From Cyanobium sp. Morenito 9A2 (GTDB lineage: Bacteria; Cyanobacteriota; Cyanobacteriia; PCC-6307; Cyanobiaceae): a stretch of 64,000 nucleotides of DNA. Position 1 is the stretch's first letter; each line of letters opens with the position of its first letter. Location of the stretch: the NCBI RefSeq assembly GCF_024345575.1, contig NZ_JAGQBJ010000001.1, forward strand, positions 372,001 through 436,000, read 5' to 3'. Shown here one piece after another: positions 1-64,000 of this stretch. The notes beneath the pieces are model-generated. The model had not been told where the DNA came from. It was given only the letters and a program-made list of their open reading frames with translations, and did not search any database. A program made the position numbers and the translations under genes.

Positions 1-1
1 C

Positions 2-433
2 AGCGAGAGGGCCCTGGCCGGTGCGCTGGCCCCCTGGGGGGAGCGCACCGAATTGGCCCTGGCCCTGGTGCTGGTGCTCGATCAGTTTCCGCGTCAGATC
101 TGGCGCGACCAGGCCAGGGCCTTCGCCGGTGACCCTCTGGCCCTGGCCCTGAGTGAAGCCGCCGTGGCGGCAGGCTGGATCGCGGCCGAGCCGGAGCTGG
201 ATCGCCGCCGCTTCTGGCTGATGCCGCTGATGCACAGCGAGCACCTGGAGGTGCAGGAGCGGGCGTGCGCCCTGTTTGCCGAGCACGTGGAGGCGGAAAG
301 CACAGCCTTTGCCGAGCGTCACCGCGCCGTGATCCGCCGCTTCGGCCGCTTCCCCCACCGCAATCGGGCCCTGGGCCGCGTGTCCACCCCCGAGGAAGTG
401 GCCTTTCTGCTGGAGCCCGGATCCCGCTTCTGA
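2..433 (+). CDS. DUF924 family protein, C-terminal part (cut by window start)
   Basis: The open frame runs in from the left edge without a start, so only about 143 C-terminal residues are present. The motif LDQFPRQIWR, followed by a block reading ARAFAGDPLALAL, is typical of DUF924, a small all-helical family of roughly 180-200 residues with no settled function. The TTG at 53 is an internal codon: homologous-looking sequence (GERTELALAL) continues upstream of it. The gene ends 80 bases before the phosphorylase ATG on the same strand. Family assignment is from the motif; function is unknown. Confidence 0.75.
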   Translation, partial: SERALAGALAPWGERTELALALVLVLDQFPRQIWRDQARAFAGDPLALALSEAAVAAGWIAAEPELDRRRFWLMPLMHSEHLEVQERACALFAEHVEAESTAFAERHRAVIRRFGRFPHRNRALGRVSTPEEVAFLLEPGSRF

Positions 434-513
434 AGCCATAGCGAATCGGTCACGCTTGCTACCACGCCAGCCCACATGTCCGGCCATGACAGGTGGAAGC
501 TTGTTCCGCCTCC

Positions 514-2943
514 ATGGCCCCCACCCGCACCATTTCCGCCGAAGGGCACGACCTGGCCCGGGCGATGCGGCGCCATCTCTTCTACAGCCAGGCCAAGTCG
601 CCATCGCTGGCCAGCCACCACGACCACTACTGCGCCCTGGCGCTGGCCGTGCGCGACCAATTGCTGCAGAGCTGGGTGGACACCGCCGAGGCCTACACGT
701 CCCGGGGCGTGCGCACGGTGGCCTATCTCTCGGCTGAATACCTGCTGGGCCCCCATCTGGAGAACAATCTGGTGAACCTGGGCCTGCGGGAGGCGGCCCA
801 GGAGGCCTGCCAGGAGCTGGGTCTCGATTACGCCTCGCTGTTGGCGGAGGAGCCCGAGCCGGGCCTGGGCAACGGTGGTCTGGGGCGGCTGGCGGCCTGC
901 TACCAGGAGTCGATGGCCAGCCTGGAGCTGCCGGCCATCGGCTACGGCATCCGCTACGAATTCGGCATCTTCCGCCAGCAGATCGTGGGCGGGGCCCAGG
1001 TGGAGAGCACCGACCCCTGGCTGCAGGGCGGTAACCCCTGGGAGGTGATCCGACCGGAGTGGAGCTTCCCGGTGACCATCGGCGGTCAGGTGGTGCAGGG
1101 GGTGGCCTACGACACGCCGATCCTGGGCTACGGCGTGCACACCGCCAACACCCTGCGGCTGTGGTCGGCCCAGGCCCCTGAATCCTTCGATTTCGCCTCT
1201 TTCAACGCCGGCGATTACACCCGCGCCGTGCTCCAGAAGATCGAATCGGAGACCCTTTCCAAGGTGCTCTACCCCAATGATGAGCTGGAGCAGGGCAAGC
1301 GGCTGCGGCTCAGCCAACAGATCTTCTTCGTGTCCTGTTCCCTGCAGGACATGTTCCGGATCCTCAAGGGCCAGGGGCTGGCTGTCACCGACTTCCACCA
1401 CAAGTTCGCCGTTCAGCTCAACGACACCCACCCGGCGATCGCCGTGGCCGAGCTGATGCGGCTGCTGATCGACGAGCACGGCATCGACTGGGACACCGCC
1501 TGGTCGATCACAACCGCCAGCATCAATTACACGAACCACACCCTGTTGCCCGAGGCGCTCGAGACCTGGGGCGTCGAGCTGTTCGCCTGGCTGTTGCCGC
1601 GCCAGCTGGAGATCATCTATGAAATCAATGCCCGCTTCCTGCGGCTGGTGCGCCTCCGCTATCCCGGCGATTCCGAACGGCTCTCCCGCCTTTCCCTGAT
1701 CTCCGATGGCTCCGAGCGGCGGGTGCGCATGGCCAACCTGGCCGTGGTGGGGAGCCAGAAAGTCAACGGGGTGGCGGAGCTTCACAGCGCGCTGGTGCGC
1801 AGCGAGCTGTTCCCCGATTTTGCCGATCTGTGGCCCGATCGCTTCATCAACGTCACCAACGGGGTCACCCCCCGGCGCTGGATGGCGGTGGCCAACCCCG
1901 CCCTGGCGACCCTGCTGGATGAATCGATCGGCAGCGCCTGGCGCCGCGATCTGGAAGAACTCCATAAGCTCGAGCCACTCGTGGGCGACGGTGGCTTCCT
2001 TGAGCGCTGGCGGGCCGTGCGTGAGCAGGCCAAGCAGCGGCTTGCCGCTTCCATCCATCAAGAGCTCGGTGTGCTGGTCGACCCGGCCTCCCTGTTCGAC
2101 GTCCAGGTCAAACGAATCCACGAATACAAGCGCCAGCACCTGGCGGCCCTGCAGATCGTGGAGCGTTACCTGCGGCTGCGCAACGGCGAAGCGCTGCCCC
2201 CACGCACCTTCATCTTCGGCGGCAAGGCTGCCCCTGGCTACGCGATGGCCAAACTCATCATTCGCCTCATCGGTGGCATCGCCCAGATCGTCAACGTCGA
2301 TCCGGCCATGGACGGGCGCCTGCGGGTGGTCTTTTTGCCCAACTTCAGCGTCAGCCTCGGCCAGAAGGTCTACCCCGCTGTGGATCTTTCCGAGCAGATC
2401 TCCACCGCCGGCAAGGAGGCTTCCGGCACCGGCAACATGAAAATGTCCCTCAATGGCGCGCTCACGATCGGCACGCTCGACGGCGCCAATGTGGAGATCC
2501 GTGAGCGGGTGGGGCCGGAGCATTTCTTCCTGTTCGGGCACACCGCCGAGCAGGTCGCTGAACTTGACCGCATCGGCTACCACCCGATGCCCTGGCTGGA
2601 GAACGATCCGCTGCTGAAAGAGGCGATCGATCTGATCGGCTCCGGCCATTTCAGCGAGGGTGACCGTGATCTCTTCCACCCTCTTCTGGCGAACCTCTGC
2701 AGCGTCGATCCCTTCAAGGTGATGGCCGACACGGCCGATTACCGCCGCGCTCAGAATGCGGTGGACCAGGCCTGGGTCGATCCCCTGGGCTGGAGTCGCA
2801 GTTCGTTGCTTAACACCGCCCGTTGTGGTTTCTTCAGCAGCGACCGCTCGATCGCAGAGTATGCCAGCCGGATCTGGAAGGTGGAGTCGGTGCCGATTAA
2901 CGCCTGTGCTGTGATCCCCGGGGCCGAGGTGGAATCACGCTGA
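514..2943 (+). CDS. glgP: Glycogen/starch/alpha-glucan phosphorylase
   Basis: Glycogen phosphorylase (GT35) releases glucose-1-phosphate from the non-reducing ends of glycogen using phosphate and pyridoxal phosphate, in the cytoplasm. The protein is about 809 residues, the usual bacterial length. The pyridoxal-phosphate signature EASGTGNMKMSLNGALTIG lies near residue 640, with the Lys of GNMK as the expected Schiff-base residue. Other family blocks are clear: YLSAEYLLG, the glycine-rich GLGNGGLGRLAACY, FNAGDY, NDTHPAIAVAELMR, VTNGVTPRRW and VKRIHEYKRQ. I chose the ATG at 514; a GTG at 493 would add seven residues. The stop overlaps the end of the facing pyrFE gene by nine bases, so the two transcripts converge. 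In cyanobacteria this enzyme serves dark catabolism of glycogen. Identity is near certain. Confidence 0.97.
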   Translation: MAPTRTISAEGHDLARAMRRHLFYSQAKSPSLASHHDHYCALALAVRDQLLQSWVDTAEAYTSRGVRTVAYLSAEYLLGPHLENNLVNLGLREAAQEACQELGLDYASLLAEEPEPGLGNGGLGRLAACYQESMASLELPAIGYGIRYEFGIFRQQIVGGAQVESTDPWLQGGNPWEVIRPEWSFPVTIGGQVVQGVAYDTPILGYGVHTANTLRLWSAQAPESFDFASFNAGDYTRAVLQKIESETLSKVLYPNDELEQGKRLRLSQQIFFVSCSLQDMFRILKGQGLAVTDFHHKFAVQLNDTHPAIAVAELMRLLIDEHGIDWDTAWSITTASINYTNHTLLPEALETWGVELFAWLLPRQLEIIYEINARFLRLVRLRYPGDSERLSRLSLISDGSERRVRMANLAVVGSQKVNGVAELHSALVRSELFPDFADLWPDRFINVTNGVTPRRWMAVANPALATLLDESIGSAWRRDLEELHKLEPLVGDGGFLERWRAVREQAKQRLAASIHQELGVLVDPASLFDVQVKRIHEYKRQHLAALQIVERYLRLRNGEALPPRTFIFGGKAAPGYAMAKLIIRLIGGIAQIVNVDPAMDGRLRVVFLPNFSVSLGQKVYPAVDLSEQISTAGKEASGTGNMKMSLNGALTIGTLDGANVEIRERVGPEHFFLFGHTAEQVAELDRIGYHPMPWLENDPLLKEAIDLIGSGHFSEGDRDLFHPLLANLCSVDPFKVMADTADYRRAQNAVDQAWVDPLGWSRSSLLNTARCGFFSSDRSIAEYASRIWKVESVPINACAVIPGAEVESR

Positions 2944-4434
2944 GGGCAGCAGGGCCACCTGTCGGGCATCGAGCCGGCCCGCCTGCTCCAGCACCGCCGT
3001 GATCCGGCCGATGGTCAGCACCGCATGGCTGCGGTATCCAGCCTCGGTCAGCCGCCGCTGGGCATCGCCGCCGTGGTCAATGAGAACGACCACATCGCTC
3101 ACCAGCAGCCCCGAGCGTTCCAACTTGGCAATGCCCTCGAGCACGCTGCCGCCCGTGATCAAGATGTCGTCGACCACGACCGCCGTTTCCCCTTCGCGGA
3201 AATCGCCTTCGATCAGCCGCCGTGCTCCATGGGCCTTCACCTCCTTGCGCGGGTAGATCAGGGGACGATGCAACAACAGGGAGAGCCCTGTGGCCGTGGG
3301 CAGGGCGCCGTAGGGAATGCCGGCGATGCGATCGAAGCGAAGCCCTTCGAGGCGCTGGGCGTAGGCATGCAGCACCCGGTGGAAGAGGTTGGGATCGGAA
3401 ATGATCCGGCGCAGGTCGATGTAGTAGGGGAACTCCGCTCCTGAGGCCTGCACGTAGCGGCCGAACAGCAGGCAGCCCAGATCGAACAGATCGAGGATCA
3501 GGTTGTCGAGAGGATCCGGGGCGGGGGCCTGCAGGGGAGCCAGATCGTCGCGTAAGGAGAGGGGCTCGCCTGCCGTTGGCGGCAGCCAGAGGGCACAGCT
3601 GGCACCGCTGTCTCCTCGAGACTCCGCCACCCGCTGGCGGATCGCTTCGATCTGTCGCTTCAGGCCTGCGGTGAGAGCCCCGATGCCCTCCTCCACCAGC
3701 AGGTTCTGGGGCACGGGAAGCAGCAGTCCATCGGCGGAGGCGCTGAGACCCGCCTGCAGCAGGGCCTCCAACCGCTCCTCCTTGCCCCAGAGGCTGCGCA
3801 GGATCAAAAAGCGCTCCGGCGCCTCCTGGCGCACGCGCTCGAGGATGGCCGGATCGCTGGTGCCCACCTCCAGCAACAGTTGTTCTGGCGTGCCCCAGCG
3901 CTGAACTTCGCGCACGATGCGCAGGTAGAGCGGATCAGATTCATCGGGATGGTGCTGCACCACCCGGGCGCCGGGGTTGGAGCTGTGGCAGGTGACCACC
4001 ACCAACTTGCTGCCGTAGAGCAAGAAGGGGGCAGCGATGTCCTGGCCCGCCAGGGGCGAGAGCGTCACCCCGTCCACCCCCAGCTCCTTGAACAGGTAGT
4101 GGGCCAAGGCCGAGGAGGAATTCAGATCGCCATGCTTGGCATCGAGAATCAGCGGCAGGTCGCTGGGCACCAGGTCGCGCACCTCGTGCAACAGCTCCAG
4201 GCCGATCGGCCCCAACGATTGGTAGAAGCCGAGGCTGGGCTTGTAGGCGCAGACGTGATCGGAGGTGGCCTCGATCACCGCCTTGATCCAGCGGCGCGCC
4301 TGGGACAGAAAGGAGCCGCTCCCGGGGTGGGAGCGGCTCCAGGTCTGGAGCATCTCCGGGTTGGGATCCAAACCGGTGATCAGCAGCGATTGGCGGCTGG
4401 CAATGGCGTCGGTGAGGGTGACGAAACAGCTCAT
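2935..4434 (-). CDS. pyrFE: Bifunctional orotidine-5'-phosphate decarboxylase / orotate phosphoribosyltransferase
   Basis: One polypeptide of about 499 residues carries the last two steps of UMP synthesis in the reverse order of the human enzyme. Residues about 1-270 are a group 2 OMP decarboxylase: ITGLDPNPEMLQ, the active-site stretch LILDAKHGDLNSSS and GVTLSPLAGQDIAAPF. Residues about 310-499 are an orotate phosphoribosyltransferase: GIPYGALPTATGLSLLL, YPRKEVKAHGARR and the PRPP-binding loop AVVVDDILITGGSVLEG. This fusion is known in cyanobacteria. I chose the ATG at 4434 (MSCFVTLTDA) because the family starts close to it; a GTG at 4449 would add five residues. It lies 44 bases downstream of glnN on the same strand and could be read through from it; its 3' end overlaps glgP by nine bases. 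Confidence 0.95.
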   Translation of the reverse strand: MSCFVTLTDAIASRQSLLITGLDPNPEMLQTWSRSHPGSGSFLSQARRWIKAVIEATSDHVCAYKPSLGFYQSLGPIGLELLHEVRDLVPSDLPLILDAKHGDLNSSSALAHYLFKELGVDGVTLSPLAGQDIAAPFLLYGSKLVVVTCHSSNPGARVVQHHPDESDPLYLRIVREVQRWGTPEQLLLEVGTSDPAILERVRQEAPERFLILRSLWGKEERLEALLQAGLSASADGLLLPVPQNLLVEEGIGALTAGLKRQIEAIRQRVAESRGDSGASCALWLPPTAGEPLSLRDDLAPLQAPAPDPLDNLILDLFDLGCLLFGRYVQASGAEFPYYIDLRRIISDPNLFHRVLHAYAQRLEGLRFDRIAGIPYGALPTATGLSLLLHRPLIYPRKEVKAHGARRLIEGDFREGETAVVVDDILITGGSVLEGIAKLERSGLLVSDVVVLIDHGGDAQRRLTEAGYRSHAVLTIGRITAVLEQAGRLDARQVALLPSA

Positions 4435-4478
4435 CGACGGATCCGGCACTGCAAGGGTGTTAGCAGAGCCTGGCGCAC

Positions 4479-6647
4479 TCAGCGGATGAACAGCATCTCC
4501 TGGTAGCTGGGCAGGGGCCAGACGGCATCGTCCACCAAGGCTTCGAGGCCATCGACAGCCTCGCGGATCTTGTGCATCAGCGGCAGCAGGGTGTCGGCGC
4601 AGTGGCGCATGTGGGCGGTTTCGCCGTGGGGGGGACTGGCCAGGGCGGCTTCCAGGGCCGTGCAGTTGGCGAGCAGTTCCTGGTTGAGGCTGGCGATGCG
4701 GCCGGCCATGGCACGATCGGGGGGAAGGCCCAGATTCTCCTGGTAGCGCAGCGAATTGGCCAACTGGCCCAGGTACTCCATCACAGCGGGGTAGATCTGG
4801 GTGCGGGCGATCTGAAGGGCGAGCTTGGCCTCCACCTCCACGGCGAGCACGTACTGCTCGGCGTAGACCTCAAAGCGGCTGTGCAGCTCCACAGGGGTGA
4901 GCACGCCGGTGCGGGCGAACAGATCCTTGATGTTGTCGCGCTCTAATACAAGGACGGCGTCGGCCGTGGTGGGCAGATTTTCCAGACCCCGCTCGGAGAC
5001 GGCCATCTGGTGCCATTCGCTGGAGTATCCATCGCCGCCGAAGACAACGTTGCCATGCTCCTCCATGATCACCTTGAGCACCGCCGTGGCCGCATCCTGC
5101 AGGGAGGCACCGGTGTTCATTTTTGCCTCTAATTCATTGGAGATGTATTCCAGCGAATCGGCCAGGATCGTGTTCATCGCCACCAGCGGACCGGCCACCG
5201 ATTGGTTGGAGCCAACGGCACGAAATTCAAAGCGGTTGCCGGTAAAGGCAAAGGGAGAGGTGCGGTTGCGATCGCCTGGATCCTTGGGGAATTCGGGCAG
5301 GGTGTCGACACCGAGCTGCATCATGCCGCCGTGGTCGGTGCTGCCGAGGTTGCCGTTCTTGATCATGGTGTACACCTCCTCGAGCTGGCTGCCGAGGTAC
5401 ACCGAAATGATTGCCGGGGGGGCTTCGTTGGCACCGAGCCGGTGATCATTCCCGGCCGTGGCCACCACGGCGCGCAGGAGCGGACCGTAGAGATGGACGC
5501 CACGAATGACAGCGCCGCAGAACAGGAGGAACTGCATGTTCTCCTCCGGGCTGCTGCCGGGATCGAGCAGATTCCCCTGGGTGCCGTTCCCCACGGACCA
5601 GTTGACGTGCTTACCGGAGCCGTTGATGCCCTCGAAGGGCTTCTCATGCAGCAGGCAGTTCATGCCGTGCTTGCGCGCCGTGCTCTTGAGCAAGGTCATC
5701 GTCAGCTGCTGGTGGTCGGTGGCCACGTTCGCCGCTTCGAAGAAGGGGGCAATCTCGAACTGGCCGGGGGCCACCTCGTTGTGACGGGTCTTGGCGGGAA
5801 TGCCCAACTTGTACATCTGGCGTTCCACGTCCTGCATGAACACCTGAACCCGTTGGGGAATGGCGCCGAAGTAATGATCATCAAACTGCTGACCCTTCGC
5901 CGACGGGGAGCCGAACAGGGTGCGGCCGGTGAGTAGCAGGTCGGGGCGCAGGCTCACGAACGAACTGTCGACGAGGAAGTACTCCTGTTCGGCGCCGCAA
6001 CTGGAATTGACTGGCGCCACCTCGGTGTTACCGAGCAACTTCAGCAGGCGCTGGGCCTGCTTGTTCATGGCCGCGTTCGAGCGCAGCAGGGGCGTCTTCT
6101 TGTCGAGGGCTTCGCCGGTCCAGGAGACGAACACCGTGGGGATGCAGAGGGTGACGCCGTTGGGCGTCTCCATCAGGAAGGCGGGGCTGGTGATGTCCCA
6201 GGCGGTGTAGCCGCGGGCTTCGAAGGTGGAGCGGATGCCGCCGTTGGGGAAGGAGGAGCCGTCCGGTTCGCCCTGCACCAGAACCTTTCCGGTGAACTCA
6301 CAGATGGCGGAGCCGTCGCTCTGGGTGGAGATGAAGCCGTCGTGTTTCTCGGCCGTGGAGTTGGTGAGAGGGTAAAAAACGTGGGCGTAGTAAAGCGCGC
6401 CGCGACTCACGGCCCAATCCTTCATCGCCTGGGCCACCACGTTGGCCACGGAAACATCCAGCTTGCCGCCCGCCTTGATGGTGTTCTGCACAGACTTGAA
6501 GATGTCCTTGGGCAAGGACGATTTCATCTGGGACAGACTGAACACATCGCTGGCCCAAAGCTCCTGCAGCGAGGCCTTCGGGGTGGTGACGGCTGCCGGG
6601 CGCTCCTGGGTGCGTTGGATGGCGGCGAGACGTTGGGGGCTGGGCAT
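4479..6647 (-). CDS. glnN: Class III glutamine synthetase
   Basis: GlnN makes glutamine from glutamate, ammonium and ATP. The protein is 722 residues, the usual class III length and far longer than the about 470 of GlnA. Recognisable blocks are an N-terminal class III region ([16 protein letters not shown]), the substrate/metal region [29 protein letters not shown], and the ATP/glutamate block [15 protein letters not shown], then a long helical C-terminal extension. In non-nitrogen-fixing cyanobacteria glnN is known to be induced by nitrogen starvation through NtcA, and a GTA-N8-GAC element sits 50 bases upstream of the ATG (6698-6711). The start is the ATG at 6647. The next gene downstream is pyrFE. 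Confidence 0.97.
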
Positions 6648-7304
6648 CGGCTGTTTTGGTGCTCCACCCAGCCAATGAGCAGGGGGCGACCATTGGGGTC
6701 ACCATTGCTACAAAACCAGGGTTCAGCGCTGGCCGAGCAACTCAATCCAGCTCAGGGGAGCGTCGTGGCAGGCGCTGAGGCAGGCGGCGGTGGTGCCGCT
6801 GGTGGCCCGGTGGCTGTGGCTGCCACCGCCACCCGTGGGGGGGCCTTGCCGAGAGCTGGAAGGGGCCAGCGGCCGGAAACTGGATGTGAGGGCGGACGGA
6901 CTGAGCCGCGCTGCCGAGGCAGGGGACATGGTGAAACAGGCCTCGTGGGGAGGGAATGGATGGGACAGGGCACGCTGGACCCCGCTCCTGGGGTCTCCAC
7001 GGCTTGGTCAGGGTTGGAATGCTCGGATGGAGCCTTATGACCGATCTCAAGAACGATGCCCACCGACAGAGGGAGGGATCGTGGACGCGTAGGTGCTGAT
7101 CGTGCGTTGGAAGGCCGAACAGGGGAAGGATCCTCAGACTTTTGATTCTGGATGGATCGCTCGGAGTGGGCGTGGAGCTTCTCCGCTGGTATCAACCTAC
7201 ACCAAGACATCAGAAACCCCTGGGACTGGCACGGGTGTCGTGGCTTTTCCCAGCAGAATTCGTATCTTCGGGTCAAACCTGTTCAACCCGCGCCCTGACC
7301 ACGA
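6648..7304. other. Intergenic region between divergent glnN and the PAS-GGDEF-EAL gene
   Basis: About 657 bases between two divergent genes. It holds the candidate NtcA site near the glnN side. Open frames here have proline/arginine/serine-rich translations with no family texture and are probably chance frames of GC-rich DNA. I see no clear RNA gene or terminator. Confidence 0.5.
6698..6711 (-). promoter_or_regulatory. Candidate NtcA-binding site upstream of glnN
   Basis: Read on the minus strand this is GTAGCAATGGTGAC, that is GTA-N8-GAC, one base from the NtcA consensus GTA-N8-TAC (two half-site positions out of six shared GT..AC core kept). It ends 50 bases before the glnN ATG. I did not find a convincing TAN3T box 20-24 bases downstream, which weakens the call. 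NtcA activation of glnN is established in other cyanobacteria; the site here is an inference. Confidence 0.5.
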
Positions 7305-9323
7305 GTGACCCTGACGATCAGCACTGTGTCCCTCCGCCCCGAGTCATTTCTTCTGCTCCCCCAGGACGGGTTGCTTCTGGTGGATGCCCAGGGCGTTGTG
7401 CTGCATGTCAATTCGATCGCCCGTCGCCGCCTGTCGGTGACTCCCCAGGCCTTCAACGGGCGCTCCCTGGGGGAGCTGTGGCCCGAGCTGGCGGAGTTGA
7501 TCGAGCGACGGACCGACTGGGACACCACCGGGCCCAGGGATGAAACGGTCGTCTGGGCTGGGGCCCCTCTCAGTGTGCGCACCTTCCGTACCGACAGCGG
7601 CGTCGGAGTGGGTGTGCTGGCCGGACTTCTGGAACCGGAGACGCCAGGGCCACGTCAGTCGCTGGTGGAAAACGTGCTTGAGGCGGTCAGCGATGCGGTG
7701 GTGGTGACCACGGCGGAGTATCTGGACTTCCCTGGCCCGGTGATCCTCTACGTGAACTCCGCTTTCCTGGCCCAGACGGGTTATGCGCTCAACGAGGTGC
7801 TTGGCCGCAGCCCCAGGCTGCTCCAGGGCCCGATGGATGAGGACCCCTCCACCCGCAGCCGTCTGCGGGGGGCCTTGCAGAAGGGTGAGCGAACGAGCCT
7901 GGAACTCGTCAACACCGCCAAGGACGGCACCCAGTACTGGGTGGAGATCGACTTGGTGCCCCTGCTCGATGGGACCGGAGCGGTGACCCAGTGGGTCTCG
8001 GTGCAGCGCAACATCTCCGAACGGCGCACCACCCAGCAGGCCCTGGCCGAGCAAGCCCTGCAGGATCCGGTGACGGGCCTGCCCAACCGGTTTGCGCTCC
8101 ATTCCCGCATCGATCAGGCCCTCCAGCGCCTGAACCGGCGCGAGGGCCAGATGGCCGTGCTGTTCTGCGACCTCAACCGCTTCAAGGAGGTCAATGACAT
8201 GCACGGTCATCACGTCGGTGACCAGTTGCTGGTGGAAATTGCCTTTCGTCTGCGTGAAGCCCTCCGCCCGGAAGACACCCTGGCCCGCCTCGGTGGGGAT
8301 GAGTTCGTCGCCATTGCCGAGAACCTGGTGGAGGAGGCCGATGCGGTGCAGCTGGCCCTGCGGCTCAAGGAACGGCTGGGGGCCCCCTGGGCGATCGATG
8401 ACCAGACCTCCATCAGACCGTCCATGAGCGTGGGCATCGCCATCACGGCTGAGGCCTCGGTGACGGTCGATGAGCTGCTCAGGCGCGCCGACATGGCCAT
8501 GTACCAGGCCAAGGAATCCACCGGGGCGGGTGTGGCGATCTACGACCGCTCGGTCGACGATCAGCTGAAGATGTCGATCTCGGTGCGCCGTCAGCTACAC
8601 CAGGCGATCGAGGGCGGTGGTCTGGTGCTGGAGTATCAGCCGATCGTTGAACTCTCCGACGGTTCGATCCATGGCGCCGAGGCGCTGGTGCGTCTGCGGG
8701 GAAGCGATGGCCTCCTCATACCCCCCAGCGATTTCATCCCCCAGGCCGAGGTCACTGGACTGGTGGTGCCGTTGGGTGAATGGGTCATTCACCAGGCGTT
8801 CTCTGATCTCAAGACCTGGCGCGACCGCGGGCGACCCTATGCGATGTCGGTCAACGTCAGTCCCTCGCAGCTGCGGGTACCGGGGCTTGGACGGTATCTG
8901 TTGGAGCAGGCTGAGCTCATGGGCATCGACCCCCGCTGGGTGGCGATCGAGGTCACGGAAACCGTGCTGATCAATCACCCCAAGGTGACCTACGACGAGC
9001 TCAGCCTGCTGCGTGAGGCCGGAGTCAAGGTGCACCTTGATGATTTCGGCACCGGCTACTCCAGCCTTTCCTGGCTGACGCAGTTTCCGGTGGATGCGAT
9101 CAAAATTGACAAGACCTTCACTGCCGATCTGGGGATCGACGAGCGCAAGACCGCCATCATCCGCGCTTTCATCCAGGTGGCTCAGGAGCTGGAGTTTGCG
9201 GTGGTGGCCGAAGGGATCGAAACGGAGTTGCAGAAGGACTGGCTGAAGCGGATGGGCTGCGATCGGGGCCAGGGCTACCTGTTCTCAACCCCTTTGCGCA
9301 TGGACACCGGCCTCTGGGCCTGA
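7305..9323 (+). CDS. PAS-GGDEF-EAL c-di-GMP turnover protein
   Basis: A cytoplasmic 672-residue protein with a degenerate N-terminal PAS-like region (about 15-115), a LOV-like PAS domain (about 125-245), GGDEF (about 250-415) and EAL (about 430-670). The diguanylate cyclase motif is intact (LGGDEF) and preceded by an RxxD inhibitory site (RPED five residues before). The phosphodiesterase motifs also look intact: [40 protein letters not shown] and EGIE. The PAS domain has the LOV-type helix GRSPRLLQG, but the photoactive cysteine position of the usual NCRFLQ motif is a proline, so a flavin-cysteine photocycle is unlikely. Start is a GTG at 7305, with no strong ribosome site. It points away from glnN and is followed by the remains of a c-di-GMP-responsive cellulose synthase gene. 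Whether it nets synthesis or breakdown cannot be told. Confidence 0.92.
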
Positions 9324-9341
9324 TCGGCAGCCTCTTCCCCA

Positions 9342-9368
9342 AGGGCCCCGTGCGGCCGTCACGGCCCT
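9342..9368 (+). terminator. Hairpin between convergent genes
   Basis: AGGGCC at 9342-9347 pairs with GGCCCT at 9363-9368, and GTG/CAC extend the stem inside a two-base bulge. It lies 19 bases past the PAS-GGDEF-EAL stop and just past the end of the facing small gene. No U-tract follows, so a role as terminator is only suggested by position. Confidence 0.35.
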
Positions 9369-9371
9369 CGT

Positions 9372-9746
9372 TCAGGCAACAGATTGCTGGCGGGGGAGGG
9401 GGCCATCGCGATCGGAGCGAAAGCAGATCTGCAGGCCCGGTGCCCGCTCGTTGACCAGGGCGATCAGGCGCTCGAAGGCTCGCTGGGTCACGGGGGCTCC
9501 CTTGCCCATGGGCTCCCGGCTCATCACCACCACGTCCAGTTCGGGGCCGCCGGCCTGGGGCTGGACATCGGCGAAGAGTTGCAGCGCGAGCCCCTCCGGC
9601 GGCGAACGGAACAGGGCGCTGAGATGGGCCGGGGCCTGTTGATCAATGCTGGCCTCCAGCCCTTCAAGCACCGGCAGGAGCTGGGGAATGAGATCCCTGG
9701 TCTGCACCGGTTCGGGGGTTTTGAGAACCAGGATCATCCGCGCCAT
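9372..9746 (-). CDS. Hypothetical protein, 124 residues
   Basis: I do not recognise a family. The frame starts with an ATG at 9746 preceded by GAGGA about six bases away on the minus strand, which supports translation. The sequence begins ARMILVLKTPEPVQTRDL and looks like a small alpha/beta protein: a hydrophobic first strand, a run ALQLFADVQPQ, then VVVMSREPMG. There is no signal peptide or membrane segment. It faces the c-di-GMP gene and lies just past the end of the decayed bcsA. Amino-acid texture is protein-like; the reality of the gene is likely, its role unknown. Confidence 0.55.
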   Translation of the reverse strand: MARMILVLKTPEPVQTRDLIPQLLPVLEGLEASIDQQAPAHLSALFRSPPEGLALQLFADVQPQAGGPELDVVVMSREPMGKGAPVTQRAFERLIALVNERAPGLQICFRSDRDGPLPRQQSVA

Positions 9747-9859
9747 GGGGGTCCTCAGTGGGGTTCCATCTTGCCTTGCGGCCGGCTCGGGGCGATCTTC
9801 AAGGTGCTGGCCAACAGGATCAAAAGCGCAGCCGCCGTGCCCATGCGTCGGGGCTTCTG

Positions 9860-11790
9860 ATACCTGGCGCTGCCGTCATGGAGCAGGGCCATCAGAGCCG
9901 CCGCCGGCGCTTGGCTGAGGGATTTCAAGGCCAGCCGCCAGCGCCGGCAAGGGTCCCCTGGTTCTGTGGAAGCACCTGATCCGGTCGCTCAAGGCGCTCC
10001 TCCACCAAAATCCGCTGGCCGCCCAGGCCCGTGGGCGGCAGGATCTCCCCCCGGTTCAGCAGCAGATGGACTCCCGATTCGGAGGCATCACTGGTGGTGC
10101 CCCAGGGCTCCTGGTCGTCCAGCCGCAGGCGAGCCATGCCTTGGAAGGGAAGACGATCGCTGAGGTGTTTCTCGGGCCAGTCCCCGCAGACGAGCCGGCA
10201 GGGGAGCACCGCCCAGGCGTTGGAATGGTTTCAAGCCAGCATCAACCCTTCGCCCTCAAACGACACCCCGCCCCAGCCCGGGACCGGCAGAGGCCGACCT
10301 GAGAACAGCACCAGGCTCTCGATCAGGAGCGTGAGGTGAGCGATGAACGGCCTGACCAGGACACGATCCAGCTGCCCACTGCGGCTGCTCGCGGCCTTGT
10401 TGGTGATGACGGCGCCGAGGAGGCGGAAGGGCCAGGGTCTGCCCGATGCGGACCACGGCGGGATAACAGAACAGCGAAGCGTCGGCCTCATTCCAGATCA
10501 GGATGTGGTGGTGATTCGTGAGCCAGGTGGTGCATGGGCAGACCAGGATCGCGAAGGGCTGCCCATGCACCACAGCTTCGATCGGCGGCGCGGCGATCAG
10601 GGTGAGGCCCAGCTCCAGGCTGGCCGGGGAATCCGCTGAACGACCAACCGCAACAACGGCTTGAACAGGCTGACCAGGAGATTGAGGTGGCAACGCTTCG
10701 GACCGAGGTTGAGCTTGCTCGAAAGCGGCAACTCCTTGCCCGAGGAATTGATCTGAATGTTGCCTTGCCTCCAGCGCAGCCGGTGGTCGCGGAGGCTGCG
10801 TGGCACTTCGGCAAGGCTCAGGATCTCATCGAGGTAGAGCATGCGCCACCCCGTGTGAGCCCTGTGGTGCCGCTCTGGTGATCCTCGATGGTGCAAGGGG
10901 TGATGCACCCTTCACCCCCACCGATTCGATCACGCTTCGGCGCACCCTGTAGGAGGTGCCGCAGCAGATCACGGCGTTGAAGTGATCGCGGATCACCTGC
11001 AGGTGGTGAAAGACGTCATCGCTGTCGTCGGGCATGCCCGGTTCCAGGCCGAGGTTGCGGTTGTGGCGACCAGAGTTGAAGTCGCCCGGGGCAGAGGCCC
11101 CAGGGCTTCCTTGATCTCCGTGACGAACCCGAGGATGCGCTCGACCACCTGGCGGAAGGGAACAGAATCGCCGTCGATGTCGGCGGTCGGTTCGGAGGAG
11201 CTGCGGGCCAGGGTGGCGGTGGCGGATGGCCTTGCTGGCGAGCACGCAGCGCTGGATCAACGGTTCGGATTCGTTGTCGGTGGGAATCCAGATGTCCACC
11301 GTGGTTGCCTGCTCCTGGGCTAAGCCGGCCAGGCGGCTCGCCTCGCGCGGTCGCCGCAGGGGCCCGTAGACGATCCAGGGAATGAGCTGCACCGGGCTGG
11401 TGATCAGGTCAAGCGCCGCGCACAGAGTCTGAACGAGGTCGAAGGCGAAGCGGAGCGGTCGTGTTGATCGTGGTGCTGCGCCAGATGAAGGACCGCAGAC
11501 CCCGCGGGCCAGCGCGCTGAGCACCAGGGCATGGCTCCAGTTCCTCCGGGGCAGCAGGTTCCCCCCCGGGGCGAGTCCCACCGGCGGGACCGTATCCAGC
11601 CCCAGGCCCCACCCCTGCCATGGCGCTGGCAGGGTGCGGAGGCTGAGCGGATGGAGCTGCACGTGGCCGAGGCACGCGGGCTGCAGGTTCACGAGCAGCA
11701 GGGCGCCCCGCAGCGGCAGAACCAAGGCCAGCAGCAACCACCGGACCCCGGGCTGAGCGCCGGAGCAGAGAGGGCCGTGGCTGCGGGGTG
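9860..11790 (-). pseudogene. bcsA: Decayed cellulose synthase catalytic subunit with PilZ domain (bcsA-like)
   Basis: Fragments in several minus-strand frames line up in order with BcsA. Near 11,300 TTVDIWIPTDNESEPL matches the first glycosyltransferase motif (DVFIPTYNE). Near 10,980-10,940 NAVICCGTSYRVRRSVIE matches the acceptor region. Near 10,850-10,750 LYLDEILSLAEVPRSLRD and HRLRWRQGNIQI match the QxxRW region. Near 10,560 LTNHHHILIWNEADASLF and below it FRLLGAVITNKAASSRSG match the membrane and gating region. Near 10,140-10,000 ARLRLDDQEPWGTTSDAS matches a PilZ domain. At least four frame changes separate them. Only about 60 residues lie between the first motif and the FYN-type block, where an intact protein has well over 100, so the segment with the substrate DxD is deleted. 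Edges are approximate. Confidence 0.82.
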
Positions 11791-11798
11791 GCGGCGGC

Positions 11799-12880
11799 TC
11801 ATCGCTCGAAGCTGAGCCGCGCGCTGAAGTCCCCAGGGCAGACCTTCAGGGGAGGGGCCGGGAGGTCGTTGCGGATGCGACCGCCCACCTGGCTTCTGCG
11901 CGCCAGGTTGATCGGAATCGGGTTGGTGTCATCCCGCAGGGACACCCGGCCCAGGCCGGAGCGGATCTTGGCCACCTCGCCGCGCAGGTCAAGGGTCTCG
12001 CCTACCAGACCAATCCGGGCCGGGCTGCCGATTCGCACCCGGTTCAGATCACTTCCCTTGATGAAGGTGGTGATGAAGCGGTTCTTGCACTCGATCAGCT
12101 GCAGCACCGGCGCTTCAGCGGGGAGGCTGTCGCCCTGGTTCGACAGAGCCACCGGAGCACAGCCTGATGGGGGCTCACCAGGGTGCCTTTCCGCCTGCAG
12201 GCCGCGGGCCGCTTGGGCGCTGTCACGCTGCGCGCTCAACCCCTGCACGCATCGGGCCTCGGCGCGGCGGCGGCCCTCGAGGTGCTGGAGCTTGAGGTTG
12301 GATTCCTGCAGCCGCATGGCCGGATTGAAGGTGCTGCCGATGGTGGTCAAGGTGCGGTTCTTGCTGGCGGCGGCCACCACGCTCCTTTGACCGGCCCGGC
12401 GTTCGTCCAGGGCCGCCGGTGGCTGGCGTTCAGGGGCCAGTTCGGCGCTGGCTCGATCCACCACCGTTTCAGCCACCGCCCCCCTGGAGCGACGCACCTC
12501 TGCCTCAAGACTCTGGAGATCTCGGCTGCACTCGATCTTGAGTTCCTGCTGTTGTCCAGCCTCACGGCGAATCTGAGCGATCAGCAGCTTTGGCTTCCCA
12601 ACCTCCTCGTCGAGTGCCTCCAAGCCGCTGCGGCTGGTGAGCCGATCGTTCGTCTCGCGGCTGCGCCCCTCCTGGCCGCTGGCGGGGGCGCATCGACCAG
12701 GCCGAGCAGTTCCTCCTTGCTGACGAACCGTCGGCTTTGGCGCTGAGCATGACCCGGAGGCCGCTGCCGGGCGTCTTGATGTCGCGCGCGCTGGCCTCCA
12801 CCCTCGGATCCCTGGAGCGGGCGGTGGGCAAGTCGATCAGGATTCGCCACGGCCGTGGGGGCCAGGCCCCCTCGCCACGG
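11799..12880 (-). pseudogene. Decayed HlyD-like membrane-fusion protein of the cellulose locus
   Basis: Upstream of the bcsA remnant on the same strand. In order on the minus strand: a piece reading VEASARDIKTPGSGLRVMLS (about 12,800), then FVSKEELLGLVDAP in another frame, then a coiled-coil stretch KLLIAQIRREAGQQQEL (about 12,590), then a beta domain VLQLIECKNRFITTFIKGSD and DLRGEVAKIRSGLGRVSL (about 12,080-11,930), ending LSFER at 11,799. This is the barrel/lipoyl, coiled coil, barrel plan of HlyD/Alg44-type adaptors, which sit next to cellulose synthase in several cyanobacteria. At least two frame changes separate the N-terminal part from the rest, and the middle (12,150-12,400) is poor in family texture. 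The end is nine bases from the bcsA remnant. Confidence 0.72.
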
Positions 12881-12910
12881 TCTCCGTCTGGGACCGACGT
12901 CCGGGGCGGC

Positions 12911-13453
12911 TCAGGGCTCTGGGGTGTCATGGCGGACCCGCGCGAGCGGCGAGATCGGCGAGCGCCGCCACTGGGCCAATCCACCCCCGCGCCCCCGGGC
13001 GCACAAGGTGGCGCCCTTGTCCTGGAGCCCAATCAGGGCAAAGAAGGGCAGCCGGCCCACGGGCGCGGCTTCGAACGGCTCGCTGACTGGAAGAGTCCGG
13101 TCCAGGGCGCGCCAGGGGCCCAGCTGGAGGTGCAGACGCTCGAAGCGAAACACCAGCAGGGGCCGTCGTCCCTGCAGCCGGGCCGGACCCTCGAACTGCA
13201 GCGCCAGGCCCCCCAGCCGCACGGAATTGCGCACCCGCAGTTGGGATTCCGTTGAATCCCCGGGGGAATCCGTCGCCATGATCTCCAGCTGGGCCCCCAG
13301 GCCCCGGAACAGGCGGCTGTTGAGGCCTGAGGGCTGGGTGCCCCGCCGGGGCCAGACCTGGTCCAGCCGCCAGCAGCCGATCAGATCGGCCGCCGTCAGG
13401 CCGCTGCCCCCGCGGCGGCTGAGTCGTTCCTGATCGAGCAACGCCGGTTCCAT
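12911..13453 (-). CDS. PAP/fibrillin-like (plastid-lipid-associated) protein
   Basis: A 180-residue protein starting at the ATG at 13453 (MEPALLDQERLSRRGG). The blocks AADLIGCWRLDQVWPR, LRVRNSVRLGGLALQFEGP and RPLLVFRFERLHLQLG, with a PFFALIG segment near the end, resemble the PAP/fibrillin-type proteins of cyanobacteria, which bind lipids and have the pattern of a small lipocalin-like barrel. The frame has no interruptions, although decayed genes lie on both sides. The function in cyanobacteria is unsettled. The open frame continues 55 codons upstream of this ATG, but that part lacks protein-like texture. Assignment to the family is by pattern, moderately sure. Confidence 0.7.
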   Translation of the reverse strand: MEPALLDQERLSRRGGSGLTAADLIGCWRLDQVWPRRGTQPSGLNSRLFRGLGAQLEIMATDSPGDSTESQLRVRNSVRLGGLALQFEGPARLQGRRPLLVFRFERLHLQLGPWRALDRTLPVSEPFEAAPVGRLPFFALIGLQDKGATLCARGRGGGLAQWRRSPISPLARVRHDTPEP

Positions 13454-13509
13454 GGCGTCATTGTGGAGCGCTCGCGTCTCTGGCGGGGCCGTCCGCGTCA
13501 GGGGGGCTT

Positions 13510-14340
13510 CCGGGGCTGAGGGATACCAGGGGCGACAGGGGGGTGCCAAACGGGCTTGGCGAACAGCCCATCCAAGAGGCCGCCCTTGGCGGAGAAGTCC
13601 CGCTCCAGCGGGGGCCAAACGCCAAGCTCCGCGATCCTGAAGAATCCCACCGCCTGGAAGGTGTTCCTGGCGTCGGCCTTGCCCTCGGCAGTCACAGGCC
13701 GGAAGCCGTGGTCCACGACAAACCTCTGGGCTTCGGGGGTGAACAGGAACGTGGCGAAAGCCTCGGGAGCCGGGGGCGTGCCCCGCCCATCGACGGTCCT
13801 GTCGACCACGGCGGCGGGCATTCCCGTGAGCACATGGGGAGGAACAGCTTCACCGGGGTGGTCCAGGTGCCGCTGCGCCTGGCCAGGAACGCCTCGGTTT
13901 CCCGGTTCAGCAACCCATCCCCTGCCCACCCATCTCCTTTCTTGTCCTTCACGAAGGCATCGGGGGCGGCACGGGCGTCCTTGGCCAGCCCCTCGTCGTT
14001 GCGGAACTCCGCCTTGATGAAGGCTTTCGATCGGGCCGCGTTCGATCCTTTCTGTTGCAGGCCCCCCAGAGGGCGACGACGCTCCAGCGGCCGCACGAAC
14101 GTCGACACGCTGGAGTGGCTGGCCGGGCCGACCACGTCGGCGGCGAGGCCATCGATCACCGCCCGGGTCCGGCTGTCGAAGCCCCCGTCACTGCCCTTGA
14201 TCGTCACATCCTCGGCTGTGCGCTTCTACCAGTCGGCTGTCAACAGAGGGATGATCTGGTCTGTGGTGGCTTCGGTGACGGCCTGGCGCACCGGCACGGT
14301 CAGGAGGTCGGCCGGAACAAAAGGACCCCGAGACCGCGGG
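13510..14340 (-). pseudogene. Decayed periplasmic sulfate-binding protein gene
   Basis: The minus strand carries pieces of a sulfate ABC-transporter binding protein. N-terminal: EATTDQIIPLLTADW, then a TAG stop at 14226-14228, then KRTAEDVTIKGSDGG and SRTRAVIDGLAADVV in the same frame. Middle: GLLNRETEAFLARRSG. After a frame change near 13,850 the C-terminal part reads AAVVDRTVDGRGT, AFATFLFTPEAQRFVVDHG and AELGVWPPLERDFSAKGG. The order matches Sbp, but the middle is too short, the stop is in frame and the frame shifts, so the gene is dead. No CysT/W/A-type partner genes are nearby. Edges are approximate. Confidence 0.8.
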
Positions 14341-14488
14341 AGTGCCGATGCGCTGAGACAACCACGTCATCCGGATCGGATCCAGATTGCACACTGCCCG
14401 CGGCCCCGGGGGTGGGTCGGATCGGCACGGCAACGGTTGCCCCGTCTGCCGGCGGTGGGAGACTTGACGGTCGGCGTCTCCCTTGACC

Positions 14489-15043
14489 ATGGCTCCGTTC
14501 TCCACCCAATTGCGCCGCGGCTTCTGGCTGCCGATCCTGGTGTTGGCGCTGCCCTGGGGACAGGAACTGCTGGACCAGGTCTTCTTCGCGGGCCGGTGGA
14601 ACCTGCCGATGGAGCCCGGCGGCTCCTTCCTCGGGGTGCTCACCGCCCCCTTCAGCCACGCCGGCTTCGGCCACCTGATCAGCAATTCCCTCTGGTTCCT
14701 GCCCCTTTCCTGGCTGGTGCTGCTCCAGGGCCGTCGCGACTACCTGGCGGTCTGGCTGGGGGTCTACCTGATGGCGATTCCCGTCTGGTTGTTCTGGCCC
14801 TACGGCAGCCATGGGCTCTCGGGGGTGGTCTATGGGCTGCTGGGCTACCTACTGCTGGTCGGATGGCTGGAGAAACGGATGCTGTCGCTGCTGCTCTCGG
14901 TGGTTGCCCTGCTCAGCTACGGGGCCCTGTTGCCCAGCCTGCTGCCTTTCCTCAGTCCGCCGGGGGTGAGCTGGATCGGCCATCTTTCCGGCTTTGCCGG
15001 AGGCGTGCTCGCCGCCTTTGCCATGCACCGGGAGCCGACTTAG
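14489..15043 (+). CDS. Rhomboid family intramembrane serine protease
   Basis: A 184-residue polytopic membrane protein. The catalytic serine is in GSHGLSG (Ser about 111) and the partner histidine in GHLSGFAGG (His about 165); the upstream HAGFGHLISN segment (His57, His62, Asn66) supplies the oxyanion-site residues. Six hydrophobic segments fit the minimal rhomboid core. I chose the ATG at 14489; a TTG two codons earlier is possible. Substrates are unknown. It points away from the decayed sulfate-binding gene and is followed 26 bases later by the SIMPL gene on the same strand, which may be co-transcribed. Confidence 0.9.
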   Translation: MAPFSTQLRRGFWLPILVLALPWGQELLDQVFFAGRWNLPMEPGGSFLGVLTAPFSHAGFGHLISNSLWFLPLSWLVLLQGRRDYLAVWLGVYLMAIPVWLFWPYGSHGLSGVVYGLLGYLLLVGWLEKRMLSLLLSVVALLSYGALLPSLLPFLSPPGVSWIGHLSGFAGGVLAAFAMHREPT

Positions 15044-15069
15044 GTTGAAACCTCTACTTCCCTGCGGCG

Positions 15070-15849
15070 ATGGCGGATTCAGAGCTTGACCCGCCGGGGA
15101 ACGGCTGGCCCCAGCGCAGTCTGCACGCCCTGCGGAACACCCCGGCCCTGGTGGCGGCCATGGCGGTGCTGAGCCTGGGGATGGTGGTCTCCAGTGCGGT
15201 GCTGATCAAGGGGTTCCGCCAGGCCGACGACAGCATCACCGTCACCGGCGCCAGCACCGAACGCATCCGCAGCGACGCGGTCGACTGGAGTCTGGAGGTG
15301 CGCCAGGGCGGCACCAGCCAGGGGGACTCCTACAGGGCCCTGCTGCCGGCGGTGGCGACCACCACCGCCTTCCTCAGGGCCCGGGGCCTGACGGACGCGG
15401 AAGTGCAGCTGGGGGCAGTCAGATCTGAGCGGGAGGATGTGCGCGATCCGAGCACGGGGATGTTGCGCTCCAGCGTCTGGACCAGCCGCCAGCCGATTGT
15501 GGTGTCCAGTGCCCGGGTGGAGCTGGTGTCCCAGGTGGCACGGGACGCCGCCCGGTTGATCGGCGAGGGGGTGCCGCTCACGATCAACGACCCCGCCTAC
15601 ACCTACGGGCGGCTGGCGGAGAAGCGCGTGGACATGCTGGCCAAGGCGACCCGGGATGCCCGGGCCCGGGCCCGGGCCATCGCCGCCGAGGCCGACGCCC
15701 GGATCGGGGCGATCGTGAATGCCGACACAGGCTCGTTTCAGATCACCGCTCCCAACTCCACCGAAACAGGTGACACGGGCTCCTACGACACCCGCACGAT
15801 TGACAAGGACATCACCGCGGTTATGGCCGTGACGTTTCGGGTGGAGTGA
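15070..15849 (+). CDS. SIMPL (DUF541) domain protein, membrane-anchored
   Basis: A 259-residue protein with a short cytoplasmic head, one hydrophobic segment (about residues 27-48, ALVAAMAVLSLGMVVSSAV) and an extracytoplasmic SIMPL/DUF541 domain. Family features are the opening SITVTGASTERIRSDAVDW, the central DPAYTYGRLAEKRVDML and the closing VMAVTFRVE. SIMPL proteins assemble as rings in the envelope in characterised bacteria; the role here is not known. It follows the rhomboid gene by 26 bases and converges on the SepF-like gene with a 31-base gap. Confidence 0.9.
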   Translation: MADSELDPPGNGWPQRSLHALRNTPALVAAMAVLSLGMVVSSAVLIKGFRQADDSITVTGASTERIRSDAVDWSLEVRQGGTSQGDSYRALLPAVATTTAFLRARGLTDAEVQLGAVRSEREDVRDPSTGMLRSSVWTSRQPIVVSSARVELVSQVARDAARLIGEGVPLTINDPAYTYGRLAEKRVDMLAKATRDARARARAIAAEADARIGAIVNADTGSFQITAPNSTETGDTGSYDTRTIDKDITAVMAVTFRVE

Positions 15850-15880
15850 TCCGGTTGGTACGCCTCCGGCAGCCGTGCGC

Positions 15881-16231
15881 TCAGAAAGGGTCCCGCTCAA
15901 TGGCCACGTCGTAGGGGGCGAACAGAAAGATCAGATCATCGAGCTGCTCCTGATGGCCGTCGATGGCGAACACGCCACCGGCGACGAAATCGGCGGCGCG
16001 CTGGGCTTCAGAGTGCTCCATGGCGGAGAGATTGAGCAGCACGGTTTTGCGGTCGCGCACGGCCAGAACCGCCTCGGAGACCTCTTCGAAGCGGCGGGGC
16101 TGCATGAGGACCACTTCGTGGCCCCCGTCGGCAAAACGGGTCATGCCCTCAGGCTGGCGCGACCGGCTCCTCTTGGCTACTGGGGTCTGGACTTCCTTGA
16201 TGGAGCGCCCCATGGCTTGCTTCGGCTGCAT
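15881..16231 (-). CDS. SepF-like protein (short paralogue)
   Basis: The 116-residue frame carries a SepF/DUF552 fold: EVVLMQPRRFEEVSEAVLA, TVLLNLSAMEHSEAQRAADF, GGVFAIDGHQEQL and a final IFLFAPYDVAI. SepF tethers FtsZ to the membrane. This copy is shorter than the usual cyanobacterial SepF and lacks a clear N-terminal amphipathic helix. The first ATG (16231) lies 83 bases inside the RND permease gene; an alternative ATG at 16144, preceded by TGAGGG, would start just after the permease stop and leave only the core domain. It may be a second, specialised copy, co-transcribed with the efflux operon. Domain call is firm; start and role are not. Confidence 0.8.
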   Translation of the reverse strand: MQPKQAMGRSIKEVQTPVAKRSRSRQPEGMTRFADGGHEVVLMQPRRFEEVSEAVLAVRDRKTVLLNLSAMEHSEAQRAADFVAGGVFAIDGHQEQLDDLIFLFAPYDVAIERDPF

Positions 16232-19200
16232 CCCCGGTGATCTGTGGTCGCAGCCCCAGCCGTGCTGCGAATCCCTCAGCAGTCACATAGAACACCGGAG
16301 TGATGTAGAGCGTCACGATCTGGGAGACCACCAGCCCCCCCAGCACCACCAGCCCCAGGGGGCGGCGGGCCTCGGCCCCGGCGCCGAGGCCCAGGGCAAT
16401 CGGCATCACGCCGATCACCGATGACACCGTGGTCATCATGATCGGCCGGAAGCGTGTCAGTGAAGCTTGGTAGATCGCTTCGATGGGCGTCAGCCCCGTG
16501 CGCGAGGCCACGACGGCGAAATCGATCATCATGATGCCGTTCTTCTTGACGATGCCGATCAGAAGAATCAGGCCGATGTAGCTGTAGATGTTCAGCTCCG
16601 AGCCGAACAGGATCAAGGTGGCCAGGCCCCCCACCGCCGCCGAGGGAAGGCTGGTGAGGATCGTGAGCGGATGGATGAAATCCTCATACAGGATTCCCAG
16701 CACCACGTAGATCACCAGGATCGCCAGAATGGCCAGCCAGCCCAGGTTGGCGAAGGATTCCCCGAACACCTTGGCGTCCCCCTGGAAGCTGGTGCTCACG
16801 CCTGCCGGCAAGCTCTCGCGCGCCAGATCGTTGATCGCTGCCGTGGCCCGATCGAGCGACACCCCCGGGCGCACGTTGAACGAGAAGGTGACCGAGGGCA
16901 GCTGGGCATTGTGGTTGATCGAGACGATCCCGCTGCCGCGCTCGAGGCTGGCCACGGCGCCCAGGGGAACGAGCCTGCCGGCGCTGTTGCGGATCGAGAG
17001 CAGATCCAGATCGGCCGGTGAATTCTGATCCACCAACTTGACGCCACTGATCACGGCGTACTGGCCGTCGGATTTGTAGATCGTTGAGACCTGCCCTTCG
17101 CCGTAGGCGTCCCGCAGGGTGCTCTGCAGGGTGGCCACGTTCAGGCCCAGGGCCGCCGCCCGGTCGCGGTCGATGTTCACCTTGAGCTTCGGGTTGTTCA
17201 GCAGCAGGTCACTGTTGACATCGGTGAGCTCGCCCATGGCGCGCAACTGGCGCTCGAAACCGGGCGCCACCTCCAGGAGTTGGGCCAGATCGATCGCCTG
17301 GAGCGTGAACTGATAGCGGGCGCGGGTCTGGCCGCCGCCGATGCTGATCGCCGCCGGCTGGCGCACGAAGCCGCGCAGACCTGGAACGCTGTTGACGGTG
17401 CGCCGCAGGCTGCGGGTCAGCTCCGCAGCCCCAAGGGGGCGCTCGGAGCGTGGCTTGAGCCGCAGGAACAGGCGGCCACTGTTGGAGGAGGCGTTGGGGC
17501 CGCCGGAGCCGATGGTGCTGTTCACCCCGTCGATGTTGGGGTTGGCCAGCAGCTTGCTCGCCAGCTTGTCCTGGAGGGCCGCCATCTCCGGAAACGAGAT
17601 GCCTTCGGCGGCCTGGGTGTTGACCGTGAGCTGGCCCGTGTCCACATCGGGAATGAATCCCTTCGGGACCAACTGAAAGAACAGCACCGTGAGCAAGACC
17701 AGCGCCAGGGAAAACAGATGCACGGCTCGGGGACGGCGCAGGGCCGTGCCGAGGGTGCTGGCGTACAGCGTGCTGAGGCGATCGAAGGAGCGGTTGAACC
17801 AGCGCAACAGTCGGTTGTTCTCCAGGAATCCACTCGATCTGGCGCCGGTTTCGGGCAGAAAGCGAGCCGCCATCATCGGCGTGAGTGTGAGCGCGACCAC
17901 GCTCGAGAACATCACCGCCACGCTCAGGGTCACGGCGAACTCCCGGAACAGGCGGCCGAGCAGCCCCCCCATGAACAGGATCGGAATGAACACCGCCACC
18001 AGGGCCACCGTTGTGGAAATCACGGTGGTGGTGATCTCCTCTGAACCCAGCAGCGCCGCGGTCCAGCGCCGCTCGCCTTTCTCCTGGCGGCGCACGACGT
18101 TTTCCACCATCACGATGGCGTCGTCGACCACGAAGCCCACACTCAAGGTGAGGGCCATCAGCGAGATGTTGTTGAGCGAATACCCCAGCAACCAGATCAC
18201 CCCGAAGGTGGCCACCAGCGAGATCACGATGGCCAGGGCGGGCAACGTGGTGGTCATCGGCGAGCCGAGGAACAGGTAGACCACCACGACCACCAGGGCG
18301 ATGGTGAGCAGCAGGGTGTGCTCCACATCGGTGATCGATTCCTTGATCGCCTCGGAGCGATCGAAGAGCACATCCAGATTGATGGCGGCGGGAATAGAGG
18401 CTTTCAACTCCGGGATCAGGTCGCGGATCTTGCTGGTGATCGCCACCGTGTTGCTACCCGGCTGGCGCTGGATCGCCAGCACGATCGACCGGGTGCCGTT
18501 GTATTTGCTAGCGAGGCGCTCATTGGCCACCGAATCGAACACATCGGCCACATCGGAGAGGCGCACGGGTGAACCGTCCCGGTAGGCGACGATCAGCTGG
18601 CGGTAACCGGCGGCGTCATCGAGGCGGCCATTGTCTTCGACTGAGTAGGTCTGCTTGGGTCCGTAGAGGTTGCCCGTGGGCAGATTGGAGTTCCCGCCGC
18701 GCACGGCATTGAGGGCTTCGTCGATGCCGATGCCCTTGGCGCCCAGGGCCTGGGGGTCGAGGCGCACGCGCACGGCATACTTCTGGGCCCCGAACACCTG
18801 CACCTGGGAGACCCCGTCCAGCATCGAGAGCCGTTGGGCCAGTTGCACCTCCGCGGCCCGGTTCACCTCCACCAGCGGCAAAACCTCCGAGCTGAGCACC
18901 AGATAGAACACCGGCTGCTCGGCCGGGTTCACCTTGCGCAGGGAGGGCGGTGAGGGCAGATCGGGGGGCAGCTGCCGGCTGGCCTGGGCGATCGCCGTCT
19001 GCACGTCCTGGGCGGCGGCGTCGATGTTGCGCTCGAGGTTGAACTGGAGTGTGATCTGGGTGCTGGATTGGCTGCTGCTGGAGGTGATCGAGCTGATGCC
19101 AGCCACGGTGGAGAACTGCTGCTCCAGAGGGGTGGCGACCGCCGTGGCCATGGTTTCCGGGCTGGCCCCCGGTAGGGAGGCGCTCACCTGCAGGGTGGGG

Positions 19201-19325
19201 AAATCGATCGTGGGTAGATCGTTGATCGGCAACTGGCCGTAGCCGATCAGGCCGAAGATCACCAGGGCCACGGCGATCAGCGTGGCGGTGACCGGCCGCC
19301 GGATCATCTGGTTCGCGAGACTCAT
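16149..19325 (-). CDS. RND efflux permease (AcrB/MdtB/HAE1 type)
   Basis: A 1058-residue inner-membrane antiporter of the resistance-nodulation-division family. It opens with IRRPVTATLIAVALVIFG, the first of 12 predicted membrane segments, and has the two large periplasmic loops. The proton-relay residues are present: the Asp-Asp pair in GFVVDDAIVMVEN and the lysine in VKKNGIMMIDFA. GLVVLGGLVVSQIVTLYITP near the end is also typical. The start overlaps the stop of the adaptor gene by four bases (ATGA), so the two are translated in tandem. No outer-membrane TolC gene lies in the window, as usual for cyanobacteria. Drug, metal or other specificity cannot be read from the sequence. Confidence 0.96.
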   Translation of the reverse strand: MSLANQMIRRPVTATLIAVALVIFGLIGYGQLPINDLPTIDFPTLQVSASLPGASPETMATAVATPLEQQFSTVAGISSITSSSSQSSTQITLQFNLERNIDAAAQDVQTAIAQASRQLPPDLPSPPSLRKVNPAEQPVFYLVLSSEVLPLVEVNRAAEVQLAQRLSMLDGVSQVQVFGAQKYAVRVRLDPQALGAKGIGIDEALNAVRGGNSNLPTGNLYGPKQTYSVEDNGRLDDAAGYRQLIVAYRDGSPVRLSDVADVFDSVANERLASKYNGTRSIVLAIQRQPGSNTVAITSKIRDLIPELKASIPAAINLDVLFDRSEAIKESITDVEHTLLLTIALVVVVVYLFLGSPMTTTLPALAIVISLVATFGVIWLLGYSLNNISLMALTLSVGFVVDDAIVMVENVVRRQEKGERRWTAALLGSEEITTTVISTTVALVAVFIPILFMGGLLGRLFREFAVTLSVAVMFSSVVALTLTPMMAARFLPETGARSSGFLENNRLLRWFNRSFDRLSTLYASTLGTALRRPRAVHLFSLALVLLTVLFFQLVPKGFIPDVDTGQLTVNTQAAEGISFPEMAALQDKLASKLLANPNIDGVNSTIGSGGPNASSNSGRLFLRLKPRSERPLGAAELTRSLRRTVNSVPGLRGFVRQPAAISIGGGQTRARYQFTLQAIDLAQLLEVAPGFERQLRAMGELTDVNSDLLLNNPKLKVNIDRDRAAALGLNVATLQSTLRDAYGEGQVSTIYKSDGQYAVISGVKLVDQNSPADLDLLSIRNSAGRLVPLGAVASLERGSGIVSINHNAQLPSVTFSFNVRPGVSLDRATAAINDLARESLPAGVSTSFQGDAKVFGESFANLGWLAILAILVIYVVLGILYEDFIHPLTILTSLPSAAVGGLATLILFGSELNIYSYIGLILLIGIVKKNGIMMIDFAVVASRTGLTPIEAIYQASLTRFRPIMMTTVSSVIGVMPIALGLGAGAEARRPLGLVVLGGLVVSQIVTLYITPVFYVTAEGFAARLGLRPQITGDAAEASHGALHQGSPDPSSQEEPVAPA

Positions 19326-20608
19326 GGCTTGGTGCCTCCCTCGCGACTCGGTTGGCGCGCCCCCCCCGGGCGGCCCGGACGCTCGGAGAGGCTCGCTCCG
19401 GGGCTGAGGGCGAACTGCCCCTTGGTGACCACCCGATCACCGGGCTCCAGTCCGCCGAGCACCACCACTTCCCCATCGGCGGCGGGCCCGGTGCGGATCG
19501 GCCTGACCTCGGCCTTGCCGGTCTTGGGCTTGCCGCTGGCCAGGTAGACGTAGCTTCCCTTCTGGCCGATCTGCACCGCCGTCTGCGGCACCAGCAATAC
19601 GTTCTCCAGCCGCTGCAACTGCAGCCGTCCCTTGACGAACTGACCCGGCACCAGCGATTGGTCGCCGTTGGCGAAGCGGCTTTTGATCCGGGTGGTGCCC
19701 GTGGTCGCATCGACGGCGTTGTCCACCGAGGCCAAACGCCCCCGGATGGGGACCGCCCCGGGACCGCTGGCCTCCAGCTGCACCGGCAGGCCCGGCCGCA
19801 GCTGCCCCAGCAGCCGCTGGGGCACGGCGAAGACCACGTCGATGGGCGAGAAGCTGTTGACCAGCAGCAGCGGTGCGTTGTCTTGGGCCCGGACGTAGTT
19901 GCCCACGGTGACCTGCAGCTGGCCGGCACGGCCGGCGATCGGCGAGCGGATCTGGGTGCGCTGGAGTTGCAACCGCGCCGTGGCCTCAGCGGCCCGGGCC
20001 GCCGCCAGGTTGGCCAGGGCACTGCTGACCCCACTGCTGCTGCTTAGGGCCGTGGCCTCGGCGCTGTCGGCCTCGCTGATGAATTGATCCTGCTGGTCGT
20101 TGCTCACGGCACCCTGGCGTCCCAGGTTGCGGTAGCGCTCGGCCCGCACCCGGGCCGTGCTCGCCTGGGTGGCCGTGCGTTTGGCCTCGGCCCTGGCCTG
20201 GAGCACCCCTGCCTCGGCCTTCTGGCTGTTCGCCCGGGCCTGGTTAAGGGCAGCTTGAAACTCGTCTGGATCGAGGCTGAGCAGCAGCTGGCCGGCCTTC
20301 ACCTGCTGTCCCTCGCGGAAATGCACCTGTTGCAACATGCCGGAGACTTCCGGTCGAATGGCGGCGGCGGCGATCGCCTTCACCTCGCCGGTGAGCGGAA
20401 AGACCACATCGAGCTGGCCGTAGCGCGCCTGGGTGGTTTCCACCAGAACGGGCGGGCGCTTGCGCTGTTCGTTCTCCTTCGGCAGCAACCCTCTGACCAG
20501 CAGGCCGCCCAAAGCGAGCCCCGCGGCGACCAACAGCCAGCGGGTGCGTCGTGGGGTCCGCAGCCAACGCTCGCGCAGGGGCCGAGTCAAGGGGACTGAA
20601 TCCGTCAC
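19322..20608 (-). CDS. RND efflux periplasmic adaptor (membrane-fusion protein)
   Basis: About 428 residues. A cytoplasmic head is followed by one membrane segment (WLLVAAGLALGGLLVRGLL), a lipoyl half (LTGEVKAIAAAAIRPEVSG), an alanine-rich hairpin (about 110-190), the second lipoyl half (IRSPIAGRAGQLQVTVGNYV) and beta-barrel/proximal domains with VDATTGTTRIKSRF. The C-terminus is glycine/arginine/proline rich. I chose the GTG at 20608 (VTDSVPLTRP): the open frame extends 83 codons further but those residues are arginine/proline-rich and overlap the divergent promoter. The stop overlaps the permease start. It links the permease to an outer-membrane channel encoded elsewhere. Confidence 0.92.
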   Translation of the reverse strand: MTDSVPLTRPLRERWLRTPRRTRWLLVAAGLALGGLLVRGLLPKENEQRKRPPVLVETTQARYGQLDVVFPLTGEVKAIAAAAIRPEVSGMLQQVHFREGQQVKAGQLLLSLDPDEFQAALNQARANSQKAEAGVLQARAEAKRTATQASTARVRAERYRNLGRQGAVSNDQQDQFISEADSAEATALSSSSGVSSALANLAAARAAEATARLQLQRTQIRSPIAGRAGQLQVTVGNYVRAQDNAPLLLVNSFSPIDVVFAVPQRLLGQLRPGLPVQLEASGPGAVPIRGRLASVDNAVDATTGTTRIKSRFANGDQSLVPGQFVKGRLQLQRLENVLLVPQTAVQIGQKGSYVYLASGKPKTGKAEVRPIRTGPAADGEVVVLGGLEPGDRVVTKGQFALSPGASLSERPGRPGGARQPSREGGTKP

Positions 20609-20712
20609 CGAGTCACCGTAGAAGCCGGATTGGGGGCTTGCGTGTGCTGACTGCCGCCTGGATGAACCAAGCTGTGACCAGGTCTGTCCCTGCCGATCGA
20701 GAGGGAGTTGCG

Positions 20713-21258
20713 ATGGCGATCCCACGGCCAATCCGATCCTTCCGATTCCGAGCCTTGCCCGGGCTCGTCCCGTTGGTCGTGCCCTGGGCCGTGACCGGCG
20801 CGGCGCTCTCCTGGGCGGCTTCCCTTGGCACTGGTGCGGCGCTGGTGCCGAACGCATTGTTCGCAGGATTTCCGGCCGTGTCCTTCGGCCTGCCGTTCGC
20901 GGCGGCGCGCCTGGCGATCGAGCGCAACGGAGCCCGGCCGGCGTCCTTTGGGGCTGACACCATCGAATTGGCCTGGGATGGTCGTTTCGCTGGCCACGAT
21001 GGGCGCGCCACGCTGCTGTTCGCCCCGGGATACGGGCTGCGCCCGATCAGCCTGCTCCTCCAGGCGCCGAGGGGCGGCGACCGATGGTTCGAGCGTTTCG
21101 GGGCCCAGATCGCCGCCCGCCAGGGTGCCGCTGACCAGCGCATCCTGAGCTCACTCGATCGCACGCTCACCTGGCCTGCCCGGGCGGGCGTGGTGGTCAG
21201 CCTGCGCCAGACCCTGCCAGCTCCCCAGACGCTGGTGCTCTCCTGGATCAGTCCCTGA
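20713..21258 (+). CDS. Hypothetical protein, about 181 residues
   Basis: I do not recognise the family. The ATG at 20713 follows GAGAGGGAG by about five bases. The first 70 residues contain two hydrophobic stretches (LVPLVVPWAVTGAALSWAA and AGFPAVSFGLPFAAARLA), suggesting membrane association; the rest is an amphipathic globular region with WFERFGAQIAARQGAADQ and a closing QTLVLSWISP. It is divergent from the RND operon (104-base gap) and its end overlaps the facing PfkB gene by 11 bases. An earlier ATG at 20662 is possible. Confidence 0.6.
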   Translation: MAIPRPIRSFRFRALPGLVPLVVPWAVTGAALSWAASLGTGAALVPNALFAGFPAVSFGLPFAAARLAIERNGARPASFGADTIELAWDGRFAGHDGRATLLFAPGYGLRPISLLLQAPRGGDRWFERFGAQIAARQGAADQRILSSLDRTLTWPARAGVVVSLRQTLPAPQTLVLSWISP

Positions 21259-22240
21259 CGGATCCCAGCCGCCGCTCGGCCGCCGCCCCATCGATCTGGC
21301 CGGCGTAGGCCCCGCGGCCCGTGATGCAGGCGGCGCCGCAGTGGGAACCCAGGGCGAGGGCTTCCTCCAGGGTCCAGCCGGCCGCCAAGGCCGTGGTCAA
21401 GCCGCCGGCGAAGGAATCGCCGGCCCCGTAGGTGTCCCCGCCGCAGCGCTCCAGCCCCACGGCGCTTCGCTGCGGCGCCTGAAAGCGGCCGCCGGGGCAG
21501 GTGTAACCGCCCTGGGCCCCTTCCGTTCCCACATAGACCCCAGGGGGCGGATCCAGATCCCCCGCGCCGTAGCTCTCGCCGGGATCACTGGCACTGCCGA
21601 CCAGGGCGTCGAGGCCCACCCCCGTGGCGCGAATCAGGGGCAGGCCGAGGCGCGGCGTGGCCGCCAACACCTTTGCCCGGCGGGCGTGACGCAGGGCCTC
21701 GGCATCGCAGGCGGTCACGAACACGCCGTCGCAGCTGCCCAGCAGCTCCCAGGGCAGCGGGTCACTGGCGCAGGGGCTGAGGCGCTCGCCGTAGACGGTG
21801 ATCGAGCGTTCGCCGCTCGCTTCGATGAAGCTGATCGCCCGGCGGGTGGGGGCCTCCCTCCAGGCAATGTGCAGGTTGAGCCCGCGCTCGCTCAGCTCCG
21901 CTGCCGCTCGCTCACCGAGCGGATCACGCCCCAGGGCCGTGAAAACATCCACCGGCCCGGCCAGGCGGGCCATCTGAGCCGCCACCACGGCGCCGCCGCC
22001 GGCGGCTTGCTCGAACAGGTCGCTGGCGCGCTGGATCTGGCCGGAGCGCGGCAGGGCCGGCACCCGCACGAAGCTGACCCACTCCACATGGCCGACCACG
22101 GCCAGGCGCAACCCCGTGCCGAGCGCCGTCAACGGGCCTGGGGGTGCGTAGAACGGAAGCAGGTCAACCGGAGGCTGGTGTGGGTCATCACCATCGTCGT
22201 CGGGCGCCAGCGCGCCATCGCCGCCTGGGTCCTTCCGCAC
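21248..22240 (-). CDS. PfkB/ribokinase family sugar kinase
   Basis: The family phosphorylates sugars or nucleosides with ATP. The signature near the C-terminus, GGDTYGAGDSFAGGL, has the catalytic aspartate in GAGDSFAGG, and an early glycine-rich segment AAGGGAVVAAQMARLAG corresponds to signature 1. The core begins at LRLAVVGHVEWVSFVRVPAL (about residue 45). The GTG at 22240 gives 330 residues, but the first 40 are poorly conserved in texture and a later start close to residue 40 is likely. Substrate is not determined by the motifs. The gene faces the unknown gene at 20713 and shares 11 bases with it. Confidence 0.88.
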   Translation of the reverse strand: MRKDPGGDGALAPDDDGDDPHQPPVDLLPFYAPPGPLTALGTGLRLAVVGHVEWVSFVRVPALPRSGQIQRASDLFEQAAGGGAVVAAQMARLAGPVDVFTALGRDPLGERAAAELSERGLNLHIAWREAPTRRAISFIEASGERSITVYGERLSPCASDPLPWELLGSCDGVFVTACDAEALRHARRAKVLAATPRLGLPLIRATGVGLDALVGSASDPGESYGAGDLDPPPGVYVGTEGAQGGYTCPGGRFQAPQRSAVGLERCGGDTYGAGDSFAGGLTTALAAGWTLEEALALGSHCGAACITGRGAYAGQIDGAAAERRLGSVRD

Positions 22241-22421
22241 CCTCGGCGGAGGCCCAGCGCACGGCAGAGCGAATCCATGCCAGCACCACGGCCCATTGGC
22301 GCTGCTTGATCGACGATCCCGATCACCCGGGTCAGCGGGTGGAAAGGCACGTGTACGCCCTGCGGCAGCAGGCCAGGGCCCACCGGCTGCTGTTGGGGTG
22401 AGTGCCTGCGAAGCCCTTGAC

Positions 22422-22892
22422 TCATGGGCCTTCCGGTGTCCGGTAAACGAGCACCGGAAGGCTGCTGTGGGTGAGCACCCGCTGGGTTTCGCTGCCCAGC
22501 AGGAAGCCGGCCAGTCCGCGGCGCCCGTGGGAGGCCATGAAGATCAGGTCGCAGCCGTGGCGCTTCGCCTCATCGAGGATCGCCTCGTAGATCACGCTGC
22601 CCACGACCGTGATTCCTTCGCTCCTGACCCCGGCTGCCGTGGCCAGGGCCTCGGCCTGCTGGAGCACCTGGGAGGCGTAGGCCTGGTTGGCTCGCAGGAG
22701 TTCTTCACTCCAACCTGGATTGACCACCATTCCATCGCCGAACAAGGAGACGTTGCTGGGGCCGAAGACTTCCGGTTGAACATGCAGAAAGGTGAGGCGA
22801 GCGCTGTTCTCAGAGGCAAAGGCGACGGCCTTTGCGATCGTTTCGCGCGAAAGGCTCGAGCCGTCGGTGGGAACAAGCAGGTGGCGGAACAT
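22422..22892 (-). CDS. Universal stress protein (UspA family)
   Basis: A 156-residue single Usp domain. It opens FRHLLVPTDGSSLSRETI and has the ATP-binding pattern G-x2-G-x9-G-S in ASHGRRGLAGFLLGSETQ, followed by HSSLPVLVY, so it is of the nucleotide-binding type. Start is the ATG at 22892. The short intergenic gap to the next minus-strand gene (23157 to 22924) is 31 bases, so the two may share a transcript. The exact stress role is not known. Confidence 0.93.
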   Translation of the reverse strand: MFRHLLVPTDGSSLSRETIAKAVAFASENSARLTFLHVQPEVFGPSNVSLFGDGMVVNPGWSEELLRANQAYASQVLQQAEALATAAGVRSEGITVVGSVIYEAILDEAKRHGCDLIFMASHGRRGLAGFLLGSETQRVLTHSSLPVLVYRTPEGP

Positions 22893-22923
22893 GGGAGCTC
22901 ACGCGTTGAATCCCAGGCTAGGT

Positions 22924-23157
22924 TCAGCCATCAAGGAGGTTCAGATCCTGAAACCTCGCCACCAGCCAGGGGGGGATGCCGTCGACATCCCAGTTCCAGA
23001 AGGATCCGCGGCCCAGATAGAGGGGTTCGCGGGCCAGGTACGACTGGACCAGGGTGCTCAGATCGAAATCCTGCAGGGCATCGTCGCGGTTGACCTGACG
23101 CAGCCGGGCGGCGGGGGAACCTTTGCTGGCGACCTTGGTAAAACGCCTGACGAACAT
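22924..23157 (-). CDS. Small conserved-looking hypothetical protein
   Basis: About 77 residues from the ATG at 23157 (MFVRRFTKVASKG), with a purine-rich GGTGGGGG stretch upstream; a GTG three codons earlier is possible. The stretch NRDDALQDFDLSTLVQSYLA, then REPLYLGRGSFWNWDVDG and IPPWLVARFQDLNLLDG, is aromatic-rich and clearly protein-like. I do not recognise a named family. It lies just upstream of the Usp gene on the same strand and is divergent from a small secreted-type gene. Confidence 0.6.
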   Translation of the reverse strand: MFVRRFTKVASKGSPAARLRQVNRDDALQDFDLSTLVQSYLAREPLYLGRGSFWNWDVDGIPPWLVARFQDLNLLDG

Positions 23158-23225
23158 GGCCCCCACCCACGGTCATGCTCACGTTATCCGCATGCCAGAT
23201 TCGGCGCCCATCCGCGTGCGGAGCC

Positions 23226-23384
23226 ATGAGCAAGATCCTGTTGATCCTGCTGACCGTGGCGTCCGTTCTTGCTCTGCAGAAGGGCTGGCTCAAGCCCGAT
23301 TGGTCTGTGATCGTGAAGGACTCGGGCCTGCCTTTGCCCGTCCCGCCCAGCCAGCCGTCCGCGAAGCCATGCCCGGCCCGATAG
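23226..23384 (+). CDS. Short membrane or secreted peptide
   Basis: A 52-residue frame from an ATG at 23226: MSKILLILLTVASVLALQ is one hydrophobic helix, followed by a polar tail rich in proline and serine. It could be a single-span membrane peptide or an uncleaved signal anchor. It lies 16 bases before the CHASE4-GGDEF-EAL gene on the same strand and may be its leader or partner. No family known to me; the frame may extend upstream to 23175. Confidence 0.4.
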   Translation: MSKILLILLTVASVLALQKGWLKPDWSVIVKDSGLPLPVPPSQPSAKPCPAR

Positions 23385-23400
23385 CGGCCATGGCGCTGAG

Positions 23401-25908
23401 TTGTATCCCGCCAAGGCGCAACCAAGCCAAGCACCGTTGAAGCAAACGTCCACCCCACGCTCCCCCTTCACCCTGCTCCGTGGCCTGGGGCGATCCTGCC
23501 GCTCGTGGTGGAAGGAGGAGCGCAGCCACTTGCCGGGCCCCGGGGCCTGGCGACTGGCGACCGTGTCCGCTGTGGTGCTGATCACGCCTCTCCTGGTTCT
23601 GGAGTTGCAGCGGCGGGCGGGCTCGATTGATCGCAGCCAGCGGGAGGACCGCCAACAGGCCGTTGAGCTGGCGACGTCCGCCTTTTCTGGCCTCCGCCGC
23701 ACGGTCTTCGATTGGGCCAACTGGGCCGACATGGAGGGGTTCGTTCTGGGCACCAACCCCGGCTTCCTGAAGCGTGACGTGGCCACCACGTCCTTGTTTG
23801 ACGGGGGGGCCTCGATGGTCGTGCTCACGACGGCGGAAAGGCCCGTGCTCGTTTACGCCAGGCGCCCGCTGGATGGGCCGGAGACGGAGTTGCTGCTGAG
23901 CTGTGCCAGGGACGGGGGGCGTTCACGGAGCCAGGTGGGGGTGGCGGTGCGGCTGATCTGCCAGGACCCCCGTGGCCGCTGGCTGCTGGGGATGAAGACG
24001 GCGATCAGCAACAACGATGGCAGCCATGGGGCCTCCGGCACTCTTGCGATGTTTCAGCCGCTGCTGCAGCCGGAACACGGCCCGGCCCTGCGGGGCAACC
24101 TGCGGGAGCTGAGCGGGCATTTCCGCTTCCTACCTGAGGGCGACGAGGGCCAAGCTTCGCGCTCCAGTTGGCAGGTCTTGACCCCGTTGGTCCATGCGCC
24201 TGGCGGGCTCATCCTGGTCCTGAGCCCGCTGAATCTGGCGCCGGCCCTCGCCCTTGAGGTGCTTGAGGATCTGATCCTCATCGTCGCCATCCTGGCGGCC
24301 CTGCTGGTGGTGCGTGCCCAACTGATGCTGGAGCGTCGCCGCCAGACCCTGCGTCAGCGCATCCAGGAGCGGAGGGAGAGCCAACGCATTCGCCAGGTAT
24401 GTCAGGAACTGGACCGGTTGCTCGACCACTTCGGCCTGGCGGAGGGACCATCGGCGCCCGATGAACAGGTGCTCGCACGCCTGTTGGGGCGCCTGGAGGA
24501 GGGCCAGGCGCCTGGGGCGGAGCCTGCTTCCGTGGACGGCCGTCTCACACAGGTGGCCCAGCGCTTCCAGCGCTTCCTGGCGGGCGCCAAAAACCTCGCC
24601 CTGCGCGACCCGCTGACCCAACTGCCCAACCGGGCTTATTTCATGGAGAAGCTGGAGCTTGAGGCCAAGCGTTATCAAAGGCTTCGTTCCAGCTTCGCGA
24701 TCCTGTTCGTGGATGTGGACAAGTTCAAGGACATCAACGACACCTATGGCCATGCCATCGGAGATGCTGCCCTGGTGAACGTGGCTCAGCGGCTCGCCGG
24801 TTTGATTCGCGGCACTGATTTCCTCGCCCGCTACGGCGGCGATGAGTTCGTTCTGCTCATGGACCTCTCCCAGGGATCAGGCGGCAAGCCGATGGATCCC
24901 AAGGTCGAGGCTTACCTCCTGGCCGAGCGCATCACATCGGCATTCAGCCAATCGAGCGAAGTGAATGGCCTGCCGTTGGAGCTGAGCCTGAGCATCGGCA
25001 TCGCCTTGGTGGACCCCGATGAGCAAGACACAGCTTTGGCGATGCAGCGCTCGGATCTGGCGATGTTGAAGGCGAAACAGAGCCGCAGCAGCCAGATCTC
25101 CATTTTCGAAGTGGAAGCGAACGACTTCCGGCTCGACAACTTCCAGCTCTACAGCGACTTGATGGAAGCGGTACGCAACCATGAGCTCCAGGTGTTGTTC
25201 CAGCCGATCGTGGATGGGGATGGTCGGGTGCATTCGCTCGAGGCGCTGGCCCGTTGGCATCACCCGATCAAGGGACCGATCCCCCCTGAAGACTTTCTCT
25301 CCCTGGCTGAACGGCACCGCAAGATGCGGATGGTGGGGGAGGAGCTGCTGCGGTTGTCACTGGAGGGCTTCTTGACCATTGCTGAGCGTTTGGGCCCCAG
25401 GGTGCGGCTGTCGTTGAACCTCAGTCCCTCCCAGTTGCTGGATGGTGAGATGGTGAACAGGATGAGTGTTCTGTTGCGCACCCTGGGCTTTGATCCGGGT
25501 CGCCTCACGTTTGAGATCACCGAGCTCGCGATTCTCGAGGCCAACGAAGTCGTTCATGGCAATTTAAAGCGTCTACGGGCGATGGGGATTCACCTCTCAC
25601 TTGATGATTTTGGCACGGGCTATTCTTCGCTCAACATGCTCAGTACGCTCAAGCCTCAGGAGGTGAAGATCGATAAGACATTCGTGATGGCGATGGAGCG
25701 AGATGCCTATGCCCTCCAGATCATTGAGTTGATTGCGCGCATGGCGCCCAGCATGGCCCTCGAACTGGTGGCTGAAGGGGTGGAAGACCGGAGCAGCTTG
25801 GTGGCACTGAAAGCGATGGGGATCGGGCTCTTCCAGGGGTATCTGTTCTCCAGGCCGATCCCCGCCGACCGGGTGGTGGCCCAGTACCCGGTCGAACCGT
25901 TGAGCTGA
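23401..25908 (+). CDS. CHASE4-GGDEF-EAL transmembrane c-di-GMP protein
   Basis: An 835-residue sensor. A first membrane segment (about residues 51-68, ATVSAVVLITPLLVLEL) and a second (about 285-305, LEDLILIVAILAALLVV) bracket an extracytoplasmic domain with WANWADMEGFVLGTNPGFL, the pattern of CHASE4. Then come a coiled-coil/HAMP-like linker, GGDEF (about 400-570) and EAL (about 585-830). The cyclase motif YGGDEF is intact, with RGTD as the inhibitory RxxD site. The EAL residues are also present: [38 protein letters not shown] and EGVE. Start at a TTG (23401) is uncertain; the first 20 residues are low in texture. The signal sensed is unknown. Confidence 0.9.
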   Translation: MYPAKAQPSQAPLKQTSTPRSPFTLLRGLGRSCRSWWKEERSHLPGPGAWRLATVSAVVLITPLLVLELQRRAGSIDRSQREDRQQAVELATSAFSGLRRTVFDWANWADMEGFVLGTNPGFLKRDVATTSLFDGGASMVVLTTAERPVLVYARRPLDGPETELLLSCARDGGRSRSQVGVAVRLICQDPRGRWLLGMKTAISNNDGSHGASGTLAMFQPLLQPEHGPALRGNLRELSGHFRFLPEGDEGQASRSSWQVLTPLVHAPGGLILVLSPLNLAPALALEVLEDLILIVAILAALLVVRAQLMLERRRQTLRQRIQERRESQRIRQVCQELDRLLDHFGLAEGPSAPDEQVLARLLGRLEEGQAPGAEPASVDGRLTQVAQRFQRFLAGAKNLALRDPLTQLPNRAYFMEKLELEAKRYQRLRSSFAILFVDVDKFKDINDTYGHAIGDAALVNVAQRLAGLIRGTDFLARYGGDEFVLLMDLSQGSGGKPMDPKVEAYLLAERITSAFSQSSEVNGLPLELSLSIGIALVDPDEQDTALAMQRSDLAMLKAKQSRSSQISIFEVEANDFRLDNFQLYSDLMEAVRNHELQVLFQPIVDGDGRVHSLEALARWHHPIKGPIPPEDFLSLAERHRKMRMVGEELLRLSLEGFLTIAERLGPRVRLSLNLSPSQLLDGEMVNRMSVLLRTLGFDPGRLTFEITELAILEANEVVHGNLKRLRAMGIHLSLDDFGTGYSSLNMLSTLKPQEVKIDKTFVMAMERDAYALQIIELIARMAPSMALELVAEGVEDRSSLVALKAMGIGLFQGYLFSRPIPADRVVAQYPVEPLS

Positions 25909-26462
25909 CCGCCAGTGGGCCGGGCCAGAGGTCCAGGCTGGGCGCAGGAGGTTGATCATCGCGAGCGGTCTGGGAGATCAGATTTCAGTTGGTTCTTCTC
26001 GATTGGCCTGAGCTTTCAACCGGCCAGGAGGATCAGGGGCCTCCACGGGTCGCCTATCCGCTGGGTTCATTCTTGTCCTGGGGATGACGTGAAGGCGCCC
26101 GTGACACCCTGCGTCCAACCATCGATCGGCGCCCACTCCCACCCCGGTGCGATGACCACCAATGGCCAGACTGGCAGCAGCGCCTTCAGCGACGACGGCT
26201 CCCGCATGACGGCGGCCCGTGGCGCCCCTGGTGAGCGCCATGATCCTTGAGCAGGTGGTGGAAGTGGCCCGTTGGCATGGGTTCTGTCTCGGCGTTGCTG
26301 AGTCCCAGCAGGCGTAGGTGATGCGCCCCCTCCACAGCCTGGTCAAGGCCGGTCTTGAGAAGGCGATGACGCCCTTTCCTGTGATCCAAAGCGAGAATGA
26401 GGCTGATCAGGAGAGCAAGGTTTCCTGGGTCTGTGGATGGATTCAGCAGAGGTGCGTTGCAC
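25909..26462. other. Region without a convincing gene
   Basis: About 550 bases between the CHASE4 gene and a small minus-strand gene. Overlapping frames exist on both strands. A minus-strand stretch around 26,200-26,420 reads LLKTGLDQAVEGAHHLRLLG and then FHHLLKDHGAHQGRHG, which is more protein-like than chance but frameshifted, so a short decayed gene is possible. I cannot name it. Confidence 0.4.
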
Positions 26463-26738
26463 TCATTCAGGAGGGTCGAGAAGGATTTGATCCTCTGATG
26501 CTTCGCTGAGCCCACTATCGATGTAGGCAATGGATGGGGGAAGGCGCAGTCCACGGAGCCATTCCACTAGAAAGCAACGATCCATCATTGCCGCCGAAAT
26601 CTCCTGAAAATCAGAGAACAGCACCGTCTGGTCTTTGATCACATGTTGCAGTTCTTCCAGTTTCCGACAGATGGCCCGGTAGAGGCTGAAGTCGCGTCTG
26701 TTGAGTTGTGAGAGCTCTTTCCGTATAACGACCGCCAT
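26463..26738 (-). CDS. Hypothetical protein, 91 residues
   Basis: The frame starts at an ATG (26738) and has protein-like composition with less GC bias than its neighbours: VVIRKELSQLNRRDFSLYRA, then CRKLEELQHVIKDQTVLFSD, FQEISAAMMDRCFLVEWLRG. It looks like a small helical protein with no membrane segment. No strong ribosome site is visible upstream. I do not recognise a family. It sits beyond a strong hairpin that lies downstream of the DUF1400 gene, so it is probably transcribed separately. Confidence 0.5.
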   Translation of the reverse strand: MAVVIRKELSQLNRRDFSLYRAICRKLEELQHVIKDQTVLFSDFQEISAAMMDRCFLVEWLRGLRLPPSIAYIDSGLSEASEDQILLDPPE

Positions 26739-26805
26739 GGGCGAACAGTTTAGGCCTTTTGAGAAAGAATCGCATTGAACACGAGCCCAGGCGCTGTCCC
26801 CATGG

Positions 26806-26830
26806 GACCCCGCCCTGACGGGGCGGGGTC
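26806..26830 (-). terminator. Perfect 10-bp hairpin after the DUF1400 gene
   Basis: GACCCCGCCC (26806-26815) and GGGCGGGGTC (26821-26830) form a perfect stem with a five-base loop. It starts 10 bases past the stop of the minus-strand gene ending at 26840. There is no U-tract after it on either strand, so it may end transcription weakly or protect the 3' end. Confidence 0.55.
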
Positions 26831-26839
26831 AGGCGCGAA

Positions 26840-27523
26840 TCACCAGAGGCCACGAATGCCTACCCCAGGCACCACGGGTGTACTGACCTCGCGGGTCACC
26901 ACGGCCGTGCTCTGCTGATTGGCCTGGATGCAGGCCGGCAGGAACACATACCAACTCAGCAGGGAGGTGCACTGGGCTTCACCCACGCATTTGCCCTCGG
27001 CGCAGATGTTCTGTTTGCCGTCGTAGGTGTTGCAGGTGTGGGCCAAGCGGTAATCCACCGGCAGGTTGGCCATGATGTCGAGCGAGGAGATCGTGCCATC
27101 GGCAGCGGCGCCGATGATCGCCCCCCGCAGGGATTCCACGGCGTAGGTGCTCTGGGTCCAGTAGGGGAAGTAGCTACGCGAAGCATTTTTGAGGAACTTG
27201 ATACCGGGATCGGAGTAAAGGAAGTTCGCAACTCCGACCACATCAACGGAGTAGGGCTTGGCCAGTCCCGCGCGCAGCTCGCTGGCGGACCAACCCGAGC
27301 GGGAGATGCCGTCATTGAGACCGCGGTCGGTGACGTCGCCCGTGTTCACAAAGGTAGTGATCGAGGCGAGATCCGTGGACCAAACGGCTCCGCCGGAGTT
27401 CCAGCGGATGGTGTTTCGGTTCGAGTCGTTGCCCAGGTCGTAGGCCGAGGCGGGAGGTGAGAACACAACGCCAAGGCTGGTGCCGACCAAAAGGCCGACG
27501 GCGAGATAGTTGAACATGGCCAT
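26840..27523 (-). CDS. Secreted stand-alone DUF1400-like protein
   Basis: A 227-residue protein with an N-terminal signal peptide (YLAVGLLVGTSLGVVFS, cleavage expected after ASA) followed by a region like DUF1400, the small domain found in cyanobacteria ahead of an alpha/beta hydrolase: DLASITTFVNTGDVTDRGLN, then VVGVANFLYSDPGIKFLKNA, ESLRGAIIGAAADGTISSLD and IMANLPVDYRLA. The hydrolase is missing; instead there is a short cysteine-containing tail (CNTYDGKQNICAEGKCVGEA, four cysteines) that could form disulfides outside the cytoplasm. ATG at 27523; a second ATG two codons on is equally possible. Function unknown. Confidence 0.75.
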   Translation of the reverse strand: MAMFNYLAVGLLVGTSLGVVFSPPASAYDLGNDSNRNTIRWNSGGAVWSTDLASITTFVNTGDVTDRGLNDGISRSGWSASELRAGLAKPYSVDVVGVANFLYSDPGIKFLKNASRSYFPYWTQSTYAVESLRGAIIGAAADGTISSLDIMANLPVDYRLAHTCNTYDGKQNICAEGKCVGEAQCTSLLSWYVFLPACIQANQQSTAVVTREVSTPVVPGVGIRGLW

Positions 27524-27666
27524 CGACGGGGAGAGTCACTACAAACCTAATCAGCTCTTTTGCGCCTGAAGGCATAGCGAAGTTGAGGATTGTGAAGCTT
27601 GCCTACTGGAGGGGTCGTTGCGCTTGGATCACACCTGATGTGCAGCGCCGATGCGGTGATGATTGC

Positions 27667-29763
27667 TCAGTTGCCTGAGACAACCTCCTCTGTGAGCGGG
27701 ATGACCCGGTTGCGGCCTTTTTGCTTGGCCAGATACATCGCCGCATCGGCCCGGGCGATCAGGCTGTCGGCCTGTTCACCGGTACGCATCAAGGTGACGC
27801 CGATGCTGAGGGTGATCGTCACCGTCCCTGCCTCGGTGGAAATCGGTTCAGCGACAGCTAGGCGGATCTTTTCGGCGATCACAAGGGCGTTGTCTAGATC
27901 GCGCACGCCATGGAGCAGCACCAACATCTCATCGCCGCCGATGCGGGCGGCGAGGTCATTGCTGCGCAGGCAACGACGCAGGCGCTGGGCCACGGTGATC
28001 AGCACCGTGTCACCGGCGGCATGGCCATGGGTGTCGTTGATGGACTTGAAGAAATCCAGATCACAGAACAGCACACCTGAATCATCGCTACTACGGCGTA
28101 CCTGGGGTGTGATCGTTTCGAGCCGTTGCAGCACTTCGTGCCGGTTGAGCAGGCCGGTCAATGCGTCGGTGCTGGCGCGACGTTCCAGTGTCTGTTCCGC
28201 TTCCACTTCGCTATCCACGGTGCGGAAGGAGGTCACCAGACCGTCGGGCTTCCCATCCATGTCCAGGTAGGGCTTGGTGTGGGACTCGATCCAGTGCCGA
28301 TTGCCGTCCTTGGCCTGCACCAGGTCACGGGTGACGATGCTGGTGCCCGCCTCCACCTGTTTCAGCTTTTCGGCGTACTGCTGATGGGTGCTCGGATCCA
28401 TGAAATCGGTGCTCGACCGGCCGACCCAGTCCTCGGGCCGCCAGCCCAGCATCGCGCTCAGCGAGGGGGACACCCATTCGATCATCCCCTGGCGCAGGTG
28501 CATCACCACATCGAAGGAGTTCTCGGCGAGCAAGCGGTAGCGCTGCTCGGAGGCGGCGATGCGTTGTTTGGCGCTCTCCCGTTCGCTGACCTCCCGCCAG
28601 GTCAAGGAAAGGGTGTCTGGCCCCATGGGTACGGCTCGAACGTCGAACCACCGCCGCTCGCCTCCCTGCCGTTCGTCGTCGTAGGCGAAGCCGTCCAGAT
28701 CAAGCGGTCGTTGATCCTTCAACACGGTTCGGCATCGATTGAGCAGACCGGTCTTCTCCAGCCCGGGCATCACCGTGCTCAGGCGAACCGTGCGCAGCTC
28801 ATCAAAACTCCGGTCGATGCCTTGGCGGGCTGCGCTGTTGGCATCGAGATAAGTGAAGTCGAGGATGTGGGCCTTTCCGTCGCGGATGGCCTGGAGCACC
28901 ACATGGGGATCGATCAATGCATCGAGGGTGGCACGCAGGCGACCACGTTCATGACGCAGGCGCTCCTCGGTGGCGGCCCGTTCCGTGTGGCTGCGTTGCA
29001 GGTTGTTTTCTGCTTGCTTGCGCTCGGTGATGTCGAGCATGACGCCGCACCATAGGCTCGGTTGGTTGACGTCTGGGCGCAACTGGCGTGTGCTCAGGTT
29101 CAGCCATTTCAGCGTGCCGGAGGGGGTGGTGATGCGGAAGTCCGCAGTAAAACTGCCGCTGCTGGCGGCACCCTCGGGGTGCAGGTCGCCCAGGCGCTGG
29201 ACATCCTCCTGGTGCACCAGGCGCCAGAAGCTCTGGGCCTCATCCAGCAGTTGTTCGGGCTCCAGTTCAAGTAGTTCGCGGCAGCCGGCTCCGACGACAA
29301 GGAAGCGGCCGCCGCCAAAGGACTCCTGGAGGTATTCATAGAGCACGCCGGGAACCGTATCGGCGATCTGGGAAAAACGCGTCTCCAGGCTCCGGATCGT
29401 CTGCTCCCGTCGCTGGCGTTCCCTGGCCGCCAGGATGGCCACGATAGAAATACTCATCAGACCCAGAAGCCGGGTGCTGGTTTCCACTGAAGGGAACAAG
29501 TCCCCGTGGCGACTTGACATGATCCCCAGGGCCAAGGCTTCGCTTGAGAGGGCACCCACCTGCAACGGGCTGGCGAAGCCCGCCGCTAGCACCACTGGAA
29601 TCCAATAGAAGGGGAGCAGCACAACCTCCTTGGGCAGGGCCAGGTCGACCAGGAAGATTCCCACCATGGCGAGGGTGAGCAGGACCCAGCGCCGCTCTCC
29701 CTGGCGCCCTGGCCGCGGGAGGCTCAGGGGGACCTTGGGTCGCTCAAGGCTTCTGGGTTCCAT
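27667..29763 (-). CDS. Membrane PAS-GGDEF diguanylate cyclase-like protein
   Basis: A 698-residue protein. The first 115 residues contain several hydrophobic segments (WVLLTLAMVGIFLVDLALP; VVLLPFYWIPVVLAAGFA; LLGLMSISIVAILAA), a MASE-like sensor. Three PAS-type domains follow (about 125-255, 275-400, 405-530), each ending in a coil such as DITERKQAENNL. The GGDEF domain is at about 535-690. The active-site motif reads GGDEM rather than GGDEF; the metal- and GTP-contacting Gly-Gly-Asp-Glu are kept, so activity is plausible. The inhibitory site RSND stands five residues before. There is no EAL domain. It lies 107 bases upstream of CorA's end on the same strand. Signal unknown. Confidence 0.9.
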   Translation of the reverse strand: MEPRSLERPKVPLSLPRPGRQGERRWVLLTLAMVGIFLVDLALPKEVVLLPFYWIPVVLAAGFASPLQVGALSSEALALGIMSSRHGDLFPSVETSTRLLGLMSISIVAILAARERQRREQTIRSLETRFSQIADTVPGVLYEYLQESFGGGRFLVVGAGCRELLELEPEQLLDEAQSFWRLVHQEDVQRLGDLHPEGAASSGSFTADFRITTPSGTLKWLNLSTRQLRPDVNQPSLWCGVMLDITERKQAENNLQRSHTERAATEERLRHERGRLRATLDALIDPHVVLQAIRDGKAHILDFTYLDANSAARQGIDRSFDELRTVRLSTVMPGLEKTGLLNRCRTVLKDQRPLDLDGFAYDDERQGGERRWFDVRAVPMGPDTLSLTWREVSERESAKQRIAASEQRYRLLAENSFDVVMHLRQGMIEWVSPSLSAMLGWRPEDWVGRSSTDFMDPSTHQQYAEKLKQVEAGTSIVTRDLVQAKDGNRHWIESHTKPYLDMDGKPDGLVTSFRTVDSEVEAEQTLERRASTDALTGLLNRHEVLQRLETITPQVRRSSDDSGVLFCDLDFFKSINDTHGHAAGDTVLITVAQRLRRCLRSNDLAARIGGDEMLVLLHGVRDLDNALVIAEKIRLAVAEPISTEAGTVTITLSIGVTLMRTGEQADSLIARADAAMYLAKQKGRNRVIPLTEEVVSGN

Positions 29764-29870
29764 GGGTCAGGAACGAGTGCCTTTTCTCCCTTCTGGTTTA
29801 GGCCGCTTGAAGGAGCATCTAGGGGCCTGTTCACAGATTGGAATCCTCCCCATTTGATCGGACTCTGGGC

Positions 29871-30971
29871 TCAACGCGGTGCGGTCCAGTCTTCAAACCA
29901 GCGGCGGCGCCAGAGCCAGTAAAGCTGAATCAACGCCACCAGGGCCATCAGGCCCATCGCATAGGCATAGCCGTAGCGCCAGTGCAGCTCGGGCATGTTG
30001 TCGAAGTTCATGCCGTAGACCCCGCCAATGAAGGTGAGGGGAGCAAAGATGCTGGTAAGGATGGTGAGCGTCTTCATCACCTGGTTCATGCGATTGCCCA
30101 CACTCGCCGCATACGATTGAGTGATCGCATCGCACTGGTTGCGCAGCAGTTCGCAATTCTCGAACAGCATTTCCACCAGGTCGCCCATGTCACGGAAGCC
30201 GGCGGTGGCCTCCGGCCCCAGCAGCTCCTGGCGCTGGCGCAGCAACACCCGGATCTGGTGGCGCAGGGGCCAGATCTGACTGCGAATCGTGAGCAGGTTG
30301 GAGCGGTGCTCAAAGGTGCGCTTGAGTAACTTCGGCTTCGGGTCGCGCAGGGCCGCCTCCTCCAGATCGCAGAGCCGGTTGGCGATGAGCTCCAGCATCG
30401 GGAACAGTTCATCGAGGATCTCGTCCACCAGGAAGTGGAGGATGTCGTCGAGGTCACGCAGCTCCGTGGCACCCACCTGGGCCGAGAGCCAGTTCGTGAG
30501 GTCGGGAAAGGCTTCCCCCAGCGGCGCTTCCTCGAAGCTGATCAACAGGCCTGGCAGCAGCAATGCCCCCACCTGGGAGCTGATCAGATGGGAGGGATCA
30601 CGGGCGAAGCTGAAGCGGTGCAGCACCACCAGCAGCGCCTCCCCGAGGGAGTCCACCCGGGGACGCTGGGGCACCTCCAGGAGCGGAGGCAGGAGCACCG
30701 ATGGCACCGCCAGGGGCAGCAGCATCGCCTGGATCGCCCTTGGGTCGCTCAGCCCCATGACCCGCAGCCACAGCGGAATCCCAGGCTTCTGAAGAGCCGC
30801 CAGTTCGCCCGGGTGCTGCAGGGCATGCAGCCTGGGCCCCGCGGCTTCGAAGGCCATGACGCTGAAGCGGCTGGGCTGCTGGCCGCCATGCACATAGAGC
30901 TGGGTGGGGATGGCGGCGGGGCGTTCCTCCAGGCGACTGGAGCGCAGGGCGCCGGGGGTGGGTCGCAGCAC
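29871..30971 (-). CDS. corA: CorA family magnesium/cobalt channel
   Basis: CorA forms a pentameric Mg2+ channel. The 366-residue protein has a large acidic/alpha cytoplasmic domain (about 1-300) with long helices, then two membrane helices at the C-terminus. The selectivity motif GVYGMNFDNMPELHW, containing the hallmark YGMNF, joins them, and MNQVMKTLTILTSIFAPLTF precedes it. Start is a GTG at 30971; a later start is possible because the first 20 residues are arginine/proline-rich. The gene ends in the basic tail WLWRRRWFEDW typical of the family. Confidence 0.95.
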   Translation of the reverse strand: MLRPTPGALRSSRLEERPAAIPTQLYVHGGQQPSRFSVMAFEAAGPRLHALQHPGELAALQKPGIPLWLRVMGLSDPRAIQAMLLPLAVPSVLLPPLLEVPQRPRVDSLGEALLVVLHRFSFARDPSHLISSQVGALLLPGLLISFEEAPLGEAFPDLTNWLSAQVGATELRDLDDILHFLVDEILDELFPMLELIANRLCDLEEAALRDPKPKLLKRTFEHRSNLLTIRSQIWPLRHQIRVLLRQRQELLGPEATAGFRDMGDLVEMLFENCELLRNQCDAITQSYAASVGNRMNQVMKTLTILTSIFAPLTFIGGVYGMNFDNMPELHWRYGYAYAMGLMALVALIQLYWLWRRRWFEDWTAPR

Positions 30972-31067
30972 GGGGAAAGGGGGCCATCCGGCGAACGGCC
31001 ATCTCAGGCCAGGGGGGCCACCTTCGCCTGTCGCAGGGACGACATGGCCTGTTTCGATGGGATCGCC

Positions 31068-31583
31068 TCAGGCGGTGGGGCCGCGGAGCTGAGCCTTGGC
31101 CACGCGCACATAGGTCAGGAAGGCGTCGTACTTGTTGTCGAATTCTCCCAGCGACTGGCGGCGGCCATCCATGAGGATCCGCGCCCGAAAGCGGCCCGTG
31201 CTGCGGTCCTGGGTGACGCCCTTGAAGCCTGTGGCCAGATCACTGGGGGCACTGCGGCGCGGGTTCCGCGGCTGGCCTTCGGGCGTGGCGCGCAGGTTGT
31301 TGATCCGGTGGTCATCGCGGTTGCCGTTGATCGGCGTGATCTCCCGCCCGATCGGATCGACGCCGTGGTGCAGGCACCAGATGATGCGTGTCAGGGCATA
31401 GCGCTGACCTTCGATGGCGACATGCCAGCGGCCGTCGCGGCTCTTGCTGCCGGCCCGTTCGCCCTGGCGGCTCTGTCCACGAACCGTCGCCGCAGCGGTC
31501 CAGCGGCAGTGGCCGCTGCGGGGGTCGTAGCTGAGGTGCTGGCGCAGGAACTCAGCCGGCGGCAGCCGTTTGTGGTTCGCCAT
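31068..31583 (-). CDS. HNH/AP2-domain protein with incomplete nuclease motif
   Basis: A 171-residue protein from the ATG at 31583. Residues about 10-60 (LSYDPRSGHCRWTAAATVRG, then GQRYALTRIIWCLHHG) resemble the N-terminus of HNH homing-type nucleases, followed by ITPINGNRDDHRINNLRATP. In intact family members this block reads about IDHINGNRxDNRIENLR, so the catalytic Asp-His pair is Thr-Pro here. Residues about 115-165 (GFKGVTQDRSTGRFRARILM, then LGEFDNKYDAFLTYVRVAKA) form an AP2-type DNA-binding domain. It may bind DNA without cutting. No intron or intein is seen around it. AP2-HNH genes of this sort travel in phages and bacterial chromosomes. Confidence 0.78.
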   Translation of the reverse strand: MANHKRLPPAEFLRQHLSYDPRSGHCRWTAAATVRGQSRQGERAGSKSRDGRWHVAIEGQRYALTRIIWCLHHGVDPIGREITPINGNRDDHRINNLRATPEGQPRNPRRSAPSDLATGFKGVTQDRSTGRFRARILMDGRRQSLGEFDNKYDAFLTYVRVAKAQLRGPTA

Positions 31584-31639
31584 GCTGCCAGGAGCGTTGG
31601 CTGAGTTTACGCGGGCGGGGCTTGGGACGAGCCCACCCC

Positions 31640-32860
31640 GGGCCTTGGTTCAGCGTTCAGGTGTTCAGGAGGCCCCTGCGCCCAGCGCAGCGGCGCCTCC
31701 TCCTGCTCGCGCCCATGGTCGCGCTCCTCGAGGACGTGCTCCTGGATCAGCAGCGGCCGCAGGTCGCTGGGCCGTGCACCGGGACGGGTGAACACCAACC
31801 CCCAGCCGCACCCGCCGGAACCGCAGGGCGCGGGGTCCTGCAGGCCCGGGTGCGCGACCACGCCACGGCCATCGCAGCCGATGCGCTCGAAGGGGATGTT
31901 GGGGCCATGGCGGGCGTTGAAGCCCCCGACGCCGTCCTGACCGATCGCCTCGATCGCCCGGGCGATCAGCCGGTTGACCTGCAGCCCTTGGTGAACGCCG
32001 CCGCCTCGCTCAAGCAGGCCCCCTGCGGGAGCGGGCTGAGGCCAGAGGGCCCCGTTGGGAAGGACCTGCCGCACGCTGAGCCTCCGGTTCGGATGGGCGG
32101 TGATCGCCTCCAGCGCCTGCTCCGGCGGGTGGCGGATGTTCTGGCGTTTGTGGTCCGAGGCGACGGTGGTGGAATCAGGGGTCTCGATGCCGAGGAACAC
32201 CCGTTCGCAGCGGTGGCCCCCCCCAGCGCCATCCGTCCCTCGTCCGTGGCCAGATCCAGGGAGGCTTCCCTGATCAGGGCACAGGGGATGCCGGGGAGCG
32301 CTGCCAGGTCGGTCGCTGGGGGAGCCGCCGCTTGACGCTGCGCCTGTCGCCGATGACGTTGTCATCGTCGGGAAAGCGTTGCCGAGCCAGCCGCGTTCGG
32401 CGAGCCGATGGCGCTCCGCGCCAGCCATTGCTCCGTTTCCCCGGTCCACGGCTTGCGGCCGGCGGGCACGATGCTGGCGCAGAACTCGCCCAGCAACGGG
32501 AGCCGCACGAGAATTGCGCGGCCATGGCGGCGCAGGCGCCCAGCTCCAGCCGAGCGCAGCGGGTCACGGACATGCTGGTGAGCACCGGCGCTCCTCGACG
32601 GTGCGGAGGCCACCACGGCGCTCGCTCCGCCCCCAGGGCCGCCGCGGAAGCGGCCAGGCCATCTGATCGGCGAGGTCCTTGGGTCGCACGAACGTCGCAC
32701 CGACGATCACCAGATCGGCCCAGGCCCCGTCTCCCTCGGGCACCTCGCGCCCTTTCACGTTCACCAGCGGCGGCAGCCGAACCCGACGGCCCCGCGCTCC
32801 AGGGCAGGGCGGAAGCTTCGGGAGGCCTGGGGAAAGCGCGGGTCGGCGGGCAGGTGCCTG
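31640..32860 (-). pseudogene. Decayed B12-binding-domain radical SAM protein
   Basis: Minus-strand pieces in different frames follow the order of a B12-binding/radical SAM family protein (DUF4070-type). Near 32,740 DLVIVGATFVRPKDLADQMA corresponds to the cobalamin domain. Near 32,540 QFSCGSRC and then, in another frame, GEFCASIVPAGRKPWTGETE correspond to the CxxxCxxC cluster region (family: FSRGCPFxCEFC). Near 32,370 FPDDDNVIGDRRSVKRRLPQ and near 32,190 ERVFLGIETPDSTTV match conserved strands; near 32,070 RQVLPNGALWPQPAPAGG and GFNARHGPNIPFERI follow. Several frame changes and loss of the cysteine spacing make the gene non-functional. Edges are approximate. Confidence 0.78.
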
Positions 32861-33198
32861 TGGGGCTCCCCCAGACCCGCCTGTGCCCTGAGCGTCCCAC
32901 GGGAGCTGGCCCAGTCGGCCCGTTCGTCATCGGCTTGCGCCGCTGGATCGCTCCGATGGCGTTCCATGTGCCGCCGATGTACCGCACGTCGGCTTCGGAT
33001 CACCTCCCTAGCCTTGTTGAGCGGAAGCTGATGCATCCCACGGCCGCTCTGGGTTGTTCAGCTTCTTTCCGGTTGATCGCCGTTCCCTGGTGATCCGCTG
33101 AAGCCTGGTCGGCTGTCGCTCGGTGTCTTGGGTCTGCCATCGGCATGGCAGCCGGCGAGACCCGGGCGTGGCGATCGTTCTGTATAGGAGTCACGACG
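32861..33198. other. Spacer between radical SAM remnant and glycosyltransferase
   Basis: About 340 bases. It may hold the first residues of the decayed radical SAM gene on the minus strand (RFPQASRSF-like texture near 32,830) and the promoter of the glycosyltransferase gene. TATAGG at 33183-33188, immediately before its ribosome site, is not placed as a promoter. I see no other gene. Confidence 0.4.
33186..33190 (+). promoter_or_regulatory. Ribosome-binding site fixing the glycosyltransferase start
   Basis: AGGAG lies eight bases before the ATG at 33199, an optimal spacing, and favours this start over an upstream ATG at 33145. Confidence 0.6.
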
Positions 33199-34317
33199 AT
33201 GCGCATCGCCCAGATCTCGCCCCTCGATGAATGTGTGCCTCCCCTGCGCTACGGCGGTACGGAGCGGGTGGTTCACTACCTCACCGAGGAGCTGGTGCGG
33301 CGCGGCCACGAGGTGGTGCTGTTCGCCAGCGGTGATTCCACCACCAGTGCCGAGCTCTACCCCTGCGTGCCCCAGGCCCTGCGGCAGGCAGGGTACGAGG
33401 GTGATCGCAGTGTGCCGGCCCTGATCCAGCTCGACTGTGTGGCCGAGCAGCGGCATCGTTTCGATGTGCTGCATTTCCACACCGGCCACGGCCATTACCC
33501 CCTGACGGCGCGCCTGGACGTGCCCCATCTCACGACCATGCACGGGCCGCTGTCGGCCCCCTCGATGACGGCACTGCACCACCACTTCGCTCGAGTGCCT
33601 TTGGTGTCGATCTCCGAGTCCCAGCGCCTGCCGTTGCCGCTGGCCCACTGGCTCGGTACGATCCACCACGGTCTGCCCACGGATCTCTACCGCTTCGAGC
33701 CCACGCCGTCTCCCTATCTGGCCTTCGTCGGGCGCATCTCGCCTGAGAAGAGGCTGGATCGCGCCATCGCGATCGCGGCGGCGGCGGGGCTGCCGCTCAA
33801 GGTGGCGGCCAAGGTCGATGCGGTGGACCGCGCGTATTTCCATGCCGTCATTGAACCGCTGTTGGAAGGCCATCCCGAGGTGGAGTTCATCGGCGAAGTC
33901 GACGACGCCGGCAAGCAGGAACTGTTGGGCCACGCCCTGGCGCTGCTGTTCCCGATCGACTGGCCGGAGCCCTTCGGTTTGGTGATGATCGAGGCCAACG
34001 CCTGTGGCACCCCGGTGATCGCTTGGTGCAACGGCTCCACTCCGGAGGTGATTGTCGATGGTCTCAACGGGCGGCTGGTGCAGTCGATCGAGCAGGCGGT
34101 GGCAGCGGTGCGCAGCATCGATCAGTTGCCGAGGACGCTCATCCGGGCTGATTTCGAGCGTCGCTTCTGCGTCGAGCGCCAGGCGATCGCCTACGAGGCG
34201 CTCTATAGGCGCTTGATCGAAGCGCAGGGCGATCCCCCGGCCCCTTCACCGGCCCAAGCAGAGCAGCCCTTGAGTCCGGAGGGCACCGCCCTTGCCCAGG
34301 TGTGCCATGCCGCTTGA
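33199..34317 (+). CDS. Group 4 (GT-B) glycosyltransferase
   Basis: A 372-residue retaining glycosyltransferase of the GT4 type. It opens MRIAQISPLDECVPPLRYGG, with YGGTERVVHYLTEELVRRGH forming the first Rossmann strand and helix. VGRISPEKRLDRAIAIAAAA starts the donor-binding half, and the EX7E-type block is PEPFGLVMIEANACGTPVIA. VFGASGDSTT-like sequence (FASGDSTTSAEL) is typical of relatives that act in glycan or glucoside assembly. The start is set by AGGAG at 33186-33190. The stop overlaps the next gene by 11 bases, which suggests translational coupling. The sugar donor and acceptor are not known; a glucan or glucoside is suggested only by the neighbour. Confidence 0.92.
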   Translation: MRIAQISPLDECVPPLRYGGTERVVHYLTEELVRRGHEVVLFASGDSTTSAELYPCVPQALRQAGYEGDRSVPALIQLDCVAEQRHRFDVLHFHTGHGHYPLTARLDVPHLTTMHGPLSAPSMTALHHHFARVPLVSISESQRLPLPLAHWLGTIHHGLPTDLYRFEPTPSPYLAFVGRISPEKRLDRAIAIAAAAGLPLKVAAKVDAVDRAYFHAVIEPLLEGHPEVEFIGEVDDAGKQELLGHALALLFPIDWPEPFGLVMIEANACGTPVIAWCNGSTPEVIVDGLNGRLVQSIEQAVAAVRSIDQLPRTLIRADFERRFCVERQAIAYEALYRRLIEAQGDPPAPSPAQAEQPLSPEGTALAQVCHAA

Positions 34318-36430
34318 TCAACTCCCCCCGTTCGTGCTCAAAGATGGTGAGACCTTCGCCATGCTCGACCGGCGGGGTGAGATCAGCCCGGTGGCCCATC
34401 CCGATTCCGGGGTGTTTCACCGGGGCATGCGCCATGTGAGCCAATTGGAGCTGCTGCTCTGGGGCCACCCCCCCTCGGTGCTCTCCTCCACCGAGCGCGA
34501 GGAGATGGGTCTGCATGTGAGCCATCTCAGCAACGACGGCTTCGCCGCCGGCTCGGCGCCAGCGGGCACGGTGCACCTGGAGCGCAGCACAGTGCTCACC
34601 CCCACAGGCCTGATGCAGCAGTTGAGCTTCACCAGCTATGCCCCCTCCTCGCTGACGATCCCCCTGGTGCTGCTGGTGGATGCTGATTTCCTCGACATCT
34701 TCGAGGTGCGCGGTCTGAGGCGGGAGCAGCGCGGCACCCGGGTCTACAGCTGCACCGCCGACAGCCTGGAGGTGGTCTACCGCGGCCTCGATGCCATCGA
34801 CCGCAGCACGGCCCTGCGGGTGGCGGCGCCGGTGCAGGACGTGTCGGAAACTGAACTGCGCCTTTCCCTCGACCTGGAGCCCCGCTGCACACGCAAGTTG
34901 GCGTTGGTGTTGGATTTTCATCACCACAGCGAGGACAGCTGTTCCCCCCAGGCGGCCTTCGATGGCGCCCTGCTGGCGTCGGTGGAGAGGTTTAGGAGCA
35001 ACCGACTCCTGACGGCCGCGATCAGCACCGACAACCCCGCCTTCAACGCCTGGATTGCACGCTCCACGTCGGATGTGCACCTGCTCTCCACCCAGCTCGA
35101 CCATGGCCTCTACCCCTACGCCGGGGTGCCCTGGTTCAGCTGTCCTTTCGGGCGTGACGGGCTGATCACCGCGCGCCAGATGCTTCTGGTGGAACCTCGC
35201 CTGGCCCGGGGGGTGTTGGGGTTCCTTGCCGAGCAGCAGGCCCGCCACCGCGACGCCAGCTCCGACGCCGAGCCGGGCAAGATCCTGCATGAAGCGCGCC
35301 TGGGGGAAATGGCGGTGCTGGGGGAGGTGCCCTTCTCCCGTTACTACGGCAGCGTTGATGCCACGCCGTTGTTTGTGATGCTGGCGGGTGATTACCTGCT
35401 GCGCAGCGATGACCGGGCCTTCATCGACAGCCTTCGACCGGCCTTGGATCGTGCCCTGGCCTGGATTCGGCAGGCCGAGGCGAAGAGTCCGGATGGGTTT
35501 TTGCGCTACCTCTGTGCCGCCCAGGGAGGCCTGCGCAACCAGGGCTGGAAGGACAGCGACGATGCGGTGCACCATGCCGATGGCAGGCTGGCGGAGGGTT
35601 CCATCGCCCTGTGCGAGGTGCAGGCCTACGCCTATGGCGCCCGGCGCGCGATGGCTGCGATCGAGCAGCGCTGCGGTCAGCAGGCGCAGGCGGATCGGCT
35701 GCTCCAGGAGGCCAGTGACCTGCGCCGTCGGTTTCATGGGGCCTACTGGTGCGAGTCGATCGGCACCTATGCCCTGGCCCTCGATGGGGCCGGGGTGCCC
35801 TGCAAGGTGCGCTCCTCAAATGCGGGCCATTGTCTCTGGACCGGCATCGCCAGCCAAGCCGCGGCGGCATCGATCGCCCGGGAACTATTAGCCCCCACCA
35901 GCTTCAACGGTTGGGGGGTGCGCACCCTGGACGAACGGGAGGCGCGTTTCAACCCGATGAGTTACCACAACGGCTCGGTCTGGCCCCATGACAACGCGAT
36001 GATTGGACTGGGACTGGCCCGCTACGGCCACAGCGCAGAGGTGATGCGGATTCTCACGGGGCTGTTCGAGACTGCCTGCGCCATGCCCCAGTACCGCCTT
36101 CCGGAGTTGTTCTGCGGCTTTCCCCGCCAGGAGGGTGAGGCACCCACCCATTACCCGGTGGCCTGCAGCCCCCAGGCCTGGGCCAGTGGCTCGGTGTTTG
36201 GCCTGATGGAAGCGATTACGGGCATGGGCCTCGGCCGTGACTCGACCACCGGCCGGGTGCAGGTGCTGTTCCGCAACCCCGTGCTGCCCAAGGGCCTTGA
36301 CCTTCTGGAGATCGCCGGACTGCGTCTCGGGGAGGAAGAAATCGACCTGCAGTTGCACCGCAGTGACCACGACACGGGAGTCCTGGTGGGACGGCGCACC
36401 CCGGGGGTGGACGTGATGATCTGGAAGTGA
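34307..36430 (+). CDS. Amylo-alpha-1,6-glucosidase-like glycogen debranching protein
   Basis: About 707 residues. The N-terminal half (about 1-220) is the debranching-enzyme N-terminal beta domain (PFVLKDGETFAMLDRRGEIS; LVDADFLDIFEVRG). The C-terminal half (about 230-700) is an (alpha/alpha)6 barrel: YPYAGVPWFSCPFGRDGLIT, GWKDSDDAVHHADGRLAEGS, MSYHNGSVWPHDNAMIGLGL. The Asp of PFGRDG and the WKDS aspartate fit the acidic residues of this family. It belongs to the glucosidase family of proteins annotated as amylo-alpha-1,6-glucosidase, not GlgX. It overlaps the glycosyltransferase gene by 11 bases and ends 14 bases before a hairpin. The pair may act on one alpha-glucan or glucoside. Exact activity unproved. 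Confidence 0.9.
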   Translation: MPLDQLPPFVLKDGETFAMLDRRGEISPVAHPDSGVFHRGMRHVSQLELLLWGHPPSVLSSTEREEMGLHVSHLSNDGFAAGSAPAGTVHLERSTVLTPTGLMQQLSFTSYAPSSLTIPLVLLVDADFLDIFEVRGLRREQRGTRVYSCTADSLEVVYRGLDAIDRSTALRVAAPVQDVSETELRLSLDLEPRCTRKLALVLDFHHHSEDSCSPQAAFDGALLASVERFRSNRLLTAAISTDNPAFNAWIARSTSDVHLLSTQLDHGLYPYAGVPWFSCPFGRDGLITARQMLLVEPRLARGVLGFLAEQQARHRDASSDAEPGKILHEARLGEMAVLGEVPFSRYYGSVDATPLFVMLAGDYLLRSDDRAFIDSLRPALDRALAWIRQAEAKSPDGFLRYLCAAQGGLRNQGWKDSDDAVHHADGRLAEGSIALCEVQAYAYGARRAMAAIEQRCGQQAQADRLLQEASDLRRRFHGAYWCESIGTYALALDGAGVPCKVRSSNAGHCLWTGIASQAAAASIARELLAPTSFNGWGVRTLDEREARFNPMSYHNGSVWPHDNAMIGLGLARYGHSAEVMRILTGLFETACAMPQYRLPELFCGFPRQEGEAPTHYPVACSPQAWASGSVFGLMEAITGMGLGRDSTTGRVQVLFRNPVLPKGLDLLEIAGLRLGEEEIDLQLHRSDHDTGVLVGRRTPGVDVMIWK

Positions 36431-36443
36431 GCATTGGGCCATG

Positions 36444-36475
36444 AAAAACCCCCGGGGAGTGAGGCTCTCCGGGGG
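36444..36475 (-). terminator. Rho-independent terminator for the RRM-protein gene
   Basis: An 11-bp stem (36449-36459 with 36465-36475, one G-T pair) and the loop TGAGG is followed on the minus strand by TTTTT (36444-36448). It lies about 90 bases past the stop at 36567. The plus strand lacks a U-tract, but the hairpin may also mark the end of the glucosidase transcript. Confidence 0.8.
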
Positions 36476-36566
36476 CATCAGCTAACTGTCGAGGGGGCGC
36501 TCAAGGGCGTTGCCTCAGGTTGCGTCAAGGCGGAGGGGTCAGCCGCACTCCGCCAAGAGGTTTGGA

Positions 36567-36920
36567 TCAGTAACGGCCCTGGCCACCGCCGCCGTAACCG
36601 CCGCCACCGCCGCCGTAGCCTCCGCCACCGCCGCCGCCGTAACCACCACCACCGCGATTGCCGCCACCGCCACCACCGGTGCGGGGTTCGGCTTTGTTGA
36701 CGCGGATGTTGCGTCCCATCCACTCGACGTTCTGAAGGTCGTCGATGGCCTTGGCCTCTTCAGCCTCGACGGCCATGTCGACGAAAGCGAAGCCACGCTT
36801 ACGGCCGGTTTCCCGATCGAGGGGCAGGCTGCACTGTTTGACTTGACCGTAGGTCGCGAAAAGCTGTTGGAGGTCCTCCACTTCGGCATCGAAGGAAAGG
36901 TTGCCCACGTAAATCGTCAT
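36567..36920 (-). CDS. Glycine-rich RRM RNA-binding protein (Rbp)
   Basis: A 117-residue cytoplasmic protein with one RNA-recognition motif (about 1-80). RNP2 is IYVGNL and RNP1 is KRGFAFVDM. A C-terminal glycine/tyrosine tail (about 82-117) is made of GGGGYGG-type units, encoded by a GC-rich repeat at about 36,575-36,670. This is the type II cyanobacterial Rbp, a group known for cold induction and for mRNA localisation near thylakoids in some species. A minus-strand TATAGT box lies about 85 bases upstream of the ATG, leaving an AU-richer leader. The terminator at 36444-36475 follows. Confidence 0.95.
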   Translation of the reverse strand: MTIYVGNLSFDAEVEDLQQLFATYGQVKQCSLPLDRETGRKRGFAFVDMAVEAEEAKAIDDLQNVEWMGRNIRVNKAEPRTGGGGGGNRGGGGYGGGGGGGYGGGGGGYGGGGQGRY

Positions 36921-37342
36921 GAACTCAGAAACTATGAATCGATCCGTCGACGGCCCTGAAGAAAGTTGAAACTCGCTTGAAGAGAAATCTTGGAACCATT
37001 CACACTATAGATGGGCATGGGCCCCCTGCCGGCAGGGTCTGCCATCGGTGGGGACAATCGCGCACCGGCGAAGGCTGCGTCTGGGGTCCCAGCGCCCTTG
37101 GGCTGGACGGCTTGAGGGCCATGGGGGGAGCTTGCGCGGTCGCGGTCCCTCGCTGGCGGCAGGGCTTTGCCTTCTCTGGGAACGTGCCCCAGTGAACTCG
37201 GATCAACATCCGTAAAGACTTGTTCTGAAGCGTTGAAATCCATGGACCCCCATGAAGCTTGTCAGTGTTTGCCCATTGATCCGCCTACGGTCCAGCCTGG
37301 CGCCTCCCTGGCCCTGACGTCGACTCCTTTGCCCTTTTCCCG
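36921..37342. other. Divergent upstream region of the RRM and linker genes
   Basis: About 420 bases. The left quarter is AT-richer and carries the candidate promoter of the RRM gene on the minus strand. The right part should hold the promoter of the linker gene; an in-frame TGA at 37277-37279 bounds any upstream extension of that gene. No other gene is visible. Confidence 0.5.
37004..37009 (-). promoter_or_regulatory. Candidate -10 box (TATAGT) for the RRM-protein gene
   Basis: On the minus strand TATAGT lies 84 bases before the ATG at 36920, predicting an untranslated leader of roughly 75 bases that is AT-richer than the surroundings. No clear -35 was picked. Confidence 0.4.
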
Positions 37343-38242
37343 ATGACCTTGATCAGAGCCCCCTATCTCGGTATCGAGCGTTTCGCCAATGACCGCTACA
37401 AGGAAGGCTGGATCACCGACTCCGACAACGACAAGAGCATCACGATCCGCGCTGTCTACCAGCAGGTGCTCGGCCACCAGTACCTGATGCAGAGCGAGCG
37501 CTTGGAGGGGGCCGAATCCCTCTTCCGCAACGGCTACTACAACGTTCGTGAACTGGTACGGGCCGTGGCCAAGAGTGGTCAGTACCGCAGCCGTTTCTTC
37601 GAGAATTGCAATCCCTATCGCTTCATCGAGCTCAACCACAAGCACCTGCTCGGCCGCGCTCCCCACAACCGCGACGAGATGCTCCACCACTTCACGATTC
37701 TGCAGGAGCAGGGGGTTGATGCCGAGATCGATTCCTACATCGACAGCCCCGAGTACCAGGAGCGCTTCGGTCTCGATGTGGTGCCCTACATCCACGGTTG
37801 GGATTATTCCGCCGGTCTGGAGGGCCGTCAGTTCTCCTGGCTGATGCAGTTGGCCCGTGGTGCCGCCGCTTCCGTGAAGGGGGATGCCGCCGGTACACGT
37901 TTCCGCCTCGGAGGTGCTCTGCATCAGAACCGGGCCATGCCGGTGGTGAGCCCCAGCGCCAGCGAAGGGCCCTTCCGTTCGGTGGTCAGCTCCGGCCTGG
38001 CGGCGGGCGACATCAACGTGGGCGGCGCCCATGCGCTCCGGAGTCCCGCCCAGGCCCACAGGGTGCATGGCCTCCAGGGCGCTTCCGGGCGCACCGTCAC
38101 CCTGCACGTGAGCGGCATTGCCAGCCTGAGGGACGAGCGCAGTGCCGATGTGGTCTGGCGGGTGCCGTTGGCGCGTTTCAATCAGGCGATCCAACGGGCG
38201 AACCGGCTCGGCGGTCGCATCACCCAGGTGAGCGTGGCCTGA
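37343..38242 (+). CDS. Phycobilisome rod linker polypeptide (CpcC-like)
   Basis: A 299-residue linker that stacks hexamers in phycobilisome rods. The PBS-linker domain (about 20-150) is clear: VYQQVLGHQYLMQSERLEGA, ESLFRNGYYNVRELVRAVAK, SGQYRSRFFENCNPYRFIEL, NHKHLLGRAPHNRDEML. A CpcD-like capping domain closes the protein (about 245-299: RTVTLHVSGIASLRDERSAD, RFNQAIQRANRLGGRITQVS). This two-domain plan matches CpcC and the phycoerythrin-rod linkers; which phycobiliprotein it serves is not decided here, because no phycobiliprotein gene is within the window. I chose the ATG at 37343; no better upstream start exists before the in-frame stop. It is followed by two hairpins. Confidence 0.93.
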   Translation: MTLIRAPYLGIERFANDRYKEGWITDSDNDKSITIRAVYQQVLGHQYLMQSERLEGAESLFRNGYYNVRELVRAVAKSGQYRSRFFENCNPYRFIELNHKHLLGRAPHNRDEMLHHFTILQEQGVDAEIDSYIDSPEYQERFGLDVVPYIHGWDYSAGLEGRQFSWLMQLARGAAASVKGDAAGTRFRLGGALHQNRAMPVVSPSASEGPFRSVVSSGLAAGDINVGGAHALRSPAQAHRVHGLQGASGRTVTLHVSGIASLRDERSADVVWRVPLARFNQAIQRANRLGGRITQVSVA

Positions 38243-38254
38243 GCTCCAGTGGTT

Positions 38255-38323
38255 GGGGGGCTTGGCCCCCCGGCCCGTGAATCGCGGTGGACCCTGGCCC
38301 GGGGCGTGCTTCCCGGCCAGGGT
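38255..38323 (+). terminator. Two tandem hairpins after the linker gene
   Basis: GGGGGGC (38255-38261) pairs with GCCCCCC (38265-38271) around a TTG loop. Then ACCCTGGCC (38291-38299) pairs with GGCCAGGGT (38315-38323), with an inner GGG/CCC extension. Neither has a U-tract, but both follow the linker stop within 85 bases and could end or stabilise the transcript. Confidence 0.5.
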
Positions 38324-38377
38324 TCGTCCATGATCGGGCGGTGCCCGGTGCCTCACCAGGGTCCTGGAGGCTGAGCT

Positions 38378-38917
38378 TTGAACCCAACCCTCTCCGAACG
38401 ACTGCGCCGCCGCAAGCGCCAACGCCGGGGCCGGTTCGGCGTGGAGAGTCCCTATCGGGTGCCGGGCGATCTGCCCACCGCCCTGGCGGCCATGCGGGGA
38501 CAGCCTGCCGATCTGCCCCCTTCATGGGCGCCCCTGGCGCGCGGAGCGGTTGAGGTGGAGGAACGGCGTGGGGAGGACGGCGTTGGCCCCTCCGGCCCTG
38601 AGAGCGAAGGGCTTGAAGGTCGCGCAAGCGCTCCGGGGACTGGATCCGTAGAAGTGGCGCTATCGCTTCCAGGGGGCCAGGGAGTGGCGGCGGTCCCAGC
38701 GCTGGTGCTTGAGGCCAGCGCCAAGCGCCAGACCATCCTTGCGCTTGTGGTGTGGATGCTGGTGGTGGTTGTCGATGGTGCCCTGGCCTTGCAGGAGTTG
38801 GTGAGCCCGTTGCTTGATCGCTGGGATCGACGTGTGGAGGCCCCAGGGAGAAGGACAAGGCGCCGGGTGCTCCCCGGTGGGGCTGTTGGACCCGTGCCAT
38901 GCGAACTGCTGCACTGA
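38378..38917 (+). CDS. Hypothetical single-span membrane protein
   Basis: A 179-residue frame starting at a TTG (38378) with GGAGG seven bases before it. The N-terminus is strongly basic (SERLRRRKRQRRGRFGVESP), the middle is acidic and glycine-rich, and a hydrophobic stretch near residue 120-140 (TILALVVWMLVVVVDGALAL) could span the membrane. No family recognised. The TTG start, low-complexity middle and competing frame on the other strand keep confidence low, but the ribosome site and basic-head-plus-helix design look real. Confidence 0.45.
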   Translation: MNPTLSERLRRRKRQRRGRFGVESPYRVPGDLPTALAAMRGQPADLPPSWAPLARGAVEVEERRGEDGVGPSGPESEGLEGRASAPGTGSVEVALSLPGGQGVAAVPALVLEASAKRQTILALVVWMLVVVVDGALALQELVSPLLDRWDRRVEAPGRRTRRRVLPGGAVGPVPCELLH

Positions 38918-39131
38918 ACGGGCGGGCGCCGGCCTGGGATCCGCGTGCTCGGTGTTTGCACCAGCACAGAAAGCATGAATTCGTCAACCGGTGCGCAATC
39001 AACCGTTACGATTGCTCCAGCCGCTGCGTTCGTCGACTCACCCCCTGACTCCATCGGCGGTCTTCGTCGCCAGGCGCCCCGGCGTCGTTGGTGCCTGAGG
39101 CCCAGGCCGATCGCCCCCCGTGTTCGATCCC

Positions 39132-39317
39132 ATGACCCTCACATCAGGCTCCTTTGTCCAGCTGACCAACAAGCCCGACGGCACCTACCAGGTGGTCAGC
39201 CTTGACGACGCCTCGGATTCCTGCTGGGTGCGCCGTTGGCCCCTGGCCCGCAACGGTTCACCCCCTTTCTCCGTTCCTCTCCAGCACGTCATCCCGTCGG
39301 TGGCGGCGTTGCGCTGA
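39132..39317 (+). CDS. Small conserved-looking cyanobacterial protein
   Basis: About 61 residues from the ATG at 39132 (a GTG at 39120 would add four). The sequence SGSFVQLTNKPDGTYQVVSL, DDASDSCWVRRWPLARNGSP and FSVPLQHVI is compact and beta-rich, like the short SH3-type or hypothetical proteins common in picocyanobacteria. It is probably real and cytoplasmic, function unknown. Neighbours give no clue: an unknown membrane protein before it and a gene-poor stretch after it. Confidence 0.65.
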   Translation: MTLTSGSFVQLTNKPDGTYQVVSLDDASDSCWVRRWPLARNGSPPFSVPLQHVIPSVAALR

Positions 39318-39797
39318 AGCAGCGGCTGCATGCGGGCCCGATCCATCCTGCAATCAAGCCGGTAACGCTCTCCAGCGCCCCTGGGGCGGTGGGGAGGGAG
39401 CTGTTTCCCCACGCGCGACGTGCGATGGCGGTTCCCTTCTGGCGCCCTGGGAGGGTGGCTGCATGGGATCGCGACAGTTCTCTGCCGTGCTGGTTCACCT
39501 TCGGCCTCGTCATGAACGCCATGGGCCAAGCCCGGCCGGATCGGGCCCTTCAAGAGCGATGGATTGGCAGCAGGGGTCCCCAGCCGTTGCCAACAGAGTG
39601 CCTTCCCGGAACGGCCCATCGAGCGGCAGGGCAGCAGATGGCCTTGGTAGACAGAGACGTTGCGTTCATTGCGGTGGCCTCGACGGACCTGGTGACCAAG
39701 CCTGTGCGGTAATTGTTCCTTTGGCGTGAGCATGGTTCATCGGTCCGCCGCTGCCCGGTGCCTCCAGGGGCGCCGTGATCGGACCTCTGGAGGCGGT
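39318..39797. other. Region without a convincing gene
   Basis: About 480 bases between the small protein and the coiled-coil membrane gene. Overlapping frames on both strands have no family texture. I see no RNA gene, repeat or hairpin strong enough to name. Confidence 0.5.
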
Positions 39798-40556
39798 TCA
39801 GGCCCGGCCGGCATCTAACAGCCGCTCGATCTGATCAAGGGCTCCGTCGAGGGGATCGATGGCCGCCGTCAGGGCCGCGTCGCTGGCCTCCTCGGAGTTC
39901 CACTCGCGCTCGATCTGGCGCCGCAGCAGCTGCAGCCCCCCGTCGATGGCCTCCAGGCGGGTGGCCAGGGCCAGCAGCCGGGCCTCGCGCTCGTCCATCC
40001 CCTGGTGGGCGGCGCTGAGGTTGCGGCTGAGTTGATCCACGAGGCGCCGGCGTTCCTGGCGCAGGGGCCCGTCAGCGTCCCGCGTCAGGGCCTGTTGCTC
40101 GCTGCGCAGGCGCACGGAGAGGTCAACTGTGGAGAGCAGCACGCCGCCACCCGACTGGAGCAGCGGGCGGCGGCTCTCCAACCGCTGGGGCAGGGCCGCG
40201 AGCCGCTCGCAGCAGAGTTGCACGCGGCCCAGGCCCTCGAGCTGAACCGTCGCGGTGAAGCGCTCGATCGCCTGCAGCCGGAGGGTCTCCGCCTGGGCCG
40301 CCAGCTCGCTGGCCCGCAGCAGCGCCGCGTCGATGCCGGCCTCCACCCGGCGATCGTGCAGCCGCTGGTCCTGGCTGGGGCGGCGGCGCAGGGATCGGCC
40401 CAGGGCGGCCAGCAGCAGGGCGGCCCCCAGGCCGAGTAGTAACCCCGGCACCAGCGCGAGCAGGCCGAGCCTGACCACGGCCACCAGCAGCAGGCCGGCG
40501 GTGGCGACCGCCAGGGGTTCATCAAGGGGATTAACCCAGGCCGGGAGTCGTGCCAT
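39798..40556 (-). CDS. Membrane-anchored coiled-coil protein of the VWA cluster
   Basis: A 252-residue protein. One or two hydrophobic segments near the N-terminus (LAVATAGLLLVAVVRLGLLA and LVPGLLLGLGAALLLAALG) are followed by about 190 residues of charged, leucine-rich helix with heptad character (AGIDAALLRASELAAQAETL; EREARLLALATRLEAIDGGL). The design recalls the membrane-plus-helix proteins (XpaC-like) that accompany VWA/substrate-binding proteins in other bacteria, but I cannot assign a family. The ATG shares one base with the stop of the VWA gene (TGATG), so the two are translated together. Its likely role is a structural partner of that lipoprotein. Confidence 0.78.
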   Translation of the reverse strand: MARLPAWVNPLDEPLAVATAGLLLVAVVRLGLLALVPGLLLGLGAALLLAALGRSLRRRPSQDQRLHDRRVEAGIDAALLRASELAAQAETLRLQAIERFTATVQLEGLGRVQLCCERLAALPQRLESRRPLLQSGGGVLLSTVDLSVRLRSEQQALTRDADGPLRQERRRLVDQLSRNLSAAHQGMDEREARLLALATRLEAIDGGLQLLRRQIEREWNSEEASDAALTAAIDPLDGALDQIERLLDAGRA

Positions 40557-42244
40557 CAGAAGGCCAACTGCAGATCTTCCATCCGCTTGCGGATGCTTTC
40601 GGGCGTGCCGGTGGCAAATTCACCGCCGTTGCCCAGGGCGATGCGCTTGAGCACCTCGCCATCGAAATCGCCCTGGTTGCCATAGCCGATCGTGAACACG
40701 GCGATGCGCTCATCGGCGCCAAACCCGCTGCGCTTGAGGCTGCCGATCAGGCCGTCGAGAGGAAGGCTTGAGCCGTTGTCCTGACCGTCGGTGAGCACCA
40801 CCACCGCCAGGATCTCGCCCGGTTTTCGGCTATTCAGCAGCCAGTCGCGTCCCTGGTTCACGGCGTCGTAGAGGCGGGTTCCCCCCTCGGCCTGCAGGGA
40901 GCTCACGAACCGGCTGGCCGCCGCCCCGCCTGCGCCGGTGGCCGCGCCTCCGCGCACCACCACGGGCGGGCGCAGGGCGGCATCGAAATCAAACAGCCCG
41001 ACCGTGTCCCGGGGGCCGATCTGGCCCAGGTAGGCCTGCAGGCTGCGCTGGGCGGCCGCCAGCTTTTCTCCCTTCATCGAGCCGGAGCTGTCCACCACCA
41101 GGGCCACCCGCGACGGCTTCTTGGCCAGATCGCGCCACACCTGGATGATCGCCTCGACCACCTCCGGTTTCGGGGCCCGCAGGGAGTCGTAGACGGCGCC
41201 GGGATCGGCGCCCAGGGCGGGGGTGACGCGGCTGGCGGGCACGGCCGGATTGGCGGGCCTGAGGCCCTCGGCGGCCGCCAGCTGCTGGATCGCCGGCTGC
41301 TGGAGCCGTTCAATCAGCAGCAGGGCCGCCTGCTTTTCCTTCGCCGACACCCAGGGGGCATTGGGCAGGATCACGCGCATCGTGCTGGCGTAGGTGGCGC
41401 GGGGGTAGACGGCCTTCATCGCCTCCTGGTCGGGGCCGCGGCGGCTGTTCACCCCCACCACCGAGGACTCGTACACCGCCCCCACCGAGGCCCAGAACAC
41501 CCCGTTGCGCTGCATCGCCCGGGCGAGTTCATCGGTGGAGCTGCCGTAGCGGGTGACGTGACGCTCGATCGCCGCCAGCTGGTCGGCATGGGCACGCACA
41601 TCGGCAACCGTGAGCTGCTCGGGCCGCTTGCCGGCCACCTCCGCCACCATCGCCACCACCGTCTGCAGGCCGGAGTTGGAGCGGGTGGGGGCGGTGTGCA
41701 CGAAGCGGATCGGCTGGAACGGGCCACTGGGATCAAGCTGGTGGTGGTCGCCGCTGCGGGCCAGGGCTCCGTAGGGATCCTTGCGGTTCAGGCCCTTCGC
41801 CAGCTCCGGCGTGGTCATCAGCACCATGGGGCTGGAGGCCAGGGCGGGGGCGTCGGCGGGCAGGGGGATCAGCTCCCGGGTCGGGGCCAGCCGTTGCAGC
41901 CGGTGACGCAGCAGCTCCAGGTAGATCTCCCCGTCCACCGAGAGCAGGGTGGGAATCCGCGGATCCTCCGCTGCGCCGCCGCCCTGGAGCACGCCCCGAG
42001 CCTGGTCTTCAATCTGCTGCACCACATCGCCGCTGCCTGCGGAACGACAGCGCAGGAGCACGGGGGTGCGGTCCGGGAGCTGGGGTGGGTCCTTGGCGAT
42101 CGCCGCCGCCGCGCTCTGGCAGAAGCCCTTGAGGGCACTGCCCACGAGCATCTCCAACTCCAGGGGGGGAGGAGACCAGAAGGAGCAACCCGCCAGGCTC
42201 AGCAGCAGGGAGGCGCAGAGGGCCTGCGGCAGGGGCCGGGCCAT
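40556..42244 (-). CDS. Lipoprotein with substrate-binding and VWA domains
   Basis: About 562 residues. The start is the ATG at 42244: MARPLPQALCASLLLSLAGC is a lipoprotein signal with the lipobox LAGC, so the mature protein is anchored on the periplasmic side. Residues about 30-340 look like a periplasmic solute-binding fold (SGDVVQQIEDQARGVLQGGG; TRSNSGLQTVVAMVAEVAG; VYPRATYASTMRVILPNAPW). Residues about 365-560 form a von Willebrand A domain with a complete MIDAS start VALVVDSSGSMKGEKL, then TVGLFDFDA and VVVLTDGQDNGSSLPLD. Solute-binding/VWA fusions are known as a protein architecture; the ligand is unknown. It is divergent from a second solute-binding gene and coupled to a coiled-coil membrane protein. 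Confidence 0.9.
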   Translation of the reverse strand: MARPLPQALCASLLLSLAGCSFWSPPPLELEMLVGSALKGFCQSAAAAIAKDPPQLPDRTPVLLRCRSAGSGDVVQQIEDQARGVLQGGGAAEDPRIPTLLSVDGEIYLELLRHRLQRLAPTRELIPLPADAPALASSPMVLMTTPELAKGLNRKDPYGALARSGDHHQLDPSGPFQPIRFVHTAPTRSNSGLQTVVAMVAEVAGKRPEQLTVADVRAHADQLAAIERHVTRYGSSTDELARAMQRNGVFWASVGAVYESSVVGVNSRRGPDQEAMKAVYPRATYASTMRVILPNAPWVSAKEKQAALLLIERLQQPAIQQLAAAEGLRPANPAVPASRVTPALGADPGAVYDSLRAPKPEVVEAIIQVWRDLAKKPSRVALVVDSSGSMKGEKLAAAQRSLQAYLGQIGPRDTVGLFDFDAALRPPVVVRGGAATGAGGAAASRFVSSLQAEGGTRLYDAVNQGRDWLLNSRKPGEILAVVVLTDGQDNGSSLPLDGLIGSLKRSGFGADERIAVFTIGYGNQGDFDGEVLKRIALGNGGEFATGTPESIRKRMEDLQLAF

Positions 42245-42351
42245 GGAGGTTGCCCATCGACAGGCCCATTGTGGGGCGATTCGCGCTCCAGCGGTCAGAC
42301 TGGGCCCACCTTGTGACCGTGGCTGTGCAGGCGACCCTCCGGCGCAGGCGC

Positions 42352-43341
42352 ATGATCTCGCTGTCGATCGCCGCCGTGGCCGTGGTACTGGCGGCCGCAC
42401 CCCTGCCGGGACTGCGGCGCCCCCTGCTGGTGGCGATCGGCTCCGAGCTCGCTCCGGCCATGGAGGCGCTGGAGCCCGCCTTCGAGCGCCAGCACCCGGA
42501 CATCGACCTGCAATGGGAGGTGCAGGGCTCCCAGGAGATGGTGAACCGCTGGCTCGATGGCGGGGCGGAGCGGGCCAGGGTGCTGATCCCCGCCAGCCGC
42601 GATCACCTCACGGCGTTGGCCGAGGCGGCGCAGGCCCGAGGGGAAGCCAGCCCGTTTGCAGAGGTTCCTCAAACCGTGGCCCGCACCCTGCTGGTGGCCG
42701 TGGTCTGGCCCCAGCGCGCCCAGCGCCTGTTCCCCGCTGGCCGCTTCAGCTGGAGCCGCCTGCGCCAGGCGGCCGCCGCCGGCCAGTGGAGGGCCCTCGG
42801 CGCACCGGAGGCCTGGGGCAGTTTCGACCTGCGCGCCACGGACCCACTGCGCTCCAATTCCGGCCAACTGACCCTGGCGCTCTGGTGCCAGGGCGAAGCC
42901 AGGCCCGGTTGCGTCGAGAGCCTGCGGCGGGCCCTCTACCGGCCCGCCCGCTCCACCGACATCCTGCTGAAGGAGTTCATCAGCGGCGGACCCAACGAGG
43001 GGGATCTGGCGATGGTCTACGAAGCCTCAGCCCTGGCCCGGCAGCCGGAGGCGGCCCGAGCGCGCCCCGGTGGCTACCAAATTCTGGTGCCCGATCCCAC
43101 CGTGGAAACGGTGCTCGCGGCGGCGGTGCTGCGCGGAGTCGGGCAGGGGCGCGAGGGCGACGGGGAGCGGTTTGTGGGCTACCTGGGTGGAGCCGACGGC
43201 CAGGCCTTGCTGGCCTCCCATGGCTTCCGCCGGGCGAATGGCAGGGGCGTCAGCCCCCGGGGGGACGGGGTGCGGCGGCTGTCCCCACCGACGCCGGCCC
43301 AGCGCGATGAGCTGCTGCGGCAGTGGCAGCAGGCCAGCTGA
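42352..43341 (+). CDS. Extracellular solute-binding protein (ModA/Sbp-like)
   Basis: About 329 residues from the ATG at 42352; the frame is open 34 codons upstream but those residues are basic and unstructured. The N-terminus MISLSIAAVAVVLAAA is a signal peptide. The mature part opens PLLVAIGSELAPAMEALEPA and FERQHPDIDLQWEVQGSQEM, then LIPASRDHLTALAEAAQ and ATDPLRSNSGQLTLALW: the family II binding-protein plan with a small-anion-type ligand pocket. There is no permease or ATPase next to it with matching topology; the nearest ABC genes are FetAB-like exporters. It is divergent from the VWA lipoprotein (107-base gap), with which it may share a ligand and promoter region. Confidence 0.85.
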   Translation: MISLSIAAVAVVLAAAPLPGLRRPLLVAIGSELAPAMEALEPAFERQHPDIDLQWEVQGSQEMVNRWLDGGAERARVLIPASRDHLTALAEAAQARGEASPFAEVPQTVARTLLVAVVWPQRAQRLFPAGRFSWSRLRQAAAAGQWRALGAPEAWGSFDLRATDPLRSNSGQLTLALWCQGEARPGCVESLRRALYRPARSTDILLKEFISGGPNEGDLAMVYEASALARQPEAARARPGGYQILVPDPTVETVLAAAVLRGVGQGREGDGERFVGYLGGADGQALLASHGFRRANGRGVSPRGDGVRRLSPPTPAQRDELLRQWQQAS

Positions 43342-43353
43342 GGCCAGGGTCGA

Positions 43354-43740
43354 TCAGCGCACCAGCAGCAGCAGCCGGTTGCCCTCGGGATCCTGCAGCC
43401 AGGCCTCGGCGCCGAAGGATTCCCGGCGCGGCGGCTCCTGAGCGCGGGCGCCATGGGCGAGCGCGACCTCGATCCAGGCCGCCAGCACCGCCAGGGGGTC
43501 GTTGGACCCCCCAGCGCTCTGGAGGCAGAGGGCGAGGCGGCCCGCTTGCCGCGGCACGGGTCGTGTGCGCGAGGGGGCGTAGACCTCCAGCCAGCCGCCG
43601 CTCGGCCAGGGCAGGCGCCAGTGGCCAGACCCCCAGCCCGGTTGCGCCTCCACTTGCAGCAGGGCGCCATAGAAACCCGCCAGGGCGGCGGGATCATCGG
43701 CGGCCAGCACCAGGGAGGCGTCCGGGGCTCCTGGATTCAT
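43354..43740 (-). CDS. VOC (glyoxalase/bleomycin-resistance) superfamily protein
   Basis: A 128-residue single-domain protein from the ATG at 43740. It shows the VOC beta-alpha-beta-beta-beta repeat: SLVLAADDPAALAGFYGALL, then WRLPWPSGGWLEVYAP, GRLALCLQSAGGSNDPL and a closing EAWLQDPEGNRLLLLV, where the glutamates of EVYAP and DPEGN are the usual metal positions. One histidine-type ligand is not obvious. It faces the solute-binding gene (12-base gap) and is divergent from the ABC genes. Substrate unknown. Confidence 0.82.
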   Translation of the reverse strand: MNPGAPDASLVLAADDPAALAGFYGALLQVEAQPGWGSGHWRLPWPSGGWLEVYAPSRTRPVPRQAGRLALCLQSAGGSNDPLAVLAAWIEVALAHGARAQEPPRRESFGAEAWLQDPEGNRLLLLVR

Positions 43741-43828
43741 CAAGGCGGGGCGGGCCCCCCAGGATGGCGGCCAACCCTCGGGTGGGTCCGATCGACCCGG
43801 GGTCCGATCGACGTCGGGGTCGAGCAGA

Positions 43829-44503
43829 GTGGCCCTGCCCCACTGCCGCGCCTTGGACCGCCCCCTGCTTCTGCGCGCCGAGGGGCTCAAACGCCAGCTC
43901 GGCGATCGCCTGCTCTGGGGCGGCCTCGATCTGGAACTGGCCGCTGGGGAACGGCTGGGGCTGGTGGCGCCTTCGGGGGCGGGAAAAACCCTGCTGCTGC
44001 GCGCCCTGGCCCTGCTCGATCCCCTGCAGGCGGGTTCGATCCGTCTGCAGGGCCGGCCACCGTCGGCCTGGGGTCTGCCCTGCTGGCGCTCGATGGTGTC
44101 CTATCTCGCCCAGCGGCCCGTCGCCCAGGGGGGCACGGTGGAGACGAACCTGCGCGCCCCCTGGGCCTTCCGGGAGCTGCGGGGGCGGGGGGGCTGGAGC
44201 CGGGGGCGGATCACGGTCTGGTTGGAGGCCCTGGGGCGCGATCCTTCCTTTTTGACCTACGACGCCGAGCGGCTCTCCGGCGGTGAGCTGCAGCTCCTGG
44301 CGCTGCTGCGGGCCCTGCAGTTCGATCCCACCGTGCTGCTGCTGGATGAACCCACCGCCTCCCTCGATGGATCGACGACGACGGCGCTGGAGGCGTTGCT
44401 GATCGCATGGCTCGGCGGGGGGGGCCGTGCTGCGGTCTTCACCAGCCACGACAGCGGGCAGATCGAGCGCTTCGCGAGCCGCAGCCTGGAGCTCGTGCCA
44501 TGA
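43829..44503 (+). CDS. fetA: ABC transporter ATPase (FetA-like)
   Basis: A 224-residue ATP-binding subunit. Walker A is APSGAGKTLLLRAL, the Q-loop region is SYLAQRPVAQ, the ABC signature is RLSGGELQLLALLRAL and Walker B is VLLLDEPTASLDG; the H-loop histidine is in FTSHDSGQ. All catalytic residues are present. The start is a GTG at 43829. Its stop overlaps the permease start by four bases (ATGA), a tight two-gene operon. The partner permease is of the FetB/UPF0014 type, so iron (or related metal) export is the family-based guess. Confidence 0.9.
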   Translation: MALPHCRALDRPLLLRAEGLKRQLGDRLLWGGLDLELAAGERLGLVAPSGAGKTLLLRALALLDPLQAGSIRLQGRPPSAWGLPCWRSMVSYLAQRPVAQGGTVETNLRAPWAFRELRGRGGWSRGRITVWLEALGRDPSFLTYDAERLSGGELQLLALLRALQFDPTVLLLDEPTASLDGSTTTALEALLIAWLGGGGRAAVFTSHDSGQIERFASRSLELVP

Positions 44504-45387
44504 CCCCCGCCCCTGCCGGCGCTCTGGCGATCAGCGATGGCCAGTTGGCGCTCTCCGCCCTGCTGATCCTGGTGAACGTGGGCCTCTCGGTCGTGCTGCG
44601 GCTGGGCCTGGGGCGCAGCCTGGTGGTGGCTTCCCTGCGCATGGTGGTGCAACTGCTGCTGGTGGGTTCCGTGCTCGAGTGGCTGTTCCGCCAGGACGAT
44701 GCACTCCTGATTGTGCTCGTGGCGGTCGCCATGGCCCTGATCGCGGCGGTGTCGGCGGTCCAGCGCACCCGGCGCCGCTTTGCAGGCATCTACCTCAACA
44801 GCCTCCTGACGGTGCTGGCCTCGGCGGCCCTGGTGACGGGCCTGGCGGTGGTCGGGCTGATCAGGCCCCAGCCCTGGTACGACCCCCAGTACCTGATCCC
44901 CCTGCTGGGAATGGTGCTGGGCAACACGCTCAACGGCCTCACCCTGGGGCTCGATCGCTTCATGGAGGGCTTGCGCAGCGGACGCGATCGGGTGGAGACG
45001 GCCCTGGCCCTGGGGGGGACCCGCTGGGAGGCCTGTCAGGAGGTGGTGCGCGACGCCATCCGCGTGGCGATGATCCCGACGATCAATTCGATGATGGTGA
45101 TGGGGCTGGTGAGCCTGCCGGGGATGATGACTGGCCAGATCCTTCAGGGGGCGGCACCGGAAGCCGCCGTTCGTTACCAGATCGTGATTCTGTTCATGAT
45201 CGCTTCGGCGACGGCGCTGGGGGTGTTCGGTGTCGTGGGCCTGGCCTATGGGCGTCTCACCAGTGCCGACCACCAGCTGCGGCTCGATCGCCTGGTCACC
45301 GTGGGCGAGCGGGGCATTGGAGGTGCCGGTGGCTCCTTCCGGCGTTGGTGGGGTGCCGGACGTGGGGGAACTTCAACGCTGGGCTGA
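44500..45387 (+). CDS. fetB: ABC transporter permease (FetB/UPF0014-like)
   Basis: A 295-residue membrane protein from the ATG at 44500, overlapping the ATPase stop. About six to seven membrane segments: ALSALLILVNVGLSVVLRLG, VVASLRMVVQLLLVGSVLEW, LLIVLVAVAMALIAAVSAVQ and so on. The family marks are the block NSLLTVLASAALVTGLAVVG, the loop RVETALALGGTRWEACQEV (coupling helix) and MVMGLVSLPGMMTGQILQGA. FetAB in E. coli exports iron and protects against peroxide; cyanobacterial relatives are rarely tested. The last 25 residues (GERGIGGAGGSFRRWWGAGR) are low in texture and the true stop is as read. Confidence 0.92.
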   Translation: MTPAPAGALAISDGQLALSALLILVNVGLSVVLRLGLGRSLVVASLRMVVQLLLVGSVLEWLFRQDDALLIVLVAVAMALIAAVSAVQRTRRRFAGIYLNSLLTVLASAALVTGLAVVGLIRPQPWYDPQYLIPLLGMVLGNTLNGLTLGLDRFMEGLRSGRDRVETALALGGTRWEACQEVVRDAIRVAMIPTINSMMVMGLVSLPGMMTGQILQGAAPEAAVRYQIVILFMIASATALGVFGVVGLAYGRLTSADHQLRLDRLVTVGERGIGGAGGSFRRWWGAGRGGTSTLG

Positions 45388-45501
45388 GGGGGCGGATCTG
45401 GCGCCTCCTGACCATCGCAGCAGCTGGAGCTTCCCTCCGCCGCCGCGGATTCCGGTTGATGGGCGACGACGGGGTGTCGTGGGAGCGGCAGTCAGCGACC
45501 G

Positions 45502-45984
45502 GTGCGCCAGGCTGAGGGACGCGTTGGAGAGCCTTCCGTGCTGGCGGCCCTGCTGATCCTGGTGGTGATGGGGGCGGTCGTGGCGGCGCTCAACCCCGGC
45601 AGGGTTGAATTCCAGTGGTTTCTTGCCCTCCGGCGACCGCGTTGGCTGACCTTCGAGCGTTGGATTCCCCTGATCTGGATCGGCATCTACGCCTGCTTCT
45701 ATGCCTCGGCCTTGCTGAGCTGGAACGCCAGTGGCAGCTGGCCCCTGATGGCGGGCTTCCTGCTCTTGGTCCTGCTGGTGCAGAGCTACACCCTGGTGAT
45801 CGTGCGCACCCGCCGCCTCCGCAACGGAACGCTGCTGGGTGCGGCTGGCTGGGGGTGGGGCGTGGCGCTCAGCCTTGCTGTGGCCCCGGTCAGCCGTGGG
45901 GGCCTGGTCCTGCTGATTCCCTATCTGCTCTGGAGCCCGATCGGCACCTTCGTGACCTGGCGCATGCAACGACTCAATCGATGA
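45502..45984 (+). CDS. TspO/MBR-like membrane protein
   Basis: A 160-residue, five-segment membrane protein. The block NPGRVEFQWFLALRRPRW and PLIWIGIYACFYASALLSW, then WPLMAGFLLLVLLVQSYTLV, keeps the aromatic, proline-flanked pattern of TspO/MBR. The family binds tetrapyrroles and affects pigment or stress responses in photosynthetic bacteria. Start is a GTG at 45502; a GTG at 45538 is also possible. It is 114 bases after fetB on the same strand; the link is not clear. The call is by pattern and moderately sure. Confidence 0.75.
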   Translation: MRQAEGRVGEPSVLAALLILVVMGAVVAALNPGRVEFQWFLALRRPRWLTFERWIPLIWIGIYACFYASALLSWNASGSWPLMAGFLLLVLLVQSYTLVIVRTRRLRNGTLLGAAGWGWGVALSLAVAPVSRGGLVLLIPYLLWSPIGTFVTWRMQRLNR

Positions 45985-46013
45985 GCTGAGCCACGCCGTC
46001 GAAGTCTTCGAGG

Positions 46014-46232
46014 TCACCCCACGGCGTCCGCCGCAGCGGTGGAGGCCCCCAGGGGCTTGGCGGCGCGGGGGGCATCCTGGTCGCCGCTCTTCTTGCCGAG
46101 TGCCCAGAAGGTCTTTGTCCCGTCGGGCGGATGGATGGCGTCCTGGAGCCAGGCCGCGTCCAGGTCCACCGGAGCCAGGCCGGGGGGCTTGGCCCCCAGT
46201 CCCGGCAGGGTGCCAGGGGCGGCAGGGCCCAT
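46014..46232 (-). CDS. Possible small protein or gene fragment
   Basis: A 72-residue frame from an ATG at 46232. The part APVDLDAAWLQDAIHPPDGT and KTFWALGKKSGDQDAPRAA has normal-looking composition, while upstream in-frame sequence (HPFSCANPALGTAM) also looks protein-like, so this may be the tail of a longer decayed gene. No family recognised; no ribosome site picked. Confidence 0.3.
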   Translation of the reverse strand: MGPAAPGTLPGLGAKPPGLAPVDLDAAWLQDAIHPPDGTKTFWALGKKSGDQDAPRAAKPLGASTAAADAVG

Positions 46233-46732
46233 GGCAGTGCCCAGCGCCGGGTTGGCGCAGGAGAAGGGATGGTCCGCTCGAAAGCGGGCTGGGCAGCAGC
46301 GCTCGGTGGGCGGCTTGCTGGAAGGCGACGGATGCTCGGTGTGATGGGCTGAGCGATCACCCCAAGGAGTCTCCCGGTTCCCCTGGGGCGCCCGGTGGTG
46401 GTGCAGCAGGCTGCCGGCTGGCTGGGCTGGGCCGGGACCATGGAGCGGCAGCCGCAGGCATGGGCGCCGCTGCTGGTGCTCTGCAGCGGCAGGGGCCTCG
46501 CTGCGGTTCTTCCCTGCGGCCTGAGGGCCCAGGGCCTCAAGAACGACCTCCGTCGTCGGCTCTCTCGGAGTGGTTGAGCCAGCGTTAGCCGCAGCGCCCC
46601 GGGTTAGGGCGATGGGCCGCCGGTCGTGGGGAGGGATGCTCAGGCGCGGGCCTCAGGGCCAGCCCCCAGATCACGTCGATTCGATCCAGGCACTCCCACA
46701 CCCTTGTGCTGTGGGGAACGAGCGGTTCGATT

Positions 46733-46743
46733 CCCCCCCCCCC
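46733..46743 (+). repeat. Poly-C tract of 11 bases
   Basis: Eleven consecutive C precede ATGG in the region without intact genes. It could be a slippage-prone site or a place where base calls are uncertain. Nothing shows it to be regulatory. Confidence 0.7.
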
Positions 46744-48476
46744 ATGGCCTGGCGCGGCAAGCGCGCCAGGTGGTCCTTCCCGGAGCTGCCCTCTGCAGCC
46801 CGCCGGGAGTCGAGCTGTCCGTGGCCTTCGTCACGATCAGCAGTTCCATCTGCGCGGCGGACTCCACGATCTCTTCCTCTGGCATGGCTCCCCCAGGCTC
46901 CGCCGGAGGGGTAGCGGGACGGGACAGGGGCGTTGCCGCTGCCATGGCGCCTTCCTGTCGAAGACCCAGCCCTTCAAGCGACGCTTGGCCGCGAGCACGG
47001 AGTGTCCATCGGATTCGAGGAGATTCGGAGGCAGGCCTGATGGTCGACTTGGGTGAGGGTGGGCTGCGTGTCACGGACCGCTGCGCTGCCACCGCCTGCC
47101 GCTTGATGGTCCAGCAGCGTCCGGGCGGAGACACAGGTGCCTTGGATGGTGCGTTCGCCAGGGCTGATGTCCGCTCGGACGACGATGGGCTTGATCGTCC
47201 AGGCCCCGTCGCTTGATGGAGAGGGCTGCAGTGGCGGGCCCGGGCCCCCTGACCCCGCTCCGACCGGCAGGTCTGCGCCGACTCCAGCTGGGGTGGGTGG
47301 TTTGACTGCTGCCCGCTCGTCTCGGGAGCGGACCCTTGCAGATGCTGCAACCCAGCAGGGGGGCGGGCGGGATTGGGAGCAGCAGGCCATCGGAGCGGCA
47401 CGCCTTTCCCGTCGCCGGGCTTGGCCCCCATCGAGGGGCCGGGCCGGGCGACGCCGTGACGGAGGCACCCCTGGTTCCCCTTGGCTTGGCCCTGTCGGGC
47501 CTTGCCGTTGGGGGTGGGGGCTCCACACGCCGATGCGCTGCGGGCGGATCACAGCGGCGCCGAAGCGGGTGCCGTCGCTCCGTTCAATCGGTTGAAGGCC
47601 GACGCCGGGAGGCATCAGGTGCTGGAGGGCCCGCCACCTCGTCGAGTTGCCCTGGCGGATCCGCTCCAGGCCTCCACCTCCAGGGCCCTCGCCGCTCGGG
47701 TCCTCTGCCTTCGGGCTGCGCGGATCGAGGCCGCAGCGAAAGGGGCGCTCGTGCAGCAGAGCTTTCCTCACTGGGGGCCTGGCCATCCGAACGTTGCGGC
47801 CGTCTTGCCGCGATCGGCCCTTGCTGGAGCCCCCTGCTGAGTCGTGGGGCCACCAGAATCCATGGGGCAGCCGCTGCCGTCATGGAGGCTGAGATGGCGG
47901 GCCGCCATGGGTGGCGTTCAGCCGAGGTCTGGCAGGCGATGGCCTCGGTCCATGCCCCGAGGCGAGTCCATGGCCGCCCAGAATCCCGCGGCTCGATGAA
48001 GCGCACGGCCTCCGCCGTTGATCTGCGGCGGGGAGGGCTTGGAGCCGATTTCCATCACGGGTGGCGCGACCGTTCATGACGGCCGTTCGCGTGCGCCAGT
48101 GAAGCCGCCCGAACCGGTTGATCGAACCTGATGGTCGACCCCCTGAGGGCCGCTGGCGCGATCCGCCCCTGCCCCCGCAGCCGGCCCGTGCCAGGAAGCC
48201 GGCCCTGGGCGCCCAGATCGAACCCGCGTCGCTTGATGGATTGCCATGGCGGTTTTCTGCCGGCTCCCCGCGCCAGCGGGGGATGGCGACGGTGCATGGA
48301 CGGTTCGAGCTCCCCAGACGGCAACGGCAGCGGGAGCAGGCTGAGCTGTTCCGCTCCGGGGTGTTCCTGCCGCCCCTACGGATCCCGCCGGGAGCGCCGT
48401 GGGGTCCACCGGCTGGCCTGACCCACGGCGCGGCTTCGGGCCCGACAGACTTTCTGAGGTTCCGTTACAAAAGGTC

Positions 48477-48743
48477 ATGACGGTTGGCGAGCTGTTTCTG
48501 GAATCTCTCTCCAGTGGGGTGATCACCTCCTCTGAGCTGGGCTGGATCGTCCGCCAGCAGAACCGTTTCTCCCGGCTGGAGGAGGCGACCGCCCTGCGCC
48601 TGGGGCGTCTGCTCGACCAAGGGGCGATCCGGCTGGGCTGCCGCCTGCCGGCCGCGACACTCCACCACGATCAGGTGCGCGAGTCCTGGATCGAGCCCCT
48701 GGGCCGACGACGTCATCACCGCGCTCGGCCCCTGCAGGCTTGA
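48477..48743 (+). CDS. Small conserved-looking picocyanobacterial protein
   Basis: An 88-residue protein from the ATG at 48477. VGELFLESLSSGVITSSELG, WIVRQQNRFSRLEEATALRL and GRLLDQGAIRLGCRLPA form a compact helical domain; such short proteins occur next to housekeeping genes across marine and freshwater Synechococcus. I cannot name a function. The C-terminus is histidine/arginine-rich (GRRRHHRARPLQ). It converges on the flavoprotein gene with a 42-base gap. Confidence 0.72.
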   Translation: MTVGELFLESLSSGVITSSELGWIVRQQNRFSRLEEATALRLGRLLDQGAIRLGCRLPAATLHHDQVRESWIEPLGRRRHHRARPLQA

Positions 48744-48785
48744 GCGACCCCCCGCCCCGCCCCACCTGAACGCTCCGCTCCCGTT

Positions 48786-49994
48786 TCAGGCGCTGATCGG
48801 CTCCACCGTTGCCATCAGCTGGCGGGCCAGGGCCTCACTGCTGCGCAGGGCGCCTTCAAGGCGGCCGAATCCCGGGCCGGCGAAGCCATCGCCGCAGAAG
48901 CCGATCCGGCTCTGGGGGCACAGCATCAGTTCGGCGAACAAGCCGGGGGGCTGGGCCAGGGCGGCTCCCCAGCGCATCAGCTGGCACGGGCTCCCCCCAC
49001 GTTCGCTGGGGCTGATCCAACGCTCCATCACCTCCTGAAGGGCGGCACTGAGCACCCTGATCATCGCCTCCTCCTGAGCGTCCGTGGGATCGCTGGTGCG
49101 CCGTCCGGCGACCGTCGAACCTGAGCCGAAGACGTCAAGATGCTTGGAGGCGAACGCCGCCGTGGCGTGGGCCACCACGGCGCAGCGGCCGTCGTCGAAA
49201 GGCTGGATCGACAACCGTTCCAGATCCCAGCGCTGCTGAGCCCCCGGATCGAAACTGAGCCAGCGGAAGGGCAGATCACGCCAGCTCTGGCCATGGTCCG
49301 CCTGGATCGGCAGCAGTAGCGTGCAGCGGGGTTCGTGATGCAGGGCGGCGATGGCCGCCAGGGTCCGATCGAGCTGGGGATCCCCCAGCCGCCGCGCCAC
49401 TGGCTGCAACGGCGGCTCATCCCAGCCCAGGAGTCGCCGGCTGCGCGGATGGGCGAGCAGGGTGCCGCTCAGCACCAGCCAGTCGGCCTCGCCGAGCCGC
49501 TGCTGGGCGCCATCAAGCCAGTGCCAGCGCCCCGTGGCGGTCACCACCAGGTGGCGCACGAGGGTGCCGAACTGCCGCTCAACCCTTGCGCCCGCCAGGT
49601 GCAGCAGCCCCTGGCAGAGCTGATCCATCCCCCCCCGGCCACGAAAGAGCTGCCCGTCGCTGAAGCGATCGCCCGGGTGGGGCTGGAGCTGGCCGTCGCG
49701 ATCGAGCTGGGCGATGGTGCCGGGCCACGGCTCGATCCAGCCGCCCTCCAGCAACGGCGCCAGCAGCTCCGGCGCTGGCTGGGAACTGATGTTGAACAGG
49801 GGAGCGCCGTGGTCGAAGCGCAACCCGGGACCACGGCGGGAGCGGCGGGTGCTGGCCCGGCCACCGGGACTGCGGCCGGTCTCCCACACACTCAGTTCCC
49901 CCGTCCAGCCCAGGCGCCGCAACTGGGCCAGCAGGGCGCAGCCGGAGACCCCGGCGCCGATCACCGCGAGCGCATTGGCGGGCGATCCAGCCAT
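48786..49994 (-). CDS. NAD(P)/FAD-dependent amine-oxidase-like protein
   Basis: A 402-residue flavoprotein from the ATG at 49994. The dinucleotide-binding start ALAVIGAGVSGCALLAQLRR (GxGxxG) is followed by an acidic turn (WETGRSPGGRAST), whose GGRAST block is typical of renalase-like and amine-oxidase-like proteins that bind FAD. The C-terminal closing block SRIGFCGDGFAGPGFGRLEG is the second FAD contact of that group. The middle domain is substrate-binding and poorly conserved. Substrate unknown. It is four bases before the TauE gene end and may be co-transcribed. Confidence 0.85.
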   Translation of the reverse strand: MAGSPANALAVIGAGVSGCALLAQLRRLGWTGELSVWETGRSPGGRASTRRSRRGPGLRFDHGAPLFNISSQPAPELLAPLLEGGWIEPWPGTIAQLDRDGQLQPHPGDRFSDGQLFRGRGGMDQLCQGLLHLAGARVERQFGTLVRHLVVTATGRWHWLDGAQQRLGEADWLVLSGTLLAHPRSRRLLGWDEPPLQPVARRLGDPQLDRTLAAIAALHHEPRCTLLLPIQADHGQSWRDLPFRWLSFDPGAQQRWDLERLSIQPFDDGRCAVVAHATAAFASKHLDVFGSGSTVAGRRTSDPTDAQEEAMIRVLSAALQEVMERWISPSERGGSPCQLMRWGAALAQPPGLFAELMLCPQSRIGFCGDGFAGPGFGRLEGALRSSEALARQLMATVEPISA

Positions 49995-49997
49995 CGA

Positions 49998-50762
49998 TCA
50001 GGCCTTGAGAAAGTAGATCACCGCCACCAGCACGCCGATCACCACCACCATGGCGCGCAGGGTGGCGGGGTTCACGCGGCCGGCGAGCTTGCCCCCAAGG
50101 GCGCCACCGGCGAGGGCACCGGCCGCCATCACCAGTGCCGCCCCCCAGGCCACCTGGCCAGAGAACAGAAAGAACAGGGCAGCGGTGACGTTGGTGACCA
50201 GTGAAATCGCCTGCTTGAGGCCGTTCAGCCGCGTGAGGGTGTCATCGAGGCTGAGGGCGAGCACCGCCAGCACAATCACGCTCAGGCCGCCGCCGAAGAA
50301 CCCCCCGTAGACCGCCGCCGCGAACACCGGCGCCACCGCCCAGCGCTCCGAGGGCCGTTGGCCCCGGCGCTCGGCCCGGCGCACCACCCAGTGACGCAGG
50401 GGCTCCTGCAGCGCCAGCAGCGCCGAGGCGAACAGGATCAACCAAGGCACCAAAGCGGTGAACAGTTTCTCGCCGGTCTGCAGCAGCAGCAGGCCGCCCG
50501 CCAGTCCGCCCAGGGCCGCCGCCGGCAGCAGGTGCAGGAAGCGCTGGCGCTGGCCGCTCAGGTCGCGGCGCTGGGCGAGGGTGGCTCCCAGGTAACCGGG
50601 CGAGAGGGCCACGGTGTTGGTGACGTTGGCCGCCACCGCCGGGAGGCCAACGCCCGTGAGCGCCGGGAAGCTGATCAAGGAACCACCCCCGGCCAGGGCA
50701 TTGAGCAGCCCGGCGGCGACCCCCGCCAGGGCGATCCAGAGATAGGAAAGGCCGCTGAGCAT
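49998..50762 (-). CDS. TauE/SafE family membrane protein (sulfite/sulfonate exporter type)
   Basis: About 254 residues from the ATG at 50762; the open frame reaches 50846 but its first 28 residues are proline-rich. Eight hydrophobic segments in two repeated halves: [20 protein letters not shown] (with the family AGGGSL motif), [20 protein letters not shown], then [20 protein letters not shown] in the second half. TauE/SafE proteins export sulfite or sulfoacetate or transport small organic anions; specificity is unknown. It is divergent from the MarC gene and three bases upstream of the flavoprotein start. Confidence 0.92.
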
Positions 50763-50900
50763 CGGATGGGCCGTTGGCGCTGGCCGCGACGCCAGGGGTG
50801 GAGGCACAGACCCAAGGAGAATCCCACCCGATCGGGCGAGGGGCAAGGCGTGCCTCGATAGGCCTACGGTGATCGCCGCCGTTCCGCCCGGGGCGCCGCC

Positions 50901-51494
50901 ATGGCGTTGATCAACACCGCCGTCGGTCTGCTGGCGATCAGTTCGCCCATCGGTGTGCTGCCGGTGGTGGCCAAGGCCGCCGGCAACGATCCGAGCCGGG
51001 TGCGGCGCATCAGCCGCCTGGCGGTGCTCACTTTCCTGCTCACGTTGCTGGCTGCCTGCTGGTGGGGCCAGGCCCTGCTGGATCTGTTCGCGATCACCCT
51101 GGATTCCTTTCGGGTGGCCGGCGGCCTGATCCTGTTGCCGATCGGCCTGCGCCTGATCGACGGCAAGGAGGTGAGCAACTCCGAACTCGACCTCGATGAG
51201 GGCCTGCTGGGGGTGGTGCCGATTGGATTGCCCTTGCTGGCGGGGCCTGGGGCGATCTCGTTGGTGGTGTCAGAGGCGCCGGCCCAGTGGCAGGGGCGCC
51301 TGGCCCTGAGCGCGGTCATCGCCGTGCTGGCGCTGGGGATCTATCTGGTGCTGCTGGTGTCGATGCCCCTACGGCGGGCCCTGGGGGAACTGCAGGAGAA
51401 GGTGATCAGCCGGCTGATGGGGTTGCTGCTCAGTGCCATCGCCGTGCAGATGTTGGTGGGTGGTCTGAAGGGATCGTTTCCGGTGCTGGGGTGA
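50901..51494 (+). CDS. MarC/UPF0056 family inner-membrane protein
   Basis: A 197-residue polytopic protein from the ATG at 50901. Six hydrophobic segments, starting [20 protein letters not shown], with the family block [20 protein letters not shown] and [18 protein letters not shown] in the middle. Despite the old name, members have no proven role in drug resistance. It converges with the CPP1-like gene (27-base gap) and is divergent from TauE/SafE. Confidence 0.92.
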
Positions 51495-51521
51495 GGGTTT
51501 CCGCTGGCCAGACCCAAGGCC

Positions 51522-52217
51522 TCAGGCGATCAGAAGCGCCCCAATCAGCAGCACCACCAACGCCGGCAACGCCTGCAACTGCAGAGGGTTCAAGGGCAAC
51601 CCCAGCGGCAGGCCGCTGGGGAGCACGCTCAACAACAACGCCCCCAACACCAGCCCCAGGCTCAGCAGGGCAAAACTCCAGCCCACCGCGGCCAGGAAAC
51701 GGCCGTTGCGCCGCTGAAGGTTGATCACGCCCACGCCCGTGGCCAGGGCCAGCAGCAGCTCGGGCGAGGCGCTCGGAGCCAGCACCAGCAAGGCGAGCAG
51801 CAGGCCATCGGCGGCGAGGGGGAACCAGCGCTCACGACCCTCGGCCAGTTCAACCTGGGGCAAGGTGAAACGGGGAGGCGAGAAGCGTCCGGCGGGCAGT
51901 CGGGGGAGGGAGGGCAGGGCGGGCAACGCCGGCCGGCTGGGAGCCGTGGCCGTGGGGCGGGCGGCTTCCCGTTGGGAGGCATTGAGGGCGGCACTGCTGA
52001 CCTTGCCCTGCTGGCGCTCCTTGAGGCGGTCCATCAGCACGGCGTCGTAGGCGCCCTCGATCAAGGCGCGTGCCTGGGGGTCGTTGCCCAGGGCGTCGAG
52101 GCGCGCCTGTTTGGCGTTCTGAACCTCGTCGAAGCTGGCCTCGGGGGTGATCCCGAGGCGCTGATACGGCCCCGGGGCACCGGCTTCATGGGAGGGCTGA
52201 TCAGAGGCCTGGTTCAT
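51522..52217 (-). CDS. CPP1-like (DUF3353) J-like membrane protein
   Basis: A 231-residue protein. Residues about 10-75 form a degenerate J-like domain: GPYQRLGITPEASFDEVQNA and KQARLDALGNDPQARALIEG; the canonical HPD tripeptide is absent. A proline-rich linker follows (about 88-115, PALPALPSLPRLPAG), then three to four hydrophobic segments. This is the CPP1/DUF3353 plan, which in plants stabilises the light-dependent protochlorophyllide reductase; the cyanobacterial role is assumed similar but not shown. Start is the ATG at 52217. Neighbours give no operon. Confidence 0.9.
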   Translation of the reverse strand: MNQASDQPSHEAGAPGPYQRLGITPEASFDEVQNAKQARLDALGNDPQARALIEGAYDAVLMDRLKERQQGKVSSAALNASQREAARPTATAPSRPALPALPSLPRLPAGRFSPPRFTLPQVELAEGRERWFPLAADGLLLALLVLAPSASPELLLALATGVGVINLQRRNGRFLAAVGWSFALLSLGLVLGALLLSVLPSGLPLGLPLNPLQLQALPALVVLLIGALLIA

Positions 52218-52268
52218 GGGTCCCGGCGCGGGACGCGCTGCGTTGGCCTGAGCGTATCGAGGCTGGGC

Positions 52269-52493
52269 TCAAAACAGGGGTTCACTGAAGCGATAGCCGC
52301 CTTCCTGTTGCAAGTGGCGGCTCTGGGCTTCGGCTTCAGCCCGTTGGACCCACTGACGACGTTTGAGCAGGGGCATCTGGGGCGGCAGGTGGCTGCCTTC
52401 GCGCACCTCCACCGTTTCCAGGGTGGGGAGGAAGCGAACGTAATCGCAGCCGCCATCGCGACTGGGGCGAACCAACCAAACGGGCTCGGCCAT
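52269..52493 (-). CDS. DUF1651-like small protein
   Basis: About 74 residues from the ATG at 52493 (MAEPVWLVRPSRDGGCDYVR); an in-frame start seven codons upstream is possible. The opening WLVRP and FLPTLETVEVREGSHLPPQM and the closing RAEAEAQSRHLQQEGGYRFS resemble DUF1651, a family largely confined to picocyanobacteria. Function unknown. It lies 51 bases past the CPP1-like gene start on the same strand. Confidence 0.65.
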   Translation of the reverse strand: MAEPVWLVRPSRDGGCDYVRFLPTLETVEVREGSHLPPQMPLLKRRQWVQRAEAEAQSRHLQQEGGYRFSEPLF

Positions 52494-52634
52494 GACTGTG
52501 ACCTTTCGTTGCAAAGAGTCTGGCTGATTGAGGCTCCAGCCGCGAGGGCCCCGCAGACCGGCTGCAGCGCCGGCCGGTGTCCGCCAGGGATGAACCGGCC
52601 TGGGGTGTGGGATCCGGAGCGGCGGACATCGGAC

Positions 52635-54290
52635 CTAAAGCGCAATCGGCTCCACGCCGCTCACCACCGGCGCCACCGCCGAAAGCTCGAGCCCGGGATG
52701 GTCCTCAGCCAGCTGATTGAGGTTCCAGTCGTTCTTGAACAGCAGCACCGGCCGGTCCCAGGCGTCGCGCACGGTCTTGCAGTTGAAGATCCGTCCCACC
52801 GCCTCCAGGGCCGGCCAGCCCCCCACCACCCAGCGGGCGACGGCGAACCCCAGGGGCTCCAGGCGTGTGGGCACCCCGTATTCGTTCTCCAGGCGGTACT
52901 GCACCACCTCCAGCTGCAGCTGGCCAACGGCCGCCAGGATCGGGTCGCGCTTGCTGGCGTCGGTGTCATAGAGCACCTGCACGGCCCCCTCTTCCCGCAG
53001 CTCATTCACCCCTTTGCGGAAGCTCTTGAAGGCCGAGGGGTTGGGGTTGCGCAGCCAGGAGAAGATCTCCGGGCTGAAGCAGGGAATCCCTTCATATTCC
53101 ACCTTCTGCCCCACATACAGCGTGTCGCCGATGGCGAACATGCCGGGGTTGTTGAGGCCGATCACATCGCCGGGATAGGCGTCTTCCACCACTTCGCGAT
53201 CGGCCCCGAAGAGCTTCTGGGGCCGTGAGAGCCGGATCGTCTTGCCCGTGCGGGCGTGGCGCACGTTCATGTCTTTTTCGAATTTGCCACTGCACACGCG
53301 CACGAAGGCAATGCGGTCGCGGTGCCGTGGGTCCATGTTGGCCTGGAGCTTGAACACGAAACCGCTGAAGTCTTCGCGCAACGGGTCGACGGGGCCATCG
53401 TGGCCCTTGCGGGCCACCGGGCGCTGGGCCAGATCCAGGAAGGCATCGAGGAACGGTCGCACCCCGAAGTTGGTCATCGCCGAGCCGAAGAACACCGGGC
53501 TCAGTTCCCCGGCGTGCACCTGATCCAGATCCAGCCCGGCGCCGGCACCGTCGAGCAGTTCCAGTTCCTCGATCGCGGCGGCCAGCAGCTCCGGCTCCAC
53601 CAGATCCCCCAGGGCGGGGTCATCGGCCGCCAGACGCCTTTCGGCTGCCTGGCGGCCCCGTTCGGCCCGCTCGAACAGGATCACGTCGCCGCTGCGGCGG
53701 TCGATCACGCCCCGGAAGCGGTCGCCGCTGCCGATCGGCCAGTTCACCGGCCAGCAGCTGAGCCCCAGCTCGCTTTCGATCTCATCGATCAGCTCCAGGG
53801 GATCGCGCCCGGGCCGGTCCATCTTGTTGATGAAGGTGAAGATCGGCACCCGTCGCAGGCGGCAGACCTCGAAGAGCTTGCGGGTCTGGGGTTCGAGACC
53901 CTTGGCGGCGTCTTCCAGCATCACCGCGTTGTCGGCGGCGGCCAGGGTGCGGTAGGTGTCCTCGGAGAAGTCCTGGTGGCCGGGGGTGTCGAGCAGGTTG
54001 ACGGTGCTGCCGGCGTAGTCGAACTGCAGCACCGTGGAGGTGATCGAGATGCCGCGCTGCTTCTCGAGCTCCATCCAGTCGGAGGTGACCTTGCGCTGCT
54101 CGCCCTTGGCCTTCACCGCGCCCGCCTGCTGGATCGCGCCCCCGTAGAGCAGCAGTTTTTCGGTGAGCGTGGTCTTCCCCGCATCCGGGTGGGAAATGAT
54201 CGCGAAATTGCGCCGCCGGGCGACGGCCTCCGCCAGGGAGGGCCCGCTGCCTGGGGCGGCCGGTGGGGCGGTGCGGGAGCTGCTGGTCAT
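52635..54290 (-). CDS. prfC: Peptide chain release factor 3
   Basis: RF3 is the GTPase that recycles RF1 and RF2 from the ribosome. The 551-residue protein has the P-loop block [20 protein letters not shown], switch-region [30 protein letters not shown] and the G4 motif [12 protein letters not shown], followed by domain II ([20 protein letters not shown]) and domain III with [15 protein letters not shown]. Length and order are normal. The start overlaps the stop of the FUSC gene by four bases (ATGA), so prfC is translationally coupled to the membrane-protein gene upstream. Confidence 0.97.
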
Positions 54291-55273
54291 GGCCCCAGCC
54301 TGCCAGCCCCCCGTGGCGCCGCCTCCAGGCGCGACAACCCGAGGGCGACGACGAGGCCCACAGTGCCCCCCGCCACCACCAGAGTCAGCCGTTCCAGCCC
54401 GACGGTGCCCCAGTCGCCGCCGCCGGCCGCCGCCGTCAGCACGATCCCGCAGCAGCGGCAGGCAAAGGCCAGCCGGTAGCTGTGGAAGGCCACCAGGGTC
54501 AGCACCGTGAGCGCCGTGGCGAGCGCGTGCACGGTGGGATTGACGGGGATCCAGCGCACCAGCAGCACCGCCACCCCCAGTCCGAGCAGCGCCCCGATGG
54601 CGCGGTCGAGGCCCTTTTGCTGGCTGGAGGTCAGTTCACCGGTGGCCACGCTGGCCGAGGACCAGATCAGCCAGGGTCCGAAGGCCGGCGGCAGCAGGCG
54701 CACCGCCGTGGCCGTGAACAGCACCGCCAGGGCCCGGATCAAGGCCTGGCGTGTCAGCTGTTGGCGCTCCGTCTCGCTGAGCGGCCACTGCTGCCAGCCC
54801 CAGTGCCAGTCCCGAGGGCCCAGCAGCAGGGTCGCCCCCAGCACCGAGGCCACCGCCAGCGGCACCCCCAGGATCAGCAGTTGTGCCAGGCCCTGCAGGG
54901 AGGTGCCCTCCGCGTGCAGTTCGTAGGCCAGGTACAGGGCGGGGATCAGGGTGAACGTTCCCACCGAGCTCCAGCGGGTGCCGAGCCTGGCGATCCAGAC
55001 GCTCAGAAAGGCGTAGAGGCCGCAAAGGGCCACGAAGGCGAGCGCCGAGCCCTCCGCGACGAACAGCGCCGCGATCGCCAGTGCCACCAGCACCCCCTGG
55101 GCGGCCAGCAGCAGCAGCGAGCGCTGGCAACGGGTGAAGCCGATCAGCAGCGCCGCCGTCAGCAGGCTGAGCGCCAGCAGCCTCCCGTCGTGGAGGCGCT
55201 CAGCGAGCAGCACTCCGGGCGCCAGGGCCAGGGCCCCCCGCAGCAGCGGACGCACGGCAACCAGCCCGTTCAT
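54287..55273 (-). CDS. FUSC-like inner-membrane protein
   Basis: A 328-residue polytopic protein. Four to six hydrophobic segments at the N-terminus ([54 protein letters not shown]), a soluble middle with [20 protein letters not shown], then a second membrane half ([20 protein letters not shown]) typical of the FUSC/aromatic-acid exporter superfamily. The two-half plan fits, but the substrate is unknown. It overlaps prfC at its 3' end and the methyltransferase at its 5' end, each by four bases. Confidence 0.8.
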
Positions 55274-55974
55274 GCCCCCTGGCGTTTCAACCGGCCGCTG
55301 ATCTCCAGGTAGCGGTCGTCGCGGTCGCGCACGGACAGCCCCCGGAGTCCGGCGCGCGCGAGCTGGTCTTCCACCTCCTGACGGCTGAAGGCGGCGTGCA
55401 GGGAGTTGGCGTAGTCGCGGCGCAGCACGGCCGGGGCGCCGGCCGCATGGCGCGCCACCAGCGCCTGCAGCGCCGCTTCGCCGCTGGGCCGACGCAGGTC
55501 ATGGATGTGAACAGCGGCTCCCTCGGCCGCCAGCAGCCCCACGGCCTGCCAGAGCACCTGGGGCTCGTGGAGATGGTGCAGCAGGCTGTTGCTGACCACG
55601 GCGCTGAAAGGCACCGGCCAGGCGGCGGGATCCCCCAGCGGCAGCAGGGCCTGCTGAAACCGCAGCCTGGGCCAGCGCTGCGGCTCGGCGGCCAGTCGGT
55701 CGGTGGCGAAGCCCAGCATCGCCGCGGAGCCATCGAGGCCGAGCACGGCGGCGCTCGAGAAGCGCTCGGCCAGGCGGAAGCTGATGTTGCCGGGGCCGCA
55801 GCCCAAATCGACGATTCGCTCCCCCAGCCCCAGGCCGTCGCCCCCTGGAACTGGTCCGAAACGGGTGGCGATCCGCTCCACCAGCGCCTGGTCGCTGGCG
55901 CTGAAATCGGCCGCGGCATAGGCCTGGGCCTGGAGCGGATCGTCCATCAACTCCGGTTCGGGCAGACGCTCCAT
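55270..55974 (-). CDS. Class I SAM-dependent methyltransferase
   Basis: A 234-residue methyltransferase. The SAM-binding motif I is IVDLGCGPGNISFRLAERF, motif II AVLGLDGSAAMLGFATDRL, and the post-motif segment SAVVSNSLLHHLHEPQVLWQ. It belongs to the large methyltransferase type 11 group; the acceptor is unknown. Start is the ATG at 55974. It is the first gene of the methyltransferase-FUSC-prfC set, each overlapping the next by four bases. The isochorismatase gene upstream begins 101 bases before. Confidence 0.92.
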   Translation of the reverse strand: MERLPEPELMDDPLQAQAYAAADFSASDQALVERIATRFGPVPGGDGLGLGERIVDLGCGPGNISFRLAERFSSAAVLGLDGSAAMLGFATDRLAAEPQRWPRLRFQQALLPLGDPAAWPVPFSAVVSNSLLHHLHEPQVLWQAVGLLAAEGAAVHIHDLRRPSGEAALQALVARHAAGAPAVLRRDYANSLHAAFSRQEVEDQLARAGLRGLSVRDRDDRYLEISGRLKRQGA

Positions 55975-56074
55975 CGGGTCAGCTCGCGGCGCACAGGGCC
56001 AGCATGGTGCTGCCGTCAGGGTTTGGCTGCCCAGGCCATTCCCTGGCCCGTGCCAGCCGCCCGGGCCAGGGGGC

Positions 56075-56671
56075 CTAGGCCAGGGCCGCCAGGCCAGCGG
56101 CGCTGGTCACCGTGGCGATGCGGCTGAGCAAGGTGATCGAGTGGCCATGCTCGGCGGCGCTGGCCGCCGCACAGGCGTCCTCCACAACCACCACCTGCAG
56201 ATCGCGGTCGTGGGCGTCCCGAGCCGCCGCCTGGATCGCCCAGGCTGTGCTCACCCCCGCCAGGACAAGTCGCCCGATGCCCTGGGCCCGCAGGTCCGCC
56301 GCCAGCCGGGTGCCGAAGAAGGGGCTGATCCGCGGTTTGACCAACACCGGATCGTCGGGCTGAATCTGCAGGTCGCCATGGAAGTCGGTGCCCCACTGAC
56401 CCAGTCGCAGCGCCCCGGCGCGGGCCGCGGGGCCGAAGACCGGCGAGGCCGCGGGCAGGTCGGTGTAGCCCGCCGCAAAGCCCACCTTCACCAGAACCAC
56501 AGCCCAGCCCCGACCCCGGGCGATGGCCAGGGCCCGGTTGGCACCGGCGATTCCCCCCCGGGCGACCAGCTGGGCGGCGCAGCTGGGGGCGCGTCCCTCG
56601 GGGTGGGAGAGGTCGTTGATCAGATCGATCAACAGCAGGGCTGTGGACACTGGTGGCGGATCAATCACCAT
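56075..56671 (-). CDS. Isochorismatase-fold protein lacking the catalytic cysteine
   Basis: A 198-residue member of the cysteine hydrolase (isochorismatase) superfamily. The first active-site aspartate is in ALLLIDLINDLSHPEGRA and the lysine in DDPVLVKPRISPFFGTR. In the third block, which in active members reads about GVATNYCVxATARDA, this protein has LAGVSTAWAIQAAARDAHDR: the cysteine position is alanine. Unless another cysteine substitutes (none nearby), it cannot form the usual thiol intermediate. It may bind rather than hydrolyse a ligand, or have lost function. The start overlaps the stop of the DoxX gene by 11 bases, so the two are coupled. Confidence 0.85.
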   Translation of the reverse strand: MVIDPPPVSTALLLIDLINDLSHPEGRAPSCAAQLVARGGIAGANRALAIARGRGWAVVLVKVGFAAGYTDLPAASPVFGPAARAGALRLGQWGTDFHGDLQIQPDDPVLVKPRISPFFGTRLAADLRAQGIGRLVLAGVSTAWAIQAAARDAHDRDLQVVVVEDACAAASAAEHGHSITLLSRIATVTSAAGLAALA

Positions 56672-57035
56672 GGTTGGCCACCAACAACAGCCCGCCGATG
56701 ATCGCCACGTTCTTCAGCAGCTGGATGCGTTCAGGGAGTTCGGCCACGGCACCGTGAAAGATCAAGGTGGTGGGAATCAGGAACATCAGCAGCAGCACGG
56801 CCCCCAGGCGGCGCTTCCAGCCGCTGATCACCAGCGCCGACCCCACCGCCAGCAGCAGCACCGCCGACCCCAGCAGCAGCGAGGGGAAGGGCAGCCCCTT
56901 GGCGGCGATCCTGGCGGCCACGGCTTGGAAGCCAGTCAGTTTGCCGAAGAGGGCATGGAGAAACACCAGGCTGAGGAGCACCCGGGCGATGCCGTCCACC
57001 AGGGAGTTGCCGGCGGCGGGGCTGGAACGAGTCAT
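56661..57035 (-). CDS. DoxX family membrane protein
   Basis: A 124-residue, four-segment membrane protein from the ATG at 57035. The block GIARVLLSLVFLHALFGKLT (with the conserved F-x-H and GKLTGF), PSLLLGSAVLLLAVGSALVI and LGAVLLLMFLIPTTLIFHGA are the DoxX/DUF417-like signature. Members have been linked to quinone- or thiol-dependent oxidation. The open frame continues 46 codons upstream of this ATG, into arginine-rich sequence with no texture. Its stop overlaps the isochorismatase-fold gene start, and SulP lies upstream on the same strand. Confidence 0.88.
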   Translation of the reverse strand: MTRSSPAAGNSLVDGIARVLLSLVFLHALFGKLTGFQAVAARIAAKGLPFPSLLLGSAVLLLAVGSALVISGWKRRLGAVLLLMFLIPTTLIFHGAVAELPERIQLLKNVAIIGGLLLVANHGD

Positions 57036-57105
57036 CGGGCGCAGCGATGGAAGGTGGCGTGGCTCAACCGTGGGCCGGCCCACGCCCGATGGCAAGGGGC
57101 TGGGG

Positions 57106-58803
57106 TTACATCGGTTCCGGTCCCCGCGGCCCCTGACCGGTCTGGCGCTCGTAGCGCTCCACCGCCTCCTCAACGTTGAAGAGCAGTCGCTCGCGGCCCA
57201 GGCGCTCCCCCAGTTCCGAGTGCTGCACCACCGCCAGCACCTGCGGGTTGAGGGCCGCCAGCCAGAGGCTGATGCCGTGGCGGGCGAAGCGACTGTCGGC
57301 CTCGATCAACATGCGCAGGGCGGAATACTCGATGTCGATCACAGCACTGCAATCGAGCACCACCACCTTGGGCTGGGCCGCATCAATCTGGTGGCGCATG
57401 GCGGTCGCCGCCGACTGCGCATTGGCGAAGAACAGCCGTCCTTCCGCCCGCAGCAGCAGCAGCCCGGTCCAGGTCTGGTCCCCGGGGTGTTCCGGCGAGA
57501 TCGGCCGAAACACATCGGTGCCGTCTTTGCGGGCCAACGCGTAGACGGGCGGGTTCATCTCCTGCTGCGCCAGGGCCAGCAGCGACACCACCACCGCCAC
57601 CAGGATCCCTTTCAAGGTGCCCAGCAGCACCACCCCGGCGAAGGCGATCAGGGCCCAGTGGAACTCGGTGACGCGGATGCGCCGGATCGCCAGGAATTCC
57701 CCCGGGGCAATCAACTCGAAGGAGTAGACGACCACAACCGCCGCCAGGGCGGCGATGGGCATGCGGGCGATCAGGGGGGCCAGCAGCAGCAGGGTGAGCG
57801 CGGCGCCGGCGGCGGTGATCAGTTCAGCCATCTGGGAGCGCGCCCCCGCTAGGCGATTCACGGCCGTCTGGGTGGTGCCGCCGCCGGCGGCCATCGCCCC
57901 GAAGCAGGCGCCGCCGATGTTGGCCAGCCCCAGGGCCACTAGTTCCTGGTTGGCCGCGGGCCGGGGTTCGTTGCCATTGCTGAAGGTGCGGGCGGCGGCG
58001 ATGCTCTCGGTGAAGCTCATCAGGGCGATGCCGGCGGCGGCGGGCCAGAGGCGCACCACCGCGTCCAGATGGGGTAGCACCAGCGGCGGCAGGCCCGTGG
58101 GCACCGGCCCCACCACGGCCACCCCGAAGCGATCGAGCCCGAGCAGAGCCGAGGCGCCGATCGCCACGCCAATCGCCACCAGCGGGGCGGGCAGGCTCGG
58201 TTGCCATCGGTGCAGCCCCACCAGGATCACCAGCAAAACCAGGGCCAGGGTTGTGGTGGCAGGGGAGGTCTGGGGCAACTGACGGAGCAGGGAGCCGAGA
58301 TCGCGGAAAAAGCCGATCTTCTCGACGTGCAGGCCCAGGAGCTTGGGCAACTGGTCGGCCACGATCACCAGGCCGATGCCGCTCTTGAAGCCCACCAGCA
58401 CCGATTCGCTGATGAAGTTGGCGACGAAGCCCAGGCGTAGCACTGCGGCCAGGGTGAGCATCGCCCCCACCAGCAGGGTGAGGGAGGCGCTGGCGGCCAG
58501 CAGGGTGGCGGGGTCACCGTCCGGGGCGCTGCGTTGGAGCTCTGAGCCCACCAGGATCGCCAGGGTCGTGGTAGTGCTGACGCTCAGGGGCCTGGAACTG
58601 CCCAGCAGCGCGTAGATCACCATCGGCACCAGGGCCGTGTAGAGCCCCACTTCCACCGGTAGGCCGGCAACGGTGGCGTAGGCCATCGCCTTGGGCAGTA
58701 CCACGGCTGCCGCCGTCAGACCGGCCAGGAGGTCGGGTCGGAACCATTCAGGCTGGTAGTGCCGCAGCCAGGCGGCGGGGGCGGGAAGGCTCAGCTGGGT
58801 CAT
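57106..58803 (-). CDS. SulP (SLC26) family anion transporter with STAS domain
   Basis: A 565-residue transporter with 10-14 membrane segments and a C-terminal STAS domain (about 440-555). The first segment carries FRPDLLAGLTAAAVVLPKAM, the family sulfate-transporter signature; FVANFISESVLVGFKSGIGL and LANIGGACFGAMAAGGGTTQ are other core blocks. STAS features are RLFFANAQSAATAMRHQI and VVVLDCSAVIDIEYSALRM, with a phosphorylation-type serine/aspartate environment. It is of the general SulP type rather than BicA, whose opening sequence differs; it could carry sulfate, nitrate, bicarbonate or others. Upstream of DoxX on the same strand with a 70-base gap. Confidence 0.94.
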   Translation of the reverse strand: MTQLSLPAPAAWLRHYQPEWFRPDLLAGLTAAAVVLPKAMAYATVAGLPVEVGLYTALVPMVIYALLGSSRPLSVSTTTTLAILVGSELQRSAPDGDPATLLAASASLTLLVGAMLTLAAVLRLGFVANFISESVLVGFKSGIGLVIVADQLPKLLGLHVEKIGFFRDLGSLLRQLPQTSPATTTLALVLLVILVGLHRWQPSLPAPLVAIGVAIGASALLGLDRFGVAVVGPVPTGLPPLVLPHLDAVVRLWPAAAGIALMSFTESIAAARTFSNGNEPRPAANQELVALGLANIGGACFGAMAAGGGTTQTAVNRLAGARSQMAELITAAGAALTLLLLAPLIARMPIAALAAVVVVYSFELIAPGEFLAIRRIRVTEFHWALIAFAGVVLLGTLKGILVAVVVSLLALAQQEMNPPVYALARKDGTDVFRPISPEHPGDQTWTGLLLLRAEGRLFFANAQSAATAMRHQIDAAQPKVVVLDCSAVIDIEYSALRMLIEADSRFARHGISLWLAALNPQVLAVVQHSELGERLGRERLLFNVEEAVERYERQTGQGPRGPEPM

Positions 58804-59063
58804 CTCGGCTCCCCTCTAGGCGTTGGAGCATCTTGAGGCGGTGGGGGGCCGCGGGGCAGATCTCTCCGTCTTAGGCGGCCCCAGCCCCCTGGGCCGCCTG
58901 ATCAAGCAGCTTGTAGCACCCATGCCGGGATGCGAGCGGGGGAGCAGCCCGTCAACCCCCAGCGCCGAGGGGTAGAAGCTTTGCGAAAGCGATCGATTCC
59001 ACCCCTGGGGCCGCCGTCGGGGCTGATCTGATTAGCTTCCGAACAGAACCGATCCCCAAGCCC

Positions 59064-59764
59064 GTGGGCGAGTCCGAGCGTGTTGGTGCCGCCTTCTTTC
59101 AGTCCTTCCATGCGGTGATGCTGAACGACCTGGGCGTGGTGCTCCCTGCCCTGGTGAGTGGCAACGATCTGCCCGGCTTCACCGAGGCCTGGGATGACCA
59201 CCTGGCCGCTGTGGCGGTCCACACCGTCATGGAGGAAGGGGTTGAGGGCGTGGGGCTCGGAGCGATCGCCATGCTTGACCATTACCTGGGCGGAGTCCTG
59301 GGCCTGGCCCGCTTTGCGGCCGAGCATGCCCAGGAGAGCGTCGCCCAGGCGGCTGTCACGGCGGCGATCGAGCGGGGGGCCATCAGCTTGGAATGTGCCC
59401 TTGGGACCTACCAGGCCATGGTCGAGGACCATCTCAAGCATGAGGAAGCGGTGATCGTGCCCCTGGTGGCGCGGCTGCCCCCCCCAGGGAGCCGAAATTC
59501 AGCCATTGGTGCCTGGCCGCGGGCCTGGCCCATGGGGGGTTCGAGCATTTTGTAGCCCATAGCGTCACCTCCCTGGCCACCCACGGCAGCCCACTCCATG
59601 CCCCGGCCCAGGCCACCTGCTGGTTCCTTCAGTCCCTCAGGGCCGTGTGCTCGCCCGCGCACTGGGCGCTCGTGCAGCCGGTGGCCCGGGCCGCCGCCCA
59701 TGATTCCATCTGGGAGGCCATCCTGGCGGAGAGGCCGGAACTGGGACGGTCGATCGCGGTGTGA
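59064..59764 (+). pseudogene. Frameshifted hemerythrin-like helical-bundle gene
   Basis: The first frame starts at a GTG (59064) and is protein-like as far as VARLPPP at 59,485: TVMEEGVEGVGLGAIAMLDH and VEDHLKHEEAVIVPLVARL, the last with the HxxxHEE pattern of hemerythrin-type metal binding. At a run of eight C (59478-59485) the frame breaks: the sequence after it is protein-like only in another frame, reading REPKFSHWCLAAGLAHGGFE, HFVAHSVTSLATHGSPLHA and ending AILAERPELGRSIAV at a TGA (59762-59764). One extra C would restore a 234-residue protein. It may be a real frameshift, a phase-variable tract or a base-count error; a second metal-binding half is in the shifted part. Confidence 0.8.
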
Positions 59765-59804
59765 CCGCCGCAGCGCTCAGATCTCTGGTGGTGAGGCTGG
59801 AGCC

Positions 59805-61196
59805 TCAAAGCAAATTCGCCGCCAACTCCGCCAGTTCGGAGCGCTCGCCCTGCAGCAGGGTCACATGGCCCGCGAGGCCCTGGCCCTTGAAGCGCTCCAC
59901 CAGCCAGGTGAGGCCGTTGCTGTCGGCATCGACGTAGGGATTGTCGATCTGATATGGGTCCCCAGTGAGCACGATCTTGGTGCCCTCGCCCACCCGGGTC
60001 ACGATCGTCTTGACCTCGTGGGGGGTGAGGTTCTGGGCCTCATCCACCACCATGAACTGCCGGGGAATCGAACGGCCGCGGATGTAGCTGATCGCTTCCA
60101 CCTCCAGCAGCCCCATGCCCTTGAGATCGGCCCAGTTGCTGCGCTGGGCCCGGTTGCCCCGGCCGCGGCCGGCCCCCGCTTCGTCGGTGGCGCTGGCTCC
60201 GAGCAGGAAATCGAGGTTGTCGATGATCGGCTGCATCCAGGGGCCCATCTTTTCCTGCAGATCGCCCGGCAAAAAGCCGATGTCCTTGCCCAGGGGGATC
60301 ACCGGCCGGGTCACCAGCAGCCGGTCGTAGAGATGGTCATCGGCCACCTGGTGCAGCCCCGCCGCCAGGGCGAGCAGGGTCTTGCCCGTACCCGCCTTGC
60401 CCACCAGGGTCAGCAGCTGCAAGGCTGGATCGAGCAGCAGATCCAACGCGAAGGTCTGCTCCCGGTTGCGCGGGAGGATACGCCCCAGCTTGATCCGATG
60501 CACCTTCTGCAGCGGCTGCAGCCGGTGGGTCGCCCCGACGTAGCGGGCCAGCAGGGTGTGGTTCGCCTGCCGTTCATCCACCAGCGTCACCCCTTCATTC
60601 GCCTGGAGGGTCACCCCCGCCAGGACCCCCGCCGGCAGCTCCTCGATCCCCAGGCCGCCGCCTCCCTTGAGCTGGTCCATGAGCGTTGCGCTGACCTGAA
60701 GTTCGCAGAACCCCGGGTAGAGATCCGCCAGGTCCACCTTGTCGGTGCTGTAGTCCTGGGCGATCAGCCCCACCGCGTCGGCCTTGATGCGCAGGTTGGT
60801 GTCCTTGGTGACCAGCACCACCGGTGGCTTGCTGCCCATCACCTCCTGCAGCCGCTGCTCCAAGGCCACGGCCAGGATGTTGTTGTCGCCGTTGCCCCCT
60901 TTCAGCTCGGGAGGCAGCTGGCTGAGGGTCTCGCTGCGGCAGAACACCACCTTGAGGGTGCCGTGGTGAACATCGTCGATCTCGACACCATCGGCCAGGT
61001 TGCCCCTTTGGCGCAGGCCATCGAGCAGCCGTGACACCTGCCGGGCGTTGCGGCCCTTCTCGGAGGGGTCCCGCTTGAAACGGTCGATTTCCTCGACCAC
61101 CTCGATGGGGATCACCACATCGTTGTCCTCGAAGCGGGTGAGGGCGCGCGGATCGTGCAGCAGGACGTTGGTGTCAAGAACGAAGGTCTTGCGCAT
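59805..61196 (-). CDS. PIN domain-PhoH ATPase fusion (PhoH2 type)
   Basis: A 463-residue protein. Residues about 1-150 are a PIN ribonuclease-like domain: KTFVLDTNVLLHDPRALTRF, VVIPIEVVEEIDRFKRD, NNILAVALEQRLQE and LVTKDTNLRIKADAVG, with the acidic residues in place. Residues about 240-463 are a PhoH/RecD-like ATPase: Walker A LVGKAGTGKTLLALAAGLHQ, Walker B QFMVVDEAQNLTPHEVKT and LTGDPYQIDNPYVDADSNG. PhoH2 proteins are RNA helicases/nucleases in mycobacteria. Start is the ATG at 61196; divergent from the F420-ligase-like gene by 110 bases. Confidence 0.95.
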   Translation of the reverse strand: MRKTFVLDTNVLLHDPRALTRFEDNDVVIPIEVVEEIDRFKRDPSEKGRNARQVSRLLDGLRQRGNLADGVEIDDVHHGTLKVVFCRSETLSQLPPELKGGNGDNNILAVALEQRLQEVMGSKPPVVLVTKDTNLRIKADAVGLIAQDYSTDKVDLADLYPGFCELQVSATLMDQLKGGGGLGIEELPAGVLAGVTLQANEGVTLVDERQANHTLLARYVGATHRLQPLQKVHRIKLGRILPRNREQTFALDLLLDPALQLLTLVGKAGTGKTLLALAAGLHQVADDHLYDRLLVTRPVIPLGKDIGFLPGDLQEKMGPWMQPIIDNLDFLLGASATDEAGAGRGRGNRAQRSNWADLKGMGLLEVEAISYIRGRSIPRQFMVVDEAQNLTPHEVKTIVTRVGEGTKIVLTGDPYQIDNPYVDADSNGLTWLVERFKGQGLAGHVTLLQGERSELAELAANLL

Positions 61197-61306
61197 GGCG
61201 CCCTCCCGGGGCGTGGCCAGATCACGAACCTAGGTCCCCGCTCGGGAGCCGCCTCGGGTCCTCCAGGGGGCCCGGCCTAACCTCCCCCAGACCTCACCCC
61301 GTTGGC

Positions 61307-62494
61307 GTGCCTGCCCTTCCCCTTTCGCTCACCGTGCTCGCTTGGCTGGTTCTGCTCCTCGGGCTCACCCTGGGGGTGCTTGAACTGCGCCACCGGCTGC
61401 GGCCCGCCTCGCCGCTCATCCTGCGCTCCGGTCCCTGGAGCGTGCGCCACTTTGATCTGGGCCTCAAGGCGATCGGTGAGATCGAGATCGCCAACCCCCA
61501 CGGGCGCATGGAGGTGATGGTGCCTGAGCTGCGCGCCGTTCCCACCCTGCTGGGCACGGGCCGGCTCGAACAGCTCAAGGTCAGCACGCGCATTGAAACG
61601 CTGCACCCGGATGAGGAGGCCCGCGCCGACGGCTACTGGGCGGCCTACATCGTCAAAGGGCACAAGCGCACCCGGGCGCGCCTGACCGTGCGCATCGAGG
61701 CCCCCCCCGGCGTCAACCTCGGCGCCCTGCTGGACACCCTCTGGGTGGATCTGGTTTGGGTGAATTACGGCCCCTTTGGCCGCCTGGAGCGCCGCGATGG
61801 CCTGTTGGTGCCCCTGCGGAAGCCCGAACCCGTGAGGCCGGAGGCGGCCCAGTGGCGCGAGGGCGACGGCTGCCATGTTCTGCCCGTGCGCACCCACCTG
61901 CTCGGGGTGCTCGACGATCCCGCCCAGGTGCTCCGGCGCTATGCCGGGCCCCTGCTCCAGCCCGGCGACATTCTCACCATCGGCGAGACACCCCTGGCGG
62001 TGATCCAGGGCCGCTATCACCATCCCTCCACCGTGCAGCCCTCGGCCCTGGCCCGGCTGCTCTGCCGCGTGTTCCATCCCACCAGCAGCCTGGCCACCGC
62101 CTGCGGCCTCCAAACCCTGATCGACCAGGTCGGGCCGGCGCGGGTGCTTCTGGCCTGGATTCTGGGCAGCCTGCTCAAGCTGGTGGGCAGCAAGGGGGGC
62201 TTTTACCGACTGGCCGGAGCCCAGGCCCGCCTGATCGATGACATCACCGGCACCACGCCCCCCTACGACCAGACGATCGTGCTGGGCCCGGATCAGCCCG
62301 AGCGTGCCTGCCGGGAGCTGGCGGAGGAGCTGGGGGTGCCGGTGGCCGTGGTGGATGTCAACGACCTTGGGCGGGTGAAGGTGCTGGCCGCCAGCCCAGG
62401 CTGCGATCAGACCCTGTTGCAGCGGGCCCTGCGCCCTAACCCCGCCGGCAATGCCAACGAGCGCACCCCCCTGGTGCTTGTGCGGCCCGGCTGA
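61307..62494 (+). CDS. F420-0:gamma-glutamyl ligase-domain protein
   Basis: A 395-residue protein. A short hydrophobic N-terminus (LPLSLTVLAWLVLLLGLTLG) suggests a membrane anchor. Blocks such as VLPVRTHLLGVLDDPAQVL, PGDILTIGETPLAVIQGRYH, GSKGGFYRLAGAQARLIDDI and VAVVDVNDLGRVKVLA resemble the CofE-type domain, which adds glutamate in coenzyme F420 synthesis; cyanobacterial members usually lack the rest of that pathway, so the substrate is probably different. Start is a GTG at 61307. The next gene on the same strand begins 66 bases later. Confidence 0.78.
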   Translation: MPALPLSLTVLAWLVLLLGLTLGVLELRHRLRPASPLILRSGPWSVRHFDLGLKAIGEIEIANPHGRMEVMVPELRAVPTLLGTGRLEQLKVSTRIETLHPDEEARADGYWAAYIVKGHKRTRARLTVRIEAPPGVNLGALLDTLWVDLVWVNYGPFGRLERRDGLLVPLRKPEPVRPEAAQWREGDGCHVLPVRTHLLGVLDDPAQVLRRYAGPLLQPGDILTIGETPLAVIQGRYHHPSTVQPSALARLLCRVFHPTSSLATACGLQTLIDQVGPARVLLAWILGSLLKLVGSKGGFYRLAGAQARLIDDITGTTPPYDQTIVLGPDQPERACRELAEELGVPVAVVDVNDLGRVKVLAASPGCDQTLLQRALRPNPAGNANERTPLVLVRPG

Positions 62495-62560
62495 TCTCGC
62501 CATTGGTCTGAGATCGATACAGTTGGGGTCCAGCGCGAGCCACCCATCAGCGCGATCGCC

Positions 62561-63607
62561 GTGCGTCACGACCCCCAGGGACTGGTGATCGAACTGCTGC
62601 AGGGTTGGCATCTCCCCCTGCTGCAGGATTCAGCTTTTGTGGACCTGCAACACCTGTTGCAACGGGCCCTATTGCTGCGGGCCCCGGAGCGGCTGCTCAG
62701 CTGGCTGGCCCCCCGCCGACCGTTGGCCCCCCAGGTGCTGGTGGCCTCCTGGGGTCCTGATCGACTGCTGGGCCTGGTGGTGAGCCAGCGCTCCAACCGC
62801 AGCGGCAGCTGCTGGGAGCTGCGTCACCTCCGCCTGGCCGAGCACGGGGGGCCGGTGGCGCCCGATCAACCCAGTCGCCTGAGCGTGGAAACGGCCTTGC
62901 TGCGGGAGGCGATCCAGCGCAGCCGCGGGGCCGCCAGCTGGATCACCAGCGCCTCCAGCCTCGATGACGACCGCCTGGCCCTGCTGCGCCAGCAAGGTTT
63001 TCAGCCCCAGCGCACCGAAACCCTGTGGCGCTGGAGTCCGAAGGCAAGGGCCAGCCAACGGGTGGGGTGGCCCGCCGAGTTGCAGCTTTGCCCCTTGCAA
63101 CGGCGCAATGCCCCGCTGCTTTGGCACCTGGAACAGGCCGCCTGCCCGGCCCACCTGCGCCAGCTCCTCGATCGCCGTGTCGAAGATCTGCTTGATCACA
63201 CCTCATCACCCAGTCTGCTGCTGATCGACCCCAGCCGTGCCCAGGCGGTGGCGGCGGTGCGCCGGCTGCGCCATGAACCTGGCGATCCTCTGCCTGAACT
63301 GGAGATCACCCTTCACCCCGGCTGGGAGCACCTGCTCGGATCGGCGGTGGAGCCTCTCCTGAGCCAGGTGGCCTCAGGAATGGAAGTCGTGCGGTTGCGC
63401 AGCGATGTGCTCGACCAGCCGCGCAACGGCTGGCTGCGGGGGTTGGGGTTGCGACCGGAGGGCGAGGAGGTGTTGATGGCCCGCAGCGTCTGGCGGCGCC
63501 AGGAGCCCCAACCCTCCCACCAGGCTGCCCGTCGGCTGGAGGCGATGCTCGAGAGCTGGCAGCCCCGGCGCCGGCCGCTGCCCACCCCCGTGCTCCAGCC
63601 CCGTTGA
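62561..63607 (+). CDS. Conserved-looking hypothetical protein upstream of ruvX
   Basis: A 348-residue protein from a GTG at 62561. It may contain an acetyltransferase-like core, from GSCWELRHLRLAEHGGPVAP and LSVETALLREAIQRSRGAAS to DRLALLRQQGFQPQRTETLW, then a second half with SPSLLLIDPSRAQAVAAVRR and PELEITLHPGWEHLLGSAVE. I see a possible duplicated GNAT-like fold but not the acetyl-CoA loop clearly, so I leave the function open. Its stop shares three bases with the TTG start of ruvX (TTGA), so the two are coupled. It belongs to the same operon as ruvX by position. Confidence 0.8.
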   Translation: MRHDPQGLVIELLQGWHLPLLQDSAFVDLQHLLQRALLLRAPERLLSWLAPRRPLAPQVLVASWGPDRLLGLVVSQRSNRSGSCWELRHLRLAEHGGPVAPDQPSRLSVETALLREAIQRSRGAASWITSASSLDDDRLALLRQQGFQPQRTETLWRWSPKARASQRVGWPAELQLCPLQRRNAPLLWHLEQAACPAHLRQLLDRRVEDLLDHTSSPSLLLIDPSRAQAVAAVRRLRHEPGDPLPELEITLHPGWEHLLGSAVEPLLSQVASGMEVVRLRSDVLDQPRNGWLRGLGLRPEGEEVLMARSVWRRQEPQPSHQAARRLEAMLESWQPRRRPLPTPVLQPR

Positions 63608-64000
63608 AACCCCAAGCGCGATCTGTGCTGGCCCTCGATGTGGGGCGCCGCCGGCTGGGCCTGGCCGGCTGCGATGCGCTCGGGCTCACGGTCAGCCCCC
63701 TGGCGCCGCTGCTGCGGGCCGCTTATCCGCTTGATCTGGCCAAGGTTCAGGTGGTGGTGGCCCAGCGACGGGTGCGGGCGCTGGTGGTGGGTCTCCCCCT
63801 CGATGCCCAGCAGCGACCCACCGAGCAGGCCCGCCACTGCCGTCGCTACGGCGAACGCCTTGCCCGCGACCTGGATCTGCCCCTGGCCTGGGTGAACGAG
63901 CACGCCAGCAGCTGGGCGGCCGCTGACCAGTTGCAGCTCCACGGGGACCGCAGCGGCGCCCTCGACAGTGCCGCTGCGGCGCTGTTGCTCGAGCAGTGGT
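63604..64000 (+). CDS. ruvX: RuvX/YqgF Holliday junction resolvase, cut by window end
   Basis: The frame starts at TTG (63604), overlapping the stop of the gene before it, or at a GTG at 63622, and runs off the right edge after about 132 residues, close to the normal length of 140-160. VLALDVGRRRLGLAGCD is the first catalytic motif with its aspartate, ALVVGLPLDAQQRPTEQARH the second block, LAWVNEHASSWAA the glutamate-containing motif and ALDSAAAALLLEQW the final aspartate block. YqgF family members resolve junctions and also process pre-16S rRNA in bacteria. Confidence 0.92.
   Translation, partial: MKPQARSVLALDVGRRRLGLAGCDALGLTVSPLAPLLRAAYPLDLAKVQVVVAQRRVRALVVGLPLDAQQRPTEQARHCRRYGERLARDLDLPLAWVNEHASSWAAADQLQLHGDRSGALDSAAAALLLEQW

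Follow-up and report, generated by a model that had tools for sequence, protein, structure and literature searches.

A conserved set of three genes in Cyanobium sp. Morenito 9A2, in most genomes without a transporter gene beside it, suggests an uncharacterised system for sensing or maintaining the cell envelope. The genes occupy positions 39798–43341 of a 64,000-nucleotide stretch of contig NZ_JAGQBJ010000001.1 (hereafter the window) and encode a lipoprotein that joins a solute-binding protein (SBP) fold to a VWA domain, a membrane coiled-coil (CC) protein and a divergently encoded SBP. At the level of sequence, the module is defined by this architecture, by joint inheritance, gene order and a CC-SBP fusion, and by the lack of a conserved ABC ATPase alongside. 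By analogy with related loci elsewhere, we give about an even chance to a reading in which the trio would be a transporter-free module of the inner membrane and periplasm, ligand-sensing and VWA-scaffolded, that serves envelope stress or homeostasis with the CC protein as its output.

The lipoprotein, P0001 (562 aa; 40556–42244, minus strand), contains a lipobox (LAGC) whose cysteine, Cys20 (codon 42185–42187, minus strand), is invariant in all rows of alignment A1, which comprises 21 SBP-VWA proteins including the window's own; on this basis it is a predicted bacterial lipoprotein. Pfam assigns SBP_bac_11 to residues 33–329 (9e-8), VWA_2 to residues 380–488 (2e-10) and VWA to residues 380–543 (9e-10), and the AlphaFold2 model has a mean pLDDT of 89.5. 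Residues 28–372 (41129–42163, minus strand) form a type II periplasmic-binding-protein fold, recognised by PF13531 and by structural matches, the best of which are 5um2 (Z 26.7), 1sbp (sulfate; Z 25.8) and 2qry (thiamin; Z 25.4). The VWA domain follows at residues 376–562 (40559–41119, minus strand; PF13519/PF00092), and the VWA structure 4fx5 matches the model over residues 376–561 at Z 22.0. The metal site, which the sequence-only reading had described as intact, is a complete MIDAS (DxSxS...T...D) with its DSSGS core at residues 385–389 (41078–41092, minus strand), and D385, S387, S389, T456 and D486 are invariant in 21/21 rows. The stop codon of this gene shares one base with the CC start codon in a TGATG overlap (40554–40558, minus strand), which is kept in 14 of 17 related loci (the exceptions are L038, L046 and L024).

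The CC protein, P0002 (252 aa; 39798–40556, minus strand), consists of a hydrophobic N-terminal stretch and a helical, coiled-coil-like region, as judged from its translation, alignment and hydropathy. The hydrophobic stretch, at about residues 10–56 (40389–40529, minus strand), displays two overlapping hydropathy peaks and conserved NP...P..V positions, and the model of a fused CC-SBP relative has two helices at the corresponding place; we read this stretch as a putative helical hairpin. No family in Pfam or NCBIfam matched P0002 above its curated cut-off, and the best hit of the CC sequence in a search of solved structures had an E-value of 0.31, which provides no lead. The coiled-coil part of that fused protein was modelled with a pLDDT of about 42–70 by blocks, and the 50 structural matches listed for the fusion are binding proteins. 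Identification of the CC protein as TelA, PspA or XpaC was rejected, as no such Pfam match occurs in the CC proteins scanned; for XpaC (PF10112) these were P0002 and the L025 protein, searched at E<=1, and the L027 and L031 proteins, searched at E<=5.

The third gene (P0003; 42325–43341, plus strand) encodes an SBP (PF13531, SBP_bac_11, 1.5e-18) that is a paralogue of P0001 in the binding fold (profile E 9e-15). Because its relatives conserve residues upstream of the ATG at 42352, translation probably starts at a GTG at 42325, 42319 or 42313, which would make that ATG internal. The divergent SBP of the sequence-only reading is confirmed, but the 107 bases that it placed between the two genes are probably too long: with an upstream start, the gap would be about 68–80 bases (intergenic region 42245–42324, unstranded). 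The extended N-terminus includes a hydrophobic helix, by which P0003 is probably anchored in the membrane.

In a survey of 386 cyanobacterial genomes, all three genes were present in 28, spread over 11 family labels. A CC match was found in 33 genomes, from which G189, G304, G323 and G382 (short, with stops) and G188 (weak and partial) were left out; G273 was kept among the carriers despite split VWA and SBP frames. Every one of the 28 genomes with a strong CC match (E below 1e-50) carries both the VWA and the SBP gene. The order VWA>CC>SBP is seen in 22 carriers and the divergent layout of the window in four; in the remaining two, both of genus g51, the genes are scattered and yet all three are retained at separate places. 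The trio is thus clustered in 26 of 28 carriers (gaps being those between profile matches, not gene ends), in line with the expectation that gene order would be conserved in relatives. Against a same-genus genome, dN/dS is ~0.11 for the VWA gene, ~0.11 for the CC gene and ~0.17 for the SBP gene, and these values together with the co-occurrence of the three genes place the association beyond chance. One Gloeobacter-like genome fuses CC to SBP in a protein of 602 aa, with KQERR before the third hydrophobic helix, and the occurrence of the fused form there suggests that the module is old in cyanobacteria. In G415 the SBP is joined to an M48 peptidase (PF01435, 5e-33). The two fusions and the two genomes that keep a dispersed trio lend further support to the proposal that the three genes constitute one system.

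The trio is adjoined in the window by an ABC pair of the FetAB-like type, as had been proposed from the sequence (ATPase PF00005, 2.8e-23; UPF0014, 3.7e-86). The Walker A motif of this ATPase begins with A, a variant that the pattern used in our motif search of the surrounding regions admits. That search reached 6 kb to either side, except where flanks were shorter, and detected ABC ATPase-like ORFs at 4 of 38 loci; two of these loci belong to two closely related Cyanobium genomes, and the 38 represent at most 37 independent loci, L023 and L039 being the same region. As judged by the ATPase, a permease and ATPase are therefore not always found nearby, and so neither this result nor the gene order contradicts the sequence-only reading. 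Outside the close Cyanobium group, neighbour clustering revealed no other cluster common to four or more loci.

These results bear on the improbable alternative that both SBPs feed an ABC importer whose genes lie at another place in the genome, with the VWA and CC proteins as accessory docking factors. The two proteins do share with ABC-importer SBPs (PF13531 and relatives) the fold, a predicted periplasmic side and an SNSG-type motif, which is conserved in both, and their nearest structures are importer-type binding proteins. However, ABC ATPase-like ORFs adjoin so few of the loci that an importer is unlikely; the window's own ATPase belongs to the FetAB-type pair, and the trio is further set apart by its VWA domain, by fusions of an SBP with CC or with an M48 peptidase, and by a likely N-terminal anchor. 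Fusions of that kind and N-terminal anchors are unusual in importer SBPs. After the neighbour clustering and the motif scan the importer was set aside as unlikely, and the module is a caution against labelling SBPs of this kind importers in annotations.

Relatives of both SBP-type proteins are found in other phyla, where they are usually accompanied by a small membrane protein as third member and often lie beside TelA or PspA with an AAA+ protein, and the architecture of P0001 already appears in NCBI annotations under the product name 'substrate-binding and VWA domain-containing protein'. In actinobacteria the relatives match at E 3.6e-45 (VWA) and 1.4e-10 (SBP), and the ten loci analysed cover all but two (in G558) of 13 places. 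Four of these ten group an AAA+ gene, an SBP-slot protein, the SBP-VWA gene, a membrane CC gene and PspA, with Pfam applied to one of the four. In the other six, in Miltoncostaea and in one Streptomyces, the SBP-VWA gene has no recognised second SBP at its side. Among 149 actinobacterial genomes, four of seven TelA genes have an SBP-VWA gene no more than about 2 kb away and three are not near any. TelA also sits beside the module in Sphaerotilus (PF05816, 5e-88), Nonomuraea (PF05816, 5e-86) and, as annotated, Variovorax; TelA aside, the genes linked to it carry only the label hypothetical in Sphaerotilus, Variovorax and Deinococcus. Profile links for the SBP slot are moderate (hhalign probability 89 for Sphaerotilus, 88 for Thiodictyon and 73 for Deinococcus). 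Homology in the third slot holds among four TelA-type or Deinococcus loci (33, 27 and 38% identity), one TelA-linked protein matching XpaC (PF10112) weakly at 1.2e-4, below the cut-off. The cyanobacterial CC protein has no sequence similarity to the third-slot proteins of actinobacteria (hhalign probability 7) or of TelA-linked loci (1.5) and agrees with those of other phyla only in position and general make-up; homology of CC across phyla is not claimed (probabilities 7, 8, 1.5 and 2.6).

TelA and PspA with AAA+ are both linked to envelope stress, and it is from the TelA, XpaC-like, PspA and AAA+ genes next to the relatives outside cyanobacteria that we infer an envelope role for the trio. 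Of the two envelope functions raised by the sequence-only reading, sensing (or stress) fits this company better than assembly. An assembly or quality-control factor, in which the VWA MIDAS would aid metal insertion into or folding of an envelope protein while the SBPs recognise client segments, is an unlikely but not negligible alternative. VWA domains act together with AAA+ partners in assembling complexes, as in MoxR-VWA pairs and chelatases, and the M48 peptidase family includes membrane quality-control proteases, so that the AAA+ gene adjoining the module in four of ten actinobacterial loci (PF00004 in L050) and the M48-SBP fusion in G415 would both be in keeping with such a factor. Against it, neighbour listing and clustering without profiles brought out neither an AAA+ partner nor a client gene conserved beside the cyanobacterial module. 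The eight neighbours scanned in the window include no AAA+ partner such as a MoxR-VWA chaperone pair would have. The L050 AAA+ neighbour also matches the PADLOC models IetA (3e-9) and TRIP13 (2e-8), probably as a generic AAA+ protein; anti-phage defence was rejected for the trio, with no PADLOC match for P0001–P0003 at E<=0.01.

The TelA neighbours, together with the two top structural matches, which are both sulfate-binding proteins, could instead suggest defence against a toxic oxyanion (tellurite, arsenate or similar), the SBPs capturing the anion and the rest sequestering it or signalling, and passages of PMC13109727 tie a Lactococcus tel locus to tellurite tolerance. We consider this quite improbable: binding proteins for thiamin, sugar phosphate, polyamines and iron reach Z 23–25, near the Z 26–27 of the sulfate-binding ones, and in a test of 52 cyanobacterial genomes, 30 of them carriers and 22 not, TelA (PF05816) nowhere exceeded its cut-off, the single sub-threshold match being in the non-carrier G054, with a stop. 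Passages of PMC12791056 associate TelA-type proteins with tolerance of both tellurite and cell-wall-acting peptides by a mechanism described there as unknown, and cite a Listeria TelA-type mutant with raised susceptibility to nisin as well as to tellurite, which also counts against the oxyanion reading. With no genome above the cut-off, TelA was rejected as a genome-wide partner of the cyanobacterial trio. PspA was likewise rejected, its presence being independent of the trio (29 of 30 carriers and 21 of 22 non-carriers); none is linked to the cyanobacterial trio, the listed positions on shared contigs being ~70 kb or more away.

In the preferred reading, that of a ligand-sensing envelope module, two paralogous binding folds would face the periplasm, the free-standing SBP held by an apparently uncleaved N-terminal helix and the other carried by a lipoprotein with a MIDAS-type VWA domain. 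The CC protein would insert its hydrophobic hairpin into the membrane and extend its coiled coil into the cytoplasm. Ligand may close one or both binding folds, a closed fold would then engage the VWA domain in a metal-dependent manner, and the complex would move or cluster the CC protein, which would act on the membrane from its cytoplasmic side. Cyanobacteria would have a TelA-less form in which the longer coiled-coil protein serves as output or scaffold. More tentatively, and with a probability that we place somewhat short of even, the loci may together represent an undescribed trans-phylum envelope-sensing system, in which the pair of binding folds reads an outside ligand and relays the signal, by way of the small membrane protein, to interchangeable effectors in the cytoplasm: TelA, PspA with AAA+, or, in cyanobacteria, the coiled coil itself. 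Were this so, TelA, whose mechanism is unclear, would act as the output of a sensor for ligands outside the cytoplasm, and should the SBP pair prove to be the sensing half of the TelA system, purified domains would allow a direct search for its ligand. Because the form in cyanobacteria is small and none of their tested genomes has TelA, sensing and the membrane step could there be examined in isolation.

In a body of literature that takes in few subscription journals, the phrase 'substrate-binding and VWA' was not found, and the titles and abstracts do not describe the three-gene set. Such neighbours may be mentioned in a comparative analysis of Ter/TelA systems from 2012. The TelA/XpaC loci (PF05816 with PF10112), named yaaN and xpaC in B. 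subtilis and lmo1967-lmo1966 in Listeria in the relevant passages of PMC12791056, resemble the module in that TelA of other phyla sits with a related SBP, an SBP-VWA protein and a small membrane protein; they differ in that the cyanobacterial module has no TelA in the 52 genomes, and the CC proteins scanned are without PF10112 and cannot be aligned to TelA-linked proteins. Phage shock protein (PSP) systems are similar in that PspA and an AAA+ gene adjoin the module in the four actinobacterial loci, but PspA is absent beside the cyanobacterial module and its presence does not track it; the main text of PMC11237479 does not contain the word vWA. A further parallel is provided by the structural match 6lkg, which we take to be HptA of HptRSA, a transporter-free SBP sensor. 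The trio differs from it in having a VWA domain and in that neighbour clustering revealed no conserved histidine kinase or response regulator nearby, but both would use the SBP fold for sensing instead of import.

Translation and domain searches of the window placed the trio where the sequence-only reading had put it. The SBP-VWA lipoprotein (40556-42244, minus strand; 562 aa) carries a lipobox, a type II substrate-binding fold (SBP) and a VWA domain, as seen by translation and Pfam. In its structure model (mean pLDDT 89.5) the binding fold best matches sulfate-binding proteins (5um2, Z 26.7; 1sbp, Z 25.8; 14-17% identity), with thiamin-, sugar-phosphate-, polyamine- and iron-binding proteins close behind (Z about 23-25); because several classes score nearly as high, no single ligand class is assignable. 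The VWA domain resembles 4fx5 (Z 22.0), and neither the lipobox cysteine nor the VWA metal site varies across 21 aligned rows, the window sequence among them. The coiled-coil (CC) gene (39798-40556, minus strand) overlaps the lipoprotein gene by one base, its ATG beginning at the final base of the stop (TGATG), and 14 of 17 related loci share this junction; at locus L038, around 9659, TCATG replaces TGATG and the VWA frame continues into the CC gene. The CC protein, an N-terminal hydrophobic stretch followed by a helical region, has no family match over cut-off in Pfam or NCBIfam. The second SBP gene is oriented opposite to the other two. Its listed ATG is probably internal to the frame, since related sequences keep residues upstream of it, and the 107-base gap to the SBP-VWA gene claimed earlier would become about 68-80 bases. 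Against a same-genus genome, dN/dS is about 0.11 for VWA, 0.11 for CC and 0.17 for SBP. The host genome is 3.1 Mb, and the nearest named homologues belong to Cyanobium, Synechococcus and relatives.

We searched one set of 386 cyanobacterial genomes with alignments of the three proteins. CC was found in 28 (E below 1e-50), VWA in 30 and SBP in 30, with all three in 28, including one (G273) counted despite split VWA and SBP frames. Elsewhere, G394 has VWA alone, without the rest of the trio, G340 has a VWA fragment containing a stop together with an SBP fragment, and G354 an SBP remnant with many stops; decayed or split parts in G340, G354, G273, G189 and G304 are a possible sign of repeated loss. 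Co-occurrence of CC with VWA gives a Fisher's p of 1e-40, a statistic that ignores kinship, and the spread of carriers over 11 family labels is more telling. The same-strand order VWA, CC, SBP is kept in 22 of the 28 carriers (in one, G402, an opposite-strand ORF separates VWA from CC), and SBP is divergent, as in the window, in four. In two carriers of a single genus the trio genes lie hundreds of kilobases apart, yet all three are retained.

The claim that the trio has no transporter of its own holds for linked ATPases: no ABC ATPase is conserved beside it. Of the 38 loci scanned by motif, some with flanks shorter than 6 kb, four (the window, L043, L045 and L079) have an ABC ATPase-like ORF within that distance. 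The window's ATPase belongs to a FetAB-type pair (43829-45387; PF00005 ATPase and UPF0014/FetB-type membrane protein), beyond which lies a TspO/MBR family gene (45502-45984; PF03073, 1e-17); a glyoxalase-like gene is found at 43354-43890 (minus strand; PF18029, 1e-8). Neighbour clustering found no non-trio cluster common to more than three compared loci outside the close Cyanobium group.

Two natural fusions involve the SBP. In G048, CC and SBP form one 602-aa protein with, from N to C terminus, two helices, a coiled coil, KQERR, a third helix and the SBP; hydropathy and charges suggest that the SBP is outside and the coiled coil inside. In G415 the SBP follows an M48 peptidase (L076:6737-8710; PF01435, 5e-33).

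Relatives occur in other phyla. Plasmid records of Sphaerotilus, Variovorax and Nonomuraea hold an SBP-slot protein, TelA, SBP-VWA and a small membrane protein. TelA was identified by PF05816 in Sphaerotilus and Nonomuraea and by annotation in Variovorax, the SBP slot by a moderate profile match in Sphaerotilus and by translation and position in the other two, and the small membrane proteins by hydropathy and mutual alignment. About 2.4 kb downstream of the Variovorax module is a gene annotated Wadjet JetA (L090:9493-10908). Deinococcus has the SBP-slot protein, SBP-VWA and small membrane protein, with TelA absent from the stretch read around them. In Thiodictyon, SBP-VWA and SBP lie with a helical protein in which hydropathy predicts no membrane helix. 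SBP-VWA accompanies a membrane coiled-coil protein in Miltoncostaea and a 271-aa protein of unclear kind in one Streptomyces; we recognised no second SBP at either of these loci.

Among 149 actinobacterial genomes, nine have an SBP-VWA of this type. One, from Ilumatobacteraceae, encodes an AAA+ protein, an anchored SBP-slot protein (25% identity to its L066 counterpart; no Pfam match), SBP-VWA, a membrane coiled-coil protein and PspA, preceded by a MurJ-like gene judged from translation. By clustering, this set is present in four of ten actinobacterial loci read and absent from six; two of the four, L067 and L068, have additional ORFs interspersed. Upstream of the L066 module, on the opposite strand, are ORFs that by eye resemble a MoxR-type AAA+ and a CoxE-like VWA protein. 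Profiles link the actinobacterial and cyanobacterial VWA (E 3.6e-45) and SBP (E 1.4e-10) proteins, whereas profile comparison of the CC proteins gave no alignment. A TelA search of the 149 genomes returned seven genes in six genomes; four of them have an SBP-VWA gene no more than about 2 kb away, and three do not. The five loci read next all have an SBP-slot homologue, and four of them also encode a small protein whose N-terminal part is hydrophobic; one of these small proteins matches nearly the whole XpaC model (PF10112) at 1.2e-4, below the curated cut-off.

At NCBI the SBP-VWA protein is already named by its domains, and its linked genes are mostly annotated hypothetical; our literature searches turned up no description of the three-gene set. 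By sequence, the system combines two periplasmic-type binding folds, a VWA domain with its metal site and a membrane protein that carries a helical domain, inherited jointly. Ligand binding may alter how the SBPs engage the VWA domain, a state that the small membrane protein would relay to the cytoplasmic side. Envelope sensing and homeostasis, close to the sensing role first proposed, is the best reading, with about an even chance of being right, because of the published context of TelA/XpaC and PspA-AAA+. One paper describes Listeria XpaC- and TelA-type genes that rise slightly after exposure to a bacteriocin, along with a TelA-type mutant sensitive to nisin and tellurite (PMC12791056); in others it is proposed that TelA forms sub-membrane structures (PMC7824862) and that PspA/Snf7 remodels membranes with AAA+ (PMC11237479). 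In the cyanobacteria tested, TelA was not found alongside the trio and PspA showed no distinctive pattern accompanying it. The cyanobacterial trio thus falls outside both the TelA/XpaC and the PSP loci by membership, but by analogy it may work like these two envelope stress systems.
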